Source of the DNA: Cetobacterium somerae
Lineage (GTDB): Bacteria > Fusobacteriota > Fusobacteriia > Fusobacteriales > Fusobacteriaceae
Reading direction: 5' to 3'
Assembly: GCF_022430525.1 (NCBI RefSeq)
Contig: NZ_CP092519.1
Coordinates: 1,366,454-1,430,453, forward strand
DNA length: 64,000 nt
Part shown: piece by piece, positions 1-64,000 of the stretch
Layout: every line of letters starts with the position of its first letter
How positions within the stretch are numbered: the first letter of the stretch is position 1
Position numbers and translations under genes: made by a program
Notes under the pieces: generated by a model
Database searches by the model: none
What the model saw: only the letters and a program-made list of their open reading frames with translations
Told to the model about the DNA's origin: nothing

Positions 1-359
1 TCAAATTCATCATAAAAATTTAAGGCCATAATCATAGGTTTTTCTAATTCTTTTAATAACATTGTTAAATATAAGTTTCTCTCTAAGTTTGTAGAGTCAA
101 CTATATTAATTATAACGTCTGGTTTTTCATTAATTATGAAGTCTCTAGTTATAGTTTCTTCTAAAGTATACGGACTTAAACTATAAACTCCTGGCAAATC
201 AATACATTGAATTTTTTCACCTTTATATTCAAACTCAGCCTCTTTTTTCTCAACTGTTACACCAGCCCAGTTTCCTACTTTTAAATTTGAACCAGCTATT
301 GCATTTATTAATGCTGATTTTCCTACATTTGGATTTCCTGTAAATGCTATTTTTATCAT
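1..359 (-). CDS. feoB: Ferrous iron transporter FeoB, N-terminal GTPase part (runs off the window edge)
   Basis: This is the first 119 residues of the ferrous iron permease FeoB, an inner-membrane protein with a cytosolic G domain that drives Fe2+ uptake. The G1 loop GNPNVGKS is at residues 8-15, the switch threonine lies in [10 protein letters not shown] (about residue 35), and the G3 motif DLPG is at 54-57. The membrane part lies beyond the left edge. It starts 10 bases after the feoA gene ends, and both are transcribed leftwards with a second feoA upstream, so this is a feoA-feoA-feoB operon. The family call is secure; completeness cannot be judged. Confidence 0.95.
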
Positions 360-369
360 CTTTAATCTC

Positions 370-597
370 CTATCCATCTATCTCTATTTCAATATTTTGT
401 GCATCTTGTTTTCTTATAGCGATATTTGTTGATTTTACAATAAACTCTTGTGGGTCTCCTAAAGGAGCATTTCTTTCAAGTTTTATTATCTCTCCTGCTG
501 TTACACCCATATCAACTAACCTTTTTTTTAATTCGCCAATTTTCCCAATTTTGACGATTTTAGCTGATTCTCCTCTTTTTAACTCTGTTAATTTCAT
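370..597 (-). CDS. feoA: FeoA-family SH3-like protein (feoB-proximal)
   Basis: This small cytosolic protein of 75 residues accompanies FeoB in ferrous iron uptake and probably acts on FeoB assembly or activity. It has the usual FeoA pattern: an N-terminal [17 protein letters not shown] strand pair, a central helix ending in [10 protein letters not shown], and a C-terminal strand containing [15 protein letters not shown]. The length is normal for the family (about 75). A good ribosome site (TTGGGAGGCTTGG) precedes the ATG. It is the second gene of the operon, about 95 bases after the first feoA and 10 bases before feoB. Confidence 0.93.
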
Positions 598-690
598 TCC
601 AAGCCTCCCAACTTATTAGTTATAAATATATTTTGAAACTCAAAATATATTTGGAAAATTTAAATCACAGTAGAAAACTGTGATTTAATA

Positions 691-912
691 TTATTCATTG
701 TCAATTATTATCTTATTTGCTAATCCAAAATTTAAAACATATTTAGTGTCATTTATTTTTACTATATAGTTACTTTGATCATCTCTTAGTAAGCATATTT
801 TATTTCCTATACAAAATCCTTTTTCTGTTAGTCTATTCTTATCTTTATCTCTTCCCTTTATCTCTTTTATAACAAACTCTTTATTTTGTTCTGCAAAAAC
901 TAATGGCGTCAT
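691..912 (-). CDS. Second FeoA-family protein
   Basis: This 73-residue protein has the FeoA fold pattern: a K-G-rich first strand, a helix with NRLTEKGFCIGNKICLL, and a last strand YVLNFGLANKIIIDNE. It is the first gene of the feo operon. It is diverged from the feoB-proximal copy, so the two probably do different jobs, as in genomes that carry two separate feoA genes. A strong ribosome site (CTAGGAGG) and a consensus promoter lie directly upstream. The gap to the next feoA (598-690) contains an AAATATATTTTGA-type inverted repeat, which may tune expression of the two genes. Confidence 0.85.
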   Translation of the reverse strand: MTPLVFAEQNKEFVIKEIKGRDKDKNRLTEKGFCIGNKICLLRDDQSNYIVKINDTKYVLNFGLANKIIIDNE

Positions 913-935
913 AGAATAAACCTCCTAGTATTATT

Positions 936-980
936 TGTTATTTATACATGAATTATATTCCACTAAATAACATTTGTCAA
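936..980 (-). promoter_or_regulatory. feo operon promoter with flanking inverted repeat
   Basis: On the minus strand TTGACA (980-975) and TATAAT (957-952) are separated by exactly 17 bases, a perfect sigma-70-type promoter for the feo genes. A 9-base inverted repeat, TGTTATTTA (936-944) and TAAATAACA (964-972), brackets the -10 box with a 19-base gap. This is a plausible repressor site for iron control, but it does not match the classical 19-base Fur box, so the regulator is unknown. Confidence 0.75.
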
Positions 981-984
981 GGAT

Positions 985-1007
985 AAAACTTTAATAATCA
1001 AAGTTTT
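985..1007 (-). terminator. Weak hairpin after the ttcA-like pair
   Basis: AAAACTTT (985-992) pairs with AAAGTTTT (1000-1007) around a 7-base loop directly after the stop of the ttcA-like gene. In the direction of transcription there is no run of T after the stem, so it may only partly stop transcription entering the feo genes. Confidence 0.35.
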
Positions 1008-1009
1008 CT

Positions 1010-1954
1010 TTAAACAAATAGATCTTTTATACTATTTAACATTACACTTCTTACATTTGGACTATCTTTTGCCAATTCCTCTATCATCTTTTTTACTTTT
1101 AAACGTTTTGAATTATCACTTGTTTCATATGGACAGTCATTATGCAAAATTGGTAATCCTAATTTTTTTGCATATCTGATTGTTTCTTTTTCTTCCACAT
1201 ATGCTAAGGGTCTAATAACTTTCAACCCATACTCCTCTGAATGATAAGCAGGTTTCATTACCCCCATATTTCCTTGATATAAAACATTTAATAAAAACGT
1301 TTCTATTATATCATCTTTATGATGACCTAATACTAACTTATTTATATTTTGTTTTTTCATCTCTTTATACAGAAGTCCTCTTCTTACTCTTGCACACATA
1401 AAACACGGATTTTTTAAATCTTCATTAGTCAAAATACTTTCACCTATTGATGTCTCTATTACTTGTAATTCTACCCCTAATTTAGAGCAGTAGTCTTTTA
1501 TATCACCATATTTTCCACCCTCTTCAACTGGATGAATGTGAATTGGAAATAATTCAAAATTTATTCCCGATATTTTTTTTATTCTTATTAAAGCATTTAA
1601 AACTGTTAAACTATCTTTTCCTCCTGATATTCCAACAGCAATTCTATCGCCCTCTTCAATCATATTGTAATCATGCATCGCCCTTCCTATTGGGCTCCAT
1701 AATGTTTTTTCAAATCCCTTATCTTGAATAAACGATAAAATTTCTCTATCATCCAATTTATTTAAATTTATTTTTAATCCTGTTTGTTTATAAATTTTAT
1801 CAATTAATTTTATTATTTTATTTTCAGTATAAGTTATCTCTATTTTTATTTCATCTTTTAAATTATTAATTAAAACTATATTTTCTTTAACTTCAAAAGT
1901 AAAAGATTGAAATGTGTGGCCATTTAACTCTTTTATATTATCTATTTTTAACAC
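1010..1954 (-). CDS. TtcA-like ATP-dependent tRNA thiolase, paralogue 1, with extra N-terminal domain
   Basis: This is a PP-loop ATP pyrophosphatase of the TtcA/TilS superfamily, likely a sulfur-transfer enzyme for tRNA. The PP-loop SGGKDS is at residues 110-115. Cysteines at 184 and 187 (CFMCARVRRG) and at 274 (HNDCPY) match the three cysteines that hold the [4Fe-4S] cluster in TtcA. LGHHKDDIIET is also typical. About 90 residues before the catalytic domain have no counterpart in the neighbouring paralogue. I chose the GTG at 1954: it lies 6 bases after GGAG and 1 base after the upstream stop. An ATG at 1984 would give a 29-base overlap. The exact tRNA position modified is unknown. Confidence 0.82.
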   Translation of the reverse strand: MLKIDNIKELNGHTFQSFTFEVKENIVLINNLKDEIKIEITYTENKIIKLIDKIYKQTGLKINLNKLDDREILSFIQDKGFEKTLWSPIGRAMHDYNMIEEGDRIAVGISGGKDSLTVLNALIRIKKISGINFELFPIHIHPVEEGGKYGDIKDYCSKLGVELQVIETSIGESILTNEDLKNPCFMCARVRRGLLYKEMKKQNINKLVLGHHKDDIIETFLLNVLYQGNMGVMKPAYHSEEYGLKVIRPLAYVEEKETIRYAKKLGLPILHNDCPYETSDNSKRLKVKKMIEELAKDSPNVRSVMLNSIKDLFV

Positions 1955-1955
1955 A

Positions 1956-2762
1956 CTACTCTCCTTTTTTTGCTTCAGATACATATCCTAATACATAATC
2001 TAAATTTATATTTTTCATCGAATTAAATATACTTTGCTTTATCTGAGGGTTTGTTTTTTCTAAAGTTGATAGTAGATTTTTAATCTCCTTTCTCTTTGAA
2101 TCAACTTTCCCAGATTCAATTGGGCAACCACAAGCCATTGCCATAATTTCATTTTTTTTCGTGAAATTTATAATATCATTTTCTTTTATATAAATTAATG
2201 GTCTTATTAACTCTAATCTTCCACTTGTTGATTTTACTTTAGGAATCATTGTTTTTGTAGTCCCTGCATAAAACATATTTATTAAAGTAGTTTCTACTAA
2301 ATCATCAAAATGATGTCCTAAAGCCAATTTATTATATCCTAACTCCTCTACCTTGCTGTAAAGAACTCCTCTTCTCATTTTTGCACATAAAAAACAAGGA
2401 CTATCAGGAGACGATTCAAAGGCCACTTCCCAAACATTTGCATCAAATATTTCACATGGAATTCCAAGCTCTTCTAAATTAATTTTAAATTGCTCTAAAT
2501 CCATAGATCCAAATCCTGGATTCATTGATATGAAGGCTACTTCAAAATTTTTACTTTTATCTCTTTTTAATTCTTGAAATAATTTTGATAACAACAAGCT
2601 ATCTTTTCCTCCTGATACTCCAACAGCTATTTTATCTCCATCCTGTATTAAATCAAAATCTTTTATTGCCTTTGTAAATTTTGACCATATCTTCTTTCTA
2701 TAAGTACTTCTTATTGAGTATTCAACCATCTCTCTTTTTGTTTCAAAAACTTTTTCTTCCAT
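1956..2762 (-). CDS. TtcA-like ATP-dependent tRNA thiolase, paralogue 2
   Basis: This 268-residue PP-loop enzyme resembles tRNA 2-thiocytidine synthase TtcA. SGGKDS is at residues 50-55, the cysteine pair CFLC at 123-126 is followed by AKMRRG, and the third cluster cysteine is in ACGCP (211 or 213). LALGHHFDDLVETT completes the active site. It is the first gene of a two-gene unit with the longer paralogue, one base upstream of it. Both depend on Fe-S clusters and sit next to the feo iron-uptake genes. One of the pair is probably the true TtcA; which one cannot be decided from sequence alone. Confidence 0.83.
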   Translation of the reverse strand: MEEKVFETKREMVEYSIRSTYRKKIWSKFTKAIKDFDLIQDGDKIAVGVSGGKDSLLLSKLFQELKRDKSKNFEVAFISMNPGFGSMDLEQFKINLEELGIPCEIFDANVWEVAFESSPDSPCFLCAKMRRGVLYSKVEELGYNKLALGHHFDDLVETTLINMFYAGTTKTMIPKVKSTSGRLELIRPLIYIKENDIINFTKKNEIMAMACGCPIESGKVDSKRKEIKNLLSTLEKTNPQIKQSIFNSMKNINLDYVLGYVSEAKKGE

Positions 2763-2797
2763 TAATCCTCCAACAATATAGTATAGACTTTTACTCC

Positions 2798-2849
2798 ATT
2801 ATATCATGCTTGCAAAAAAATTAACAATTCTTTTTTTTTGTGCTAAAAT
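2798..2849. promoter_or_regulatory. Overlapping divergent promoters for the ttcA-like pair and the Cys-repeat protein
   Basis: Rightwards, TTAACA (2821-2826) and TAAAAT (2844-2849) are 17 bases apart. Leftwards, TTGTTA (2827-2822) and TATAAT (2803-2798) are 18 bases apart. The two -35 boxes occupy the same bases, so polymerase binding for the two directions should compete. Confidence 0.6.
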
Positions 2850-2881
2850 GTATTATTCAGACAAATGAGGTGATTAAATTT

Positions 2882-3220
2882 ATGAATAATATAGAAAAAA
2901 ATGTTTTAGACTTTTTAAAAAGTGGAATGGTTTATAGTGATGGTGCCATTATGAAAAACTTAGGTATTAGCTCTGCTGAACTTAAAGAAATATATATATC
3001 TTTAACTAACCAAGGATATCTCGAAAATTACGAGGATTTTCTTAAAAGAAATCCCGATTATGAAAAAGGAGAGGAAGAAAACTCTTGTGGTGGTTGCTCT
3101 TCTGGAGGATGTTCTTCTAAAGGTGGTTGCTCTTCTGGGGGATGTTCTTCTAAAGATGAAGATATCGATTATTCTAAGATTAAAGTTTTAACTGAAAAAG
3201 CTTTTACTTACACATATTAA
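2882..3220 (+). CDS. FeoC-like winged-helix protein with cysteine-rich repeat
   Basis: This 112-residue protein has two parts. Residues 1 to about 55 look like a small winged-helix DNA-binding domain (IEKNVLDFLKSGMVYSDGAI, then LGISSAELKEIYISLTNQGYLE). A glycine/serine/cysteine segment follows (about residues 69-91) with five cysteines in the pattern CGGC-SSGGC-SSKGGC-SSGGC. FeoC proteins combine a winged helix with a cysteine cluster, and the gene sits near feoAAB, so an iron- or redox-sensing role is likely. The ATG at 2882 is chosen because GAGGTG lies just upstream; a start at 2840 would fall inside the promoter. It differs from classical FeoC in its longer cysteine repeat, and it is separated from feo by the thiolase genes. 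Confidence 0.75.
   Translation: MNNIEKNVLDFLKSGMVYSDGAIMKNLGISSAELKEIYISLTNQGYLENYEDFLKRNPDYEKGEEENSCGGCSSGGCSSKGGCSSGGCSSKDEDIDYSKIKVLTEKAFTYTY
3089..3154 (+). repeat. Tandem 33-base duplication encoding the cysteine motif
   Basis: Two direct copies (3089-3121 and 3122-3154) differ at a single base (GGAGGA versus GGGGGA). Each encodes the 11-residue unit GGCSSGGCSSK. The near-identity suggests a recent in-frame duplication. Confidence 0.92.
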
Positions 3221-3226
3221 GAATTT

Positions 3227-3254
3227 AAAAGGAGAACTCTATAGTTCTCCTTTT
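3227..3254. terminator. Bidirectional terminator between convergent genes
   Basis: AAAAGGAGAACT pairs with AGTTCTCCTTTT around the loop CTAT. It serves the Cys-repeat gene and the small membrane protein gene; the stop codon of the latter lies at its right edge. Confidence 0.85.
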
Positions 3255-3513
3255 AAGTTAATTCCAATTCTATTCGATATAAAAAATTATGTAATTTATT
3301 GTAAAACTTGCAGTATCCCCATGTAAAAATTAAAAAAAATGTTGAAACTATAACAACCTCTTTAGTTACATTGTTATTTTTTATTGAAAATAATAATCCA
3401 AAAACAAATAATAAATAATAAATAACTGAGAACTTTTTTAAAATCTCATATAAAATTTCTGTAAAAATTCTAAAAATTGAAACCGCAACCAATCTATATT
3501 TTCTTAATACCAT
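3253..3513 (-). CDS. Small membrane protein of unknown function (two TM segments)
   Basis: I do not recognise this 86-residue protein. It is basic at the N-terminus (MVLRKYRLVAV), has a hydrophobic helix around residues 28-44 (SVIYYLLFVFGLLFSI) and a second around 52-68 (VVIVSTFFLIFTWGY), and ends in KLHNFLYRIELELT. A very good ribosome site (AAAGGGGGAAATT before ATG) and its own terminator argue that it is expressed. It is a single gene between convergent and divergent neighbours, with no functional clue from context. Confidence 0.7.
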   Translation of the reverse strand: MVLRKYRLVAVSIFRIFTEILYEILKKFSVIYYLLFVFGLLFSIKNNNVTKEVVIVSTFFLIFTWGYCKFYNKLHNFLYRIELELT

Positions 3514-3596
3514 AATTTCCCCCTTTATGATATAAATTTATAATACTTTACTCCTTTATCAACTATTTTTCAAATTGATTTTATTTATACTAATCA

Positions 3597-3625
3597 TTGA
3601 CACCAATACTTTTGAATAATATAAT
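3597..3625 (+). promoter_or_regulatory. Perfect consensus promoter of the C_GCAxxG gene
   Basis: TTGACA (3597-3602) and TATAAT (3620-3625) are separated by 17 bases, matching the sigma-70 consensus at all 12 positions. A ribosome site AAAGGAG follows at 3645-3651, giving a leader of about 25 bases. Confidence 0.85.
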
Positions 3626-3657
3626 CAATTAGGTATTCTATTTTAAAGGAGTGTTTT

Positions 3658-4023
3658 ATGAATAAAAAAGTAACTTATGTTAAAGGACAGTTAAATTGTG
3701 CTGAATCTATTATTGATTCATTTAATAAAAATAACAATACTGAAATTCCTGTTGCTTTAGGAAGTGGTATGGGAACTGGAGTAACTATTGGTAGCCTTTG
3801 TGGTGCTGTTAATGCCGCTGTTCTTGTTATTGGTTATCTTAAGGGTAGAGAAACTTATCAAGAAGAGAATCAAGCTAGATCTTTGGCTAATGATTTATTA
3901 AAAGAAATTAAAAATAAGTTTAATTCTGAACTTTGTGTCGATTTGAAAAAATCAAATGTTAGTTGTAATGAAATTGTTAGTTTCACTTATGAAAAATTAG
4001 AAGAGATTTTAAATAAAAATTAA
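3658..4023 (+). CDS. C_GCAxxG-type cysteine-conserved redox protein
   Basis: This 121-residue protein fits the C_GCAxxG_C_C family of small putative redox proteins. The four conserved cysteine contexts are present: LNCAES near the N-terminus, GSLCGAVNAAVLVIG after a glycine-rich GSGMGTGVTIG stretch, SELCVDL and VSCNEI near the C-terminus. The family is common in anaerobes; its electron partners are not established. It is a one-gene unit with a consensus promoter and a strong hairpin terminator, so high expression is expected. No signal peptide is seen, so it is probably cytosolic. Confidence 0.8.
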   Translation: MNKKVTYVKGQLNCAESIIDSFNKNNNTEIPVALGSGMGTGVTIGSLCGAVNAAVLVIGYLKGRETYQEENQARSLANDLLKEIKNKFNSELCVDLKKSNVSCNEIVSFTYEKLEEILNKN

Positions 4024-4045
4024 AGGAGTAGAATATCTACTCCTT
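4023..4045. terminator. Terminator of the C_GCAxxG gene / lipoprotein gene
   Basis: AAGGAGTAGA pairs with TCTACTCCTT around a 3-base loop, starting at the last base of the stop codon. It is followed by TCTCTATTTTA. It probably works in both directions because the next gene is convergent. Confidence 0.8.
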
Positions 4046-4052
4046 CTCTATT

Positions 4053-4409
4053 TTAGTTAGCAACTTTTTCTTTTATTGCATCTACACCCTGATCTATCTT
4101 ATCTTTTGCTTTATCTCCAGCCTTATCTAACTCTTCCCCAATTTTATCAGTTGCTTTTTCAACAGTTTCAACTGCTGATTTAGTTGCATTTTCAGCATTT
4201 TCTGTTACAGCTTCCTGAACCGCATTCTCTGTAGATGGCTTTTCTGTCATTTTTTGTGCATTTTCATCAGTAGAAACTTTATCTCCTGGAACTGATGTTG
4301 ATTCTGTTGTTGTAGGCGTTGCTGCTGGTTTTGCTTCTTCTTTTTCACCTGAACATGCTAATATAAATACACTTAATGCTAATAATGAAATCAACTTTAT
4401 TTTTTTCAT
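4053..4409 (-). CDS. Small Ala/Thr/Glu-rich lipoprotein
   Basis: The N-terminus MKKIKLISLLALSVFILAC is a lipoprotein signal with a lipobox ending at Cys19 (ILAC), so the mature protein is lipid-anchored in the envelope. The rest is low-complexity and charged: a Thr/Pro/Ala linker (about 25-45), then heptad-like repeats of EKATDKIGEELDKAGDKAKD, which suggest a coiled-coil or amphipathic helix of about 50 residues at the C-terminus. That layout resembles small outer-membrane spacer lipoproteins, but the specific role is unknown. A good ribosome site (AAGGAGGAG) precedes the ATG. Confidence 0.8.
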   Translation of the reverse strand: MKKIKLISLLALSVFILACSGEKEEAKPAATPTTTESTSVPGDKVSTDENAQKMTEKPSTENAVQEAVTENAENATKSAVETVEKATDKIGEELDKAGDKAKDKIDQGVDAIKEKVAN

Positions 4410-4475
4410 TTTAACTCCTCCTTAAATTTTAAAGTGTTATATACTATTGTTGTTCAAACAGATTACTTTTCCTTT

Positions 4476-5816
4476 TTATTTTAAATATTTTTCTACATAT
4501 TTTTCTATATCAAACTTTCTTTTCAATCCATCGCTATTCATATATCTAACTTTACCAAATATCTCCCTCTCTTTCCATGCTCGATCATGCTTTCCAAAAC
4601 ACCAAGCAACTCCTGCATAAGAGTTAGGATCTCTTCCATCATAAAAGTATTTATTATTAAGCTTTATTGCTATTTCATATGCTTTTTGGGGAGTAACACT
4701 CCATTCTAATATTTTTTTACACCAGTACATCCTCATATAACTATCCATATATCCCATATCTAACATCTGCTTTTGACACGCATTCCAATATTTATCGTGT
4801 GTTTTAAACTCTTCCAACTCTTTTTCACTATAAATATATTCTCTTTTATCATTTTCATGTTTTTCTAATGTTTTATAAGCCCACTCATATGTTATTCCTA
4901 GCCAATTATCATAATTTTTATTATAGTAGACAAAATTAATTGCTAATTCCCTTCTTATTATAACTTCTTCTAAAAAACTATTTTTTTCATTAATCAATTC
5001 TTTACTTAATTTTTCAATATTATGTTTAATTTCTACAGGAGATATTTGCCCAAAATGTAAATAGGGTGATAATTTTGAACTTCTTTCATTATCAGGTCCT
5101 TTATTTAAATAAAATTTTAAATCATTTTTTATAAAACTTTCTAAAATTTTTACAGCTTCTCTCTCCCCTCCTAAAAAACCTCCATCTAAAGTTTTTTTTA
5201 TCTTTGGTATATATTTATCAGAACAGTCTAACTCCTCTAGAACATTACCCAAATTTTCTATAAAAAAATATTTTTCTTCATTAAAAGTTTCTTCGTTAAA
5301 AGTTTCTATTTTTCTATATTTATCTCTTAAAGTTTTTGCACTGTACTCCTCTTTAGTACTAACCAACTCCACAGGAATGACAACATTACTTTCAATCTCT
5401 AAAATTGTACTATCTATACATTTTAGCAATCTCTCTTTTACTTCCCTTTGATTTTTCAAATAACTTTTATCCCAAATAACAACTTTTGCTTTTTTACAAA
5501 CTTTAATTATATTTTCTAAAGGATCTCCTTCTAATAAAATAAACTTGATACCTTTTTGATCAAGAGATTCTTTAACATCTTTTAAACCTTGTAGCATAAA
5601 ATCGTAATGTCTTTTAGATGCTTCAGGATAACTATTTAAATAATTAAATACAACATAAAGAGGTATTTTATTTTTTTTAGATAAATATATTGCTTCATTT
5701 AAAGCAAAATTATATCTCGTTCTTTGACTTTCTTGCATCCAATATATTATATGTTGTCCTTCTACTTTCTTATTATTTTTTAAATATTTTATTCTTGAAT
5801 CTTTAAATAAACTCAT
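4476..5816 (-). CDS. phr: Class II cyclobutane pyrimidine dimer photolyase
   Basis: This 446-residue flavoenzyme splits UV-induced cyclobutane pyrimidine dimers with light energy. The N-terminal Rossmann-like antenna domain begins with the class II signature region HIIYWMQESQRTRYNFALNEAI. The C-terminal FAD-binding helical domain contains SPYLHFGQISP, RRELAINFVYYN, and near the end YDGRDPNSYAGVAWCFGKHDRAWKEREIFG, all characteristic of class II rather than class I enzymes. I use the ATG at 5816; the in-frame GTG six bases upstream is part of the GAGGTG ribosome site. A photolyase in an anaerobe suggests exposure to light at some life stage, for example a host surface or water column. Confidence 0.93.
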   Translation of the reverse strand: MSLFKDSRIKYLKNNKKVEGQHIIYWMQESQRTRYNFALNEAIYLSKKNKIPLYVVFNYLNSYPEASKRHYDFMLQGLKDVKESLDQKGIKFILLEGDPLENIIKVCKKAKVVIWDKSYLKNQREVKERLLKCIDSTILEIESNVVIPVELVSTKEEYSAKTLRDKYRKIETFNEETFNEEKYFFIENLGNVLEELDCSDKYIPKIKKTLDGGFLGGEREAVKILESFIKNDLKFYLNKGPDNERSSKLSPYLHFGQISPVEIKHNIEKLSKELINEKNSFLEEVIIRRELAINFVYYNKNYDNWLGITYEWAYKTLEKHENDKREYIYSEKELEEFKTHDKYWNACQKQMLDMGYMDSYMRMYWCKKILEWSVTPQKAYEIAIKLNNKYFYDGRDPNSYAGVAWCFGKHDRAWKEREIFGKVRYMNSDGLKRKFDIEKYVEKYLK

Positions 5817-5839
5817 ATGCACACCTCATAATATCTATA

Positions 5840-6238
5840 TTATAAAAAGATTTTTTCTAATTCATTTAAAAACTCTTGAGAGAACCTTGCTACCTTTTTC
5901 TTTCCATAATCAAAAGCTACAATGATTGTACTCCCCTCTAATACGATTCCTCCCTCTTTTTTCTCTACACTATATATAAAATTTAATGATGTTTTTTTTA
6001 TATCTATATTTTTTATTATTATTGTTAATTCATCTCCTAAGTATACCTCCCCTTTATAATAAACGTGTGCATCTTTTTGAATTGTACCAACATTATCTCC
6101 AACATTTATTTCCGTTACTCCCAAACTTTTAAAAAGTTCTATTCTAGATTGTTGAAATAGCAGTAATGCTCTTTCATTCCCCATATGTCCTCCATAATTT
6201 ATATCTGATATTGTAACTTTATAATTAACTGAAAACAT
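5840..6238 (-). CDS. Hotdog-fold acyl-CoA thioesterase (4HBT family)
   Basis: This 132-residue protein looks like a single hotdog domain. The start SVNYKVTISDINYGGHMGNERALLLFQQSRIELF matches the 4HBT family pattern, in which the Asp/Asn-rich DINYGGHMGN loop leads into the long central helix. A second half with VYYKGEVYLGDELTIIIKN and a closing strand complete the fold. Such proteins hydrolyse acyl-CoA thioesters; substrate length cannot be told. It lies 23 bases upstream of the photolyase gene and may be transcribed with it. Confidence 0.8.
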   Translation of the reverse strand: MFSVNYKVTISDINYGGHMGNERALLLFQQSRIELFKSLGVTEINVGDNVGTIQKDAHVYYKGEVYLGDELTIIIKNIDIKKTSLNFIYSVEKKEGGIVLEGSTIIVAFDYGKKKVARFSQEFLNELEKIFL

Positions 6239-6291
6239 AATGCTCCTCCTTAAATATTTTTTTATCTATTATAACAATTATTTTCTCTCAT

Positions 6292-6321
6292 TTGTTAATT
6301 TTCTTTTTTATATGATATAAT
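6292..6321 (+). promoter_or_regulatory. Promoter of the LytS/LytTR two-component operon
   Basis: TTGTTA (6292-6297) and TATAAT (6316-6321) are 18 bases apart. The -10 box lies in the imperfect palindrome GATATAATTAATATC (6314-6328), a possible regulator site. Confidence 0.55.
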
Positions 6322-6347
6322 TAATATCATAATTTTGAGGTGTTTTA

Positions 6348-8009
6348 ATGTTTGAATTAGCTCATAAACTTTTCAATACCCTTGGGTATATAATAGCTAT
6401 CGCTTTTTTCTTCTCTCGATTTAAGAGTGCTCGTAGTATTTTTAGTAGAGAAAAATATACAAAAAAAGATATGCTTCTACTCTCACTTACTTTTTCTAGT
6501 TTAGCTATCTTAGGAACTTATATTGGTGTTGATTACAAAGGAGCCATTGCCAATACAAGAAATATTGGTGTTGTCGTTGGCGGGATGCTTGCGGGTCCTG
6601 AAGTTGCTATAATATCTGGTATTGTTGCTGGTATCCATAGAGCTTCTGTTGGTGTTAGCAGACTAACAGCTATTCCATGTGCTATAGCTACTATTCTTGG
6701 GGGATTTATAACAAGCTATTTATATAAAAAAGCAAACTCTAATAATAGATCTCTTTTGGGATTTTTTGCTGGTGTTTTTGTAGAAAATTTAAGTATGCTT
6801 TTTATACTTCTTTTTGCAGAAGATAAAATTCTTGCTATGGATATTGTAAAAAATTTATACCTTCCTATGATCTTTATAAATGGAATTGGAGTCGCTGTTA
6901 TAATTATAATTACTGAAGAAATTTTAGAGGAGAAGGAAAGAGAGGCAGGAACACAAGCTAAACTAGCTCTTGAAATTGCTAATAAAACTTTGCCCTTCTT
7001 TAAAAAAGGAGAGTCTCTAGATAGTATTTGTAAAATTCTTTTAGAGTCTTTGAAAGCTGAGATTGTAGTTATAACTGATAAAGAAGTTATTATTGCTAAT
7101 GCTTCTAAAAATAACAATCTTTGTCTTAAAGATAGAGAGATTCAAAGTGAAGGCACAAAAAAAGTTTTAAGTTCTGGTGAGATTTTAATTTTTGATAGAA
7201 ATAGTGAATTTAATGATTTCTCTTATTCTGAAGAAGGCATCAAGTCTTGTATAATCGCTCCTCTTTTTCAAGATGAAAAAGTTTCTGGAACTTTAAAAAT
7301 TTACTTTAAAAACGAAGAAAATATTACAGCTCGAAAGAAATATTTAGCTATTGGTTTATCTCAACTAATTTCAACTCAATTGGAAATTAGTAAAATGGAA
7401 AATTTAAAAACTATGGCTAGAGATGCTGAATTAAAAGCTCTTCAAAATCAGATAAATCCACATTTTTTATTCAATGCTTTAAACACTACTGCGTCTTTTG
7501 TAAGGTTCAATCCAACTAGAGCAAGGGAAATAATAATAGATTTATCAACTTATTTAAGATACAATCTTGAAAACTCTGTTAATTTAGTTCCAATAAAAAA
7601 GGAATTAGAACAAGTTAAAGCTTATATCAATATTGAAAAAGCACGTTTTCATAATCGATTTGAAATTATTTATGATTTTGATGAAGATTTAGATACAATA
7701 AAAATCCCTAGTTTAACAATTCAACCTCTTGTTGAAAATAGTATTAAGCATGGTATTTTAAAACAAAGAGAGAGTGGAATAGTTAAAATTTCTATAAAAA
7801 AAGTTTATTTGAAATGTTTAGTCTCCATCGAAGATAACGGAATCGGAATTGATCAAGATATTATTAATAATATTAATAAAAAAATTGAAAAAAATATTGG
7901 TCTAAAAAATGTTCACAATCGTTTAAAACTTATATATGGTAAAGGTTTATTAATTGAAAAACTTGAAAAAGGAACTAAAATATCATTTTATATAAATCAG
8001 GAGGAATAG
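6348..8009 (+). CDS. LytS-family sensor histidine kinase (5TM-LYT, GAF, HisKA_7TM-type)
   Basis: This 553-residue membrane sensor kinase has an N-terminal block of hydrophobic helices (about 1-185) with the 5TMR-LYT pattern (LGTYIGVDYKGAIANTRNIGVVVGGMLAGP is split by two helices). A GAF-like domain follows (about 200-345). The His-kinase domain has NPHFLFNALNT with the phospho-acceptor His372, and the HATPase domain has PLVENSIKHG and DNGIGI. It is adjacent to the response regulator, which starts on the next base after its stop. In E. coli the related BtsS, and in Bacillus LytS, sense extracellular pyruvate; the convergent CstA-family transporter here makes the same role likely. Confidence 0.92.
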   Translation: MFELAHKLFNTLGYIIAIAFFFSRFKSARSIFSREKYTKKDMLLLSLTFSSLAILGTYIGVDYKGAIANTRNIGVVVGGMLAGPEVAIISGIVAGIHRASVGVSRLTAIPCAIATILGGFITSYLYKKANSNNRSLLGFFAGVFVENLSMLFILLFAEDKILAMDIVKNLYLPMIFINGIGVAVIIIITEEILEEKEREAGTQAKLALEIANKTLPFFKKGESLDSICKILLESLKAEIVVITDKEVIIANASKNNNLCLKDREIQSEGTKKVLSSGEILIFDRNSEFNDFSYSEEGIKSCIIAPLFQDEKVSGTLKIYFKNEENITARKKYLAIGLSQLISTQLEISKMENLKTMARDAELKALQNQINPHFLFNALNTTASFVRFNPTRAREIIIDLSTYLRYNLENSVNLVPIKKELEQVKAYINIEKARFHNRFEIIYDFDEDLDTIKIPSLTIQPLVENSIKHGILKQRESGIVKISIKKVYLKCLVSIEDNGIGIDQDIINNINKKIEKNIGLKNVHNRLKLIYGKGLLIEKLEKGTKISFYINQEE

Positions 8010-8741
8010 ATGCTTAATTGTGTAATTATCGAAGATGAATTCCCTGCTAGAGAGGAGTTAAAATATTTTATTAATAACAATAATAATTTCCAACTTAATA
8101 AAGAGTTTGAAAATCCCATAGATGCCTTAAAGTATATTGAGGGCAATAATGTTGATGTCGTTTTCTTAGATATAAATATGCCAGAATTAGATGGTATGAG
8201 TTTAGGTAAAATCATACATCGATTTAATAAAAATATAAAGTTAGTTTTTATAACAGCATACAAAGATTTTGCAATAGATGCCTTTGAAATTAAAGCTTTT
8301 GATTATATTCTAAAACCTTATTCTGAAGAAAGAATCATAAAAGTTTTAAATAATTTAGTAGAAGAACTTAATAAAAATGATAATGAAAATTTAATTAAAG
8401 ATTTTAATATCAAAAAAATAACTGTGAATCTAGATTCTAAAATGGTTGTTTTATCTACTGATGATATACTCTATATTGAAGCCGATGAAAAAGAAACTCA
8501 TATTTTTACAGCATCTAATATGTATACGTCTAAATTAAAAATCTCACAACTTGAAAATATTTTATCAGAAAATATCTTTTTCAGAGGGCATCGTTCTTAT
8601 ATTGTAAATATTGATAAGATTGTTGAGGTAGAACCCTGGTTTAATGGAACTTATATCTTGAAAGTTTCAAACTGTAACTTTAAAATTCCTGTTAGTAGAA
8701 ATAAAGTTAAAGAACTTAAAGAGATCTTAACTATAAAATAA
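8010..8741 (+). CDS. LytTR-family response regulator
   Basis: This 243-residue protein has a receiver domain (1-120) with the acidic pair IEDE near the start, the phospho-acceptor Asp54 in VVFLDINMPELDG, and the switch lysine in LKPYSEE. A LytTR DNA-binding domain follows (about 135-243), including ITVNLDSKMVVLSTDDILYIEADEKETHIFT and FFRGHRSYIVNIDKI. It is co-transcribed with the kinase with no gap. The likely target is the convergent CstA-family transporter gene, by analogy with BtsSR-BtsT in E. coli; this is inference. Confidence 0.93.
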   Translation: MLNCVIIEDEFPAREELKYFINNNNNFQLNKEFENPIDALKYIEGNNVDVVFLDINMPELDGMSLGKIIHRFNKNIKLVFITAYKDFAIDAFEIKAFDYILKPYSEERIIKVLNNLVEELNKNDNENLIKDFNIKKITVNLDSKMVVLSTDDILYIEADEKETHIFTASNMYTSKLKISQLENILSENIFFRGHRSYIVNIDKIVEVEPWFNGTYILKVSNCNFKIPVSRNKVKELKEILTIK

Positions 8742-8742
8742 T

Positions 8743-8769
8743 AAAAAGGAGCTTTTTAAGCTCCTTTTT
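8743..8769. terminator. Bidirectional terminator between response regulator and cstA-like gene
   Basis: AAAAAGGAGCTT (8743-8754) pairs perfectly with AAGCTCCTTTTT (8758-8769) around a 3-base loop. T-runs face both directions. Confidence 0.9.
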
Positions 8770-8770
8770 A

Positions 8771-10168
8771 TTATGCTTTAATAGCCTCTTTTTTATTTAT
8801 TTTCTTTAAGAATAGTCCTAAAGCAATTACTGCTCCTGCTATACCTACTACATATCCTATTGTTTCTGATAATCTAAATCCTTCTGGTGCTATTAATATA
8901 TATGTAGTAACGACTGCTGTCATAAATACTCCTGGAATTGTTGCAATCCAGTGATTTTTTCCTTCATTTGCTAAATAAACTGCTCCTGCCCATAAAGCTA
9001 TTGTAGCTAATGTTTGATTTGCCCAAGCAAAATATCTCCAAATTATTGCAAAATCTATAAAACATAATCCAATTCCCACTGCAAATAATGGTATTGCAAT
9101 TATAAATCTATTTTTTACAGGCCCTTGCTTATAATTTATTGCATCTGCAATAGCTAATCTAGCACTTCTAAAAGCTGTATCTCCAGATGTTATTGGACAT
9201 GCTACAACTCCTAATAGTGCTAAAGCTCCTCCAACCTTACCTAAAATACTATTTGATATTGTATTTACTACAACTCCTGCTGGCCCAGCATTCATTAATC
9301 CTTCTGTTCCTCCAAAGAATGTCATCGCTGCTGCTGCCCAAACTAGTGCTATAACTCCTTCTGCTATCATTGAACCATAAAATATTCTTCTACCTTCTTT
9401 TTCATTTTTCATACATCTAGCCATCAACGGAGATTGTGTTGCATGGAATCCTGATATTGCTCCACAAGCTATTGTTATAAATAAATATGGATATATAGAT
9501 GTACCTTTTGGATGAAGATTTACCATTGAAATTTCTGGAATATTATATCCTTTTAAAATTAATCCTCCACCAATTCCAATTCCCATTATTATTAATGATG
9601 CTCCAAATATTGGATAAATTTTTCCAATTAACTTATCTACAGGAAGAACTGTTGCTAACATATAATAAGCTACTATTACCGCTACCCATGTCAATGTATT
9701 TATACTTGTCATACTTGCTAAAATTCCTGCAGGTCCATTTACAAATACAACTCCTACTAATACTAGTAAAACAACTGAGAATACTCTCATTATTTTTTTT
9801 GCATTATCTCCTAGATAATGACCTACAATCTCTGCTATTGTTGCACCATCATGCCTAACAGATAACATACCTGATAAATAGTCGTGTGTTGCTCCTGCGA
9901 ATATACATCCAAAAACTATCCATAAAAATGCTGCTGGTCCCCATAAAGCTCCTGCTACTGCACCAAATATTGGTCCTAATCCAGCTATATTTAAAAACTG
10001 AATTAAAAAAGCTTTCTTCCAATCTAATTCAACATAATCTACTCCATCTGCTAAACGCACTGCAGGAGTTTCTCTGTTTTCACTTACTCCAAATACTTTT
10101 TCAACATACTTTCCATAAATTACATAACCTAAAATCAAAGCTATTAATGATCCTATAAAACTAATCAT
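8771..10168 (-). CDS. CstA-family transporter (pyruvate or peptide)
   Basis: This 465-residue polytopic membrane protein belongs to the CstA family, whose E. coli members CstA and BtsT carry pyruvate (and possibly peptides) with protons. Conserved stretches include FLIQFLNIAGLGPIFGAVAG, ATHDYLSGMLSVRHDGATIAE, ISGFHATQSPLMARCMKNE and CPITSGDTAFRSARL. About a dozen hydrophobic segments are visible. It is much shorter than the E. coli proteins (about 700 residues) and matches the short clade of the family. Upstream, TATAAT is present but no good -35 box, which fits activator-dependent expression. It is convergent with the LytS/LytTR pair. Confidence 0.92.
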   Translation of the reverse strand: MISFIGSLIALILGYVIYGKYVEKVFGVSENRETPAVRLADGVDYVELDWKKAFLIQFLNIAGLGPIFGAVAGALWGPAAFLWIVFGCIFAGATHDYLSGMLSVRHDGATIAEIVGHYLGDNAKKIMRVFSVVLLVLVGVVFVNGPAGILASMTSINTLTWVAVIVAYYMLATVLPVDKLIGKIYPIFGASLIIMGIGIGGGLILKGYNIPEISMVNLHPKGTSIYPYLFITIACGAISGFHATQSPLMARCMKNEKEGRRIFYGSMIAEGVIALVWAAAAMTFFGGTEGLMNAGPAGVVVNTISNSILGKVGGALALLGVVACPITSGDTAFRSARLAIADAINYKQGPVKNRFIIAIPLFAVGIGLCFIDFAIIWRYFAWANQTLATIALWAGAVYLANEGKNHWIATIPGVFMTAVVTTYILIAPEGFRLSETIGYVVGIAGAVIALGLFLKKINKKEAIKA

Positions 10169-10279
10169 TTTAAACCTCCCTTTTTTTATTTCTTTTCACA
10201 ATAGATTATAATACTGTTTCAGAAAAAAAATAACTTTTTTAGAATAAAATGATTATTTTAATACTTAAAAAGCTTTTTT

Positions 10280-11029
10280 TTATTCCTTAATTACATTTTG
10301 GAGCTTCAAAATTTTCAATGTTGTCATTGTAAAAGCGACAATACTAATAATAGGTCCTATAACTATACCTATAACGGGAATAAAATATATCAATGTAAAT
10401 ATTCCTCCTCCTAAAGTAAATACAATTCTGTTTTCTTTCATAAATTTGGCACTCTCTTCTGGAGAAAATCTACGCCTTTCTAAAGTGTAATCTACAAAGT
10501 TATAAGATATAAAATAACTTTGTATTAAAAAAATTAAAATAGGAACGATTAAATTTACTATAGGTATAAATCCTAACAAAATTACAATAAAAGTATAAAT
10601 TATTTCCTTTACAAAGCTTTTACTTGCTATTTTTATACCCCTAAGTATAAAATTTAAATTTTCTTTTAAAGTAAATTTATATTCAGTTCCTTCTTGATAA
10701 TTTTCAATTTTTTCTGAAATATAGCTAAAAAATGGGGCTAGTATCCCTAAAAGAATCGTTTTAAAAAAGAAATATTCAATAGCTATCATTATTGTTCTAA
10801 TTATAAAAATAATAAGCCATCTAAATAATCCCGCATAACTCTTAACATCAAAAATAATATTTATTCTATTAAAAATCCAATCTCCAATATAACCAGAAAG
10901 CCAATAAAAAAATATTAATATTATTATTCCTACAACTCCTCCTATTAAATATCCCCATGATAACTTTAATTTTTTTATAATTCCGGGAGCTTTTAAATAA
11001 CTTTCTAACATTAATCTTATTTTCTCCAA
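10280..11029 (-). CDS. EI24/CysZ-like membrane protein
   Basis: This 249-residue protein has several long hydrophobic segments (about 25-50, 65-95, 135-165 and 205-240) and the family-like stretch ILLGFIPIVNLIVPILIFLIQSYFISYNFVDYTLERRRFSPEESAKFMKENR. It fits the EI24/CysZ domain, which includes the sulfate transporter CysZ and many uncharacterised members. No sulfate genes are nearby, so transport of sulfate is not supported. It is followed by the cstA-like gene on the same strand but with its own spacing of 111 bases. Confidence 0.7.
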   Translation of the reverse strand: MEKIRLMLESYLKAPGIIKKLKLSWGYLIGGVVGIIILIFFYWLSGYIGDWIFNRINIIFDVKSYAGLFRWLIIFIIRTIMIAIEYFFFKTILLGILAPFFSYISEKIENYQEGTEYKFTLKENLNFILRGIKIASKSFVKEIIYTFIVILLGFIPIVNLIVPILIFLIQSYFISYNFVDYTLERRRFSPEESAKFMKENRIVFTLGGGIFTLIYFIPVIGIVIGPIISIVAFTMTTLKILKLQNVIKE

Positions 11030-11090
11030 TTTAACTCACCTTCTCTTTTTTATATATCTACTATTTTTTTTAAAGTTTCTTCTACAAATT

Positions 11091-11113
11091 AAAAAAAGGC
11101 TAAAAAGCCTTTT
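11091..11113 (-). terminator. Terminator after the OmpA-type lipoprotein gene
   Basis: On the minus strand AAAAGGCT, a TTTT loop and AGCCTTTT form a stem followed by more T residues, 7 bases after the stop codon. Confidence 0.8.
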
Positions 11114-11119
11114 CTTTAA

Positions 11120-11752
11120 TTATTGTTGGTATATATTTATTTCTACTCTTCTATTTAATGCTCTTCCTTCTGGAGTAGCATTTGAAGCAACTGGATTTCT
11201 ATCTCCATAACCTATGCTAGAAATTCTATTTGGTGATACACCTTGTGCTGCTAAATAGTTAGCTACACTTTGGGCTCTTTGTAGTGATAAATTTAAATTT
11301 GAGTTAGGATTTCCTGTGTTATCAGTATATCCTGAAACTTGAATTTTTGTCTCTGGATATTTATTCATAATATATGCTATCGAATTTAATGGTGCATAGA
11401 ATCCACCGTTTAAAACAGCACTACCACTCTTAAATGATGATTCTCCTGGTAATCTTAAATTTATATTATCTTTATTATTAGTAACCGTTATATTTGTGCT
11501 ATTTAAAGCATTTAAGAACTCTTTATATTGAGCGTCTTTGTATGCTCCCCATCCTAGTCCTGCTAAAGCTCCTATTCCAGCTCCTATTAAAGTTCCCTTT
11601 GTATCTTTTCCAACTAGTTGACCTATTAATGCACCTGCTGCTGCACCTTTTACAGTACCACTAGTTTTTTTATTTGTTGGTGTTGCCGAGCTACATGCTC
11701 CTAATAAAGATGTTGTTAATAATAACATAGCCATTATTTTTTTGTTTCTCAT
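11120..11752 (-). CDS. OmpA-family outer-membrane lipoprotein with glycine zipper
   Basis: This 210-residue protein starts with a lipoprotein signal (MRNKKIMAMLLLTTSLLGAC, lipobox LGAC, Cys20). A glycine-zipper stretch follows (about 35-72: GAAAGALIGQLVG and GTLIGAGIGALAGLGWGAYKDA). The C-terminal OmpA domain (about 110-210) contains VSGYTDNTGNPNSNLNLSLQ and NRRVEINIYQQ, the peptidoglycan-binding signature. It should tie the outer membrane to the cell wall. It is a single-gene unit with a good promoter and terminator. Confidence 0.93.
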   Translation of the reverse strand: MRNKKIMAMLLLTTSLLGACSSATPTNKKTSGTVKGAAAGALIGQLVGKDTKGTLIGAGIGALAGLGWGAYKDAQYKEFLNALNSTNITVTNNKDNINLRLPGESSFKSGSAVLNGGFYAPLNSIAYIMNKYPETKIQVSGYTDNTGNPNSNLNLSLQRAQSVANYLAAQGVSPNRISSIGYGDRNPVASNATPEGRALNRRVEINIYQQ

Positions 11753-11784
11753 TGTTGTTCCTCCTGTAACTGATACTATACTCT

Positions 11785-11813
11785 ATTATCTAATATCTCT
11801 AGTTACATGTCAA
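11785..11813 (-). promoter_or_regulatory. Promoter of the OmpA-type lipoprotein gene
   Basis: On the minus strand TTGACA (11813-11808) and GATAAT (11790-11785) are 17 bases apart. The ribosome site CAGGAGGAAC follows. Confidence 0.7.
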
Positions 11814-11854
11814 GAAAGTAAATTATTTTTATTAACTCTATCTATTTATATGTT

Positions 11855-13189
11855 CTACTTCGCTCCTAATGCTGCCATAGTAATATAGTTGTATGGTTGA
11901 TTAAAATGAGGTAAGAAGAATATGTCTAATAATTTAATCTTATCTATTGTCACTTTTTCTTGAATAGCTAATGAGAACATATGAATTCCCATAGAAATAT
12001 CTTGTCTTGATGCCATTTGAGCCCCTAAAACTCTTCTTGTGTTTTTATCATAAACTATTTTCAAAAACACTTTATCATTATCATGCTCTATAAATCCAGG
12101 TTTTTGCAAATCTGCAAACTCTGTGGCTACGGCATCATACCCTAATTTTGTAGCTTTTTCTAGTGTTAATCCTGTTGAAACCATATTTAATCCATAAATT
12201 GAAATTCCATTTGATCCCTGAACTCCTATACTTTCAAGTTCTGTTCCACACACATTGTGAGCTGCAACAATTCCTGAACGAACTGCATTTGTTGCTAAAG
12301 CTATATAATTTGTATCTTCTATAGAATTATCATATATTGTCGCACAATCTCCTATAGCATAAACATCATCTAAACTTGTTTTTTGAGTTAAATCAACTTT
12401 ATAAGCACCGTTTCTGAATAACTCTAATGATTCTTTTCCTAAAATATTATTTGGTATAAATCCAACTGCTAAAATGACCATATCTGCTTTATATGTTTTT
12501 TTATCAGTTATTACTTCTTCTACTTTGTCTGTTCCTTTTAATTCTAAAACTTTCTCTCCAAAATTTACATTTATTCCATTTTTTACAAGATTTTCTTTCA
12601 TCATCTCTCTAAATTCTAAGTCATAATATCCTGATAAACAGCTATCACTTAAATCAACTAACTCTACATTTTTTCCACATCTTTGGAAAGCTTCCGCTAA
12701 TTCAACACCTATATATCCTGCTCCAACTACTACAATGTTCTTTAAATCTTGATTTTCTAATTTTTTTATTACATCTTCAGCGTGTTGATATAGTTTAACA
12801 AATTGAACATTTTTTAAATCTTTACCTGGAATTGGTAAATCTATAGGTAATGAACCTGTTGATAATATTAATTTGTCATAACTCTCTGATACCTCAACAC
12901 CATCTTTATTTATTCCATATACAACTTTATTTTTAAAATCTACTTTTTTAATTTCAGTTTCCATATGAACTTTAGCACCATTACACTCTAATTTTTCTTT
13001 AGAAGAGTAGAATAATCCTTCAGGCCCTGATATTTGTTTTCCAATCCATAACGCCATTCCACATCCTAAAAAACTGATGTTTGAATTTTTATCAAATACT
13101 ACAACCTCTTCATTTGGATAGTTTGATAAAATTGTGTTGATTGCTGCTGTTCCTGCATGATTTGCTCCAACTACTACTATTTTACTCAT
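11855..13189 (-). CDS. nox: FAD-dependent NADH oxidase / CoA-disulfide reductase family
   Basis: This 444-residue flavoprotein belongs to the NADH oxidase / NADH peroxidase / CoA-disulfide reductase group. An FAD-binding GANHAGTAA motif opens the protein. The single redox-active cysteine is Cys43 in [11 protein letters not shown]. The NADH-binding [13 protein letters not shown] motif is at about 157-169, and the second FAD motif DVYAIGDCA is near 277. The C-terminal dimerisation domain contains [13 protein letters not shown]. In anaerobes these enzymes remove oxygen or peroxide by NADH-dependent reduction to water; distinguishing oxidase from CoA-disulfide reductase needs assays. It is monocistronic, with a strong promoter and nearby dyads. 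Confidence 0.9.
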
Positions 13190-13216
13190 CTCTTTTGCCT
13201 CCTAAAATTCATTTTA

Positions 13217-13291
13217 TTTGATATTCAATCAAAGTATACCTTTTCAGTATTATAAAGTCAAATTTTTTTAGTGTAAAATATGACCCGTCAT
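13217..13291 (-). promoter_or_regulatory. nox promoter with two dyads
   Basis: On the minus strand TTGACT (13261-13256) and TATACT (13238-13233) are 17 bases apart. Just downstream of the -10 box lies the dyad TTTGAT-ATTCA-ATCAAA (13217-13233). About 20 bases upstream of the -35 box is ATGAC-CC-GTCAT (13280-13291). The first is placed like a repressor operator, the second like an activator site; the regulators are unknown. Confidence 0.6.
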
Positions 13292-13311
13292 TCTAGTATT
13301 TTTTAATCAAA

Positions 13312-13342
13312 AAAACACAGAAGGATAAACCCTCTGTGTTTT
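13312..13342 (-). terminator. Terminator of the pepV-like / yfcC-like operon
   Basis: AAAACACAGA (13312-13321) pairs with TCTGTGTTTT (13333-13342), with one internal mismatch and two further G-C pairs. On the minus strand the stem is followed by TTTGATT. Confidence 0.75.
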
Positions 13343-13345
13343 TTA

Positions 13346-14902
13346 TTAAATTAATCCTAAAAATTGTGATACTGAAATTAATATACATCCTGCTGCTAAC
13401 ATTGTTATAAATATCTTTAATACAAATTTTAAATATCTATCATATGGAACATTAAATAATTCTAATGTTCCCATAGTTGTTGCACTCGGATAAATTCCAG
13501 ACATAAAATTTATACCTAACGTAAATGCTGATATCAACATTATCTGTCCACCTATAACTCCTACATTAGAATTTTGGAATAATGCCATTGCAACTGCTCC
13601 AAGTATAGGCATTGTTATTCCTGCTACTCCACTTGTTGATTGTAAGAAACACCCAATTCCAACATATGCTAAAATCGTAGCAACTGAGAATGCCCACGCT
13701 GGGATTCCTTGTAATGCTGATTGAATCCAATATACAAACGTTACTGACATTCCTGAAGTTTTACTTCCCATTAAAACAGATATTCCATTAGCTATTGCTA
13801 AAACTAATACAACCCCTAATAAATCTTTCGCACCTGATGCAAATTCTTTTACAAATTTATCTTCAGGAATTTTATTTATAAATCCTATTAAAATCGATCC
13901 TAAAAAGAACACAAAAGAAAATTCTCCAAAATACCAATCTCCAAGAGGAGTTATATACTTAGCTCCTAATACATCTCCTAGTAATGGTATTTTTGCTAAT
14001 AAATATATTGGTGCATTTATAATATCCTGAAAGTTAGATCCATCTGCAAACTTGATTTCATACCAAGGCATATAACCTAATATTAGTAAAACTATAATTC
14101 CTATTAATACCATAATTGACCAAAATCTTTTCTTAGTTAATTCAGGAAGATGTCCTTGCTCGTGAGTCATAGTTTTTACATCAACATCAGCTACAAGAGA
14201 TTTTTCTTTATTTTTTTTAACTTCATTTGCATACTTAACTGTAAAAAATAGTCCAATGGCATAAAGAAGCACAAATAAAATTAATCTCAATACCATTCCA
14301 CTTCCTAAAGAAAGTTCTGGATTTCCAATTGCACCAATAGCTGCTCCTGTTGAAAATGGATTTACAACACTCGCCATATTACCAGCTGTTGCTCCAACTG
14401 TTAAAACAGCCAATCCTGTTATCACATCATATCCTGCCAAAACAAATAAAGGTACTATAACAATTGAAAATGCAGGTATCTCTTCCCAAAATCCAAACAC
14501 ACTACCAAAAACAGCAAAAACAAACATTAAAATTGCTATTAAAGTAGTTCCTGTATATTTTTTTAGCAACGCTCCAATTCCAGCATCCATTGCACCTACA
14601 GAGTTTATTAATCCTAAAAAAGCTCCAGCCATTAAAATTGCAATACTTACTGAACTTGATTTTTCAAATCCTTGTATTGGTGCCATTAAAATATTCCAAA
14701 TTCCTGCCGGCTGACGACCTAACCCTTTTACTACTTCTCCAGCATCATTAACAATAGCGTTATAGATTACTTCTTTTACACCATTATTACTTACAACAAC
14801 TGATTGTGGAACTATCCAAGTTAAAGCCCCTGTTATTACTAAAAATATAAAAACAATAGTATATGCACTAAACATCTTTCTTTCTTTTTTCAATGTTCTC
14901 AA
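13346..14902 (-). CDS. YfcC-family transporter (DcuC-like fold)
   Basis: This 518-residue polytopic membrane protein matches the YfcC/DcuC-like C4-dicarboxylate anaerobic carrier superfamily, which also contains putative basic amino-acid and peptide-product transporters. The start is RKMFSAYTIVFIFLVITGALTWIVP. Conserved inner stretches include NMASVVNPFSTGAAIGAIGN and GVAGITMPILGAVAMALF, which resemble re-entrant loops. About 12 membrane helices are visible. It lies 19 bases after the PepV-like dipeptidase gene in the same operon, so it probably moves peptides or amino acids that feed or leave the dipeptidase. The exact substrate is unknown. Confidence 0.85.
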   Translation of the reverse strand: MRTLKKERKMFSAYTIVFIFLVITGALTWIVPQSVVVSNNGVKEVIYNAIVNDAGEVVKGLGRQPAGIWNILMAPIQGFEKSSSVSIAILMAGAFLGLINSVGAMDAGIGALLKKYTGTTLIAILMFVFAVFGSVFGFWEEIPAFSIVIVPLFVLAGYDVITGLAVLTVGATAGNMASVVNPFSTGAAIGAIGNPELSLGSGMVLRLILFVLLYAIGLFFTVKYANEVKKNKEKSLVADVDVKTMTHEQGHLPELTKKRFWSIMVLIGIIVLLILGYMPWYEIKFADGSNFQDIINAPIYLLAKIPLLGDVLGAKYITPLGDWYFGEFSFVFFLGSILIGFINKIPEDKFVKEFASGAKDLLGVVLVLAIANGISVLMGSKTSGMSVTFVYWIQSALQGIPAWAFSVATILAYVGIGCFLQSTSGVAGITMPILGAVAMALFQNSNVGVIGGQIMLISAFTLGINFMSGIYPSATTMGTLELFNVPYDRYLKFVLKIFITMLAAGCILISVSQFLGLI

Positions 14903-14921
14903 TCTCCTCTAGCAATATTTT

Positions 14922-16280
14922 TTAAACTCTAAATTTTTCAAAAGCTTTCATATATATTTTCATAGCCATTTTCATATCATCTAAAATTATATATTCATTA
15001 GGTTGATGCTCCGTCTTAGGACTATTTGGTAAAACATATCCAAATGCTACACAATTATTTATCGCTCTTGCATATGTTGCTCCACCTCCAGCTATTGGCT
15101 GAGATTCCATATCGCCAGTTACTTCCTGGTACGCTCCCATTAGTGTTTTTACTAACTCTGAATCAAGAGGAGTATATATAGACTTTAAATAATCATGTTG
15201 AGAATACTCAAATCCATATTCCTTTGCTTTTTCAGTTAAAGTCTTAACAATTACTTCTTTATCATAAGTAACAGGAATTCTCATATCTATACATAAAATC
15301 TCATTCTCTGGTGTAAATTCAATTTTACCAACATTAAATTTCAACTCTCCTGAGTGTTCATCTTTAACTTCTCCAAATATTGGCTCTGCAAAGTTATGTC
15401 CAATTAAATTCTCAACTATAAATTTACCTGATTTTGTTTCTATTCCACTTAAACTCAAAGCATGTAGATATCTATTTATAGCATTTACTCCAGTTTCAGC
15501 TACTTGAGCATGAACACTTTTTCCTATAATTTCAATTTTATTATCTTTTTCTGTATACTCGTATTTCAAGTTATCCAAAGCTTCTGCTAATCCTGCTGTT
15601 TTTTCAACTAAAATACTTGAAGGAACCGAGTTAAAAGCATCTCCACCTTTAAATATCATTCCGCTTTGATTTTTTGCTGTTAATTTACATTGTAGTAATC
15701 CTTTTTCAGCATATATTAAAGGAAATTTAGAATCAGGTGTAAATCCAACTGTAGGCATCTCCTCTTTTTCAACATATCTAGGCATGTCTCTCCATAAATT
15801 TTCTTCATCCGTTCCAAATATAAATCTTACTCTATAGTTTAAATTAAAACCACAATCTAAAAGTGTTTTTAAAGCATAAATAGCTGCTAATGTTGGACCT
15901 TTATCATCTTGTGATCCTCTTCCATAATATTTACCATCTTTTATTATTGGCTCAAATGGAGGATTTTCCCACTTATTTAAATCTCCTGGAGGTACAACAT
16001 CTAAGTGTCCTAAAACCCCAACTAATTTTTCTCCTTCTCCAATTTCAGCATACCCATAATATCCTTCTGGATCTATAAACGTCTTTAACCCCAACTCCTT
16101 ACAAATATCCAACATTGTTTCTAGAGCTTTTTGAATATCCTCGCCAAAAGGGAATCTATCATCGTTCTCTTTCAAAAAACTAGGAATTGAAACTATTCTG
16201 TCTAAATCCTTTAAAAATTTAGGAAAATTTTCTTCCATCTTCTTATACAATCTTTCTTTTTCTTGAATTTTTGTGTTCAT
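14922..16280 (-). CDS. PepV-like M20 metallodipeptidase
   Basis: This 452-residue cytosolic enzyme belongs to peptidase family M20, PepV/Sapep type, which releases amino acids from dipeptides with two zinc ions. Metal and catalytic motifs are present: GHLDVVPPGDL with the first histidine and catalytic Asp, GRGSQDDKGPT with the bridging Asp, and GTDEENLW with the catalytic Glu and metal Glu. Near the C-terminus GGGATYARA and EHQPNEYI follow. The ATG at 16280 is chosen because TAGGAGG lies just upstream. It is first in the operon with the YfcC transporter and divergent from a MerR-family regulator. Confidence 0.92.
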   Translation of the reverse strand: MNTKIQEKERLYKKMEENFPKFLKDLDRIVSIPSFLKENDDRFPFGEDIQKALETMLDICKELGLKTFIDPEGYYGYAEIGEGEKLVGVLGHLDVVPPGDLNKWENPPFEPIIKDGKYYGRGSQDDKGPTLAAIYALKTLLDCGFNLNYRVRFIFGTDEENLWRDMPRYVEKEEMPTVGFTPDSKFPLIYAEKGLLQCKLTAKNQSGMIFKGGDAFNSVPSSILVEKTAGLAEALDNLKYEYTEKDNKIEIIGKSVHAQVAETGVNAINRYLHALSLSGIETKSGKFIVENLIGHNFAEPIFGEVKDEHSGELKFNVGKIEFTPENEILCIDMRIPVTYDKEVIVKTLTEKAKEYGFEYSQHDYLKSIYTPLDSELVKTLMGAYQEVTGDMESQPIAGGGATYARAINNCVAFGYVLPNSPKTEHQPNEYIILDDMKMAMKIYMKAFEKFRV

Positions 16281-16321
16281 TTTTCCTCCTATATGCATTT
16301 TTATTTGTTGTGTGTTACTAT

Positions 16322-16380
16322 TTGTAGATATTTATTATATCTGCTATAATTATATAGTATAAAGTATACTTTATAGTCAA
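16322..16380. promoter_or_regulatory. MerR-type promoter/operator with 18-base perfect palindrome
   Basis: TATAAAGTATACTTTATA (16358-16375) is a perfect palindrome. On the minus strand it lies between TTGACT (16380-16375) and TATAAT (16354-16349), giving a 20-base spacer. MerR-family activators bind dyads inside such over-long spacers. Rightwards, TTGTAG (16322-16327) and TATAAT (16345-16350) are 17 bases apart and would drive the regulator gene, with the operator just downstream, allowing self-repression. Confidence 0.78.
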
Positions 16381-16392
16381 GGGGGTAATTTA

Positions 16393-17190
16393 TTGAAATT
16401 TTATAAAATTAGTGAAATTGCTAAAACATTTAATATAAGCAGAGAAACTCTTATCTATTATGATACTATAAATTTATTTAAACCAGCATATATTGATCAA
16501 GAGAATGGTTATAGATACTATAATGATGAAAACATCTCTGATTTATACTTTATAAGTATGTTAAAAAAAGCTAACTTTTCTTTAAAAGAAATTAAAGACT
16601 ATATCAACTGTAAAAATACATCTGATAGTATTGAACTGCTTAATAAAAAACTACAACAAATTAAAGATAAAATATCAATTCTTCAAAATTCAGCAGAATT
16701 TATTTCAGACAAAATTCAAGAGATTGAAAATATATCTAATCAAGATGGCTGCACTCCTTTTCTTGAAACTTTAAACGATATCTTTGTTTTTCAAATAGAA
16801 ATTTCTGAACCAAAATCTGAAAAAGAGCTCATTGAAGGAATTCATACTTTAAATGAACTTCGAAAAAAATATAGTTTAGAAAAAGCTAAAAGAATAACAA
16901 TTTTAAAAAAAGAGGACATTTTAAAAAATGAATATTTTAAAATAGATCGAATTGGAGTTATTGCATCTAGTGTTTCTAATCATTATATTGACTTCAATTT
17001 AGTAGTTTCAATTTATCATAAAGACTTCACTCAAAAAATAGGTGAAAGTTACTTCAAACTATTAAAATTTATAGATGAAAATAACTTTAAAATTTTGGGT
17101 GATTCTATTGAAACCTTTAATGATGTAATTGTTAATGCTGGAAATTGCATGGGACAAACCATAAAAATATCAATACCAATAGAAAGCTAG
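16393..17190 (+). CDS. MerR-family transcriptional regulator
   Basis: This 265-residue protein has an N-terminal MerR winged helix (FYKISEIAKTFNISRETLIYYDTINLFKP, then ENGYRYYNDENISDLYFISMLKKANFSLKEIKDYI). A coiled-coil helix at about 75-112 makes the dimer, and a C-terminal domain of about 140 residues resembles effector-binding domains of BltR/GyrI type but is not clearly recognised. The start codon is TTG at 16393, 7 bases after GGGGG; no ATG is available. It is divergent from the dipeptidase/YfcC operon and the intergenic palindrome strongly suggests it controls that operon. Its ligand may be a peptide or amphipathic compound. Confidence 0.88.
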   Translation: MKFYKISEIAKTFNISRETLIYYDTINLFKPAYIDQENGYRYYNDENISDLYFISMLKKANFSLKEIKDYINCKNTSDSIELLNKKLQQIKDKISILQNSAEFISDKIQEIENISNQDGCTPFLETLNDIFVFQIEISEPKSEKELIEGIHTLNELRKKYSLEKAKRITILKKEDILKNEYFKIDRIGVIASSVSNHYIDFNLVVSIYHKDFTQKIGESYFKLLKFIDENNFKILGDSIETFNDVIVNAGNCMGQTIKISIPIES

Positions 17191-17213
17191 TTCGTTATGA
17201 ACTAGCTTTCTAT
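17179..17213. terminator. Long perfect terminator hairpin overlapping the end of merR
   Basis: ATAGAAAGCTAGTTC (17179-17193) pairs with GAACTAGCTTTCTAT (17199-17213) around GTTAT, a 15-base perfect stem. The stop codon of the MerR gene (17188-17190) lies in the left arm. A T-run (17219-17225) follows, and the convergent MBL gene ends just beyond. Confidence 0.85.
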
Positions 17214-17225
17214 AAATATATTTTT

Positions 17226-18026
17226 TTAAATTTCTAATTTACTTCCTGTTTGAATTTCAAAAACTTGAAATCCACTATTTTTTTCAAGTTTTTTAATTCC
17301 AAATTCACCAGTACAATGACATGGAAAAATAGTATTTATACTTGTTTTATTTAAGTATTCTATCAAATCATCTATATATTTCTCATTTTTATTTAAACTA
17401 GTTCTACTTGATAGATGAAGCCCACCTATTATACTATGTATCTCTACTTTTTCTGTTTTACATTGCTCTAAAATATTTTCTATTCCTATATGTGCACATC
17501 CAACAAGTAGAGTATTAGTATTATTTTCTTTTATTATCATATGTAACTCATGTTTAAAACTATCTTTTTCATACTCACCATTTTCATTTTTCATATAAAG
17601 ATTTTCATTAATTGGATTATCACTTTTCTTATCAAAACAATGAAATAAATATATATTCTCTAGATTAAATGTACTTTGAATAAAATTAAATCTTTCAACA
17701 TCTAAGTATTCATAAGGTATACCTATATCTATATACGCTCCTAATATTTTTTTATAATGTTTATCAAAATAATACTCACTACAATATATTTTAGCTTTCT
17801 TATTTTTTTTTAAAAAGTATGGTAATCCTCCACCATGATCTTTATGACCATGAGAAAGAACTAAATAATCTATTTCCTCTAGATTAATTCCTATTTTCTC
17901 TGCATTTTTCCAAAATTTTTTACTTTCACCTACATCAAATAATATATTTTTCCCATTTGTTTTTATGTACAAAGAGAGGCCGTGCTCCTTTGCTAAATCT
18001 TTATTTAAACTTTTATTTTCTACCAA
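17226..18026 (-). CDS. Metallo-beta-lactamase-fold hydrolase, start codon uncertain
   Basis: This protein of at least 266 residues has the MBL metal motif HGHKDHGGG (LVLSHGHKDHGGGLPYFL). It also has GCAHIGIENILEQ and a late PCHCTGEFGIKKL histidine motif. It resembles the family annotated as dihydropteridine/aminobenzene-phosphate synthase-like MBL proteins, for which the function is rarely proven. The usual start is TTG at 18026, but it has no well-spaced ribosome site. Five further in-frame codons (ATA GAG ATA CAG GTC, 18041-18027) encode the expected first strand (xEIQVLVENKS), and AGGAAGGG sits 7 bases before that ATA, so the true start may be an ATA. Confidence 0.75.
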   Translation of the reverse strand: MVENKSLNKDLAKEHGLSLYIKTNGKNILFDVGESKKFWKNAEKIGINLEEIDYLVLSHGHKDHGGGLPYFLKKNKKAKIYCSEYYFDKHYKKILGAYIDIGIPYEYLDVERFNFIQSTFNLENIYLFHCFDKKSDNPINENLYMKNENGEYEKDSFKHELHMIIKENNTNTLLVGCAHIGIENILEQCKTEKVEIHSIIGGLHLSSRTSLNKNEKYIDDLIEYLNKTSINTIFPCHCTGEFGIKKLEKNSGFQVFEIQTGSKLEI

Positions 18027-18106
18027 GACCTGTATCTCTATCTTATATCCCTTCCTTTTTTATTTATTAAAAATAATTATATTGTTTTTAAACTTAAAAA
18101 TCAAGA

Positions 18107-18973
18107 TTATAATATAAAAAATATCGTAATTCCAACAAAAGATATTAAAGCACCTATCCCCTCTAATATACTAACTTTTTCTTTAAAAAATATAATTGAT
18201 ATTGGAATTATTAATATTGGACTTGTTGCTGCTAAAGTACTTACAATTCCAACATTTGCATATTTCATGGCTTCTACTAATGCTGTTACTCCTAAAGTTG
18301 CCACAATAGTTCCTAGAACTATATATATCATACCTTTTTTATTTACAATTCCTTCTTTTATGTTTGACCATTCTTTTTTTAAAGAGATATAAACTATAAA
18401 AGCTAAAATTGCTGGTATTGTTCTAACTTGAATTGTTGCGAAAGAATCATACTCTATAGATCCTAATCTCGTAAAAATGATTCCTAAGCTTTCTCCTAGC
18501 ATTGCCAATAAGGCATATATAAATCCAACTTTTGAAAACTCTTTATCATTTTTCTTTTTTAATATAACAATAGCTATTCCAATTATTGTTAATAGCATTC
18601 CTAAAACTTTAAATCCTTCTATTTTTTCTCCTAGTATAAAAAAACTTAAAATCGAAACAGCTACCGGACTAAATGTCATAACCAATAAAGTTATTCTTGG
18701 TCCTATTTTAATATATGATTTATATAAAAAAAAGTCTCCTAAAAACAAGCCAAATAATCCTGAAATAGATAAAAATTTAAGTGATTCTTTTGTTACATCT
18801 AAAGGTAAAACTAATCCTCTCTTCACATACGTTATTACTCCTAAAAATAACAGAGCTATAATTAATCTTATTAAATTTACTGCTAATGTTCCTGTTTCTT
18901 TGCTCGCTCTCTCTAAAAATACAGAACTTCCTACCCACCCGAATGCTGCAGCAAGTGCTAAACTTTCACCCAA
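18107..18973 (-). CDS. EamA/DMT-family transporter
   Basis: This 288-residue membrane protein contains ten hydrophobic helices arranged as two EamA repeats. The first repeat begins LALAAAFGWVGSSVFLERASKETGTLAVNLIRL and the second begins GFIYALLAMLGESLGIIFTRLGS. Drug/metabolite exporters of this family move amino acids, nucleotides or other metabolites; the substrate is not predictable. The DUF1499 gene lies 12 bases upstream on the same strand, so they form a two-gene unit. Confidence 0.85.
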   Translation of the reverse strand: MGESLALAAAFGWVGSSVFLERASKETGTLAVNLIRLIIALLFLGVITYVKRGLVLPLDVTKESLKFLSISGLFGLFLGDFFLYKSYIKIGPRITLLVMTFSPVAVSILSFFILGEKIEGFKVLGMLLTIIGIAIVILKKKNDKEFSKVGFIYALLAMLGESLGIIFTRLGSIEYDSFATIQVRTIPAILAFIVYISLKKEWSNIKEGIVNKKGMIYIVLGTIVATLGVTALVEAMKYANVGIVSTLAATSPILIIPISIIFFKEKVSILEGIGALISFVGITIFFIL

Positions 18974-18985
18974 TTTAATTCCCCC

Positions 18986-19396
18986 TTATTTTAGCTCTTT
19001 CCTTATCTTTTCCATTCTTTTTCTATTTACCCCAAAATCATACCATCCTGTTTGAGCTGCTGATCTTACATTTATTATATTATTTTCTGGTTCTATCTCA
19101 AAATCTGCTATATCTTCAAATCCAAAAAATTTACTATAAAAAGCTACTTTTAAAAAATTTCCCTTATCTTCTAAAATTTTACCTTGAAATTTTTGTATTA
19201 CTTTTATAAGTTTCTCTTTCACATTTCCCTCTTTATCATCTATAGATATTGGTTCAATATAATGTTTTGTATCTTTTGCCTCACTTGAAACACAATTCGG
19301 TGTACTTGGACATTCTTTTAACATGATTTTATCGCTCCCCTCTCCTAGTAAAATTGAAAAATAACAAGTAAAAATTATTATTAATTTTCTCTTCAT
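18986..19396 (-). CDS. DUF1499-family exported protein
   Basis: This 136-residue protein begins with a hydrophobic signal (MKRKLIIIFTCYFSILLGEG) and then matches the DUF1499 pattern: CPSTPNCVSSEAKD near the N-terminus of the mature part and RSAAQTGWYDFGVNRKRMEKI at the end. The function of this family is unknown. A cysteine near residue 11 is not in a lipobox context, so secretion rather than lipidation is likely. It is the first gene of the unit with the DMT transporter. Confidence 0.8.
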   Translation of the reverse strand: MKRKLIIIFTCYFSILLGEGSDKIMLKECPSTPNCVSSEAKDTKHYIEPISIDDKEGNVKEKLIKVIQKFQGKILEDKGNFLKVAFYSKFFGFEDIADFEIEPENNIINVRSAAQTGWYDFGVNRKRMEKIRKELK

Positions 19397-19460
19397 AATT
19401 TCTCACCCCTTTATTTTTAGTATACCTTATTTTTCTACTAAAAAACACTTTTTTTACAAT

Positions 19461-19494
19461 AAAAAAAGTGGAAAGAAATTTATCTCTCCACTTT
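19461..19494 (-). terminator. Rubrerythrin gene terminator
   Basis: On the minus strand AAAGTGGAGAGA pairs with TCTTTCCACTTT (one mismatch) around a 6-base loop, followed by a run of T. Confidence 0.8.
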
Positions 19495-19500
19495 GATATT

Positions 19501-20079
19501 CTAGTAATTAATACACTCTAATTCGAACTCTTTTTGTTTCTCTAAACAAGATGGACAAACTTTTGGTGCTTCTGTTCCTTCATGAACATAACCACACTTT
19601 CTACACTTCCATCTTACATTATTATCTTTTTTAAATACATGATCTTCACCTAAATTTTTTAATAATTTACGATATCTTTTTTCATGTAATTTCTCAACTT
19701 CTACAATAACTTTAAATGCTGCCGCAACTTGTGGAAATCCCTCTTCTGTAGCAACTTCTGCAAATCCAGGGTATAACTCTGCCCACTCTTCATATTCTCC
19801 TGCTGCTGCTTCTTCTAAATTTTCCATAGTCGTTCCAACTATTCCTGCTGGATAAGTTGCTGTTATCTCAACTGGTCCACCTTCTAAATATGAGAAAAAT
19901 CTTCTTGCATGATACTGCTCATTTAAAGCTGTTTCTTCAAATAATGCAGCAATTTGCTCATAACCTTCACTTCTAGCTTTATCTGCAAATAGTGTGTATC
20001 TCTGTCTTGCTTGAGATTCTCCTGCAAAAGCTTTTAATAAATTTTGTTCAGTTTTAGTTCCTTTTATAGATTTACCCAT
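19501..20079 (-). CDS. rbr: Rubrerythrin
   Basis: This 192-residue protein is a rubrerythrin, a cytosolic NADH-linked peroxidase of anaerobes that reduces hydrogen peroxide. The ferritin-like four-helix domain (1-145) carries the di-iron glutamates and histidines in AFAGESQARQRY, EETALNEQYHARRF, EEYEEWAELYP-type and VEVEKLHEKRYRKL. The C-terminal rubredoxin-like domain binds one iron through Cys159, Cys162, Cys175 and Cys178. The length is normal. It is a one-gene unit divergent from a nitroreductase gene, and fits with the NADH oxidase upstream as an oxygen defence set. Confidence 0.96.
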   Translation of the reverse strand: MGKSIKGTKTEQNLLKAFAGESQARQRYTLFADKARSEGYEQIAALFEETALNEQYHARRFFSYLEGGPVEITATYPAGIVGTTMENLEEAAAGEYEEWAELYPGFAEVATEEGFPQVAAAFKVIVEVEKLHEKRYRKLLKNLGEDHVFKKDNNVRWKCRKCGYVHEGTEAPKVCPSCLEKQKEFELECINY

Positions 20080-20104
20080 TGGTATCCCTCCTTTGAATTC
20101 TTTC

Positions 20105-20119
20105 TTGAATATTGTTCAA
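20105..20119. promoter_or_regulatory. Dyad upstream of rubrerythrin
   Basis: TTGAA-TATTG-TTCAA is a 5-base inverted repeat with a 5-base centre, 26-40 bases upstream of the rubrerythrin start. It may be an operator for a redox regulator; it does not match the PerR consensus clearly. Confidence 0.35.
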
Positions 20120-20196
20120 AATTTTTTTGATTTTCCTTTTTATTTTTTTATTTATATGTTAATATTAAAAAAATACTAATCTAAATAGGAGGATTT

Positions 20197-20709
20197 ATGG
20201 ATTTTTTATCAAGAAGATCAATTAGAAAATATACTTCACAAAATATTGAAAAAGAAAAATTAGATGAAATACTAAAAGTGGCTTTAACTGCTCCTACTGG
20301 AAGAAATTTAAAACCATTTGAATTGATTCTAATAAAAGAAAAAAATGCATTAAATAAGCTATCTCTATCAAAATCTATTGGATCTGCTATGTTAAAAGAA
20401 GCTAATGCAGCTATTATTGTCTTAGGTAATCCTGAAATTTCAAATACTTGGAATGAAGATGCTTCTATTGTTTCTTTCAGCATACAACTTAAAGCTTTTG
20501 AACTAGAACTTGGAAGCTGTTGGATAAATGTTAAAGATAGAAAAACAAGCGATAATACAGAATCAGAAGAGTATATTAAAAATAACTTTAACATACCTAG
20601 TCACTTAAAAATAGTTTCTATCATTTCCTTGGGTTATCCAAATGAACACAAACCTCCACATGATGATAAAGATATGGATTTTTCTAAAATTCATTTAGAA
20701 AAATATTAA
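20197..20709 (+). CDS. Nitroreductase-family flavoprotein
   Basis: This 170-residue protein is a small nitroreductase-fold FMN enzyme. It starts with the family signature MDFLSRRSIRKYTSQNIEKEKLDEIL, followed by APTGRNLKPFELILI, and has the C-terminal IISLGYPNEHKPPHD stretch. Such enzymes use NAD(P)H to reduce nitro compounds, quinones or other acceptors; the substrate is unknown. It is a single gene with a ribosome site TAGGAGG and ends in a bidirectional terminator that it shares with the convergent HugZ-like gene. Confidence 0.88.
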   Translation: MDFLSRRSIRKYTSQNIEKEKLDEILKVALTAPTGRNLKPFELILIKEKNALNKLSLSKSIGSAMLKEANAAIIVLGNPEISNTWNEDASIVSFSIQLKAFELELGSCWINVKDRKTSDNTESEEYIKNNFNIPSHLKIVSIISLGYPNEHKPPHDDKDMDFSKIHLEKY

Positions 20710-20737
20710 AAAAAGCCAAAATTAATTGGCTTTTTTT
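20708..20737. terminator. Bidirectional terminator between nitroreductase and hugZ-like genes
   Basis: AAAAAAGCCAA pairs with TTGGCTTTTTT around a 6-base loop, starting inside the stop codon of the nitroreductase gene. Confidence 0.85.
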
Positions 20738-20738
20738 A

Positions 20739-21245
20739 CTATCTATGAGATTTTTTATCTCCTGTCATTTGAACAACATCTCCATCTTTTAAATTATATG
20801 CTTGTCCAAATCCTTTTACAAATCTTCCATTAACTATATTTAATTTTACTAAATGAAAATCTTGCATTTTACGAACAACTTTCATTCCTTCTCCAACTTT
20901 CTCTTCAAAAGAATCTAATATTGTATTAAATTTTTCATCTCTTTCCTGAAATTCAGCTATTACATTATATCTTAATCTCTTTCTTACTAGAACTGAAGCT
21001 GCATCTTTCTCATCTTGTAAAAACATAATTTCAAATTGAGGATTATCTTTTAAATTATCAAAATGATCTCCAATTTCACTAATGTAAATATATCCTTCTC
21101 CTTGGAAATCTAAGTATGGAGCATATGTCACATCAACATCCCCATTTTTAGATTTTGTTCCTAATATAACTGATTTAAAATCTCCTCTAAACTCTTCTAC
21201 CTCTTTTTTTATTTGTTCTTTATCAAATTTTATTGGCATCATCAT
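20739..21245 (-). CDS. HugZ/HutZ-like heme-binding split-barrel protein
   Basis: This 168-residue protein has the pyridoxamine-oxidase-like split-barrel pattern of HugZ/HutZ heme utilisation proteins. The middle contains GYIYISEIGDHFDNLKDNPQ and FLQDEKDAASVLVRKRLRY. The end has HLVKLNIVNGRFVKGFGQAY, a stretch typical of HugZ/HutZ, which degrade heme with oxygen in aerobes. In a strict anaerobe it may bind or store heme instead. The ATG at 21245 is chosen from the GGAG 11 bases upstream; the same frame extends to 21320 but without a ribosome site. It is the last gene of the heme island and has its own promoter. Confidence 0.8.
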   Translation of the reverse strand: MMMPIKFDKEQIKKEVEEFRGDFKSVILGTKSKNGDVDVTYAPYLDFQGEGYIYISEIGDHFDNLKDNPQFEIMFLQDEKDAASVLVRKRLRYNVIAEFQERDEKFNTILDSFEEKVGEGMKVVRKMQDFHLVKLNIVNGRFVKGFGQAYNLKDGDVVQMTGDKKSHR

Positions 21246-21291
21246 AATTATTTTTTCTCCTTTAATTTTGCTAATCAAACTATTTAGGTAT

Positions 21292-21320
21292 ATGATATAT
21301 TTTTTAACAAACTTTGTCAA
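21292..21320 (-). promoter_or_regulatory. hugZ-like gene promoter with near-perfect operator at -35
   Basis: On the minus strand TTGACA (21320-21315) and TATCAT (21297-21292) are 17 bases apart. The -35 box is part of the near-palindrome TTGACAAAGTTTGTTAA (21320-21304), with 7 of 8 arm positions matching. Repressor binding here would block polymerase. A similar TTGACAAAGTTTTTAAA occurs at the hutX-like promoter (32067-32051). Confidence 0.6.
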
Positions 21321-21347
21321 GAATATTTTATACCTTTATTGTGTATT

Positions 21348-23048
21348 TTATAAGTTTCCAGCTTTGTACATATTAAAAAATACACCTTTTTTATCAATTA
21401 AACTTTGAAAATCGCCTATTTCCTTAATTCCATCTTTACCTAAAACTACAATTTTGTTAAAATTTTTAAGTGTATTTAATCTATGAGCTATTGAAATTAT
21501 TATTTTATCTTCAAATTTCTGTAGAATATTATCCATTATTTTTTTCTCTAAAATATTGTCCAAGGCTGAAGTTCCTTCATCTAAAAATATGATTTCTGGG
21601 TCTTTTAAAAATAATCTTGCCATTGATAACCTTTGCTTTTGTCCTGAACTTAATTCAATTCCACCTTGACCTAGTTTTGTATTTTCTTTCTTTTCTAAAC
21701 TTTCTACAAACTCTTTTAATTCAGCTAATTCCAATGCTTCTTCTATCTCTTTTTTTGTTGCGTCTCTTTTTACCACTTTTATATTCTCTAATATTGTTTC
21801 ATTCATTAAACTATCTCTCTGATCGACTATCGCTATTCTATTTAATAAACTTTTTCTATCTACCTCGTGGATACATAAATCATTTATAAAAATTGTATTT
21901 TCTTCAGGTAAAAATGTTCTTTTTAAAAGTGAAAATATTGTTGTTTTTCCTACTCCACTCTCTCCAACAAATGCTACTTTTTCTCCTTTTTCTATAGTTA
22001 TTGATAAATTTTTTATAACTTCCTGTTTATCAAATGCAAAATTTAATCCATCTACCTTTATACTATCTATATTTTTTTCTATAATTGTATTTCCATCTTT
22101 AATATTTGGAATATTCATAACTTCTAAAAACCTGCTTATTCCTGTAGCTCCTCTTTGAAATACATCTACAAGTCCCATAAGTCTTAAAAGATACACCCTA
22201 AATCTATTAGTCAATAATATAAAACTCACAATAACTCCAAAACTTATTTCACCTTTTATATGCATGTATCCACCTATAAATATAACAATAAGTTGAGTAA
22301 GTTGATTATAAAAATTAATACCGGACATTAAAGCTGATGTATTAAATATATTATTTTTTTCTACACTTAATAACTCTTTATTTTTACTTGAAAACTTCTC
22401 TAAAGTATCTTTTTCTAGGACATTATCTTTTATAAAGAATATAGTTTTCAACGAATCGTGAATTCTTGATGTTAATTTAGAAAATCTTTCTCTTACTTCT
22501 ATGTAGCCATATTTTAATTTCTTATTTTGAATTATTGTAAAATATATGGCTATTGGTAATGGAATCATTGTTATTAAAGTTAACTTCAAATTAAAAGTAG
22601 CCATTAAAGCCATAGCTCCGGCTATTGATAATATTGAAAATAAAAAATCTTCTAGTCCTCTATATAAAAGAGCTGAAACATTTTCTAAGTCATTTGTAAC
22701 TCTTGATATGATATCTCCACTTTGATTTTTCATAAAATATGTATCTGGTTGATTTAATATTTTTTTAAATAAATCTTCTCTCATAAAAAATTTTATTCTA
22801 TTTCCCATCAACTGTCCTCTTGAACTAGAGTAAATTGATAAAAATAATCTTATAATATAAAGTGTTAATAAAAAAGCTGAGAACATAAAAAATTCATTTA
22901 AATTTTTCTCGGGAATTGAGTTATCAATTAAATTTTGGACAACTATCGGTCCATATAAATCTAGTACGGTCACAAAAAAACTGCTAACTAAAAAATAAGT
23001 TAGCAGTTTTCTTTCTTTTAAATAGTACTTGAAAATACTATTTAACAT
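21348..23048 (-). CDS. ABC exporter (fused membrane and ATPase domains) in the heme operon
   Basis: This 566-residue half-transporter has six membrane helices (about 1-300) and a C-terminal ATPase domain with Walker A GESGVGKTT, signature LSSGQKQRL, Walker B IIFLDEGTSALD and the switch histidine SIAHRL. It belongs to the type IV (MsbA/lipid-drug) exporters, working as a dimer. Its start overlaps the end of the periplasmic binding protein gene by 11 bases, so translation is coupled to the heme importer. Its cargo is unknown; candidates are excess heme, porphyrin or the linear tetrapyrrole made by the radical SAM enzyme. Confidence 0.9.
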   Translation of the reverse strand: MLNSIFKYYLKERKLLTYFLVSSFFVTVLDLYGPIVVQNLIDNSIPEKNLNEFFMFSAFLLTLYIIRLFLSIYSSSRGQLMGNRIKFFMREDLFKKILNQPDTYFMKNQSGDIISRVTNDLENVSALLYRGLEDFLFSILSIAGAMALMATFNLKLTLITMIPLPIAIYFTIIQNKKLKYGYIEVRERFSKLTSRIHDSLKTIFFIKDNVLEKDTLEKFSSKNKELLSVEKNNIFNTSALMSGINFYNQLTQLIVIFIGGYMHIKGEISFGVIVSFILLTNRFRVYLLRLMGLVDVFQRGATGISRFLEVMNIPNIKDGNTIIEKNIDSIKVDGLNFAFDKQEVIKNLSITIEKGEKVAFVGESGVGKTTIFSLLKRTFLPEENTIFINDLCIHEVDRKSLLNRIAIVDQRDSLMNETILENIKVVKRDATKKEIEEALELAELKEFVESLEKKENTKLGQGGIELSSGQKQRLSMARLFLKDPEIIFLDEGTSALDNILEKKIMDNILQKFEDKIIISIAHRLNTLKNFNKIVVLGKDGIKEIGDFQSLIDKKGVFFNMYKAGNL

Positions 23049-23922
23049 TTGATAACTCCTTGTATAACTCCTCTAAAGCATCAATCACTCTAGGCGTTCC
23101 TCTTAGTATTTTATCTGATTCAATTATCATTATATTCCCTTTTTGTCCCGCTTTTGTTTGTTTTACAACTGGATTACTATTTAAAATATCATTTTTATTT
23201 TTTATAGCCATTGAACCTACAAGTATATCCGGATTTTCTGCTAATAAAAATTCTGGCGACAATATTGGTCTTCCACCTGGTAACCCTTTTGCTATATTTT
23301 CTATCCCTAAAGTATCGAAAATTTGACCTGGTAATGAATTTGGACTAAATACCATCATTGGAGATGTTGAAAATAAAAATCCTCCCTTTATATTTAAAGG
23401 TTTTTCTGCTATTTTCTCTTTTATCATTTTTAATTTTAAATTATAACTATCAATTAATCTATCTATATTTTCTTCCTTTCCAGTTATAACTCCATATATT
23501 TCTAAATTATTTAAGATTTGTTCAAAAGAATTAGCTTCATTAATTATAAAGTTTAATTTCCTTGCTTTTAAACTTTCTCCAAAACTTTCAGACATAGTAT
23601 TTAGTATTACTAAATCTGGGCCATACATTAAAACTTGTTCTACTGAAGGTTTCATTATTGTTCCTGCTTTTGGTAAATCCTTTGTTTTTTCTTGTGGCCA
23701 AATTGGATTTTTTGCAGTGTCTGCTATTGCTACTATATTATTTTCTCCACCAATTAAATAAAATGCTTCTACTGCTGCCGGATCTAATATTAAAACTTTT
23801 TTATACTCTTTCTTTTCTATTTTATTACCTCTTGAATCTATAATAAAATCATTTTCTATTTTTAAAGCATAAACTAGATTACTAATTAAAATAGTAAAAA
23901 TTAATGTTATTACTCTTTTCAT
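23038..23922 (-). CDS. Periplasmic heme-binding protein of the ABC importer
   Basis: This 294-residue protein has a signal peptide (MKRVITLIFTILISNLVYA) and a periplasmic binding fold of the BtuF/FecB type, with VLILDPAAVEAFYLIGGENNIVAIADTA in the first lobe and SMAIKNKNDILNSNPVVKQTKAGQ in the second. It carries substrate from the receptor to the permease. No lipobox cysteine is visible. It lies 8 bases after the ATPase gene; heme as substrate is inferred from the operon. Confidence 0.88.
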   Translation of the reverse strand: MKRVITLIFTILISNLVYALKIENDFIIDSRGNKIEKKEYKKVLILDPAAVEAFYLIGGENNIVAIADTAKNPIWPQEKTKDLPKAGTIMKPSVEQVLMYGPDLVILNTMSESFGESLKARKLNFIINEANSFEQILNNLEIYGVITGKEENIDRLIDSYNLKLKMIKEKIAEKPLNIKGGFLFSTSPMMVFSPNSLPGQIFDTLGIENIAKGLPGGRPILSPEFLLAENPDILVGSMAIKNKNDILNSNPVVKQTKAGQKGNIMIIESDKILRGTPRVIDALEELYKELSNVK

Positions 23923-23930
23923 CTTTCCTC

Positions 23931-24704
23931 CTAAACTAATGGAATAATATACGGTATTCCACTCTCATCTTTTATAACTTTAGCCTTTAAATTATAAACT
24001 TTTTGTAAATTTTCTTCTGTTAAAACTTCGGATGGTGTTCCTTGATATTTTATCTCTCCATCTTTCATCATAATAAGTTCATCACAAAACATGGCAGCTA
24101 AATTTAAATCATGTAATACTGCTACTCCTGTTAAAGATTTTTCAGCCACTAAGCTTTTTACCTTATTTAATAATTCAACTGCATGATTTAAATCTAAAGC
24201 TGAAGTTGGCTCATCTAATAATAGAATTTCTGGATCTTGAGTTAAAGCTCTTGCTAATAAAACTCTTTGAAACTCTCCTCCAGAAAGACTAATCGCTACT
24301 CTTTCAGAAAATTTTTCCAATCCTAAAAACTTTAAATTATCCTCAACTTTTCTTCTATCTTCGTATGAATATCCTGCCCAACTAGATTTTAAATGAGGAA
24401 GTCTCCCCATTAAAACAAAATCCTTTACTGACATATTTGTCATTAAGTTTGACTTTTGTGGAACTAAAGAAACCAATCTTGCCTTCTCTTTTTTGGAAAG
24501 CTCCTTTGTTTCCTTTCCATTAAATTCAATATCCCCTTCACTTGGATTTAAATATCCTAATATATTCTTTAAAAATGTTGATTTACCACAACCATTTGGT
24601 CCTAATATCCCAGTCATTTTCCCTTTAGTTATATTAACTTTTAATTTTTTTAAGATCTCTCTCTCTCCATAAGAAAATGACAGATTATTTACTCTTACAC
24701 CCAT
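23931..24704 (-). CDS. Heme ABC importer ATPase
   Basis: This 257-residue ATPase belongs to the FepC/HmuV/BtuD group. It has Walker A GPNGCGKST, a Q-loop in LVSLVPQKSN, signature LSGGEFQR, Walker B EILLLDEPTSALD and the switch histidine VLHDLN. It powers uptake with the permease, whose stop overlaps its ATG. The binding protein gene follows. The role in heme import comes from the neighbouring genes. Confidence 0.92.
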   Translation of the reverse strand: MGVRVNNLSFSYGEREILKKLKVNITKGKMTGILGPNGCGKSTFLKNILGYLNPSEGDIEFNGKETKELSKKEKARLVSLVPQKSNLMTNMSVKDFVLMGRLPHLKSSWAGYSYEDRRKVEDNLKFLGLEKFSERVAISLSGGEFQRVLLARALTQDPEILLLDEPTSALDLNHAVELLNKVKSLVAEKSLTGVAVLHDLNLAAMFCDELIMMKDGEIKYQGTPSEVLTEENLQKVYNLKAKVIKDESGIPYIIPLV

Positions 24705-25672
24705 TAGTTTCCTCCTTTAGCTTTAAATGCTAAGTATAAGAAAAATGGAGCTCCAAAAAATGCCGTAACAACTCCAATTGGAATCTCAACAGGTGCTAAA
24801 AACAATCTTCCTATTGTGTCACAAATTAATAGAAAAAATCCTCCTGCCAAGGCAGCGTTAGGAATTAATCTAGAGTTAGATGGTCCTACTAACATTCTTA
24901 TTGAATGAGGTATAATTAATCCTACAAAACCAATCATTCCTGAAAAAGCAACTGAAAATGCTACAACTAATGCTGATACTGTTAATACTTTTGCTTTCAA
25001 TGTATGGACGTCAACTCCCAAAGAGTTAGCTTCTTCATCTCCTGACAATAATGCATCTAATTGATTTCTTTGTAAGTAAAAAAATATTAAAGAAAAAACT
25101 AATGGAATTATAAGTAAAAATACCTTTGTCCAAGTCGCTCCTCCTAAATATCCCATTAACCACATAGTTATCTTAAAAGATTCTTCTCCTATTAAATACA
25201 TAGCAAAAGATGTAAAAGCACCTATAAAAGCTGATACAGCTATTCCTACTATTAAAAGAGTTGTTATATCAACCTTACCACTTCTATTTGATAACTTAAA
25301 TATAATGAACGTACTTATTAAGCATGATAAGAATGCCAGTACTCCATAAAAAATATCTGGTAATTGAAATACGTATGCTATCACAGCTCCAAATGTAGCA
25401 CTTGCTGCAATTCCTATTATATATGGATCAGCTAGTGGATTCTGGAATACTGCTTGAACTACTACTCCACTTGATGAAAGCATCATTCCTATTAATAATG
25501 CCATTACTATTCTCGGTAATCTTATATCATAAATTATTGTTTTTATATAATCTGGTGCTGTACTTATGGAAAATAGTTGTTCCAATGGTACAGAAACACT
25601 TCCTAAACCAATAGAAAGTGTTCCTGTTAGTATTATTCCCAGAATTAATATTAACGATATGTGTTTTTTCAT
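24704..25672 (-). CDS. FecCD-family heme ABC importer permease
   Basis: This 322-residue membrane protein belongs to the FecCD/BtuC/HmuU family. Typical stretches are IYDIRLPRIVMALLIGMMLSSSGVVVQAVFQNPLADPYIIGIAASATFGAVI, of which the NPLADPYIIG motif is diagnostic, and FSGMIGFVGLIIPHSIRMLVGPSNSRLIPNAA near the end. About ten helices are visible. It overlaps the ATPase gene by one base and follows the TonB-dependent receptor gene by 17 bases. Confidence 0.93.
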   Translation of the reverse strand: MKKHISLILILGIILTGTLSIGLGSVSVPLEQLFSISTAPDYIKTIIYDIRLPRIVMALLIGMMLSSSGVVVQAVFQNPLADPYIIGIAASATFGAVIAYVFQLPDIFYGVLAFLSCLISTFIIFKLSNRSGKVDITTLLIVGIAVSAFIGAFTSFAMYLIGEESFKITMWLMGYLGGATWTKVFLLIIPLVFSLIFFYLQRNQLDALLSGDEEANSLGVDVHTLKAKVLTVSALVVAFSVAFSGMIGFVGLIIPHSIRMLVGPSNSRLIPNAALAGGFFLLICDTIGRLFLAPVEIPIGVVTAFFGAPFFLYLAFKAKGGN

Positions 25673-25689
25673 ATTAATTCTCCTATTTT

Positions 25690-27723
25690 TTAGAAATTGT
25701 ATTTAAATCCTGCGTAAAGACTTCTCTCTGCAGCTGGATTATACTCTTTACCATCTGAACTTATAGAGTTATAATACTTTTCATTAAATATATTATTAAT
25801 TCCTGTATAAACTCTTAAATTTTCAATTGGTCTATAATTTAATGTTAAATTTGTCACAATATTTTCATTCTGTTTACCCTCTGTATTTTTATTACTTAAA
25901 TAATAACCTGATGAATAAACTGTATCCCAAATAACATTAACTTTTGAAGTTATCTTATAATCTAATGCTATATTAAATCTATTTGTAGGAACATCTGCTA
26001 TTTCATTTCCCTCAATTGATTTATCTTGATCTTTTAATATTTTTGTCTTAACTAAAGCATACCCTTCTCTTACTGTTAGATTTCCAAAATATTGCTCTGC
26101 ATTTAACTCTAAACCGTATCTTCTTGTTTTTCCAATATTATAATTTCTAAAATTCATTCCACTATAATTTTCTGTTGCTATTTCATCATTTGTTTCAGTT
26201 AAATATATTGCTCCACTTATAAAACTTCCAAATATATAATCTTTAAAACCTGTTTCATATGTTATATATGTTTCTGAATCTAAATCATTATTAATATATG
26301 CTCCATCTATTTTATCTACTAATTGTGAAGGTGTTGGAGAAGTAAATCCCTTTTCTCCCTTAATATAGATATTTCCTGTCTCTGAATATAAATAGTTTCC
26401 TACTAATTCATAAGCCATATTTTCCATAGTTGTTTTTCTATTTATACTTGTATCTGATGTTGTTGTCCCACTTGATAAAGAACTTTTTTTATATGATCTA
26501 TCAGTTTTATAATCTGCATATTCATATCTTACACCTTGAGTAAATTCAAGTTTACCAATTGCATTTCTATTTAAAATAAACATACTATGAGTATCTTTAG
26601 TTAAATCATTTTTATATTTTTCTGAACTAAACATATCCATTTGACTATCTCTTTTTAAGTTGTTATTTATATAGTCATACCCTAAAATTAAACTGCTTGA
26701 TTCTCCATAACTAACTTTTAATTTTGGTTTAAATCCTATCTTTTCATCAGTATAATCCATATAATTTTTAACACTATAACTCATTTTTTCATAATTATTT
26801 TCATTATATATATCTGTTTTCTGATAAAATCCAACTAAGTCTAAAGTTACTTTTTCATTAAATTTGTATTCATATTTTCCTGTAAATTCGTCTTTCTTAG
26901 TATTATTAACAATTAACTCATCATATTTACCAACAAGACCATTACTTTTAGGATTTGATAACATCTCTTTTGTAAGAGCTCTAGGTGATGTTGCGTCATC
27001 CTTATATCTCGAGTACTTAAAGACAAAACTTTGATTTTCATCAATTTTATATTTTAAACTTCCCTCAAAATACTCTGAATCTGATTCATCTCCATCTCTA
27101 AATCCTTTATAATCATTCTTAGTATAATTAATACTTATACCTAAATCTCCAACTGTTGTTCCATAAGAAACCTCACCTTTTTTCCCACCAAAAGTATTTA
27201 GCTCTCCTGAAACAGAACCTCCTGTATAACCTGCTCCTGATTTTGTCACAATATTTATTATTCCACCTCTTGTTCCACTTCCATAAAGAATGGCTCCCCC
27301 GCCTGGAATAACCTCAATTTTTTCAATATTTTCAACTGGAACTGTATTAATTGGTGTTTTTGCATGAGATGTATCTAATAAGTTTACACTTACACCATCT
27401 ATTAAAACTTGTACATTTGCTGTTGCTTTACTTCCTTGCCCTCTCATATCAATTATTGGATCTTTTGGATCTCCTATTAAATTGACACTTGGTACATCTT
27501 TTAAAGCCTCTGATACAGATTGATAATTCTTTTCCTCTATATCTTTAGCTGTAATAACTGTTACTGTATTTGTTACATTTCTTTGTGCTGTTTCAAACCC
27601 CGTTGTTGAAATCACACTTTCATTTAATTTAACCCCTTTATTAGCTTCTTCATAGAAAAAATCATCATTTGAATAACTTAAAGCTGTTACTATTAAACTT
27701 AGTACTGCTATTCTTTTGTTCAT
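25690..27723 (-). CDS. TonB-dependent heme receptor
   Basis: This 677-residue outer-membrane protein has a signal peptide (MNKRIAVLSLIVTALSYS), a plug domain (about 45-165; TVITAKDIEEKNYQSVSEAL and GGGAILYGSGTRGGIINIVTK), and a beta-barrel ending in SLYAGFKYNF with the terminal phenylalanine needed for assembly. Barrel segments alternate hydrophobic residues throughout. It takes up its ligand with energy from TonB-ExbBD, encoded next to it. Heme is the likely ligand from context; the FRAP/NPNL heme box was not clearly seen, so a siderophore or other metal complex stays possible. Confidence 0.92.
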   Translation of the reverse strand: MNKRIAVLSLIVTALSYSNDDFFYEEANKGVKLNESVISTTGFETAQRNVTNTVTVITAKDIEEKNYQSVSEALKDVPSVNLIGDPKDPIIDMRGQGSKATANVQVLIDGVSVNLLDTSHAKTPINTVPVENIEKIEVIPGGGAILYGSGTRGGIINIVTKSGAGYTGGSVSGELNTFGGKKGEVSYGTTVGDLGISINYTKNDYKGFRDGDESDSEYFEGSLKYKIDENQSFVFKYSRYKDDATSPRALTKEMLSNPKSNGLVGKYDELIVNNTKKDEFTGKYEYKFNEKVTLDLVGFYQKTDIYNENNYEKMSYSVKNYMDYTDEKIGFKPKLKVSYGESSSLILGYDYINNNLKRDSQMDMFSSEKYKNDLTKDTHSMFILNRNAIGKLEFTQGVRYEYADYKTDRSYKKSSLSSGTTTSDTSINRKTTMENMAYELVGNYLYSETGNIYIKGEKGFTSPTPSQLVDKIDGAYINNDLDSETYITYETGFKDYIFGSFISGAIYLTETNDEIATENYSGMNFRNYNIGKTRRYGLELNAEQYFGNLTVREGYALVKTKILKDQDKSIEGNEIADVPTNRFNIALDYKITSKVNVIWDTVYSSGYYLSNKNTEGKQNENIVTNLTLNYRPIENLRVYTGINNIFNEKYYNSISSDGKEYNPAAERSLYAGFKYNF

Positions 27724-27741
27724 AATTTTAATCCCTCTCCA

Positions 27742-29004
27742 TTACTTTTTTATTAACCCTAAAGTTTTTTCAACAACTGTTGTTAAAATCTCTCTAGATA
27801 TATTGTTACCCCAAAATAAGCCATCTTCAGTTAGTTTATAATGTTCTTTATCTTCTAATATAAAATTATTCTCTTTTAACTCAAATAGCAATTCTTCAAA
27901 AGCTATCATTTCTTCAGATGTTAATATATCTTTTACTATATTTTTATCTATTTGTGGAAATTGAAATAATCCGCTAAATTTATCCAATCTTTGTTGATAA
28001 TCACTTTTTTCAACAAACATTGACATCTCTTTCTTCATTCTAAAAATAGATATATTATCAACATTTCCTCCGGCTCCAACTCCAATTGGAAAAGTGTCTC
28101 CTCCAAAGTTTCTAGTCTTTATATATTTATATTTATCTCTTCCTTTTTTTGCTATTTTTGTTAACTCCAATGCGTAATAATCACTATCTTTAGTTAACTC
28201 TTTTATAAACGCATCATGTAACTCTCTCTCTTTTTTTAAATCCTCTTGAACTTTAACTTTTTCATCTTTTATGTCATGAGATAATGTTGACCCTTCATGA
28301 ACCATTAATGAATAAAAACTTGAACTTCCTAAATCTAACTTTTTTATAATCTTAGCATCCTCTATAGCATCCTCTATTTTTTGCGTTGGATAGTTATAAA
28401 TAATATCTATGCAAACTTCTCCATTAAATTTTTCTTTTAATTGAATTAATCTTTCTATTGTTTCATTTTTCGAATACGTTCTATTGTAAAATTTTCTTCC
28501 TTCATCTGAGAAACTTTGAATACCCACAGATAATCTATTAACTCCATATTTATTCATTAACTCTATTTTTTCATCATTTAAATTATGTAATGTTGTTTCT
28601 AAAGTAAATTCGTATTCTGTAGAAAATTTTATATTTCTATTAACACTTTGAAGTATTTTTTCCAATTGATTATTTTTATAAACTGTTGGAGTTCCTCCAC
28701 CAAAATATATTACATCTACACTTTTTTCCTTAAAATATCTATAATCTCCATATTTATCAAATTCACTAACTATATAATCTGCATAAGAATCTAAACTTCC
28801 ACTTAATTGCTCTCTATTTAAATTACAAAACGAACAAATTTTATCACAATATGGTGTGTGAACATATATCGCTCTTGGAACATCTTTAGGTTCCTCTTTT
28901 AATCTGTTTAAGAACTCTTCCTCTGTAACTCTTTTTTGAGGATAATACTTTCCTATCAATCCACTAGAATTATGATGACTCTTATATCTTGTTTCAAAAT
29001 GCAT
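27742..29004 (-). CDS. Radical SAM anaerobic heme-degrading enzyme (ChuW/HutW/HmuW type)
   Basis: This 420-residue radical SAM protein resembles HemN/HemW and the heme-utilisation branch ChuW/HutW/HmuW. The cluster cysteines are Cys53, Cys57 and Cys60 (CDKICSFC, a CxxxCxxC motif). VIYFGGGTPT and NRLSVGIQSFSDEGRKFYNRTY follow. ChuW-type enzymes open heme without oxygen, using a radical methyl transfer, to give a linear tetrapyrrole and free iron. The placement between the receptor gene and exbD makes this branch more likely than HemW. It is 17 bases upstream of the receptor gene and 7 bases after exbD. Confidence 0.88.
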   Translation of the reverse strand: MHFETRYKSHHNSSGLIGKYYPQKRVTEEEFLNRLKEEPKDVPRAIYVHTPYCDKICSFCNLNREQLSGSLDSYADYIVSEFDKYGDYRYFKEKSVDVIYFGGGTPTVYKNNQLEKILQSVNRNIKFSTEYEFTLETTLHNLNDEKIELMNKYGVNRLSVGIQSFSDEGRKFYNRTYSKNETIERLIQLKEKFNGEVCIDIIYNYPTQKIEDAIEDAKIIKKLDLGSSSFYSLMVHEGSTLSHDIKDEKVKVQEDLKKERELHDAFIKELTKDSDYYALELTKIAKKGRDKYKYIKTRNFGGDTFPIGVGAGGNVDNISIFRMKKEMSMFVEKSDYQQRLDKFSGLFQFPQIDKNIVKDILTSEEMIAFEELLFELKENNFILEDKEHYKLTEDGLFWGNNISREILTTVVEKTLGLIKK

Positions 29005-29011
29005 TATTTAA

Positions 29012-29449
29012 TCACTTCCCTTTAGTCTCTATATCTATTGCTTGTGCTCCAGCCAACTTTATATCTGACATTATATCTACCACATCTCCATAGTCGATTC
29101 CTCTATCAGCTAATATTGCTACTCTTTTATTTTCCATTAGTACAATTGTATTTTTTATTTTTTCTTGCAATTCATCTTTTCTTATATCTACTATGGAACT
29201 CTCTTTTTGTTTGTCTATTTTTATTTTTAGCTCTCCATTACTTGCAACTAAAATTGAAATTTTATCAATAGATTCTATTATTTCAGAAACCTCTGATTTA
29301 GGTAAATCTATTTTGATACCCTTCATATCATCAAATGTTGTAGCAACCATAAAAAATATCAGAAGTAAAAATACTACATCTATTAATGGAGTTAAATCTG
29401 GTGTTAATTGTTTTCTTTGATAATTCATAAACCCTTTTGATTTAAACAT
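29012..29449 (-). CDS. exbD: ExbD biopolymer transport protein
   Basis: This 145-residue protein has a cytosolic start (MNYQRKQLTPDLTPLIDVV), one membrane helix at about 24-42 with the proton-carrying Asp in LTPLIDVVFLLLIFFMV, and a periplasmic domain. It forms the TonB motor with ExbB. It follows exbB by 9 bases and precedes the radical SAM gene by 7. Confidence 0.93.
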   Translation of the reverse strand: MFKSKGFMNYQRKQLTPDLTPLIDVVFLLLIFFMVATTFDDMKGIKIDLPKSEVSEIIESIDKISILVASNGELKIKIDKQKESSIVDIRKDELQEKIKNTIVLMENKRVAILADRGIDYGDVVDIMSDIKLAGAQAIDIETKGK

Positions 29450-29458
29450 ATTCTATAC

Positions 29459-30082
29459 CTACATCTTTCTTAAAATATTTATAAATTCAACTACATTTTT
29501 TTCCATATCAACTAATGCTTTCTCAATTTTTTTTTGATAGAAGTTATAAAATATTAAAGCCGGTATCGCTACGATTAAACCTGATGCTGTTGTGATTAAG
29601 GCTTGAGAAATTCCAAAAGCTAGAACTGTTGGATCTCCTGCTCCATGTTTTGACATAGCTGTAAATGCTCCAATCATTCCTGTTACAGTTCCTAATAATC
29701 CTGCTAACGGAGTTACATTAGCTGCTAAAGCTAAAATCCACATATTTTTTTCTAATTTTGGCATCTCTCTTAAAGCACACTCTCTTGCTTTCTCTTCTAA
29801 ATAATCATAAGTGCAACAATTCATTTTTTCACCATTGTATTCTATTAAAATTGTTTTCATTACTTTTGCCGATGTATTTTTAAAGCAATCGCATGCTTTT
29901 ATAGCTCTTTCTCTTTCATTATTTTTAATAAATTTCTCTAAATGATTTATTAAAAGTTCTCCGTTATCTTTTTCATTTTTAAAGAAGTAATATCCTCTTT
30001 CTAATATCACACTAAGACCTGCTACTGATAAAAATATTATTACAGACATTAATGGTCCTCCTGCTTTGATTATATCTATCAT
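29459..30082 (-). CDS. exbB: ExbB/MotA-TolQ-family proton channel
   Basis: This 207-residue membrane protein has an N-terminal helix (GGPLMSVIIFLSVAGLSVILERGYYF), a cytosolic stretch, and two C-terminal helices with the family core LALAANVTPLAGLLGTVTGMIGAFTAM and ALITTASGLIVAIPALIFYNFY. It forms the proton channel of the TonB motor. The ATG at 30082 follows AGGAGGG by five bases; an upstream in-frame ATG at 30118 lies before that ribosome site and is rejected. It is the first gene of the leftward heme operon. Confidence 0.93.
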   Translation of the reverse strand: MIDIIKAGGPLMSVIIFLSVAGLSVILERGYYFFKNEKDNGELLINHLEKFIKNNERERAIKACDCFKNTSAKVMKTILIEYNGEKMNCCTYDYLEEKARECALREMPKLEKNMWILALAANVTPLAGLLGTVTGMIGAFTAMSKHGAGDPTVLAFGISQALITTASGLIVAIPALIFYNFYQKKIEKALVDMEKNVVEFINILRKM

Positions 30083-30122
30083 ACATTCCCTCCTAAAATT
30101 AAATATTTTGACATTCAAAGTT

Positions 30123-30216
30123 ATTATAATGATTTTGTACTAAATAGTCAATATATTTTTCAAACAAAGTATTTTTTTATAAATAATTTGATAATTAAAA
30201 TATTTTTTGTTATAAT
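30123..30216. promoter_or_regulatory. Divergent promoters of the heme operons (exbB and tonB)
   Basis: Leftwards, TTGACT (30151-30146) and TATAAT (30128-30123) are 17 bases apart. Rightwards, TTGATA (30188-30193) and TATAAT (30211-30216) are 17 bases apart. The rightward -35 overlaps TGATAAT (30189-30195), a perfect Fur half-site, but the other half is poor. Iron or heme control is likely but not shown. Confidence 0.7.
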
Positions 30217-30251
30217 CATTGTGAATTTACTACTTATTTTTTGGAGGAATT

Positions 30252-30965
30252 ATGAAGTTTTTTATTTTTTCAATAGTTTTACATATATTTATATTTATTT
30301 TTGGTTTTTCTTTAGATTCAAATAAAAGTTTTGAAATTAATAATATTGGGAATGATTTTAGTACTCCATCTATCTCTGTTAATTTCAATTCAATGCAAAT
30401 AACTCCACAATTGCAACCAACTGAGTCATCAGATGAAATTCTAAAAGAGGTTTTAGAAGAAAAGGTAGAAGAAAAAATAGATAAAACTAAAATTGAGGAG
30501 AAAAAAAGAGAAGTTATAAAGAAAGAGAATAAAAAAAATTCTAAACCTAAAAAAGTTTTAGAAAAAAAGAAAAACGAACTCACTAAAAAATCTCAACAAT
30601 CAGAAAATACAAATACACCTACAAATACTAATACTGATTTAATTGAGCTCTCACAAGGTGTATTTGCTGCTAAAAATCAAGGGGTCCAAGGACTTAAATA
30701 TTCTTTTATTTCTCAACCTGATCCAGAGTATCCTTTAGCTGCTAAAAGAGTATCATACACTAAAGAAGTTTCTATTAAGGTTAGATTTCTTGTGGGATTA
30801 AATGGTGAAATTGAAGATATTAAATTTTACAGTGATAAAGATAGTTTAGGTTTCCAAAAAGAAGTCGAAAAAACTTTAAATAAGTGGAAATTAACTACTG
30901 TAACTTTAAATAACAAACCAATAAAACTATACTTTTATAAAGAATTTAAATTTAATCAAAAATAA
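30252..30965 (+). CDS. tonB: TonB energy transducer
   Basis: This 237-residue protein has an N-terminal membrane anchor (MKFFIFSIVLHIFIFIFGFS). A long periplasmic linker rich in Lys and Glu follows (about 70-135; EEKKREVIKKENKK and similar). The C-terminal TonB domain (about 150-237) contains PDPEYPLAAKRVSYTKEVSI, FLVGLNGEIEDIKFY and LNKWKL. Lys/Glu repeats replace the Pro-rich linker of the E. coli protein. It transfers the ExbBD energy to the receptor. It is transcribed divergently from exbB and precedes a flavodoxin-like gene by 18 bases. Confidence 0.92.
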   Translation: MKFFIFSIVLHIFIFIFGFSLDSNKSFEINNIGNDFSTPSISVNFNSMQITPQLQPTESSDEILKEVLEEKVEEKIDKTKIEEKKREVIKKENKKNSKPKKVLEKKKNELTKKSQQSENTNTPTNTNTDLIELSQGVFAAKNQGVQGLKYSFISQPDPEYPLAAKRVSYTKEVSIKVRFLVGLNGEIEDIKFYSDKDSLGFQKEVEKTLNKWKLTTVTLNNKPIKLYFYKEFKFNQK

Positions 30966-30983
30966 TGGGAGGATTTTAATTTT

Positions 30984-31490
30984 ATGAAAATACTTATTAC
31001 ATATTCATCAAAAACTGGAAATACAGAAAAAATAGCTCAAGCTATTCATAAAGGTATTCCAACTGCTAGCCTTTTACCTATCTCTGAAATTGTAAACTTA
31101 GATTATGATTTAATTTTTGTAGGAGGTTGGATTGACAGGGCCACTTTTGATCAAACAGCATTAACTTTAGCTAAACAAATTTTTGATAAAAATGTTGCAT
31201 ACTTCTTTACTTTAGGTGCTTATCCACACTCTGAACATGCTAAAGATTGTGTTAACAACATTGAAACTCTATTAAAAAATAATAATAACAATATTTTAGG
31301 CGGATACTTTTGTCAAGGAGCCATTGATCCAAAGTTAATCTCTTGGTTATCAACACTTCCATCTGATCACAAAATGTCTCCAAACGAAGAAAGAAAAAAA
31401 AGATGGGAAGATGCTAAATCACATCCAGATCAATTGGATTTAAATAAAGCTACTGAATTTAGTTTAGATATTATTTCTAAGTACAAATAA
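30984..31490 (+). CDS. Flavodoxin-like protein of heme catabolism (HmuF/BilS-like)
   Basis: This 168-residue protein has the flavodoxin FMN phosphate loop ITYSSKTGNTEKIAQAI at the start and the later flavin-binding loops FVGGWIDRATFDQ and FFTLGAYPHSEHA. Flavodoxin-like HmuF of Fusobacterium nucleatum binds heme and reduces the tetrapyrrole (anaerobilin) made by HmuW, and this gene lies beside the same gene set. The assignment is by fold and context. It is co-transcribed with tonB and ends at a strong terminator. Confidence 0.82.
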   Translation: MKILITYSSKTGNTEKIAQAIHKGIPTASLLPISEIVNLDYDLIFVGGWIDRATFDQTALTLAKQIFDKNVAYFFTLGAYPHSEHAKDCVNNIETLLKNNNNNILGGYFCQGAIDPKLISWLSTLPSDHKMSPNEERKKRWEDAKSHPDQLDLNKATEFSLDIISKYK

Positions 31491-31493
31491 AAT

Positions 31494-31532
31494 AAAAATA
31501 GGGAAAAGCTAATATAACTTTTCCCTATTTTT
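31494..31532. terminator. Bidirectional terminator between flavodoxin and hutX-like genes
   Basis: AAAAATAGGGAAAAG pairs with CTTTTCCCTATTTTT, a 15-base stem with a 9-base loop, and T-rich tails on both sides. Confidence 0.88.
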
Positions 31533-31536
31533 ATTT

Positions 31537-32007
31537 TTATAAACTTTTAAAACTTTCTAAACACTCTTCAATTAACTCTTTCTTCTCATTTCTTGGAACA
31601 TACACTGCAAATATCTCCCTTTCATCCTCTCCAAAGAATTTTATAGAATAACTCTCTCTTCCAAACATTATATCTTTTACTAAAAAAATCTCTTTTATTT
31701 TTCCCACACTTAAATGTCCGCCTATTGTTGAATTTTTATCGTGGAAATTCAAGAATCCATGAGCATAAAATCCTTTTGGAAACTTATCTTGTATTTCTAA
31801 TACAAAACTTGGAGTAACAACTAATAAAAATACCTTTTCCCACCCTCTTAATATATCGAACAAGTCATCGATTTTTTCTGTATCATATTTTTTTACAGTT
31901 GGTGCCTCTCTTAAAACTTCAATTATTGAAATATCTAATTCTTTAGCTATTTTATTTAAAGAAGCCTTTTCATCATTTACCAGCATCTCGTTTATTTTAT
32001 TTTTCAT
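31537..32007 (-). CDS. HutX/ChuX-family cytosolic heme carrier
   Basis: This 156-residue protein matches HutX/ChuX. After an N-terminal helix-turn-helix-like part (KASLNKIAKELDISIIEVLREAP), the core has FPKGFYAHGFLNFHDKNSTIGGHLSVGKIKEIFLV, where the IGGHL stretch is diagnostic. HutX-type proteins bind heme in the cytosol and hand it to degrading enzymes. It is convergent with the tonB-flavodoxin unit and has its own promoter, completing the heme island. Confidence 0.85.
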   Translation of the reverse strand: MKNKINEMLVNDEKASLNKIAKELDISIIEVLREAPTVKKYDTEKIDDLFDILRGWEKVFLLVVTPSFVLEIQDKFPKGFYAHGFLNFHDKNSTIGGHLSVGKIKEIFLVKDIMFGRESYSIKFFGEDEREIFAVYVPRNEKKELIEECLESFKSL

Positions 32008-32038
32008 AAATTCCTCCTACATTATATTATGCAAGAAA

Positions 32039-32067
32039 AATATATTACATTTTAAAAACTTTGTCAA
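32039..32067 (-). promoter_or_regulatory. Promoter of the hutX-like gene
   Basis: On the minus strand TTGACA (32067-32062) and TATATT (32044-32039) are 17 bases apart. The -35 box begins right after the stop of the upstream YihY-like gene and its sequence (TTGACAAAGTTTTTAAA) resembles the hugZ-like promoter. Confidence 0.55.
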
Positions 32068-33270
32068 TCAAATATTTTTAAAATATTCAATTATTTTTAA
32101 ATTTTCATTAAATTTAACTTCATCTATCACATAATTTTCTCCAAAATTTTCCATATCTTCATATAGTTTTTTAAATGTTATTATCTCTACACTCATTGTT
32201 AGTTTATAATTTTTTTCATCTGTTGTTTCACATTCAATCGTTGAAATATAGCCCATTTTTTTTAACATATCTAAAATTCCTCTAGTTAACTCTGTCGGTA
32301 TTTTTAAACTTTCAGATATCTCTATAGCAGATATTGGTTTATTATTTTTTAAATAATTTTCCATCAATGCTAGTAATACTTTTTGAGCAACTTTATACTT
32401 TGAAATAAAATTTATTTTTTTTATTATTCCAATTTTTCCTAAACTATCTCTATTTTGTAAAATATATGAAAAGTGTGCTCCTATTAAAATTAAAAACCAT
32501 ACAATTTTTAACCATATTAAGGAAAGTAACAGAACTGAAAAACTTCCATAGATTTTATTATATGTTGTTATTATTATCTGTAATCTTACTAATAACATAT
32601 TACTTTGATTTAACAAAAATGAAATTATAAAACTACTCCAAAGAGTTGGAACCAAATTTACTTTTGTATTTGGAAGAACAGTATAAAAAAATACAAAAAA
32701 TATCCACAATGCTAAATATGGTGCTATTAATTGTATTATATGTTTGCTGTAAAATATGTCAGTTTTTAGGTTAGTTAATATATTCGCTCCAATCACACTT
32801 ACTGGTAACATTAAAAAAACAATAAAATAATCAGTCACTTTCCTAAAAACACCTCTTGTTTTTCTAATTCCCCATATGCTATTTAATGCTTTTTCAATCA
32901 CAGAAAACATTGATACGATAACCCAACCTAATGATAAAAATCCTACTCCAGCAATAATTCCACTTCTAGTATTTTGGAGCAAATTTTGAGTTGTTTCTAG
33001 TATAAGATTTACTGTCTCCTCATTTAACGGCGAACTCTCCGTTAGTTGCTTAAGATAATAATTATCTATTCCAAACCATCTTCCAATACTAAACGCTATC
33101 GCTAAAACAGGTATAAAAGATAATGTTGTAAAATAACATAAGGTATTTGCCCATAAGTTTGAATTTGATCTTTTGTAGTTTTCTAAAGCTCCCTTCATTT
33201 GACTATAAAAATGAGTCAGTTGTAACTCATTTATATAATCTTTTATTTTATTTATAAATTTTATAATCAT
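32068..33270 (-). CDS. YihY/BrkB-family membrane protein
   Basis: This 400-residue protein has a cytosolic start and about six membrane helices (35-280) with the family signature SNLWANTLCYFTTLSFIPVLAIAFSIGRWFG and KALNSIWGIRKTRGVFRK. The C-terminal 120 residues form a soluble part with a winged-helix look (ISAIEISESLKIPTELTRGILDMLKKMGYIST). The family was once called ribonuclease BN in error; its true function is unknown. The upstream gap contains the terminator of murP. Confidence 0.88.
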   Translation of the reverse strand: MIIKFINKIKDYINELQLTHFYSQMKGALENYKRSNSNLWANTLCYFTTLSFIPVLAIAFSIGRWFGIDNYYLKQLTESSPLNEETVNLILETTQNLLQNTRSGIIAGVGFLSLGWVIVSMFSVIEKALNSIWGIRKTRGVFRKVTDYFIVFLMLPVSVIGANILTNLKTDIFYSKHIIQLIAPYLALWIFFVFFYTVLPNTKVNLVPTLWSSFIISFLLNQSNMLLVRLQIIITTYNKIYGSFSVLLLSLIWLKIVWFLILIGAHFSYILQNRDSLGKIGIIKKINFISKYKVAQKVLLALMENYLKNNKPISAIEISESLKIPTELTRGILDMLKKMGYISTIECETTDEKNYKLTMSVEIITFKKLYEDMENFGENYVIDEVKFNENLKIIEYFKNI

Positions 33271-33329
33271 CTAATCCCTCCCAATATATTCTTTTCTAAT
33301 TTTATCACATTTCCTTTATTAAAAAAATT

Positions 33330-33357
33330 AAAAGAACCTCTTTTAAGAGGTTCTTTT
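33330..33357. terminator. Terminator between murP and the YihY-like gene
   Basis: AAAAGAACCTCTT pairs perfectly with AAGAGGTTCTTTT around TT. It lies about 95 bases after the murP stop. The bases between (33358-33451) contain no further gene. Confidence 0.82.
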
Positions 33358-33451
33358 AATACGGGGGGATTATTTATTTTTATAACACTTTTTTCTTTAT
33401 TATATCTTTTAGACAAAGATCTTTAAAAAAAAGTTTTATTTTTTTATTTTT

Positions 33452-34846
33452 TTATATAGCTTCATCAATATCTTTTGGAATTCCAAAGAAATACGTTATT
33501 ATAAATCCTGCTATATAAGATATTCCTAATCCAATTATATAATATAAAATTTTTCCTGGAACAACTAATGGAATAGCTGTTATTCCTGCTGGTCCAAATG
33601 CTATTGTTTGTACTTTTGTAGCTGCTAAAAATGCTCCACCTATTCCCCCTGCTATTGAAGCTGTTATGAACGGTTTTCCTAACGGAAGTGTTACTCCATA
33701 AAGCATCGGTTCTCCTATTCCTAATATTGCAACTGGCATTGCAGATCTTATTATATCTCTTAGTTTTTTATTATTTTTTGCTTTTATATAAATTGCTGCA
33801 GCTCCACCTATTTGTCCTCCACCTGCCATACAAAGTATAGGAAATAACGAGATACTTCCAAATTGTGTTAGTTGAACCATATAAAATGGTATTAGTCCAT
33901 GATGTAATCCAACCATTAATAGAGGTAAAAACGATGCTGCTAATATAAATCCACCTATTATCGCCATCGGTCCTTCACTCATTATAAAAAATGAAAATAC
34001 TTTTATAATTCCATCTGAAACTACTCCTGCAAAAGGCATTATTGCAAATATTGTTAATGTTCCAACTATTAATAATGAAATCATAGGAGTTAAAATTGTA
34101 TCTAAAAAATCTGGTATAATTTTTCTTAGTTGCTTTTCAACCCAAGCTAAAATTGCAACACCTATTATTACACCTATTATTCCACCTTTACCTGGAATTA
34201 AAATACTATTTAACGGTACTTCTGCGTTATATAATCCCAATGCTTTTGAAAATATATTTATATTACCACTTATTGTTATTGCTCCAATAACTCCACCTAA
34301 AGCAGGTGTTGCTCCAAACTCATTAGCTGAATTTATACCCACAAATATTGCGAAATATGCAAATAAACCACTACCTAAAGTTTGAAAAAATGTTATCCAC
34401 ATAGGCATATCTTTTATTCCTTCTGCCGTGTATACATTTTGAAAATATCCTGCTATCCCATTTAAAAGACCTGCTCCTATTATCGCTGGAATTAATGGAA
34501 TAAATATATTTGCTAATCTTCTTAATACTGAAGAGAATTTACTTTGCTTTGACTTTACACTCTCTTTTGTTTTTTTCCATTCATCATTACTAGCTGATAT
34601 TTCTCCACAAAGTTTTTTCATTTCATCTGCTATTTTTTTACTTTTTCCTGGTCCTACAACTACTTGAATAGTATCATCTTTTATTACTTTTATAACTCCT
34701 GGAATTTCATCTAAGTTTTCAAAATCTACTTTATCGTTATCCTTAACAGAAACTCTTACTCTTGTCATACAATTATTTATAACTACTATATTATCTTTTG
34801 ACCCCAATTTTTCAATTATCTCTCTTGCAATTGATTGATTATCCAT
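33452..34846 (-). CDS. murP: PTS EIIBC for N-acetylmuramic acid
   Basis: This 464-residue protein joins an EIIB domain (1-85; phospho-cysteine Cys26 in NNCMTRVRV) to an EIIC membrane domain (110-455; ILGIGEPMLYGVTLPLGKPF). It phosphorylates N-acetylmuramic acid during uptake. No EIIA is present, as in E. coli MurP, so a separate EIIA must feed it. MurQ precedes it by 18 bases, which strongly supports the substrate. Confidence 0.9.
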   Translation of the reverse strand: MDNQSIAREIIEKLGSKDNIVVINNCMTRVRVSVKDNDKVDFENLDEIPGVIKVIKDDTIQVVVGPGKSKKIADEMKKLCGEISASNDEWKKTKESVKSKQSKFSSVLRRLANIFIPLIPAIIGAGLLNGIAGYFQNVYTAEGIKDMPMWITFFQTLGSGLFAYFAIFVGINSANEFGATPALGGVIGAITISGNINIFSKALGLYNAEVPLNSILIPGKGGIIGVIIGVAILAWVEKQLRKIIPDFLDTILTPMISLLIVGTLTIFAIMPFAGVVSDGIIKVFSFFIMSEGPMAIIGGFILAASFLPLLMVGLHHGLIPFYMVQLTQFGSISLFPILCMAGGGQIGGAAAIYIKAKNNKKLRDIIRSAMPVAILGIGEPMLYGVTLPLGKPFITASIAGGIGGAFLAATKVQTIAFGPAGITAIPLVVPGKILYYIIGLGISYIAGFIITYFFGIPKDIDEAI

Positions 34847-34864
34847 TTTACTCTCCCCTTGATA

Positions 34865-35761
34865 TTATTTTACTGCTTCTCTTATAAAACCTTTAGATTC
34901 ATTTAATCTTTCTAATGCTTCTTCTTTATTACATTTTAATAAAACCATTACAATTGCTACTTTTACTTGATTATTAGCTTTTTCTAATGCTTCTTGAGCG
35001 ACTTCATAACTACACCCCGTTATTTGCATCACGTTATTTTTTGCTCTCTCCTGCAACTTTATGTTAGTAATTTTCAAATCTACCATTAAATTTTCATAAA
35101 CTTTTCCTATCCCTGTCATTGAAGCAGTACTAATCATATTTAAAATTAATTTTTGAGCTGTCCCTGCTTTCATTCTTGTAGACCCTGTTAAAACTTCAGG
35201 ACCTACTTCTACCTCTATTGCCACATCTGCTATCTCTCCAATTTTACTTCTCTTATTACACGCAATTGCTATTGTTTTACAACCTAACTTTTTTGCATAT
35301 TCAATTCCACCTATTGCATAAGGTGTTCTTCCTGATGCTGCTATTCCACAAACTATATCATTTGATGTCAATTCTATTTCATTTAACTCTTCTATAGCTA
35401 ATTCTTTAGAATCTTCAGCCCCTTCTTGAGCTTCTACAAAAGCTTTTTCTCCTCCTGCTATCAATCCCATTACTTTTGTTTTATCTACTCCAAACGTTGG
35501 AGGACATTCCACAGCATCTAAAACCCCTAATCTTCCACTTGTTCCAGCTCCCATATATATCAATCTTCCATTATTATTAAAAGCTTCTATTATTAATTTT
35601 ACAGCTTTCTCAATCTTTGGAATAACCTCTTGAATACTTTCTGGAACTCTTTTATCTTCTTCATTTATAAGTGTTAGAATCTCTTTTATACTCATACTAT
35701 CCATGTTCATACTCTTTAAATTTCTTGTTTCTGTTGTTTTTCCTTCCAATATCTTTTCCAT
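34865..35761 (-). CDS. murQ: N-acetylmuramic acid 6-phosphate etherase
   Basis: This 298-residue SIS-domain enzyme cleaves the lactyl ether of MurNAc-6-phosphate to give GlcNAc-6-phosphate and lactate. GAGTSGRLGVLDAVECPPTFG marks the sugar-phosphate site. GGEKAFVEAQEGAEDS carries a catalytic glutamate, and GSTRMKAGTAQKLILNM is also conserved. A C-terminal UBA-like helix group follows. Its ATG directly follows the stop of the MurR-type regulator gene. With MurP it allows recycling or scavenging of peptidoglycan sugar. Confidence 0.96.
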   Translation of the reverse strand: MEKILEGKTTETRNLKSMNMDSMSIKEILTLINEEDKRVPESIQEVIPKIEKAVKLIIEAFNNNGRLIYMGAGTSGRLGVLDAVECPPTFGVDKTKVMGLIAGGEKAFVEAQEGAEDSKELAIEELNEIELTSNDIVCGIAASGRTPYAIGGIEYAKKLGCKTIAIACNKRSKIGEIADVAIEVEVGPEVLTGSTRMKAGTAQKLILNMISTASMTGIGKVYENLMVDLKITNIKLQERAKNNVMQITGCSYEVAQEALEKANNQVKVAIVMVLLKCNKEEALERLNESKGFIREAVK

Positions 35762-36610
35762 TTATTTCTCCACCCATCCCACTATTTTTTTACTTTTTTC
35801 TATATATTTTTTTACTTTTCTATAATCTTTTTGCATTAATCTTAAAAAAATACTATCTAGTATTATCATTTGCGCCATTCTCGATGAAATTGCTGAACTT
35901 CTTAATATACTTTCTTTAGAAACAACCCCAATATTATAATCACTTAAAGAAGAAAGACTATTTTTGCCAATTGATGTTATTGATACAACACAAACTTTCA
36001 TATCTTTAGCAATTTTTACAACATCTAAAACTTCTTGCGTTTCTCCTCTATGAGATATTGCTATAACTAAATCTTTTTCATTCATCGTTGAAAGTTTCAT
36101 AAGTTGCATCTGTTTACTATCATAGTGAACAGTATCTATTTTTATTTTCATTAATTTTAACTCTAAATCTCTAGCTACAATAGATGACATTCCCGCACCT
36201 ATTATTAAAATACGACCGCTTTCTCTAATTTTTTCTATAATAGTTTCAAAATTTTTATAATCAATTACTCCCACAGTACTATTTAAAGCTTCTATAGTTT
36301 CTGCTAATGTTTTTTTTGTAACCTCTTCTAAAGAATCTTCTAAGTCTATATCACTATGTATTTTATTTTTTGATGAACTTTTTTTATTTTCTAAATCTCT
36401 TTCTAATTGTAATTTAAATGCTATATATCCTGAAAATCCTATTTTTTTTATAAATTTAATAATTGAAGATTGACTTACTCCTATTTTTTTAGCTAACTCT
36501 GTCGAAGTAATCTCTCCTATCAAATTTTTATTTTTAACAACATATGTAGCAATTGTTTTTTCACTTTCAGATAAGTTATTTTTCATACTTTTTATAATAT
36601 TTTCAATCAT
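35762..36610 (-). CDS. murR: RpiR/MurR-family regulator
   Basis: This 282-residue protein has an N-terminal HTH_6 domain (NLSESEKTIATYVVKN, then LAKKIGVSQSSIIKFIKKIGFSGYIAFKLQL) and a C-terminal SIS sugar-phosphate-binding domain (RILIIGAGMSSIVARDLELKL). In E. coli MurR represses murQP and is released by MurNAc-6-phosphate. Here it is first in the murRQP operon, so it likely controls itself too. Confidence 0.9.
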   Translation of the reverse strand: MIENIIKSMKNNLSESEKTIATYVVKNKNLIGEITSTELAKKIGVSQSSIIKFIKKIGFSGYIAFKLQLERDLENKKSSSKNKIHSDIDLEDSLEEVTKKTLAETIEALNSTVGVIDYKNFETIIEKIRESGRILIIGAGMSSIVARDLELKLMKIKIDTVHYDSKQMQLMKLSTMNEKDLVIAISHRGETQEVLDVVKIAKDMKVCVVSITSIGKNSLSSLSDYNIGVVSKESILRSSAISSRMAQMIILDSIFLRLMQKDYRKVKKYIEKSKKIVGWVEK

Positions 36611-36630
36611 ATATCCTCCTTTACAGACAT

Positions 36631-36659
36631 ATATTACAACATATCAATTCCAAAATCAA
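36631..36659 (-). promoter_or_regulatory. murRQP promoter
   Basis: On the minus strand TTGATT (36659-36654) and TAATAT (36636-36631) are 17 bases apart, with ribosome site AAAGGAGG downstream. Confidence 0.55.
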
Positions 36660-36717
36660 GAATTTTTTATTTTATTTTTTATTTTTATATAAGAATATTT
36701 TATTCCTATAATTGAAT

Positions 36718-36744
36718 AAAAAAAGTGGAGAAATATTTCTCCAC
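36718..36744 (-). terminator. Terminator of the glm-cit operon
   Basis: GTGGAGAAAT and ATTTCTCCAC (36725-36744) form a perfect 20-base palindrome. On the minus strand a run of seven T follows (36724-36718), right after the citF stop. Confidence 0.88.
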
Positions 36745-36749
36745 AAACT

Positions 36750-38288
36750 TTATTTTACTTTTTTTATTGTATCTACAACAGTACCATCTCTATATTCAAC
36801 AACTGCAACTATTTCATCTTCAAATTCAATTTCATTCTCTTGTCCAGTCATATTTCTAGCTATTTCTCTTAACTCATCTATTGTTTTTATCGGAAGTTTA
36901 GAATCTTTAAATTTTTCTAATAAATCTTTTCTTAAAGGATTTATAGCAATTCCTCTTTCAGTTACAAGAATATCAACTGTTTCACCAGGTGTAGTTAATG
37001 TTGTAACTTTATCTTTTACAACAGATATTCTAGAGTTAACAAGCTGTGATACTATTATACATAATTTTGAACCTGCAGCTGTATCAGAGTGTCCACCTGA
37101 TCCTCCCATTATAACTCCATTAGATCCTGTTGTTACATTTACATTAAAGTTTGTATCAATCTCTGTAGCTCCTAAAATAACAACGTCTAACTTATTTACA
37201 ACTGCTCCTTTATTGTTTGCATTAGCATACATTGATGCTGACATCGTTATGTGTGCTGGATTTTCCTTAGCTGATTTTATAGCATCTAAGTCAAAACATT
37301 GAACATCAAACAAAGCTTTAAACAATCCCTCTTTATACATATCAACAATATATCCTGTTATTCCTCCAGATGCAAAACTTCCACAAATCTCTTTTTGCTT
37401 CATTATATTTTTTAACTGTGCTGCTACAGCTAAAGATATTCCTCCTGCACCAGTTTGAAAACTCATACCATTCTTTAAGTATCCAGATTCCTCAATAAAT
37501 TTTGCTGTTAAATCTGCAACTTTTAATCCTATTGGATTTTTAGTTATTTGAGTTGTTCCTGATACAATTCCTTTCGGATCTCCTATTGCATCTACAACTA
37601 AAACATAATCCACTAAAGTTTGATTTATTTCAATTGTTGTGTTTGGATACTCAACTAGATTATCTGTTATAGCTACAACTATATTCGCTAGCTCTGCATC
37701 TGTATGTGCATATCCTAATGCTCCACAAGCTGATTTCCCATCTACACCATTTATATTTCCGTATTCATCACTTGTAGGAGCTGCCATGAATGCAATATCA
37801 ATAGTTCTCTCTCCTGATTCAAATATTCTTGCTCTTCCACCATGTGTATGCATTATAGCAGGTCTTTCTAACTTTCCTTGAGATATAGCTTCGGCTACTG
37901 GTCCAGATATATATGCTGCATATATTTGAGTTACCACCTTATCTTCTATCATTTTTACTAATCCTTTATGACAAGGAAATATAGAACTTGCTGCTATTGT
38001 TATATTTTTATATCCTCTTTTTGCAATCTCTTCCATTACCATATTTAAAACAAAATCCCCATTTCTTAAATGGTGGTGAAACGAAACTACCATCCCATCC
38101 TTCAATGGTAATTTATCCATTAATTTATTTAAATCTGTATGTAATTTCGAATCTCGAACAGATATAGTTTTAAATTTAAAATCCTTTTTTATTACTCCAT
38201 CTTTATTTGAAAGATACCCTTTATATTGTTTTACGTTTCCATATCCTTCTATAAATTCAGGAATTTCTCTTCCTAAAATATTTTTCAT
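36750..38288 (-). CDS. citF: Citrate/citramalate lyase alpha subunit (CoA-transferase)
   Basis: This 512-residue subunit is the acyl-carrier-protein transferase of citrate lyase-type enzymes. Conserved stretches include DGMVVSFHHHLRNGDFVLNMV, ATIYAAYISGPVAEAISQGKLE-like regions and GSNGVIMGGSGGHSDTAAG. It swaps acetyl for the substrate on the acyl carrier. It closes an operon of methylaspartate-pathway genes, so citramalate rather than citrate is the likely substrate. The citC, citX and citG genes needed to make and load the prosthetic group are not in the window. Confidence 0.92.
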   Translation of the reverse strand: MKNILGREIPEFIEGYGNVKQYKGYLSNKDGVIKKDFKFKTISVRDSKLHTDLNKLMDKLPLKDGMVVSFHHHLRNGDFVLNMVMEEIAKRGYKNITIAASSIFPCHKGLVKMIEDKVVTQIYAAYISGPVAEAISQGKLERPAIMHTHGGRARIFESGERTIDIAFMAAPTSDEYGNINGVDGKSACGALGYAHTDAELANIVVAITDNLVEYPNTTIEINQTLVDYVLVVDAIGDPKGIVSGTTQITKNPIGLKVADLTAKFIEESGYLKNGMSFQTGAGGISLAVAAQLKNIMKQKEICGSFASGGITGYIVDMYKEGLFKALFDVQCFDLDAIKSAKENPAHITMSASMYANANNKGAVVNKLDVVILGATEIDTNFNVNVTTGSNGVIMGGSGGHSDTAAGSKLCIIVSQLVNSRISVVKDKVTTLTTPGETVDILVTERGIAINPLRKDLLEKFKDSKLPIKTIDELREIARNMTGQENEIEFEDEIVAVVEYRDGTVVDTIKKVK

Positions 38289-38307
38289 TAGAACACCTCA
38301 CCCTAAA

Positions 38308-39180
38308 TTAATCTAATAATCCAATCATTTCAGCAATTTCTAAAGTTTGGATAGCTCTATTTATAATTGGAAGATCAACCATCTTTCCATCTAAAGAGAA
38401 CACTCCTAATCCTTCTTTTTCCGCTTCTTCTTTTGCTGCCATAACTCTTAAAGCATGATTTATCTCCTGCTTTGTTGGAGAATACACTTCATGAATTGTA
38501 TCTATTTGTCTTGGATTTATAGCTAACTTTCCAGAGAATCCTAACATTTTAGCTTTTCTCGAATCTGCAGCTAATCCTTCGTAATCATTTGTATCAGTAA
38601 AAGGTGTATCTATTGCATCTACTTTTAATGCTTTACAAGCGTTTACTACCTTTGTTCTAGCATAAAATAACTCTTCCGAATCTTTAGTTCTTTTTACTGC
38701 TAAATCTGCTGCTAAATCTTCTCCACCTAATAAAACAGCTTGAATTCTATTAGAAGACTTTATTGTTTCATAAACAGTTTCCACTCCGTAAGCTGTCTCT
38801 ACTAAAGCATGAACTTTTATAGTTCCTACTTCAAAACCTTCCTCTTTTTCAATTCTTTCTAACTCTTTTTCTAAAATCTCCATATCTTCTGGAGTAGCCT
38901 TTGGAAGCAGTATTGCATCTGGCTTTAATCTAGCCATCTTATCTATATCTGTCATTGCAAATGGAGATGATAAAGGATTTATTCTTATTACAACTTCTGT
39001 TTCTCCATAATTCATCGTTCTCATAGCTTCTGTTACCAATATTCTTGCTGCATCTTTTTCTGTTAAAGCAACTGCATCCTCTAAATCAAATATTACTGAG
39101 TCTGCTCCAAATGTATCTGCTGTTTGTAGCATCCCTGGATTATTTCCAGGCATAAATAACATTGTTCTTCTTAATTTCAC
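38308..39180 (-). CDS. citE: Citrate/citramalate lyase beta subunit
   Basis: This 290-residue TIM-barrel lyase splits the acyl-carrier-bound acid to an oxo-acid and acetyl-carrier. It begins LRRTMLFMPGNNPGMLQTADTFGADSVIFDLEDAVALTEKDAAR, the CitE signature with the metal-binding glutamate and aspartate. VETAYGVETVYE and LLGGEDLAADLAVKRT follow. The start codon is GTG at 39180, 7 bases after GAGG. In this operon the natural product is probably pyruvate from citramalate. Confidence 0.93.
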   Translation of the reverse strand: MKLRRTMLFMPGNNPGMLQTADTFGADSVIFDLEDAVALTEKDAARILVTEAMRTMNYGETEVVIRINPLSSPFAMTDIDKMARLKPDAILLPKATPEDMEILEKELERIEKEEGFEVGTIKVHALVETAYGVETVYETIKSSNRIQAVLLGGEDLAADLAVKRTKDSEELFYARTKVVNACKALKVDAIDTPFTDTNDYEGLAADSRKAKMLGFSGKLAINPRQIDTIHEVYSPTKQEINHALRVMAAKEEAEKEGLGVFSLDGKMVDLPIINRAIQTLEIAEMIGLLD

Positions 39181-39207
39181 ACTAACACCTCACCTTAAAA
39201 GGAATAT

Positions 39208-39468
39208 TTAACAACCTCTTTTAACAGCTCCCTCAATTCTAGCTCTTATTGTATAATCTAAAGCTCCTTTATCTTGAGCTTTTACTAAAACTGAAGTAAT
39301 TCCCATCTCTTTTAATTTCTCTTCAATAACCATCTTTATATGATTTCCAAACTGCTTTTCTACAACACTTTCTAATTCAATACTTATTCCATTTTCACTT
39401 GGAGTTAACATTATAAATATATCATTAGACTCTAATGTTCCACATTTAGCGGGTTTATTTATTGTCAT
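39208..39468 (-). CDS. citD: Citrate/citramalate lyase acyl carrier subunit
   Basis: This 86-residue acyl carrier protein (gamma subunit) carries the phosphoribosyl-dephospho-CoA group on Ser14 in CGTLESNDIF. Its length and the closing ARIEGAVKRG fit the family. The ATG at 39468 is chosen with AGAGGTG upstream; an in-frame GTG nine bases earlier lies in the ribosome site. It is the first of the three lyase genes and is separated from mal by a hairpin. Confidence 0.9.
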   Translation of the reverse strand: MTINKPAKCGTLESNDIFIMLTPSENGISIELESVVEKQFGNHIKMVIEEKLKEMGITSVLVKAQDKGALDYTIRARIEGAVKRGC

Positions 39469-39503
39469 TCTATTCACCTCTTAGAATTTTCTATAAAATT
39501 AAA

Positions 39504-39532
39504 GGAAAAGGTAGGAGACCCCCACCTTTTCC
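39504..39532 (-). terminator. Internal hairpin between mal and citDEF
   Basis: On the minus strand GGAAAAGGT pairs with ACCTTTTCC around an 11-base loop, followed by TTTAATTTTATAG. It is likely a partial terminator that lowers citDEF expression relative to glmSLE-mal. Confidence 0.6.
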
Positions 39533-39548
39533 CAGAATTAAAAGTCTA

Positions 39549-40790
39549 TTACTTTCTTCTGTTTACTAAAGCTTCTACTCTGCTCATTTCGTTGAATACA
39601 ATCATGTATCCTTCGTCAACACCCATTCCTGGTTTTGCTAAAACTTGAAGAGCTCCACATGCCATAGCTATGTTTGTAGTAACCTCAGCTGATCTGTTAG
39701 TCTCGTTACAAGTTCCTCCACAGTAAGAACCAATTCCTACTTTATTACAATAAAGAATTGCATCTGCTATGTTATTTACTCCTCCTAAATCTGGAGTTTT
39801 TATTTGAACTACATGTCCAGCTTTAGCATCAGCAAAAGCTGCGATATCCTCATAAGTGTTACACCACTCATCAGCAACTAACTCGATTCCCATGTTTCTT
39901 CTATCTACTTCAGCTGTTAATGCTGCTAAAGCTTCAATTTGCTTATCTCTATCCTCTACGTCCATAGGACCTTCAATTCTTAATTTAAATGGTTTTGCTG
40001 CATCTACTAATGTTTGTAAATAGTCTGCCATTTTTGTTGTATCTCCATCAAATGCTGCTCCAATTGTTCCGTATACATCTATATGTAAAATAGGAGTATA
40101 ATCTTCTGAATCTCTTAAGTGGATTATTCTATCTCTTAACCATCCAACATACTCAAGTAATAACTCTCCATTTTTACCTAATTTTGTTTCTACATGATTT
40201 ATTAAAGCATGTGGTAAAACATCAGCAGATTTTATAATCATTTTGTCTGCATTCTCGTATCTGTTATCTCCTGATTGAGTGAATATAGGTCTTTTTGAAA
40301 TTTCTAGACCTGTATTATAGTCTTTTTGAATAACTTCAGCCATAGTTACTTTTCTAGCTTTTGCTACAGCATCTAATAAAGCTTGAGTAATTCCATATCT
40401 TATAGCAGTATGTAATCTTTTTCCATCTAATAACATTCCATCAAACTCTTCAGCTAATGATTTGAAGTTATCTAACTCTTTTCCAATTAACTTTGGAGCG
40501 ATTTCTTTTTCAATTACTGGAATAAAATCTTTAGCTAGGAATAATGGGTCTCTTCCTCCCGCACCAGAATATTGTACTGCTGCACAATCTCCAAATGCTA
40601 CTTGACCATCTTCTAATATTAATTGTACAGAGATTGCTTCTCCAGCTTGTCTAATTGAAGTAAATCCTTCTGTTACTGGCTCTCCTACATAAGCAAATCC
40701 ATCATGCCCTGCTCCTTTTTTTATAGCTCTTTGGTCATCAAAGTAAAAACCTGTTTTTCCTGCTGAACATACTACATCAACTATTCTCAT
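39549..40790 (-). CDS. mal: Methylaspartate ammonia-lyase
   Basis: This 413-residue enolase-superfamily enzyme removes ammonia from threo-3-methylaspartate to give mesaconate, the second step of glutamate fermentation. It starts MRIVDVVCSAGKTGFYFDDQRAIKKGAGHDGF. The metal-binding acids and the base lysine lie in ILHIDVYGTIG, RIEGPMDVEDR, ELVADEWCNTYED and VVQIKTPDLGG, and the end has YCGGTCNETNRSAEV. The length equals the Clostridium enzyme (413). It follows glmE by 93 bases, a gap that holds a hairpin. Confidence 0.96.
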   Translation of the reverse strand: MRIVDVVCSAGKTGFYFDDQRAIKKGAGHDGFAYVGEPVTEGFTSIRQAGEAISVQLILEDGQVAFGDCAAVQYSGAGGRDPLFLAKDFIPVIEKEIAPKLIGKELDNFKSLAEEFDGMLLDGKRLHTAIRYGITQALLDAVAKARKVTMAEVIQKDYNTGLEISKRPIFTQSGDNRYENADKMIIKSADVLPHALINHVETKLGKNGELLLEYVGWLRDRIIHLRDSEDYTPILHIDVYGTIGAAFDGDTTKMADYLQTLVDAAKPFKLRIEGPMDVEDRDKQIEALAALTAEVDRRNMGIELVADEWCNTYEDIAAFADAKAGHVVQIKTPDLGGVNNIADAILYCNKVGIGSYCGGTCNETNRSAEVTTNIAMACGALQVLAKPGMGVDEGYMIVFNEMSRVEALVNRRK

Positions 40791-40813
40791 TTTAATTCCT
40801 CCTGATTTTTACG

Positions 40814-40831
40814 AGGGAGATCTCTCTCCCT
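40814..40831. other. Hairpin between glmE and mal
   Basis: AGGGAGA pairs with TCTCCCT around TCTC, 23-40 bases before the mal start. No T-run follows on the minus strand, so it is more likely an RNA processing or stability element than a terminator. Confidence 0.45.
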
Positions 40832-40883
40832 AACTTTTATAATAAATCAAATTTTAAATAATATTTTTTTATTTTTATAGAAA

Positions 40884-42341
40884 TTATTTTGTTGCTGGTC
40901 TTCCAATTAATGTTCCTTTTCCTACAGCAAATATATCATCTACTGTCATTTGGAAACTTATTTCTCTTCCTTCAAAATCTGCTCTTTCTTGTAATTTAGC
41001 AGTATGGAAAGCTTTTATATCCTCTGATAAAGGTAAGTTTCCTGCATTTAAATATCTGATCATTCCATTATTATCTCTTGCTGGTAACATTTTTCCTGCA
41101 TTATACTTTGATGGTGCAAACGGAATATCTAAAACTCCCTGCTCGAATGCTTTAACAGTTCCTACTGCTAAATCTCCATTTCCTAACTCAAGTACTTTAT
41201 CAATAATTTGCTTAACTTCTCTTTTTATCATATCTTTTTCAAATTGAACTTCTTCAGAGTTTGGTAAATTTTGTCCTCTTAATAAGTTTAATACCATTTT
41301 TGTTGCTCTGATTCCCATTGCGTTAGCTTCTTTTGTTGGTACTCCAATAGCCTCGTGAGGTGTTTTTACGATAACTTTTGTTGCTCCTGCTAATGCTGCT
41401 GCTGATGCTCCATTTGAAATAACTCCAAAGGCTTTAGCTTCATCTTCAGGGAATCCTCCCATCCACTGGTGGAATACAGAAGTTAATTGCATATTTTCAT
41501 AACCAAACTCTTTACAGTACTCTTCAGCTTGCTCCATCATAGATCTTACTGCAGCAACGTCTTGTACTAAGTTTCCACATTGTCCATATCCTAAAGTGAT
41601 ATTTTTAACTCCTTGCTCAGCAGCTAGTAAACACTCAATGATTTGAACAGCATTTGAGATTGATGGTGGAACTAATGTTCCTGTTAATGGTCCAAATGGT
41701 TCTCTATTGATAGAAACTCCTTGCTCTTCGTACCATCCAACTAATCTATCACAATATTGCCAATCTCTTATTGTTTGCTCTAAACTTACTGATTTTGCGT
41801 AAGGAATGTTATAAGATATTCCTCCACCCTCGTTTGATGTGTACCCAGCAGCTAACATTATCTCTGATAATAATCTAGCATCTGGAGTTCCGTGTCTTAA
41901 TTGTAAAGGTAAGTTTACTGCTTCTACAACTTCTCTACAACCTTTAACTCCATGGTTTACACCTGGGAATCCATTTAATAATGATCTTCCTGCTTTTTTA
42001 GACTCTTCAATTCCTTTTTCACAGTTCTCATATTTATTTTGTCTTGTGTAAGAATCTATTGTAGATGGTAATAAATCAGCTCCACCCTCTTTATCTAAGA
42101 AATTTAATAACTCAATATGTTGCTCAATTAAAGCAACTCCTGCTCTTGGTTGAGCTAAAGTTATATTTTTTGCTTTTGCATCTATTAATTTTTTAGCGAA
42201 GTTTTTGTGCTCAGGTAAAGCTTTATGATAAGCTACAGCTTCCTCTAAATTTACATCCGCCCCTGTTGGCCACTGCTTTAAAACCTCTTCTCTTACTTTA
42301 AAGAACTCTTCATCAGTCCATTTTTTAAATTTTAAATTCAT
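40884..42341 (-). CDS. glmE: Methylaspartate mutase (glutamate mutase) epsilon subunit
   Basis: This 485-residue TIM-barrel subunit holds the active site of coenzyme-B12-dependent glutamate mutase, which turns L-glutamate into threo-3-methylaspartate. Recognisable stretches are [74 protein letters not shown] and [18 protein letters not shown]. The length matches the family (about 483). It follows glmL by 22 bases. A cobalamin supply is needed; no B12 genes or riboswitch are in the window. Confidence 0.97.
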
Positions 42342-42363
42342 TGATCAGATTCCTCCTCAAAAC

Positions 42364-43770
42364 TTATACTTCAATCAGATATTTTTTCATTATTTTTATC
42401 GCTAAATCCGGCTCTTTTTGAGCTAATAATCCCATAGATGATAGAATATATGTTTTATCTACCATAAATTTTGGATTTTCTGGTTTTAAATATATCGGTT
42501 CTGCTGGATTAAATTTTCCTGCTTCTAAAATCCCTCTCGGATTTTCACTATGAACGATAACTCCCCCAGTTCCTATTATATAAGGTGCATTTAAAAGATC
42601 TTTACCACTTTGATTAAACATTGTTCCCATAGGAGTGTATATACACTCTAAAACTCCACAATGTCTAGTCATCGATAACTCTGTTGCTACTTTAGCCATT
42701 GCCTCATCAAACAAAATTTCTTCTTTTGTTTGAGGAACCATTTTTATATGATCATGTCTGTAGTTACAGTGACCTTTTACATCCCATTTTTTATCTACAT
42801 CATTTAAATAATTTCTTATTTTTCTAGTTCCAGCTGCTTCCAATAAAGAGATTGCCGAATATCTCATTCCTAAATCTCCTTCAACAGTTCTTTTTGCAAC
42901 AGGATCTTCTAATCCTTTTAACAGAACTCCAGGTTTAGACGGATCACCTTTTCCAATAGAATGAATATCAGTAGTTGCACCACCAATATCAACTATTATC
43001 AAATCTCCTATTCCATCCTCTTCATCTGTTCCTTCAGATAGCACTTCTGCCGCTTTTAATACCGCTGCTGGAGTTGGCATTAATATTCCACTGATAAAAC
43101 TTTCAGCCTTCTTCATTCCTTTTGCTTCTATTATTTTATTCATGAATACTTTTCTTATTTCTTCACGAGCTGGTTCAACGTTAAGTTTATTTATTTTTGG
43201 CATAACGTTGTCAGCCATATAATAATCTAATCCTGCTTCAGAAAAAATTCTTTCTATTTCGTCTGATGCTGCTTTATTTCCTGCTACAATAATTGGCTTT
43301 CTTATATCATGCTCAACTAATAATCTAGCATTATGTATTATACACTCTTTGTTTCCACCGTCTGTTCCACCAGCTAAAAGAATTATATCTATTGGAGAGT
43401 TTTTAATCTCTTCCATCTCACGAGAGTTTAATTCGTATGAGTATGTTTTCATAACTCTTGCCCCTGCTCCTAAAGCTGCTTTTTTCGCTGCTTCAGCTGT
43501 CAGTTCTGGAACTAATCCGATTGCAACCATTTTCAATCCACCAGCTGCTGATGAACATGCTATTTTGTCCACAAATTCAACTTGTGATATTGGAACTTCT
43601 TTCTCAATTTCTTTTACAAGTTTCTCATAAGCTTTATCAAAACCAATCATTATATCATCTTCTACAGTTGTTATATCTTTAGCAGTTGCTAGAATTCTTT
43701 CTCCTACTAAATCTATCGCTGTTAACTTTGTATATGTACTACCAAAGTCAATAGTTAGATAACATTTCAT
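42364..43770 (-). CDS. glmL: GlmL/MutL, glutamate mutase-associated ATPase
   Basis: This 468-residue protein of the ASKHA ATPase fold is always found between the S and E genes of glutamate mutase and is thought to act as a chaperone or reactivase that exchanges damaged cobalamin. It begins CYLTIDFGSTYTKLTAIDL (phosphate-1 loop) and has DIIIVDIGGATTDIHSIG (phosphate-2 loop, nearly), plus GTGGVIVHSEN. The ATG at 43770 is chosen, being 9 bases after AAGAG; an ATG nine bases upstream overlaps that site. Confidence 0.93.
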   Translation of the reverse strand: MKCYLTIDFGSTYTKLTAIDLVGERILATAKDITTVEDDIMIGFDKAYEKLVKEIEKEVPISQVEFVDKIACSSAAGGLKMVAIGLVPELTAEAAKKAALGAGARVMKTYSYELNSREMEEIKNSPIDIILLAGGTDGGNKECIIHNARLLVEHDIRKPIIVAGNKAASDEIERIFSEAGLDYYMADNVMPKINKLNVEPAREEIRKVFMNKIIEAKGMKKAESFISGILMPTPAAVLKAAEVLSEGTDEEDGIGDLIIVDIGGATTDIHSIGKGDPSKPGVLLKGLEDPVAKRTVEGDLGMRYSAISLLEAAGTRKIRNYLNDVDKKWDVKGHCNYRHDHIKMVPQTKEEILFDEAMAKVATELSMTRHCGVLECIYTPMGTMFNQSGKDLLNAPYIIGTGGVIVHSENPRGILEAGKFNPAEPIYLKPENPKFMVDKTYILSSMGLLAQKEPDLAIKIMKKYLIEV

Positions 43771-43811
43771 AGAAATCATCTCTTTTCTTTAAGTTTATTA
43801 GATTTAGATAA

Positions 43812-44225
43812 TTAAATTCCTAAATCTGATTTTAAATCTTCTGTTGTTAGTTCAATTGGAGTTCCTGGTCTGTAAACTCTATTGAATCCCATAGCTTTAA
43901 ATCTAGATTCTACATCTGACCACTCTTGTTTTCCAACAACAATGTTTCCTCCAACATAAAGTAAGATATCTTTTAATCCAGCTTCTTCACACTTCTCTCT
44001 CATTCCTTGACAGTCTAATTCCCCATGTCCATATAAAGATGATACGATTATTGCATCAGCCTTTGTTTCTACTGCAGCATTAATGAAATCAATTTGTGGA
44101 GATAAAACTCCTATATTGATTACTTCAAATCCGTTGCTCTCTAATACATGGTGTATAATTTTATTTCCTACTGCATGACAGTCAGAACCAATTACACCAA
44201 TTACTACTTTCTTTCCATTTTTCAT
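43812..44225 (-). CDS. glmS: Methylaspartate mutase sigma subunit (cobalamin-binding)
   Basis: This 137-residue B12-binding subunit has the DxHxxG motif at residues 15-20 (DCHAVG), whose histidine ligates cobalt, and the later [11 protein letters not shown] and [11 protein letters not shown] loops that embrace the nucleotide tail. The ATG at 44225 is chosen; the in-frame GTG 12 bases upstream is part of GAGGTG. It is the first gene of the glutamate fermentation operon and should be strongly expressed. Confidence 0.96.
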
Positions 44226-44559
44226 TGAAAATAACACCTCACTATTTTTTTTCCTATAAAAAACAAACTTTTATAATATATTTTATACACTACGTTTTAA
44301 AAAAACACAACAGAAATAATAAATTTATATCGTTGATTTTTCAACTATTTATAAAATATATTATAACTATTCACTTTCAAACTGCCTATTTTATTTTTTT
44401 CCTACATTAATATATCTATCTATATAGAATCATATGATTTCATTGATTTTTTTTTATATTTATGCTATACTCTAGTTGGATAATTTATACTAGAGCTGAC
44501 AAGAGTGGGGAAATCCCACTCTTTCTTTATAGTTTTTATTTGGAAAGAGGTGAAATTTT
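44226..44559. other. Divergent intergenic region of the glm and rimP operons (gene-free, 334 bases)
   Basis: This is the only gene-free stretch longer than 300 bases. On the minus strand TTGAAA (44344-44339) and TATTAT (44321-44316), 17 bases apart, form the likely glm promoter. Its -35 box lies in the small hairpin GTTGA-TTTT-TCAAC (44332-44345). A perfect 17-base AT-only inverted repeat brackets it: 44271-44287 and 44350-44366, 62 bases apart. The rimP promoter and leader hairpin are at 44443-44523. No B12 box, tRNA or reading frame of worth was seen. Confidence 0.65.
44443..44523 (+). promoter_or_regulatory. rimP-nusA operon promoter and leader hairpin
   Basis: TTGATT (44443-44448) and TATACT (44466-44471) are 17 bases apart. 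In the leader AAGAGTGGG (44501-44509) pairs perfectly with CCCACTCTT (44515-44523) around 5 bases, followed by TCTTTAT. This may be a weak attenuator or a feedback site for NusA; the latter is inference. Confidence 0.65.
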
Positions 44560-45045
44560 ATGATAAAACTTGATAAAAGAGAGATGGAAGAAACTCTTTT
44601 AAAAATAGAGAAAGTTGTTATTCCAGCTATTGAAAAAAGAGAAGTCGATTTAGTTGACTTAGAATATCTTCAAGAAGGTGGATATTTATATGTACGTATT
44701 TTTATAGAGAAACCTGAAGGTGATATTACTCTTGAGGATTGTGGTTCTCTTAGCAACGAAATTGACGAAGCTATTGATGCTTTAATTCCTCACAAATTCT
44801 TTTTAGAGGTATCTTCTCCTGGAGTTGAAAGACCTTTAAAAAAAGAAACTGATTTTGTTAGATTCAACGGAGAAAAAATTAAGGTTAGTTTAAAGCACAA
44901 GCTTAATGATAACAAAAATTTTGAAGGTATTATTGAAGATTTTAAAGATGAGACACTTTTCTTGAATATAAAAGGTGAAATTCTTGAAATACCTTTTAAA
45001 GAGATTAAAAAAGCAAATATTGTCTTTGATTTTAGTGATATTTAA
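44560..45045 (+). CDS. rimP: Ribosome maturation factor RimP
   Basis: This 161-residue protein helps mature the 30S subunit. The N-terminal domain contains VDLVDLEYLQEGGYLYVRIFIEKPEGDITLEDCGSLS split over two conserved strands, and then HKFFLEVSSPGVERPLKKETDF, the RimP signature. The C-terminal SH3-like domain includes FEGIIEDFKDETLFLNI. It opens the rimP-nusA-ylxR-infB-rbfA-recJ operon, 36 bases before nusA. Confidence 0.96.
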   Translation: MIKLDKREMEETLLKIEKVVIPAIEKREVDLVDLEYLQEGGYLYVRIFIEKPEGDITLEDCGSLSNEIDEAIDALIPHKFFLEVSSPGVERPLKKETDFVRFNGEKIKVSLKHKLNDNKNFEGIIEDFKDETLFLNIKGEILEIPFKEIKKANIVFDFSDI

Positions 45046-45081
45046 TTATTTATTTAGTTATAGTTAGGAGGAAAACCCATT

Positions 45082-46188
45082 ATGAAAAGTAAAGATGGAA
45101 AAATCTTTTTAGAAGCTCTTGAGCAGCTTGAAAAAGAAAAAGGAATAAACAAGGAAAGTCTTCTTGAAGCAGTAGAACAAGCTATGTTAGCAGCTTATAA
45201 GAAGCATTATGGTGAAGAAGAGAATGTTGAGGTAGAAATCAATAGATCAACAGGAGAGGTTAAGGTTTTTGAAATAAAAACTGTTGTTACTGCTGAAGAT
45301 TTATATGATGCTGCTCTTGAAGTTTCTGTTGAAGATGCTGTTGAAGCTGGTCACAAAAGAGTTAAAGTTGGAGATGTTGTTAAACTTGAGGTTAACTGTG
45401 AAGAGTTCAGAAGAAACGCTATACAAAACGGTAAACAAATTGTTATCCAAAAAGTTAGAGAAGCTGAAAGACAAAATATCTTCGATAAATTCAAAGTTAA
45501 AGAGCATGACATTATCACAGGTATTATCAGAAGAATTGATGAAAAAAGAAATATATTCATTGAGTTTGATGGATGTGAAGCTATTTTAACTACTGCTGAG
45601 CAATCTCCAGCTGATGTTTATAGAGTTGGAGAAAGAATAAAAGTTTACGTTGCTGAAGTAGAAAAAACAAACAAATTCCCTAAAATAGTGATTTCTAGAA
45701 AAAATGAAGGATTACTTAAGAAGTTATTTGAATTAGAAATTCCAGAAATTGCTGATGGTGTTATTGAAATTAAATCAGTTGCTAGAGAAGCTGGATCTAG
45801 AGCTAAAGTTGCAGTTTACTCAGCTGATGAAAACATCGACACTGTTGGAGCATGTATCGGACAAAAAGGATTAAGAATTAGAAATATTGTTAATGAATTA
45901 AATGGTGAAAAAATTGATATCGTTGTTTGGAAAGAAGATGTTGAAGAGTTTGTATCAGCTGTTCTTAGTCCTGCTAAAGTTATCAGTGTTGAAGTTCTTG
46001 AAGAAGGAAGTACTGCTAGAGTTTTAGTTGAAAATTCTCAACTTTCTTTAGCTATCGGTAAAAATGGACAAAATGCAAGACTTGCTGCTAAGTTAACTGG
46101 TATGAGAGTAGATATTAAAACTGTTGATTCTTTCAAAGCTGAGACAGAAAATAATACTGTTGTTCTAGACGAGGAAGAAAATGCTTAA
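45082..46188 (+). CDS. nusA: Transcription elongation/termination factor NusA
   Basis: This 368-residue protein binds RNA polymerase and RNA, affecting pausing and termination. It has an N-terminal polymerase-binding domain (1-125), an S1 domain (135-200; DIITGIIRRIDEKRNIFIEFDG), then KH1 and KH2 (205-345), with CIGQKGLRIRNIVNELNGEKIDIV and LAIGKNGQNARLAAKLTG. It lacks the C-terminal acidic repeats of the E. coli protein, as in Bacillus. Its end overlaps the next gene by 8 bases. Confidence 0.97.
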   Translation: MKSKDGKIFLEALEQLEKEKGINKESLLEAVEQAMLAAYKKHYGEEENVEVEINRSTGEVKVFEIKTVVTAEDLYDAALEVSVEDAVEAGHKRVKVGDVVKLEVNCEEFRRNAIQNGKQIVIQKVREAERQNIFDKFKVKEHDIITGIIRRIDEKRNIFIEFDGCEAILTTAEQSPADVYRVGERIKVYVAEVEKTNKFPKIVISRKNEGLLKKLFELEIPEIADGVIEIKSVAREAGSRAKVAVYSADENIDTVGACIGQKGLRIRNIVNELNGEKIDIVVWKEDVEEFVSAVLSPAKVISVEVLEEGSTARVLVENSQLSLAIGKNGQNARLAAKLTGMRVDIKTVDSFKAETENNTVVLDEEENA

Positions 46189-46705
46189 TCATACACCTGA
46201 GAGAACTTGTGTAGTTTGTAGAGAAAAAAAGAATAAAAGCGAACTTTTTAGAATCGCAAAAATTAGTGAAAGCAACTATTCATTTGATGAAAAGCAAAAA
46301 CTTCAAGCTAGAGCAATCTATGTTTGTAAAACTCATGAATGTATTAAAAGAATTTCAAAAAATAAAAAATATAGCCTAAAAATAGAAGATTTACTTACTA
46401 TGGTGAATCTTCTTAAGAAACAATCTAAAGATTACTTAAATATTTTAAAGGCAATGAAAAACTCTGAACATCTAACTTTCGGTATCAATATGGTTATGGA
46501 AGATATTCAACATATCCATTTCCTAATAATCGCTGAGGATATTAGTGAAAAAAATGATAAAAAAATAATTGCAAAAGCTAAGGAATTTAATATTCCTTAT
46601 GCACACTTTGGGGATAAAGCACAACTTGGTGATATATTTAATAAAGATGAAATCAACGTGATTGCTATAAAAAATAAAAAAGTTGCAAGGGGATTGATAG
46701 ATTAG
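46181..46705 (+). CDS. YlxR-L7Ae fusion RNA-binding protein
   Basis: This 174-residue protein joins two domains that are separate genes (ylxR, ylxQ) in Bacillus. Residues 1-70 are YlxR/DUF448 (PERTCVVCREKKNKSELFRIAK with the CxxC, then QARAIYVCKTHECIKRISK). Residues about 75-174 resemble an L7Ae/YlxQ fold (INMVMEDIQHIHFLIIAEDISEKNDKKIIAKAKEFNIPY and VIAIKNKKVARGLI). YlxR has been linked to RNase P and gene regulation. The gene overlaps nusA by 8 bases and precedes infB by 24, the place where both domains are normally encoded. Confidence 0.85.
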   Translation: MLNHTPERTCVVCREKKNKSELFRIAKISESNYSFDEKQKLQARAIYVCKTHECIKRISKNKKYSLKIEDLLTMVNLLKKQSKDYLNILKAMKNSEHLTFGINMVMEDIQHIHFLIIAEDISEKNDKKIIAKAKEFNIPYAHFGDKAQLGDIFNKDEINVIAIKNKKVARGLID

Positions 46706-46729
46706 GCTATTTGGAGGTGTCTAGATTTT

Positions 46730-48898
46730 ATGAAAATAAGAGTACACGAATTAGCTAGGAAATATGGTTTTGGAAACAAAGAGTTTTTGGATATTTTAAA
46801 CAATATTGGAATTGATGTACACTCACATCTAGCTGGATTGACTGATGAGCAAGCTAAAATTGCCACAGATTATTTTGCTAAAAAAAATGATGATGTTGTT
46901 TCTAACAATGTTTATATAGAGGAGGAAACAATGAAAAAAAACATGGAATTTAATAATGTAGACGATTTTGTAGAGGAGAATCAGCCTGCAAAGAAAAACA
47001 AAAATAAAAATAAAAATAAAACTACTGATGAGAACTCTAAAGATGAGGGAAAATCAAAGAAAAGAAAAAAAGGAAGAAGAGCAGATTTCGTTGTAAAGAA
47101 AGCTGAACAAGGTCCTGAAATTATTGAAGAAGATGGAATGAAGATTATCAAAATCAGAGGAGAAATTACTTTAGGTGATTTTGCTGATAGACTTGGAATT
47201 GGAAGTTCTGAACTTATAAAAAAATTATTCTTAAAAGGTCAAATGTTAACTATCAATAGTCCAATTTCTTTTGAGTTAGCTGAAGAATTAGCTGTTGATT
47301 ATGATGCTTTAGTTGAGGAAGAGGAAGAAATTGAATTAGATTTCGGAGATAAATTTGCTCTTGAAATCACAGATAGACCAGATGAGCTTGTTGAGAGAGC
47401 TCCAGTTATTACAATCATGGGACACGTTGACCATGGAAAAACATCTTTACTAGATGCTATTAGAACAACATCTGTTGCTTCTGGAGAAGCTGGTGGAATT
47501 ACACAAAAAATTGGAGCTTACCAAATTGATAAAGCTGGCAAAAAAATAACTTTTGTTGATACTCCAGGACACGAGGCGTTTACTGATATGAGAGCTAGAG
47601 GTGCTCAAGTTACTGACATCGCAATTCTTGTTGTTGCTGCTGATGATGGTGTTATGCCTCAAACAATAGAAGCTTTATCTCATGCTAAAGCTGCTCATGT
47701 ACCAATTATTGTTGCTATTAATAAAATTGATAAACCAGAAGCTAATCCTATGAGAGTAAAGCAAGAATTAATGGAGCATGGATTAGTTTCAGTTGAATGG
47801 GGAGGAGATACTGAGTTTGTTGAAGTATCTGCTAAAGCTAGAATGAATTTAGATACTCTTTTAGATACAATCTTAATTACTTCTGAGATTTTAGAATTAA
47901 AAGCTAACCCTAAGAAAAGAGCTAAAGGTATTGTTTTAGAATCTAGACTAGATCCTAAAGTTGGACCTATTGCTGACGTTTTAATTCAAGAGGGAACTTT
48001 AAAAATTGGAGAGGTTATCGTTGCTGGAGAATCTATGGGTAAAGTTAGAGCTCTTGTTAATGATCTAGGAACTAAAGTTCAATCTGCTACAGTTTCTCAA
48101 CCAATTGAAATTATTGGATTTAACGATGTTCCATCTGCTGGAGATACATTCTATGTTATCCAAAATGAGCAACATGCTAAGAGAATTGTTGAAGAAATGG
48201 CAAAAGAAAGAAAAATTGCTGAGGTTAGTAGAAAATCTATCTCTCTTGAAACTCTATCTCAACAAATGGATAACGCTAACATAAAAGAATTAAACTTAAT
48301 TTTAAGAGCAGATTCTAGAGGATCAGTTGAAGCTTTAAGAGATTCATTATTAAAGCTTTCTCATGAGGAAGTTTTAGTTAACATTATTCAAGCTGCATCT
48401 GGAGCTATCACAGAGAGTGACGTTAAACTTGCTGAAGCATCAAATGCAATTATAATTGGATTTAATGTTAGACCAACTACAAACGCTTTAAAAGAAGCAG
48501 ATTCTAACGGTGTTGAAATTAGAACTTCTAATATCATTTATCATATCACAGAAGATATCGAAAAAGCTCTAACAGGTATGCTTGATCCTGAGTTTAAAGA
48601 GATGTACTCTGGAAGAATTGAAATTAAAAAAGTGTTTAAAGTTTCTAAAGTTGGAAATGTTGCTGGATGTGTTGTTGTTGATGGTAAAGTTAGAAAAGAT
48701 TCAAACATCAGAATATTAAGAAATGGTGTTATTGTTTATGAAGGAAAATTAAATACACTTAAGAGATATAAAGACGATGCTAAAGAAGTTGTTGCTGGTC
48801 AAGAGTGTGGTTTAGGAATAGAGAACTTTAACGATATCAAAGAAGGAGATATTGTTGAGGCATTTGATATTATTGAAGTTAAAAGAACTTTAAAGTAA
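46730..48898 (+). CDS. infB: Translation initiation factor IF-2
   Basis: This 722-residue GTPase brings initiator tRNA to the ribosome. An N-terminal helix domain (IRVHELARKYGFGNKEFLDIL) and a Lys/Asn-rich linker (85-125) precede the IF2N motif and the G domain (from about 223), with GHVDHGKTS, DTPGHEAF and NKIDKPEA. Domains II to IV follow. An internal in-frame ATG at 46931 (residue 68) is preceded by GAGGAGG at perfect spacing, so a shorter isoform is likely. The start at 46730 has the ribosome site GGAGGTG. Confidence 0.97.
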   Translation: MKIRVHELARKYGFGNKEFLDILNNIGIDVHSHLAGLTDEQAKIATDYFAKKNDDVVSNNVYIEEETMKKNMEFNNVDDFVEENQPAKKNKNKNKNKTTDENSKDEGKSKKRKKGRRADFVVKKAEQGPEIIEEDGMKIIKIRGEITLGDFADRLGIGSSELIKKLFLKGQMLTINSPISFELAEELAVDYDALVEEEEEIELDFGDKFALEITDRPDELVERAPVITIMGHVDHGKTSLLDAIRTTSVASGEAGGITQKIGAYQIDKAGKKITFVDTPGHEAFTDMRARGAQVTDIAILVVAADDGVMPQTIEALSHAKAAHVPIIVAINKIDKPEANPMRVKQELMEHGLVSVEWGGDTEFVEVSAKARMNLDTLLDTILITSEILELKANPKKRAKGIVLESRLDPKVGPIADVLIQEGTLKIGEVIVAGESMGKVRALVNDLGTKVQSATVSQPIEIIGFNDVPSAGDTFYVIQNEQHAKRIVEEMAKERKIAEVSRKSISLETLSQQMDNANIKELNLILRADSRGSVEALRDSLLKLSHEEVLVNIIQAASGAITESDVKLAEASNAIIIGFNVRPTTNALKEADSNGVEIRTSNIIYHITEDIEKALTGMLDPEFKEMYSGRIEIKKVFKVSKVGNVAGCVVVDGKVRKDSNIRILRNGVIVYEGKLNTLKRYKDDAKEVVAGQECGLGIENFNDIKEGDIVEAFDIIEVKRTLK
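46919..46933 (+). promoter_or_regulatory. Internal ribosome binding site and second start in infB
   Basis: GAGGAGG (46919-46925) is followed by AAACA and ATG at 46931, in frame with infB (codon 68). This predicts an IF2 form starting MKKNMEFNNVDDF, about 7.5 kDa shorter, parallel to the known IF2 isoforms of E. coli and Bacillus. Confidence 0.65.
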
Positions 48899-48914
48899 AA
48901 GTGGGTGATTTATT

Positions 48915-49271
48915 ATGAATAAAAAAAGATTAGCTGCAATAGAAAAAGAGGTTTCTAGAGTTGTTTCTAAATGTCTTTTCGAAGAGGTTAAAAATCCAAA
49001 ATTAAAAAAAGCTATGGTTTCTATTACTAGTGTTAGAGTTACTGAAGATTTAAAATTTGCTGATTTATTCTTTAGCATTATGCCAATAGCTGGACAAACT
49101 GTTAATAAAAATGAAGTTTTAGAAGGATTAAATGAAATTAAAGGTTTTCTTAGAAAAAGAGTATCTGAAGAACTAGCCTTAAGATATACTCCTGAAATGA
49201 GAATTAAACTGGATGATACTATAGAACACGCTATTAAAATCTCCCAGTTACTTGATAGCTTAAAAGGATAA
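48915..49271 (+). CDS. rbfA: Ribosome-binding factor A
   Basis: This 118-residue single-domain KH-like protein assists 30S maturation. It starts NKKRLAAIEKEVSRVVSKCLFEEVKNPKLKKAMVSIT with the RbfA pattern, and later has LRKRVSEELALRYTPEMRIKLDDTIEHAIKI. It lies 16 bases after infB and 4 bases before recJ. Confidence 0.95.
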   Translation: MNKKRLAAIEKEVSRVVSKCLFEEVKNPKLKKAMVSITSVRVTEDLKFADLFFSIMPIAGQTVNKNEVLEGLNEIKGFLRKRVSEELALRYTPEMRIKLDDTIEHAIKISQLLDSLKG

Positions 49272-49275
49272 TTTT

Positions 49276-50976
49276 ATGCACTGGGAATATAAAGCAGTAT
49301 CTGAAAATCTTATTGAAACTAAGGCTAGTCAATGGAATGTTTCTAAATTTTTAGCTACTTTACTTTTAAAAAAAGGTTTTTTAGAAAAAGATGAAGTAGA
49401 TAATTTTCTTAATCCATCTATAAATAAATTTAGAAATCCTTTTGATTTCGAAATGATGGATAGCGTTGTAGAAAAAATAGTTTCAGCTAAAAATAATAAA
49501 GAAAAATTATTTGTTTACGGGGACTATGATGTCGATGGAATAACCGCAGCCATCTTCCTTGTATTAGCTTTTAGAGAGATTGGAATTGATATTGATTACT
49601 ATATTCCTAATAGAATGGATGAAGGATATGGTCTTGATAAAAAGACTATCGACTATATTCATAAAAATTCTGGAAAACTAGTAATTACTGTAGATACAGG
49701 AATTAATTCCTATGAGGATGTTGAGTATGCTCATACCCTTGGAATTGAAGTAATTGTTACTGATCATCATAAAAGTGTAAAAGATGAAGAAGAGGATAAT
49801 ATCCTCTTCATTAATCCTAAACTTAGTGATAATTATAAATTTAAATTCTTAGCCGGGGCTGGAGTAGCTTTAAAAGTTGCTCAAGGTGTTTACTCTTACT
49901 TAAATGAAGATTTCTCTAAATTATATCAGTTCATGGACGTTATTATGATTGGAACAGTTGCTGATGTTGTTCCTATGTTTGACGAAAATCGAATTATTAT
50001 AAGTAAAGGTTTAGAAACTCTTAAGAACACTAAAATTAAGGGTTTAGTTTATTTAATGAAGTATTTAAAACTTTATAATAAAGATATTAGTACAACAGAT
50101 ATCAGTTATTTTGTTTCTCCTTTAATAAATTCTTTAGGAAGACTTGGAAATTCTAAATTAGGTGCTGATTTTTTTATGAAAACAGATGATTTTGAAATTT
50201 ACAATATTATTGAAGAGATGAAAAAAGCCAATAAGCAAAGAAGAGAACTTGAAAGAATGATATTTGATGAAGCAAATAAAATGATTCAACAAAAAGATAA
50301 TCCTAGTGATTTAAAATATATTTTTGTTGCATCTGAGCGATGGCATCCTGGAGTAATTGGTGTGGTTGCTTCTAGATTAAGTGTAAAATATAATTTACCT
50401 GTTGCTATGATCTCTTTAAAAGATGGTATTGCTAAAGCTTCATGTAGAAGTATTCCTGGTGTAAATATTTTCAATATTTTAAAGCTTATTGAAAATAAAT
50501 TAATACGTTTTGGTGGCCATGATTTGGCTGCTGGATTTATAGCTGATGAAAAAAATCTTCCTGAAATAGAACTTCTATTTCAAAGAGAAATTAGAGTTCA
50601 TGAGCATAACATAAATCAGCCTAAATTTTTAGAAATCGATCTGGAATTACCTGTCGACAAAATAAATAAAAATCATATTAATGATATTAAAAAATTAGGT
50701 CCTTTTGGCCTTGAAAACAAACATCCCTATTTTCTTGATAGAGGAGTTAAAATTATAGATACAAAATTTTTTGGCATTGAAAATAGACATTTTAATGGAT
50801 TTTTATTAAAAAATGGAAAATCTTATCCTCTTGTAGCTTTTGATTTAAGTTCAAAGTTACACAAAAATAATAAGGATATGCTTTATGATATAATATACTA
50901 TCCTGAAAAAATTATTAATAAAGGGGAAGAATTTTATCAATTTCGTTTAAAAGATCTTAAATCTCATAAGATTTGA
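49276..50976 (+). CDS. recJ: Single-strand-specific 5'-3' exonuclease RecJ
   Basis: This 566-residue DHH-family nuclease acts in recombination and mismatch repair. Motifs I to IV are visible: FVYGDYDVDGITAAIFL, TVDTGINSY, VIVTDHHK and NPKLSDN. The DHHA1 domain follows with GVIGVVASRLS and FGGHDLAAGF, then an OB-type domain with KLGPFGLENKHPYFL. The length is usual for the family. It follows rbfA by 4 bases and ends the operon. Confidence 0.96.
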   Translation: MHWEYKAVSENLIETKASQWNVSKFLATLLLKKGFLEKDEVDNFLNPSINKFRNPFDFEMMDSVVEKIVSAKNNKEKLFVYGDYDVDGITAAIFLVLAFREIGIDIDYYIPNRMDEGYGLDKKTIDYIHKNSGKLVITVDTGINSYEDVEYAHTLGIEVIVTDHHKSVKDEEEDNILFINPKLSDNYKFKFLAGAGVALKVAQGVYSYLNEDFSKLYQFMDVIMIGTVADVVPMFDENRIIISKGLETLKNTKIKGLVYLMKYLKLYNKDISTTDISYFVSPLINSLGRLGNSKLGADFFMKTDDFEIYNIIEEMKKANKQRRELERMIFDEANKMIQQKDNPSDLKYIFVASERWHPGVIGVVASRLSVKYNLPVAMISLKDGIAKASCRSIPGVNIFNILKLIENKLIRFGGHDLAAGFIADEKNLPEIELLFQREIRVHEHNINQPKFLEIDLELPVDKINKNHINDIKKLGPFGLENKHPYFLDRGVKIIDTKFFGIENRHFNGFLLKNGKSYPLVAFDLSSKLHKNNKDMLYDIIYYPEKIINKGEEFYQFRLKDLKSHKI

Positions 50977-51010
50977 GATATTAATACATAAATACTTTAA
51001 GGAGGAAATG

Positions 51011-52297
51011 ATGAAACACGAATTAAAAAAAATTGAACACTCAGCAGTTGAGATTACATTAACTTTAACAGCTGAAGAGTTATCACCAATTAAATCAGAG
51101 GTTATTAAAACTTTAGCTACTAAAGTAGAGGTTCCTGGATTTAGAAAAGGACACGCACCATTAAACAAAGTTGAAGCTGCTTTTGCTGATGCAATAAAAG
51201 AAGAGGTTGTTGATTCTGTTCTTAAAGCAAACTTTGAAAAAATCGTTGCTGAAGAAAAAATCGCTCCAGTAAGTTTCATTTACGATCTTGTTGCTAATAT
51301 GAAAGATTCTCTTGAAATAACATTTAAAGTTGATGTTTATCCTGAAATTACTTTAGGAGAATACAAAGGTTTAGAGGTTGAAAAAGAGACTTTCCAAATG
51401 ACTGATGATCTTTTAGATAAAGAAATTGAAAACATGTTAAATGCTAAATCTAAATTAGAAGATGCTGCAGAGGGACACAAAGCTGAAATGGGAAATACTG
51501 TAGATCTTGCTTTTGAAGGATTTATCGACGGTGTTCCATTTGAAGGTGGAAAAGCTGATTCTCACCAATTAAAGTTAGGATCAAAAATGTTTATTGATAC
51601 ATTTGAAGATCAATTAGTTGGATATACAGTAGGACAAGAAGGAGAAATCAATGTAACTTTCCCTGCTGAGTACCATGCTGAAGCTTTAGCTGGAAAACCT
51701 GCTACATTTAAGGTAAAAATAAATTCTATTAAAACTTTAGCTAAGCCAGAGTTAAATGACGAATTTGCAAAAGAAGCTGGATTTGAGTCTGTTGAAGATT
51801 TAAAAGCTAAGAAAACTGCTGAAATTACAGCTAGAGAAGAAGCTAGAATCCAAAATAACTTCGTTGGAAAATTAATCCAAAAAGTTGTTGCTGATTCTAA
51901 AGTTGATGTACCTAAATCTATGGTAGTTAGAGAAGTTGAAAATAGAATGGCTGAAATGAACCAACAATTAGCTATGCAAGGAATGGATCTTGATCAATAC
52001 TTAAAAATGACTGGTATGACTAAAGAGCAAGCTTTCAATCAAATAGCTCCTATGGCTCATAACAAAGTTCAGGTTGATTTAGTTTTAGAAGCTATTGCTA
52101 AAGCTGAAAACTTAGAGGTTACTGCTGAAGAGTTAAACGCTAAAGTTGAAGAAATCGCTAAAATGTATGGTATGACTAAAGAGCAATTAGAGGCTGAATT
52201 AAATAAAAATTCTAACCTTGATGAGTTCAATCATAGCTTAAAAACAGAGAGCTTAGCTCAAAAAGCTGTTGAAGTTATTGTTAATAACGCAAAATAA
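51011..52297 (+). CDS. tig: Trigger factor (ribosome-associated chaperone, PPIase)
   Basis: This 428-residue chaperone binds nascent chains at the ribosome exit. The ribosome-binding loop appears in VEVPGFRKGHAPLNKVEAAF (about 40-58). The FKBP-type prolyl isomerase domain (about 150-245) has GNTVDLAFEGFIDGVPFEGGKADS and GQEGEINVTFPAEYHAEALAG. The C-terminal helical chaperone arms follow. The ATG at 51011 is preferred over 51008 because AGGAGG is only 2 bases before the latter. It begins the tig-clpP-clpX-lon region. Confidence 0.96.
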   Translation: MKHELKKIEHSAVEITLTLTAEELSPIKSEVIKTLATKVEVPGFRKGHAPLNKVEAAFADAIKEEVVDSVLKANFEKIVAEEKIAPVSFIYDLVANMKDSLEITFKVDVYPEITLGEYKGLEVEKETFQMTDDLLDKEIENMLNAKSKLEDAAEGHKAEMGNTVDLAFEGFIDGVPFEGGKADSHQLKLGSKMFIDTFEDQLVGYTVGQEGEINVTFPAEYHAEALAGKPATFKVKINSIKTLAKPELNDEFAKEAGFESVEDLKAKKTAEITAREEARIQNNFVGKLIQKVVADSKVDVPKSMVVREVENRMAEMNQQLAMQGMDLDQYLKMTGMTKEQAFNQIAPMAHNKVQVDLVLEAIAKAENLEVTAEELNAKVEEIAKMYGMTKEQLEAELNKNSNLDEFNHSLKTESLAQKAVEVIVNNAK

Positions 52298-52308
52298 TAA
52301 AAAAATAT

Positions 52309-52340
52309 GTATTGAGTAGAGTTTTATCTCTACTCAATAC
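52309..52340 (+). terminator. Hairpin after tig
   Basis: GTATTGAGTAGAG pairs perfectly with CTCTACTCAATAC around a 6-base loop, 12 bases after the tig stop. The following TGCTTTAAT is a poor T-run, so read-through into clpP is likely. Confidence 0.65.
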
Positions 52341-52349
52341 TGCTTTAAT

Positions 52350-52391
52350 AAAAAATTAGTGTTAAATACCTAATTTTTTTAAGTATTTAAC
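52350..52391 (+). promoter_or_regulatory. Mutually exclusive RNA hairpins in the clpP leader
   Basis: Hairpin A: AAAAAATTAG (52350-52359) with CTAATTTTTT (52370-52379), terminator-like with a T-run. Hairpin B: GTTAAATAC (52361-52369) with GTATTTAAC (52383-52391). The left arm of B lies in the loop of A, and the short connecting loops make joint formation (a pseudoknot) unlikely. This is an attenuator-like layout. Confidence 0.5.
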
Positions 52392-52430
52392 TTTAAATTT
52401 TTAATGATAGTTTTTAAAGGAGGGAAAAAA

Positions 52431-53006
52431 ATGTACAGTCCAACAGTTATTGAAAACACAGGAAAAGGTGAAAGAGCCTATGACATCTACTCAAGACTTC
52501 TTAAGGATAGAATCATATTCTTAGGTAGTGAGATTGATGATCAAATAGCTAATGCAATTGTTGCTCAACTCCTATTTTTAGAAGCTGAAGATCCCAATAA
52601 AGATATAATTATGTATATAAATAGTCCTGGAGGTGTTATCACTTCTGGTATGGCAATCTATGACACTATGAATTACATTAAACCTGATGTACAAACAGTT
52701 TGTATTGGACAGGCTGCAAGTATGGGTGCTCTATTGCTTTCTGCTGGGGCTAAAGGAAAAAGATATTCTCTTGAAAACTCTAGAATCATGATTCATCAAC
52801 CACTTGGTGGAGCTAAAGGTCAAGCTACGGATATTGAAATTCAAGCTAAAGAGATTTTAAGAATGAAGGATTTAACTTCTAAAATTTTAAGTAAAAATAC
52901 AAATAAATCAGTTGATGAAATAATATCTGCAACTGAAAGAGATAATTTTATGAGCGCTGAAGAAGCTAAAGAATTTGGTCTAATAGATCATGTCTTTGTT
53001 AGATAA
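52431..53006 (+). CDS. clpP: ATP-dependent Clp protease proteolytic subunit
   Basis: This 191-residue serine protease forms the ClpP barrel. The catalytic triad is Ser97 (GQAASMGA), His122 (MIHQPLGG) and Asp171 (ERDNFMS). The N-terminus starts [32 protein letters not shown]. The ATG at 52431 follows AAAGGAGGG; an in-frame upstream ATG at 52404 lies before this ribosome site and is rejected. clpX follows by 11 bases. Confidence 0.97.
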
Positions 53007-53017
53007 GGAGGGAAGAG

Positions 53018-54265
53018 ATGAACAAAAAAGAACATTGCTCATTCTGTGGAAGAGGACAAGATGAAGTTTCAAAACTTTTCTCTGGTATTGACGGATCATT
53101 TATTTGTGATGAGTGTATTGAAACATGTTTTGATATGCTTGGTTATGAAAATGATATTTACTACGGTGAAAAGCATTCTGAAAACTCTTCAAATCACTCT
53201 TTGACAGGAATAAAGCTACCTACACCAAAAGAGATTAAAGAAAAGCTTGATGAATATGTTATTGGTCAAGATGAAAGTAAAAAAGTTTTAGCCGTATCTG
53301 TTTACAATCACTATAAAAGAATAATGCACAAAGATCAAGGAAGTAAAGACGTTGAACTACAAAAATCAAATGTACTTCTTATTGGACCTACTGGTTCAGG
53401 TAAAACTCTTTTGGCACAAACACTTGCAAGAACACTTCATGTCCCTTTTGCAATTGCTGATGCTACAACACTTACTGAGGCTGGATATGTCGGAGATGAT
53501 GTTGAAAATGTTTTAGTTAGATTATTACAAGCGGCTGATTATAACGTAGAAGCGGCTGAAAGAGGAATTATCTATATCGATGAAATAGATAAAATTGCAA
53601 GAAAATCTGAAAATGTCTCTATCACAAGAGATGTTTCAGGAGAAGGAGTTCAACAAGCTCTTTTAAAAATTATTGAAGGAACAAAATCTCAAGTTCCACC
53701 ACAAGGTGGAAGAAAACACCCAAATCAAGAACTTATAGAAATAGATACTACAAATATTTTATTTATAGTTGGTGGAGCATTTGAAGGAATGGAAAAGATT
53801 ATAAAATCTAGAACAAATAAAAAAGTTCTTGGTTTTGGTGCTTCTCAAGATACTATTGAAACTGAAAAAGAAATAGAGCTTTTAGGTAAAGTTCTTCCTG
53901 AAGATTTAGTTAAACAAGGAATAATTCCTGAATTAGTTGGTAGACTTCCAGTTATTACAACACTATCTCCTCTAGATGAAACTGCCCTTATAAAAATTTT
54001 ATCAGAACCTAAAAACTCAATTGTGAAACAATATCAAAAATTCTTTGAAATGGAAAATGTTAGCCTTGAATTTGAAGATGAAGCCCTTAAAAAAATTGCC
54101 GCTTTAGCTTTAGATAGAAAAATCGGTGCAAGAGGTCTTAGATCTATTATTGAAAATATAATGACAGACCTAATGTTTGAGATTCCTTCTGATAAAACTA
54201 TTAAAAAAGTTACAATTAATGCGGATTCAATTCAAGATTCAACAAAAGTTAAAATTGAACACTAA
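53018..54265 (+). CDS. clpX: ClpX unfoldase
   Basis: This 415-residue AAA+ ATPase feeds substrates to ClpP. The zinc finger is at 8-37 ([15 protein letters not shown] and CDECIE). Walker A is [10 protein letters not shown], Walker B is [11 protein letters not shown], and the sensor and IGF-type loop (LGFGASQD) follow. It follows clpP by 11 bases and precedes lon by 13. Confidence 0.97.
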
Positions 54266-54278
54266 GGAGTGATTACTA

Positions 54279-56582
54279 ATGAGTAGATTACCTTTTTTAC
54301 CTACTAGGGAAATGGTACTTTTCCCAGGAACAGCCTCTCCTCTTTATGTTGGAAGAGAAAGAAGCTTATTAACGATGAATTTTGCAATGAAAACAAAAAA
54401 TAAATTAGTTCTTAGTCTACAAAAAAACTCTCTTGAAGAAAATCCTGTTCTTCCTGAGGGCGTTCATAAAATAGGAGTTTTAGCAAATATTGTACAATCA
54501 ATTCCTTTACCTAATAAAAGTATAAAAGTTCTTATTGAAGTTGATAAAAGAGTTCTTATTGAAGATGTTATTGAAGAAGATGGAATTTTATTTGCTGAAT
54601 ATAGCATTATATCAGCAACAGAAGAAGCCTCACCTGAACTGACAGCTTTAAAAAGAAAAGTTGTCTCTTTATTTGAAGAATACTCAACTTTAACTAATCA
54701 AGTTAGTGCTGAATTAATGGTTCAATTAAAAAGTTTTAGAAAAGCTGGAAAAATTTTCGATTCTATTGCTTTTAATTTAGATATTGAAGAAAACTTAAAA
54801 ATAGAACTTTTAGAAATTTTAGATGTCAATATTAGAGGGTATAGATTACTTGAAATTTTGAATGATGAGATTGAAATTGCTTCTATTGAACAAAAAGTAG
54901 ATCAAAAGGTTAAAGAAAAAATTAATGAAAGTCAAAAAAGTTACTTCATAAGAGAAAAAATAAATACTCTTAGAGAAGAACTTGGAAAAACTGGTGGAGA
55001 TGAAGAAACAGATGAACTTTACGATAAAGTTAAGAATTCTCCACTACCTGAAGATGCAAAACAAAAACTTGAATCTGAATTAAAAAAACTTGGAAAAATG
55101 GCTCCATATTCTGCTGAGGCTACTGTTTCTAGAGCTTATATTGAATCAGTTTTAGAGCTTCCATGGGGAATAATTACTCCTGAAACTTTAGATTTAAAGA
55201 TTGCCCATGATGTCTTAGAAAAAGATCACTATGGATTAAAAGATGTTAAAGATAGAATCTTAGATTATTTAGCTGTTAAAAAACTAAATCCAAACATGAA
55301 GGGAACTATCCTTTGTTTAGCTGGACCTCCTGGAGTTGGAAAAACATCTTTAGCTAAGTCTGTTGCTGATTCTCTTGGTAGAAACTTTGTTAGAGTTTCT
55401 CTTGGTGGAGTTAGAGATGAAGCTGAAATAAGAGGTCATAGAAGAACATATATTGGATCTATGCCTGGAAGAATTATTAAAGCTATTAAAAATGCTGGCA
55501 GTGTTAATCCTGTTATTTTACTCGATGAAATTGATAAAATGTCTAGTGATTTTAAAGGAGATCCTGCTTCAGCTATGTTAGAGGTTCTAGACCCAGAGCA
55601 AAACAAACACTTTGAAGATCACTACTTAGATATGCCTTTTGATTTATCTAAAGTTTTCTTTGTAGCTACGGCTAATGATTTAAGAAGTATTCCTGGTCCT
55701 TTGAGAGATAGAATGGAAATCATTAATCTTTCATCATATACAGAGTTTGAGAAATTACATATAGCTAATAACTACTTAATTAAACAAGCTCAAAATGAAA
55801 ATGGTCTAAGTGATATTAAAATAAGCATAACTGATAAAGCTGTATTGAAAATAATTGATGAGTACACTAAGGAAGCTGGTGTTAGAAACTTAAAAAGAGA
55901 AATTTCATCTCTATTCAGAAAAGTAGCTAGAAAAGTTATTGATACAGAAGCTAAATCAGTTAGTATAAATGTAAAAAATCTTGAATCTTATTTAGGACAC
56001 CCTAAATTTAGACCTGAAAAAATGAAAAAAGCAATTTCTAAAGTTGGAGTAGTTAATGGTTTAGCATGGACATCTGTTGGTGGAATGACTTTAGAAGTTC
56101 AAGGAGTTCAAATTCCAGGTAAAGGAAATCTTTCTCTAACTGGTACTCTTGGAAATGTCATGAAGGAATCTGCAATGGTTGCATTTACATACCTAAAAGC
56201 TAATCTTGATAAATTCCAAATTGATTCAACTGTTTTAGAGAAAAAAGATATACATCTTCATTTTCCAGAGGGAGCTACACCAAAAGATGGACCATCTGCT
56301 GGTATTGCTATTACTACAACTATTCTATCTGTTTTAACAGGAAGAAAAGTAAAACAAACATTTGCTATGACTGGTGAAATTACAATTACTGGTGAAGTTT
56401 TACCTGTTGGTGGAATTAAGGAAAAAGTGATTGGAGCTCATAGAGCCGGAATTAAAAATATAATTTTACCTGATGATAATAAAGTTGATGTTGAAGAAAT
56501 TCCAGAGGAAGTAATGAAGGATATAAAAATATACTTTGCTTCAACATACGAAGATGTTGAAAAACTTGCTCTTGAAAAATAA
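54279..56582 (+). CDS. lon: ATP-dependent protease La (Lon)
   Basis: This 767-residue protease has an N-terminal substrate domain (1-200), an AAA+ domain with Walker A GPPGVGKTS and Walker B NPVILLDEIDKM, and a protease domain with the catalytic serine in PKDGPSAGIA and the lysine in GGIKEKVIGAHRAG. It degrades damaged and regulatory proteins. Its stop overlaps an ATG of the next gene (TAATG), but the better start of that gene is 18 bases further. Confidence 0.97.
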   Translation: MSRLPFLPTREMVLFPGTASPLYVGRERSLLTMNFAMKTKNKLVLSLQKNSLEENPVLPEGVHKIGVLANIVQSIPLPNKSIKVLIEVDKRVLIEDVIEEDGILFAEYSIISATEEASPELTALKRKVVSLFEEYSTLTNQVSAELMVQLKSFRKAGKIFDSIAFNLDIEENLKIELLEILDVNIRGYRLLEILNDEIEIASIEQKVDQKVKEKINESQKSYFIREKINTLREELGKTGGDEETDELYDKVKNSPLPEDAKQKLESELKKLGKMAPYSAEATVSRAYIESVLELPWGIITPETLDLKIAHDVLEKDHYGLKDVKDRILDYLAVKKLNPNMKGTILCLAGPPGVGKTSLAKSVADSLGRNFVRVSLGGVRDEAEIRGHRRTYIGSMPGRIIKAIKNAGSVNPVILLDEIDKMSSDFKGDPASAMLEVLDPEQNKHFEDHYLDMPFDLSKVFFVATANDLRSIPGPLRDRMEIINLSSYTEFEKLHIANNYLIKQAQNENGLSDIKISITDKAVLKIIDEYTKEAGVRNLKREISSLFRKVARKVIDTEAKSVSINVKNLESYLGHPKFRPEKMKKAISKVGVVNGLAWTSVGGMTLEVQGVQIPGKGNLSLTGTLGNVMKESAMVAFTYLKANLDKFQIDSTVLEKKDIHLHFPEGATPKDGPSAGIAITTTILSVLTGRKVKQTFAMTGEITITGEVLPVGGIKEKVIGAHRAGIKNIILPDDNKVDVEEIPEEVMKDIKIYFASTYEDVEKLALEK

Positions 56583-56599
56583 TGAAAAGAGGTAACACA

Positions 56600-57193
56600 A
56601 TGAATATAAAACAAGCAGATTTTACTAAATCAGCTGTATTTGAAAAAGATTATCCTGAAGAGCTAAATCATATTGAATTTGCTTTTGTAGGAAGATCTAA
56701 TGTTGGAAAATCATCTCTTATAAATAGTATTACAGGAAGAAATAAATTAGCTAAAACTAGTAAAACTCCTGGAAGAACTCAGCTAATTAACTATTTTCTA
56801 ATCAACAAAGAATTTTTCTTTGTTGATTTACCTGGATACGGTTTTGCGAAAGTTCCTAAAGAGATGAAAAAAGAATGGGGATTAACTATGGAAAGATACC
56901 TTGCTAGTCCTAGAAAAAAACTTGTTTTTGTTCTACTAGATATAAGAAGAATCCCTAGTGGTGAAGATCTTGAAATGCTTAATTGGTTAGATCATTATGG
57001 AACTCCATTTAAAATAATTTTTACAAAAATGGATAAAGTTTCTAATAATGAAAAATTTAAAGCCTTAAAAGATATTAGAACAAAAATTGATTTCCATAAT
57101 GATGATGTCTTCTTCCACTCATCATTAAACAATAATGGAAAAGAACAAATTTTAAATTATATTGAAAGTTGTTTAGAGGGAGAAATTGAATAG
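56600..57193 (+). CDS. ysxC: Ribosome biogenesis GTPase YsxC/EngB
   Basis: This 197-residue GTPase acts in 50S subunit assembly. G1 is GRSNVGKSS, the G2 region KTPGRTQLINYF, G3 DLPGYGF and G4 TKMD. The ATG at 56600 is used, with AAGAGG 7 bases upstream; an ATG overlapping the lon stop has no ribosome site. It sits between lon and valS. Confidence 0.95.
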   Translation: MNIKQADFTKSAVFEKDYPEELNHIEFAFVGRSNVGKSSLINSITGRNKLAKTSKTPGRTQLINYFLINKEFFFVDLPGYGFAKVPKEMKKEWGLTMERYLASPRKKLVFVLLDIRRIPSGEDLEMLNWLDHYGTPFKIIFTKMDKVSNNEKFKALKDIRTKIDFHNDDVFFHSSLNNNGKEQILNYIESCLEGEIE

Positions 57194-57204
57194 GAGGATT
57201 TAAA

Positions 57205-59865
57205 ATGAACGAATTAGCAACTACTTATTCCCCTAATGAAATAGAGGGAAAATGGTATAAATATTGGGAGGAATCAAACTTTTTTGCTGCAACTTTAGAT
57301 GATAGTAAGCCAAACTACTCTATAGTTATTCCACCTCCAAATGTAACTGGTATATTACATATGGGGCATATTCTTAATAACAGTATTCAAGATGTACTTG
57401 TTAGATATAAAAGAATGAGCGGATACAATACTCTTTGGATGCCTGGAACTGACCACGCTGGTATTGCAACTCAAAATAAAGTTGAAAGAAAATTAGCCGA
57501 CGAAGGTTTAACTAAAGAAGATTTAGGTAGAGAAGAATTTATTAAACAAGTTTGGGAGTGGAAAGAACAATATGGTAGTGTTATTACAACTCAACTTAGA
57601 AAAATAGGAGCTTCTTTAGATTGGAAAAGAGAAAGATTCACAATGGATCAAGGTCTTTCTGAATCTGTTAAAGATATTTTCATCAAACTTTTCAATGATG
57701 GATTAATATATCAAGGTGAATATATGGTTAACTGGTGTCCTAGATGTGGTACTGCATTAGCTGATGATGAAGTTGATCATGAGGAAAAAGCTGGTTCACT
57801 ATGGAATATTAAATATCCTGTTAAAGATTCTGAAGAATTTTTAATTATAGCTACTACAAGACCTGAAACTATGCTTGCTGACGTAGCTATTGCGGTTAAT
57901 CCAAACGATGAAAGATATTCTCATCTTGTTGGTAAAAATGTAATTTTACCTCTTGTTGGAAGAGAAATTCCTGTTATCGCTGACGAATATGTTGATATGG
58001 AATTTGGAACTGGAGCACTTAAAATAACTCCTGCTCATGATCCTAATGACTTTGCTTTAGGACAAAAATTCAATCTACCTATTATCAATATGATGACTCC
58101 TGATGGAAAAGTTGTTAACGATTATCCTACATATGCTGGAATGGATAGATTTGATGCTAGAAAGAAAATTGTTTCTGATTTAGAAGAGCAAGGATTCCTT
58201 GTTAAAATTGAAACACATTCACATAACGTTGGTGGATGCTACAGATGTAACACGGTTGTTGAGCCAAGAGTTTCTAAACAATGGTTTGTTAAAATGGAGC
58301 CTCTAGCAGAAAAGGCCTTAGAAGTTGTTAGAAATGGAAAAGTAAAACTTATGCCTAAAAGATGGGAAAAAGTTTACTATAACTGGCTAGAGAATATCAG
58401 AGATTGGTGTATCTCTAGACAAATCTGGTGGGGACATAGAATACCTGCTTGGTATGGACCTGATATGCATATTTTTGTTGCTAAAACAGAAGAAGATGCT
58501 TATGCTCAAGCTAAAGCTCACTATGGTAAAGATGTTGAGTTAACTCAAGAAACAGATGTACTAGATACATGGTTCTCATCTGCTTTATGGCCATTTTCAA
58601 CTTTAGGTTGGCCGGAAAAAACAGTTGAATTAGAAAAATTCTATCCTACTTCTACACTTGTAACTGGTGCTGATATTCTATTCTTCTGGGTTGCTAGAAT
58701 GGTAATGTTTGGTATGTATACTATGGATGATATCCCATTTGAAAATGTTTACCTACATGGAATAGTTAGAGATGAAGTTGGTAGAAAAATGTCTAAATCA
58801 TTAGGTAACTCGCCAGATCCATTAAATTTAATTGGAGAATACGGTGCTGATGCTATTAGATTTACAATGATTTACAATACTTCTCAAGGTCAAGATGTTC
58901 ATTTCTCTGAAAAATTAATAGAGATGGGTAGAAACTTTGCTAATAAAATCTGGAACGTTTCAAGATTTGTTCTTATGAACCTTGAAGATTTCGATATAAA
59001 AACATTTGATAAATCAAATGTTCAACTTGAATTAGTTGATGAATGGATTTTCTCTAAATTAAATAAAACTTCTAAAGATGTTGCTGATAAATTAGAAAAA
59101 TTCCAATTGGATGAAGCTGCTAAATCAATCTACGAGTTCTTAAGAGGAGACTTCTGTGACTGGTATGTTGAATTAGCTAAGGTTAGATTATATAATAAAG
59201 AGGAATCAGGAGTTAAATCTAGACAAACTGCTCAATATGTTCTATGGACAGTTTTAGAAGCTGGATTAAAACTTTTACATCCATTTATGCCATTTATCAC
59301 TGAAGAGATTTGGCAAAAAATAAAAGTAAATGGAGAAACTATCATGCTTGCTGATTATCCAGTTTGTAATGATTCTCTTGTAAGCGATGACAAAGAAAAA
59401 GCTTTTGAATATATTCAAGGTCTTATTTCATCATTAAGAAATATTAGAGCAGAAAGAGGAATCTCTCCAGCTAAAGAAGCAAAAGTTGTTATTAGAACTT
59501 CTAATCCTACAGAATTAGAAACATTAAAAGCTAATGAGTTATTTATAACTAAACTTGCTAAGATTGAAGAGTTAACTGTAGGAACTGATCTTGCTACTCC
59601 TGAACAAAGTGGATTCAGAGTAAATGGAAATTCTGAAGTATTCATGATTTTAACTGGTCTTCTAGACGTTGAAACAGAAATCAAAAAGATTAATGAGCAA
59701 CTTGAAAAAGTTAAAAAAGATTTAGATAAAGTTAATGCTAAACTTTCTGATGAAAGATTTACATCTAAAGCTCCAGCTCATATCTTAGATAGAGAAAAAA
59801 GAATCCAAGAAGAGTTCCAAGATAAGTATGATAAACTAATGGAAAACTTAAAAAATTTCCAATAA
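57205..59865 (+). CDS. valS: Valyl-tRNA synthetase
   Basis: This 886-residue class I synthetase charges tRNA(Val). The HIGH-type motif is PPPNVTGILHMGHILNN. The editing domain contains TTRPETMLADVAIAVNP. The KMSKS loop is KMSKSLGNSPDPL. WWGHRIPAWYG and a zinc-type CPRCGTAL also occur. The anticodon-binding domain and a C-terminal coiled coil (EIKKINEQLEKVKKDLDKVN) follow. The length is normal. It ends at a strong terminator. Confidence 0.98.
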   Translation: MNELATTYSPNEIEGKWYKYWEESNFFAATLDDSKPNYSIVIPPPNVTGILHMGHILNNSIQDVLVRYKRMSGYNTLWMPGTDHAGIATQNKVERKLADEGLTKEDLGREEFIKQVWEWKEQYGSVITTQLRKIGASLDWKRERFTMDQGLSESVKDIFIKLFNDGLIYQGEYMVNWCPRCGTALADDEVDHEEKAGSLWNIKYPVKDSEEFLIIATTRPETMLADVAIAVNPNDERYSHLVGKNVILPLVGREIPVIADEYVDMEFGTGALKITPAHDPNDFALGQKFNLPIINMMTPDGKVVNDYPTYAGMDRFDARKKIVSDLEEQGFLVKIETHSHNVGGCYRCNTVVEPRVSKQWFVKMEPLAEKALEVVRNGKVKLMPKRWEKVYYNWLENIRDWCISRQIWWGHRIPAWYGPDMHIFVAKTEEDAYAQAKAHYGKDVELTQETDVLDTWFSSALWPFSTLGWPEKTVELEKFYPTSTLVTGADILFFWVARMVMFGMYTMDDIPFENVYLHGIVRDEVGRKMSKSLGNSPDPLNLIGEYGADAIRFTMIYNTSQGQDVHFSEKLIEMGRNFANKIWNVSRFVLMNLEDFDIKTFDKSNVQLELVDEWIFSKLNKTSKDVADKLEKFQLDEAAKSIYEFLRGDFCDWYVELAKVRLYNKEESGVKSRQTAQYVLWTVLEAGLKLLHPFMPFITEEIWQKIKVNGETIMLADYPVCNDSLVSDDKEKAFEYIQGLISSLRNIRAERGISPAKEAKVVIRTSNPTELETLKANELFITKLAKIEELTVGTDLATPEQSGFRVNGNSEVFMILTGLLDVETEIKKINEQLEKVKKDLDKVNAKLSDERFTSKAPAHILDREKRIQEEFQDKYDKLMENLKNFQ

Positions 59866-59887
59866 TAGTATCACTTTAAAGCTTTTT

Positions 59888-59921
59888 AAGTAGTAGGAAT
59901 TTACTTCCTACTACTTTTTTT
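59888..59921 (+). terminator. valS terminator
   Basis: AAGTAGTAGGAA pairs with TTCCTACTACTT around TTTAC, followed by a T-run. Confidence 0.9.
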
Positions 59922-60004
59922 AAATAAATTGTATTCATTATGTTAAAATTATGCTAAAATAGAATGGTAACTATACATAATAATAATAGTTGGGAGTGAT
60001 ACAA

Positions 60005-60871
60005 TTGGATTTACATTATTTAAGAATATTTTATGAGGTAGCTAAAGAAAAAAGTTTTACTAAAGCAGCTAATAAATTATACATAAATCAATCAGCGGTT
60101 TCGATACAAGTTAAAAAATTTGAGGAGATTTTGAATTCTAAACTTTTTGATAGAAGTTCTAAGAAAATAAAATTAACTTACACTGGGGAAGCTCTTTTTA
60201 AAATGGCAGAAGAAATTTTTGAAAAAGTTAAGAGAGCTGAAAAAGAGATGGAAAGAATTATCAATTTAGATAAAGCTAAAATATCTATTGGAGCTACATC
60301 TGTTATTGGTGAACCTTTACTTCCTCTTTTAATGAAAGATTTTATCTCTTTACATGATGAAATTGAATATGATATTACTATTTCTACTAAGGCTTGGCTT
60401 TTAAAACTACTAAAAGAAGGTGAATTAGATATACTTCTAATAGATGAAGAGCATATAACTGATCCTAACTTAGAAGTTATTACTGTAGGTTCTGTTCCAT
60501 ATATTCTTGTTGGTACAAAAAATACACAGAAATTAGAAACAGTTTCTAAAGAACCATTAATCTCTAGAAAAAATATCTACAATAACGATAAGGCTATCAG
60601 TCATTTAGAGGATAAAAATCATATTTGTTTCAATACAAAAATACCTGTACTTGGTAATTTAGGTGTTATTAAAGGAATGGTTAAAGAGGGGATTGGTAAC
60701 GTTATCCTTCCTTATTATGCTGTATATAAAGAGATTCAAAGTGATGAATTTAAAGTTATTAGAACTATTGATGAGGTTACAGACTCTTATCAGATTGTTA
60801 TAACTAAAGATAAGAAAAATCTTGCACATATTATTAAATTTATTAATTTTGTTAAAAATTTTAAACTTTAA
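60005..60871 (+). CDS. LysR-family transcriptional regulator
   Basis: This 288-residue protein has an N-terminal winged helix (LHYLRIFYEVAKEKSFTKAANKLYINQSAVSIQVKKFEEILNSKLFDR, split across the helices) and a C-terminal substrate-binding fold (ISIGATSVIGEPLLPLLMKDF). The start codon is TTG at 60005, 8 bases after GGGAG, with the family start MDLHYLRIF. The target is unknown; the next gene, gmhA-like, lies 23 bases downstream and is probably in the same unit. Confidence 0.9.
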   Translation: MDLHYLRIFYEVAKEKSFTKAANKLYINQSAVSIQVKKFEEILNSKLFDRSSKKIKLTYTGEALFKMAEEIFEKVKRAEKEMERIINLDKAKISIGATSVIGEPLLPLLMKDFISLHDEIEYDITISTKAWLLKLLKEGELDILLIDEEHITDPNLEVITVGSVPYILVGTKNTQKLETVSKEPLISRKNIYNNDKAISHLEDKNHICFNTKIPVLGNLGVIKGMVKEGIGNVILPYYAVYKEIQSDEFKVIRTIDEVTDSYQIVITKDKKNLAHIIKFINFVKNFKL

Positions 60872-60894
60872 TTTTTGTAATTTAGGAGGCTAAT

Positions 60895-61470
60895 ATGAAT
60901 TTATTAGATTCGTATAAAATAACAGCTTCTCTTTTAGAAAATTTTATAAAAGAAGAAGCAGAGAAAAAAGAAACAGAAAAAGTAGCTAAAGATTTAGCTA
61001 ATATATTCCAACTAGGAAATAAAGTTCTAATCTGTGGAAATGGTGGTAGTAATTGCGATGCTCTACATTTTGCAGAAGAATTTACTGGAAGATTTAGAAA
61101 AGATAGAAGAGCTTTACCTGCTATATCTTTATCTGATTCATCACATATAACTTGTGTTGGAAATGATTATGGATTTGATTATATCTTTTCTAGAGGAGTA
61201 GAAGCTTATGGTAAAGAGGGAGATATGTTTATCGGTATCTCTACAAGCGGAAACTCTGCAAATGTTATAAAAGCTGTTGAAATAGCTAAAAAAATGGGAC
61301 TTAAAACTTGTGTCCTTCTTGGTAAAGACGGAGGAAAACTTAAGGGAATGTGTGATTATGAATTTATCATTCCTGGAAATACTTCTGATAGAATTCAAGA
61401 GATACACATGATGATACTACATATTATAATTGAAGGTGTAGAAAAAATAATGTTCCCTGAAAATTATTAA
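60895..61470 (+). CDS. gmhA: Sedoheptulose 7-phosphate isomerase
   Basis: This 191-residue SIS-domain enzyme converts sedoheptulose 7-phosphate to D-glycero-D-manno-heptose 7-phosphate, the first step to ADP-heptose for LPS. The phosphate-binding loops are GNGGSNCDALHFAEEFTGRF and GISTSGNSANVIKAVEIAK. The C-terminal EIHMMILHIIIEGVEK carries the catalytic histidine and glutamate. It follows a LysR gene and ends in a terminator, with no other heptose gene nearby. Confidence 0.9.
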   Translation: MNLLDSYKITASLLENFIKEEAEKKETEKVAKDLANIFQLGNKVLICGNGGSNCDALHFAEEFTGRFRKDRRALPAISLSDSSHITCVGNDYGFDYIFSRGVEAYGKEGDMFIGISTSGNSANVIKAVEIAKKMGLKTCVLLGKDGGKLKGMCDYEFIIPGNTSDRIQEIHMMILHIIIEGVEKIMFPENY

Positions 61471-61497
61471 AAATACCCTTTTTAGGGTATTTTTTTT
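61469..61497 (+). terminator. gmhA terminator
   Basis: AAAAATACCCT pairs with AGGGTATTTTT around TTTT, followed by TTT. The next gene's ribosome site begins right after it. Confidence 0.85.
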
Positions 61498-61509
61498 GAG
61501 GTGATTTAT

Positions 61510-62346
61510 ATGTTTTTTAAGTTGATTTTTGTTCTATTGCTCTCTATTTTTTCCTTTTCTTTTTCAACAGAACCTGAAAGTAAAGCTTACATTGGTAGCT
61601 TTAATACTCTTAGACTAGGAAAAGGAACCAAAGACTATGAACATTTAGCAAAATCCATCGAACCTTTTGACATCGTTGGTTTGGTAGAAGTTATGAATAA
61701 AAAAGGGCTCTTTAAACTTTTATCTGAAGTTGAAAAAATAAGCGATTCAAAGTGGGGATATGAAATTTCTCCTTATCCTGTCGGTACTGATGAATACAAA
61801 GAGTATTATGCTTTTTTATATAAAAAAAATAAGGTCAATTTTATTAAAAGCGAAGGTTTTTATCCTGATGAGAATGATGATTTTATTCGTGAACCATATG
61901 GAGCCACATTTAAAATCAATAATTTTGACTTCACCTATGTTTTAATACATTCTATATATGGAAAAAAAATATCTCAAAGACAATTTGAAGCAAAACAACT
62001 TCTTAATGTTTATAATTATTTTCAAAATTTAAATCCTAACGAGAACGATATTTTAATCGGAGGAGACTTTAATTTACCTGCTAATGATTCAGCTTTTGAG
62101 GAGATTTTTAATCACGATGATAATATTATCTATACTTTAGATCCATCAATAAAAACAACTGTTGGAACTAAAGGTTTTGCAAACTCTTATGATAATATTT
62201 TTATTTCGAAAAAATATACTCAAGAGTTTAAAGGTCAAAGTGGTGCACTAGATATTACTAGAGGAGATTTTATTAAAACAAGAAAGGAGGTTTCTGATCA
62301 TCTACCAATTTTTATTGTTGTAGATACAGAATTCGATGATGACTAA
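61510..62346 (+). CDS. Secreted endonuclease/exonuclease/phosphatase-fold protein
   Basis: This 278-residue protein starts with a signal peptide (MFFKLIFVLLLSIFSFSFS) and then has the DNase I-like fold: GSFNTLRLG at the first strand, GLVEVMN with the metal glutamate, GGDFNLPAND with the catalytic Asp and Asn, and SDHLPIFIVV with the terminal Asp-His pair. It probably is an exported nuclease that could supply nucleotides or phosphate from DNA. The ATG at 61510 is used, with an in-frame GTG nine bases earlier inside GAGGTG. It overlaps the next gene by 11 bases. Confidence 0.85.
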   Translation: MFFKLIFVLLLSIFSFSFSTEPESKAYIGSFNTLRLGKGTKDYEHLAKSIEPFDIVGLVEVMNKKGLFKLLSEVEKISDSKWGYEISPYPVGTDEYKEYYAFLYKKNKVNFIKSEGFYPDENDDFIREPYGATFKINNFDFTYVLIHSIYGKKISQRQFEAKQLLNVYNYFQNLNPNENDILIGGDFNLPANDSAFEEIFNHDDNIIYTLDPSIKTTVGTKGFANSYDNIFISKKYTQEFKGQSGALDITRGDFIKTRKEVSDHLPIFIVVDTEFDDD

Positions 62347-62968
62347 AGCTTTTATCTTTTTAAATGGAGATTTTCCTAATTGTGAAGATTTTTATAATAA
62401 TCTAAATATTAATACTGAGCACCTTTTTTGTGCTGATGGTGGTGCTAAAAAGGCACTTGAACTAAATTATATTCCTAAAGAAGTATGGGGTGACTTTGAT
62501 TCTTTAGATCAAATTTATATAGATTCATTAAAAAAAAATAATGTTATTCTAAAAAAATTTAATAAAGACAAAGATTTTACAGATGGAGAACTTTTAATAT
62601 CATATGTCAAATCTTTAGATTATGATGAAATTTATATAATTGGCGGCTTTGGTGGAAGAATTGATCATACGTTAACAAATATAAATCTTATTTTCAAATA
62701 TAATAACATTATTTTTATAGATAAGTATGAAAAATTATTTTTGGTGACACCAAACTTTGTTTTAAAAAACAATTTAGATAAAAGAATATCCTTCATTCCA
62801 TTTTCAGATACTGTTGAAAATCTTACTTTAGAAGGATTTCTTTATCCTCTTAACAATCATACATTAAAAAGAGGCGATTCCACATGTTTAAGTAATATTA
62901 TAACTAAGGATATAGCTACTATCTCTTTTAGTTCTGGCAAACTTCTTGGTGCATTAAGTTTAGATTGA
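62336..62968 (+). CDS. Thiamine pyrophosphokinase
   Basis: This 210-residue enzyme transfers pyrophosphate from ATP to thiamine to give the coenzyme TPP. CADGGAKKALE, WGDFDSLD and KDKDFTDGE in the N-terminal catalytic domain and GGFGGRIDHTLTNINLI match the family. The small beta C-terminal domain contains KRGDSTCLSNIITKDIATIS. It overlaps the upstream nuclease-fold gene by 11 bases, so they are coupled in translation although the functions are unrelated. Confidence 0.92.
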   Translation: MMTKAFIFLNGDFPNCEDFYNNLNINTEHLFCADGGAKKALELNYIPKEVWGDFDSLDQIYIDSLKKNNVILKKFNKDKDFTDGELLISYVKSLDYDEIYIIGGFGGRIDHTLTNINLIFKYNNIIFIDKYEKLFLVTPNFVLKNNLDKRISFIPFSDTVENLTLEGFLYPLNNHTLKRGDSTCLSNIITKDIATISFSSGKLLGALSLD

Positions 62969-63029
62969 CAATACTCTTAAAATAATGTAGGCTATTTGAT
63001 GGTATAAAATTTTAGGGAGGATTTTAATA

Positions 63030-64000
63030 ATGACTAATTTATCAACAAAAAGTAAACTTTTACTTGGAATTCAGCACGTACTAGCTATGTTTGGAGCTAC
63101 TGTTTTAGTTCCATTTTTAACTGGTTTAAATCCATCAGTAGCTTTACTTTCAGCAGGTATAGGAACACTGCTTTTTCATCTTTGTACAAAAGGAATCGTT
63201 CCTGTTTTCTTAGGATCATCATTCGCTTTTATCGGAGCCTTAGCTCTTGTTTTAAAAGAAGAGGGAATTGCTGCTATTAAAGGTGGTGTTATCTCTGCTG
63301 GTTTCGTTTATATTTTTATGTCTTGGATGATTAAAGTTTTTGGTGTTGAGAAAATTAAATCGTTCTTTCCACCTGTTGTTGTTGGACCTATTATAATGGT
63401 TATTGGATTAAGATTAAGTCCAGTAGCTCTTTCTATGGCAGGATATTCAAATGGACACTTTGACTTAAAAAGTCTTATTGTTGCTCTTATAGTTGTAATT
63501 TCTATGATAACTATTTCAATCTTAGAAAAGTCATTTTTTAGATTAGTTCCAATTTTAATCTCTGTTATTCTTGGATATATAGTTTCTATTTTCTTAGGGT
63601 TAGTAGACTTTGGACCTATCGCTGCTGCAAATTGGATTGGTTTTTCTGGTGATGCATTAAACGATTTACTAACTTTACCTAAATTTTCTGCAACAGCTAT
63701 TTTAGCAATTGCCCCAATTGCATTAGTTGTTTTTATCGAACATATTGGAGATATTACAACGAATGGAGCTGTTGTTGGTAAAGATTTCTTTAAAAATCCA
63801 GGTATTTCAAGAACATTATTAGGAGATGGAGTTGCTACTGTTGCTGCTGGATTCTTAGGTGGACCTGCAAATACAACTTATGGAGAAAATACCGGTGTTC
63901 TTGCTGTTACTAAAGTTTATGATCCTGCTATTTTGAGAATTGCAGCTTGTTACGCAATTGTTCTAAGCTTTATTGGAAAATTTGGAGTTATTTTACAAAC
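63030..64000 (+). CDS. uraA: Uracil/xanthine permease, N-terminal part (runs off the window edge)
   Basis: The visible 323 residues belong to the NCS2 uracil permease family, which imports uracil with protons. It starts MTNLSTKSKLLLGIQHVLAMFGATVLVPFLTGLNPS, where the QHVLAMFGATVLVPFLTG stretch is the family hallmark. Further on VFIEHIGDITTNGAVVGKDFF carries the substrate-binding glutamate and GGPANTTYGENTGVLAVTKVYDP is the second half-helix. About nine helices are present before the edge. The ribosome site is GGGAGG. No pyrimidine-sensing leader was seen in the 61 bases upstream. Confidence 0.95.
   Translation, partial: MTNLSTKSKLLLGIQHVLAMFGATVLVPFLTGLNPSVALLSAGIGTLLFHLCTKGIVPVFLGSSFAFIGALALVLKEEGIAAIKGGVISAGFVYIFMSWMIKVFGVEKIKSFFPPVVVGPIIMVIGLRLSPVALSMAGYSNGHFDLKSLIVALIVVISMITISILEKSFFRLVPILISVILGYIVSIFLGLVDFGPIAAANWIGFSGDALNDLLTLPKFSATAILAIAPIALVVFIEHIGDITTNGAVVGKDFFKNPGISRTLLGDGVATVAAGFLGGPANTTYGENTGVLAVTKVYDPAILRIAACYAIVLSFIGKFGVILQ

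What the first reader, a model, noticed from the sequence alone, without database searches (positions are those of the whole stretch)
21348..23048. ABC exporter translationally coupled to a heme importer
The start of this MsbA-type exporter overlaps the end of the periplasmic binding protein gene by 11 bases, so it is made together with the importer. Heme uptake loci usually have no such exporter. It could remove toxic heme, porphyrin or the tetrapyrrole product after iron release, a detoxifying outlet that would be a new part of anaerobic heme breakdown.
Basis: inference. Interest (0 to 1): 0.6.

Follow-up and report, generated by a model that had tools for sequence, protein, structure and literature searches.

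The report
Exporter tied to anaerobic heme-uptake operon
In the fish-gut bacterium Cetobacterium and some relatives, an outward-type ABC pump is locked, gene over gene, to the heme-binding protein of the operon that imports heme and breaks it open without oxygen, which makes it a good but untested candidate for the missing exit route of the toxic breakdown product.

Summary
In this Cetobacterium genome the exporter gene (21348-23048, minus strand) starts inside the last 11 bases of hmuT (23038-23922), at the end of an ExbB-ExbD-HmuW-HmuR-HmuU-HmuV-HmuT operon with divergent TonB-HmuF.

The start overlaps hmuT in all 18 loci of three genera where the pair was read (4, 11, 14, 19 or 26 bases). 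The pair stays together in two genomes where HmuUV and HmuW are not linked to it. The exporter has intact ATPase motifs, is not MsbA, and belongs to a clade found only in Fusobacteriaceae so far. Its Cetobacterium paralogue sits beside a cobalamin-riboswitch CbiK/BtuCDF-like operon. In three Cetobacterium species MacAB-TolC genes follow the exporter directly.

Most likely it moves a heme-derived tetrapyrrole (anaerobilin, protoporphyrin or excess heme) out of the cytoplasm; substrate and direction are inferred. It is not an obligatory part of anaerobic heme breakdown: Fusobacterium, Leptotrichiaceae and other HmuW clusters lack it, and one Cetobacterium MAG has it deleted. An exporter-fold importer working with HmuT and a broad-specificity pump are live rivals. 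New variant of a known kind of locus; interest moderate.

The parts
21348..23048 (-). Type IV ABC half-transporter (exporter fold), 566 aa; canonical Walker A GESGVGKTT, signature LSSGQ, Walker B/catalytic Glu LDEGTS (E491), H-loop H522
23038..23048 (-). 11-base overlap ATGTTAAATAG between hmuT stop and exporter start; SD AAGGAG about 7 bases upstream
23038..23922 (-). HmuT-type periplasmic heme-binding protein (Peripla_BP_2)
23931..24704 (-). HmuV-type ATPase
24704..25672 (-). HmuU-type permease (FecCD)
25690..27723 (-). HmuR-type TonB-dependent receptor
27742..29004 (-). HmuW/HutW anaerobilin synthase (radical SAM)
   Evidence: best NCBIfam TIGR04107, 214 bits, below its 400-bit cut-off
29012..29449 (-). 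ExbD
   Evidence: assigned from sequence and position, not scanned against a family library
29459..30118 (-). ExbB/TolQ family
30252..30965 (+). TonB, divergent
30984..31490 (+). HmuF-like flavodoxin (candidate anaerobilin reductase)
   Evidence: Flavodoxin_3; role from PMC10404700
31537..32007 (-). HutX heme carrier
   Evidence: TIGR04108 125.5 bits, above cut-off 110
20739..21245 (-). HugZ-family protein, probably own promoter
   Evidence: TIGR04109 196.5 bits, below cut-off 240; promoter-like site
30107..30119 (.). Candidate operator palindrome TTTGACATTCAAA in the exbB leader

Best explanation
The gene encodes a homodimeric type IV ABC exporter that works as the outlet of the heme-iron pathway: heme enters through HmuR-TonB and HmuTUV, HmuF and HutX hand it to HmuW, HmuW opens it and releases iron, and the exporter pumps the leftover tetrapyrrole (most likely anaerobilin or its HmuF-reduced form, otherwise protoporphyrin) into the periplasm, from where an outer-membrane route such as MacAB-TolC can take it out. 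Overlap with hmuT keeps outlet and inlet in fixed proportion. Shown here: gene order, overlap and its conservation, intact ATPase motifs, co-inheritance, tetrapyrrole context of the clade. Inferred: direction, substrate, homodimer, coupling in the cell.
For: Overlap conserved in 18 loci of three genera with varying size, always overlapping; in two Cetobacterium species no SD is visible but the overlap is kept (L063, L064). Exporter divergence tracks HmuT, HmuV, HmuU and HmuW (r = 0.97-0.99). All 22 clade members (stem 100/100) lie beside heme-type or CbiK/BtuCDF-like genes; the Cetobacterium paralogue is divergent from a cobalamin-riboswitch operon. TolC-MacA-MacB genes directly follow the exporter in G003, G004 and G005, and MacAB-TolC expels protoporphyrin in E. 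coli (PMC4263509). Anaerobilin is described as cytotoxic, needing further reduction (PMC10404700); its exit is not mentioned. ChuW is reported to yield protoporphyrin too (PMC12670364). A human transporter of the same fold, ABCB10, exports biliverdin (PMC10090120).
Against: No substrate, expression or phenotype data. Many HmuW clusters lack the gene, so other cells dispose of the product otherwise. The HmuT-exporter pair persists without this HmuW in G017 and G074. HmuF already detoxifies anaerobilin. Context alone cannot fix direction.
Confidence: 0.42

Rival explanations
1. Excess-heme efflux pump for protection against heme itself, independent of HmuW, like HrtBA in function.
For: The pair persists in G017 and G074, which keep HmuUV but not this HmuW. 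Heme is toxic when uptake is high.
Against: HmuT and HmuUV would take the heme back (futile cycle). HrtBA is a MacB-type pump, not this fold (general knowledge). A HutW paralogue remains in both genomes, so a linear product is still possible.
Confidence: 0.2
2. Unrelated or broad-specificity exporter that rides along in an iron-regulated operon (bile, drug, lipid or peptide export).
For: Family searches give only generic type IV exporter scores; closest solved structures are multidrug and peptide pumps.
Against: The overlap with hmuT is kept through large sequence divergence and after operon break-up; the paralogue and other exporter groups also sit at tetrapyrrole loci.
Confidence: 0.2
3. Exporter-fold importer: the protein takes up a substrate delivered by HmuT (or a second HmuT ligand), as YbtPQ and IrtAB import iron-siderophores with an exporter fold.
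For: HmuT stays with this gene even where HmuUV are elsewhere (L191, L195, L274). Type IV importers exist (PMC10246721, PMC10967856).
Against: A FecCD-type HmuUV importer is present in every genome examined that has the pair. From general knowledge, YbtPQ and IrtAB are heterodimers; here a single gene. Neighbouring MacAB-TolC in three species points outward.
Confidence: 0.15

Closest known systems
hmu operon of Fusobacterium nucleatum (HmuTRUVWF; PMC10404700)
   Same: HmuT, HmuR, HmuU, HmuV, HmuW, HmuF, with ExbBD-TonB and HugZ in relatives
   Different: that paper names no exporter (words beginning 'export' or 'efflux' are absent from its text); Cetobacterium adds one overlapping hmuT
ABCB10, mitochondrial biliverdin exporter (PMC10090120)
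   Same: type IV ABC half-transporter; proposed substrate is a linear tetrapyrrole
   Different: no close sequence relation (not among the best 60 PDB sequences); bacterial, linked to a binding protein; substrate untested
MacAB-TolC protoporphyrin efflux (PMC4263509)
   Same: tetrapyrrole efflux; MacAB-TolC-like genes follow the exporter in three Cetobacterium species
   Different: MacB has a different (type VII) fold; the exporter here is type IV
YbtPQ / IrtAB (PMC10967856, PMC10246721)
   Same: type IV fold in an iron-acquisition locus
   Different: heterodimeric siderophore importers; here one gene beside a complete FecCD importer

Membership tests
Type IV ABC exporter (ABCB-like half-transporter) | ABC_membrane plus ABC_tran in one chain with full ATPase motifs | tested here: met
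MsbA lipid A exporter | Curated MsbA score; lipid A gene context | tested here: not met
   265 bits against 602; a better MsbA (497 bits) sits beside LpxB elsewhere
CydDC thiol/heme exporter | CydC/CydD curated score and paired genes | tested here: not met
   192/329 and 217/435 bits; single gene
Anaerobic heme-uptake (hmu) operon | HmuTRUV + HmuW + HmuF together | tested here: met
   HmuW is the best family hit but below its NCBIfam cut-off; HmuF assigned by flavodoxin family and position
Exporter-fold siderophore importer (YbtPQ, IrtAB) | Two half-transporter genes side by side (heterodimer) | tested here: not met
   single exporter gene in all loci read
Exporter-fold siderophore importer (YbtPQ, IrtAB) | Inward transport | not testable with these tools
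   needs transport assay
Tetrapyrrole exporter (ABCB10-like function) | Tetrapyrrole-stimulated ATPase and outward transport | not testable with these tools
   needs biochemistry

The most novel reading that the evidence does not exclude
A dedicated export pump for anaerobilin (or its reduced form) that forms a functional pair with the heme-binding protein HmuT, so that one binding protein serves both an importer and an outward pump: the first outlet described for the oxygen-independent heme breakdown pathway.
Probability: 0.22. Interest if true: 0.75.

Novelty: new variant of a known kind. Interest (0 to 1): 0.45.

Why it matters
How anaerobes get rid of the toxic tetrapyrrole left after HmuW/ChuW takes iron from heme is not described in the papers I could read, and for the related HmuS route the fate of protoporphyrin is stated to be unknown (PMC12583661). 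A linked, conserved, single-gene exporter candidate makes that question directly testable by a knock-out in a commensal genus that has cultured members.

Tried and rejected
MsbA: rejected by score and by the separate MsbA beside LpxB. Fur box scan with the E. coli-type consensus: 30 sites against 21.5 expected, uninformative in this AT-rich DNA. Foldseek and PDB sequence searches only return the general type IV class. A search of 398 genomes of the Selenomonas phylum found no close relative (the tool warns that an empty answer alone proves little), and HmuW-bearing genomes of other phyla have at best 34% identical exporters. A text search for bacterial tetrapyrrole export found nothing specific. 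G031, G022, G034, G067 and G084 clusters end at contig ends and cannot be scored. Residues Q79 and N83, fixed in hmu-linked exporters and HmuT-exporter pairs but K79/S83 in the cobalamin-linked paralogues, may mark specificity; not testable here.

Full report
What is there. The window lies in a Cetobacterium genome: its HmuW is 97% identical to a named uncultured Cetobacterium record. On the minus strand the genes run ExbB, ExbD, HmuW, TonB-dependent receptor, FecCD permease, ATPase, periplasmic binding protein, exporter; TonB and an HmuF-like flavodoxin run the other way from a shared promoter region, and HutX and HugZ families flank the set. The exporter ORF starts 11 bases before the end of the binding-protein ORF, with a Shine-Dalgarno sequence inside the latter.

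Is the overlap meaningful. In all ten Cetobacterium genomes in which the pair was read, the overlap is the same 11 bases, down to 66% exporter identity. In Propionigenium maris it is 26 bases; in a third genus (g7) it is 14, 14, 19 and 19 bases inside hmu clusters, and 11, 4 and 4 bases where the pair stands apart. Start codons were taken mechanically, so the 26-base case may be shorter. In L063 and L064 no Shine-Dalgarno is visible before the exporter start, which leaves re-initiation after hmuT as a likely way to translate it. Overlaps are common in bacterial operons, so this supports co-production, not a special device.

Who has it. Among Fusobacteriaceae HmuW clusters whose hmuT end could be read, 15 genomes carry the exporter after hmuT (10 Cetobacterium, Propionigenium maris, four of genus g7) and nine do not (G011, G032, G063, G064, G068, G069, G071, G072, G080). 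Leptotrichiaceae clusters lack it, as do the Spirochaete and Bacillota examples. In G011, a Cetobacterium MAG, the exporter has an internal deletion that leaves the first codons and the last 42 residues, and HmuR is missing too, while HmuTUVW remain; as a MAG this may be an assembly effect. So the exporter is a lineage-specific addition, not a required step.

What it belongs to. A tree of 34 exporters puts the hmu-linked proteins, the separate HmuT-exporter pairs and a Cetobacterium paralogue into one clade (100/100) on a long stem, apart from the genome's MsbA and another exporter (long branches make the outer order unsure). The paralogue (45% identical, C1:15138) is divergent from a cobalamin-riboswitch-controlled operon of a CbiK chelatase and BtuCDF-like importers. 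More distant exporters (36-39%) in other Fusobacteriaceae stand beside CbiK and cbi genes under the same kind of riboswitch. Tetrapyrrole context thus recurs.

The pair as a unit. In G074 the permease and ATPase lie alone, without binding protein, receptor or HmuW; in G017 they lie on the same contig as the pair but about 6.5 kb downstream, behind unrelated genes. In both, the HmuT-exporter pair still overlaps, and only a HutW paralogue is left. When the operon broke up, HmuT stayed with the exporter rather than with its importer. This is the strangest fact in the set and the base for the importer rival and for the novel case.

Efflux partners. In G003, G004 and G005 TolC, a membrane-fusion protein and MacB-like genes follow the exporter directly; in most other genomes the best-matching set is elsewhere, and none was found in the window's own genome at 1e-40. 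In G074 and G076 such a set lies 0.6 and 4.3 kb after a pair. E. coli MacAB-TolC expels protoporphyrin (PMC4263509).

Mechanism. All ATPase motifs are intact in the hmu-linked proteins, so a working homodimer is likely. AlphaFold2 gives a type IV fold (pLDDT 80), nearest to TM287/288, PCAT1 and Sav1866. Anaerobilin carries a reactive methylene group and is called toxic; HmuF reduces it (PMC10404700). Export of the reduced or unreduced product, or of protoporphyrin, would explain why the pump is co-made with uptake. Export of heme itself would be undone by HmuT. Substrate and direction remain inferences.

Verdict.

Noticed in passing
L219:8197-10404 (G088, same order): One 735-aa open frame joins a complete HugZ-family domain (residues 32-280) to a HutW domain (329-709): oxygen-using and oxygen-free heme breakers in one chain. 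L226:6786-8435 has only the N-terminal part of HugZ (about 90 residues) before HutW.
   Followed up: partly
window 30107-30119, 30187-30199, 21267-21279; G000:C2:458592, C4:44303, C1:1617890, C1:1659149: Palindrome near TTTGATWATCAAA lies in leaders of exbB, tonB, hugZ, the HutW paralogue, a TonB receptor/DUF454 pair, a ferredoxin and a small protein: a candidate iron or heme operator, also seen in relatives. The genome-wide count is not above the control.
   Followed up: partly
L076:11898-12074 and L076:10027-11736: Cobalamin riboswitch before CbiK and two BtuCDF-like importers, with the exporter paralogue divergent from it; same in L209.
   Followed up: partly
L063, L064, L248: TolC-MacA-MacB set directly after the exporter in three Cetobacterium species (before HugZ in two); elsewhere the matching set stands alone or beside CbiK (L249, L250).
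   Followed up: partly
L062:10109-10366: Cetobacterium MAG G011 lost most of the exporter and all of HmuR but kept HmuTUVW.
   Followed up: partly
L069:4072-5895, L216: HmuW with an N-terminal extension of about 65 residues in Propionigenium and genus g12, followed in L069 by a DUF454 gene.
   Followed up: no
G000:C2:457322-458551: Second HutW-like gene (43% identical) outside the operon in the same genome, with its own operator-like palindrome.
   Followed up: no
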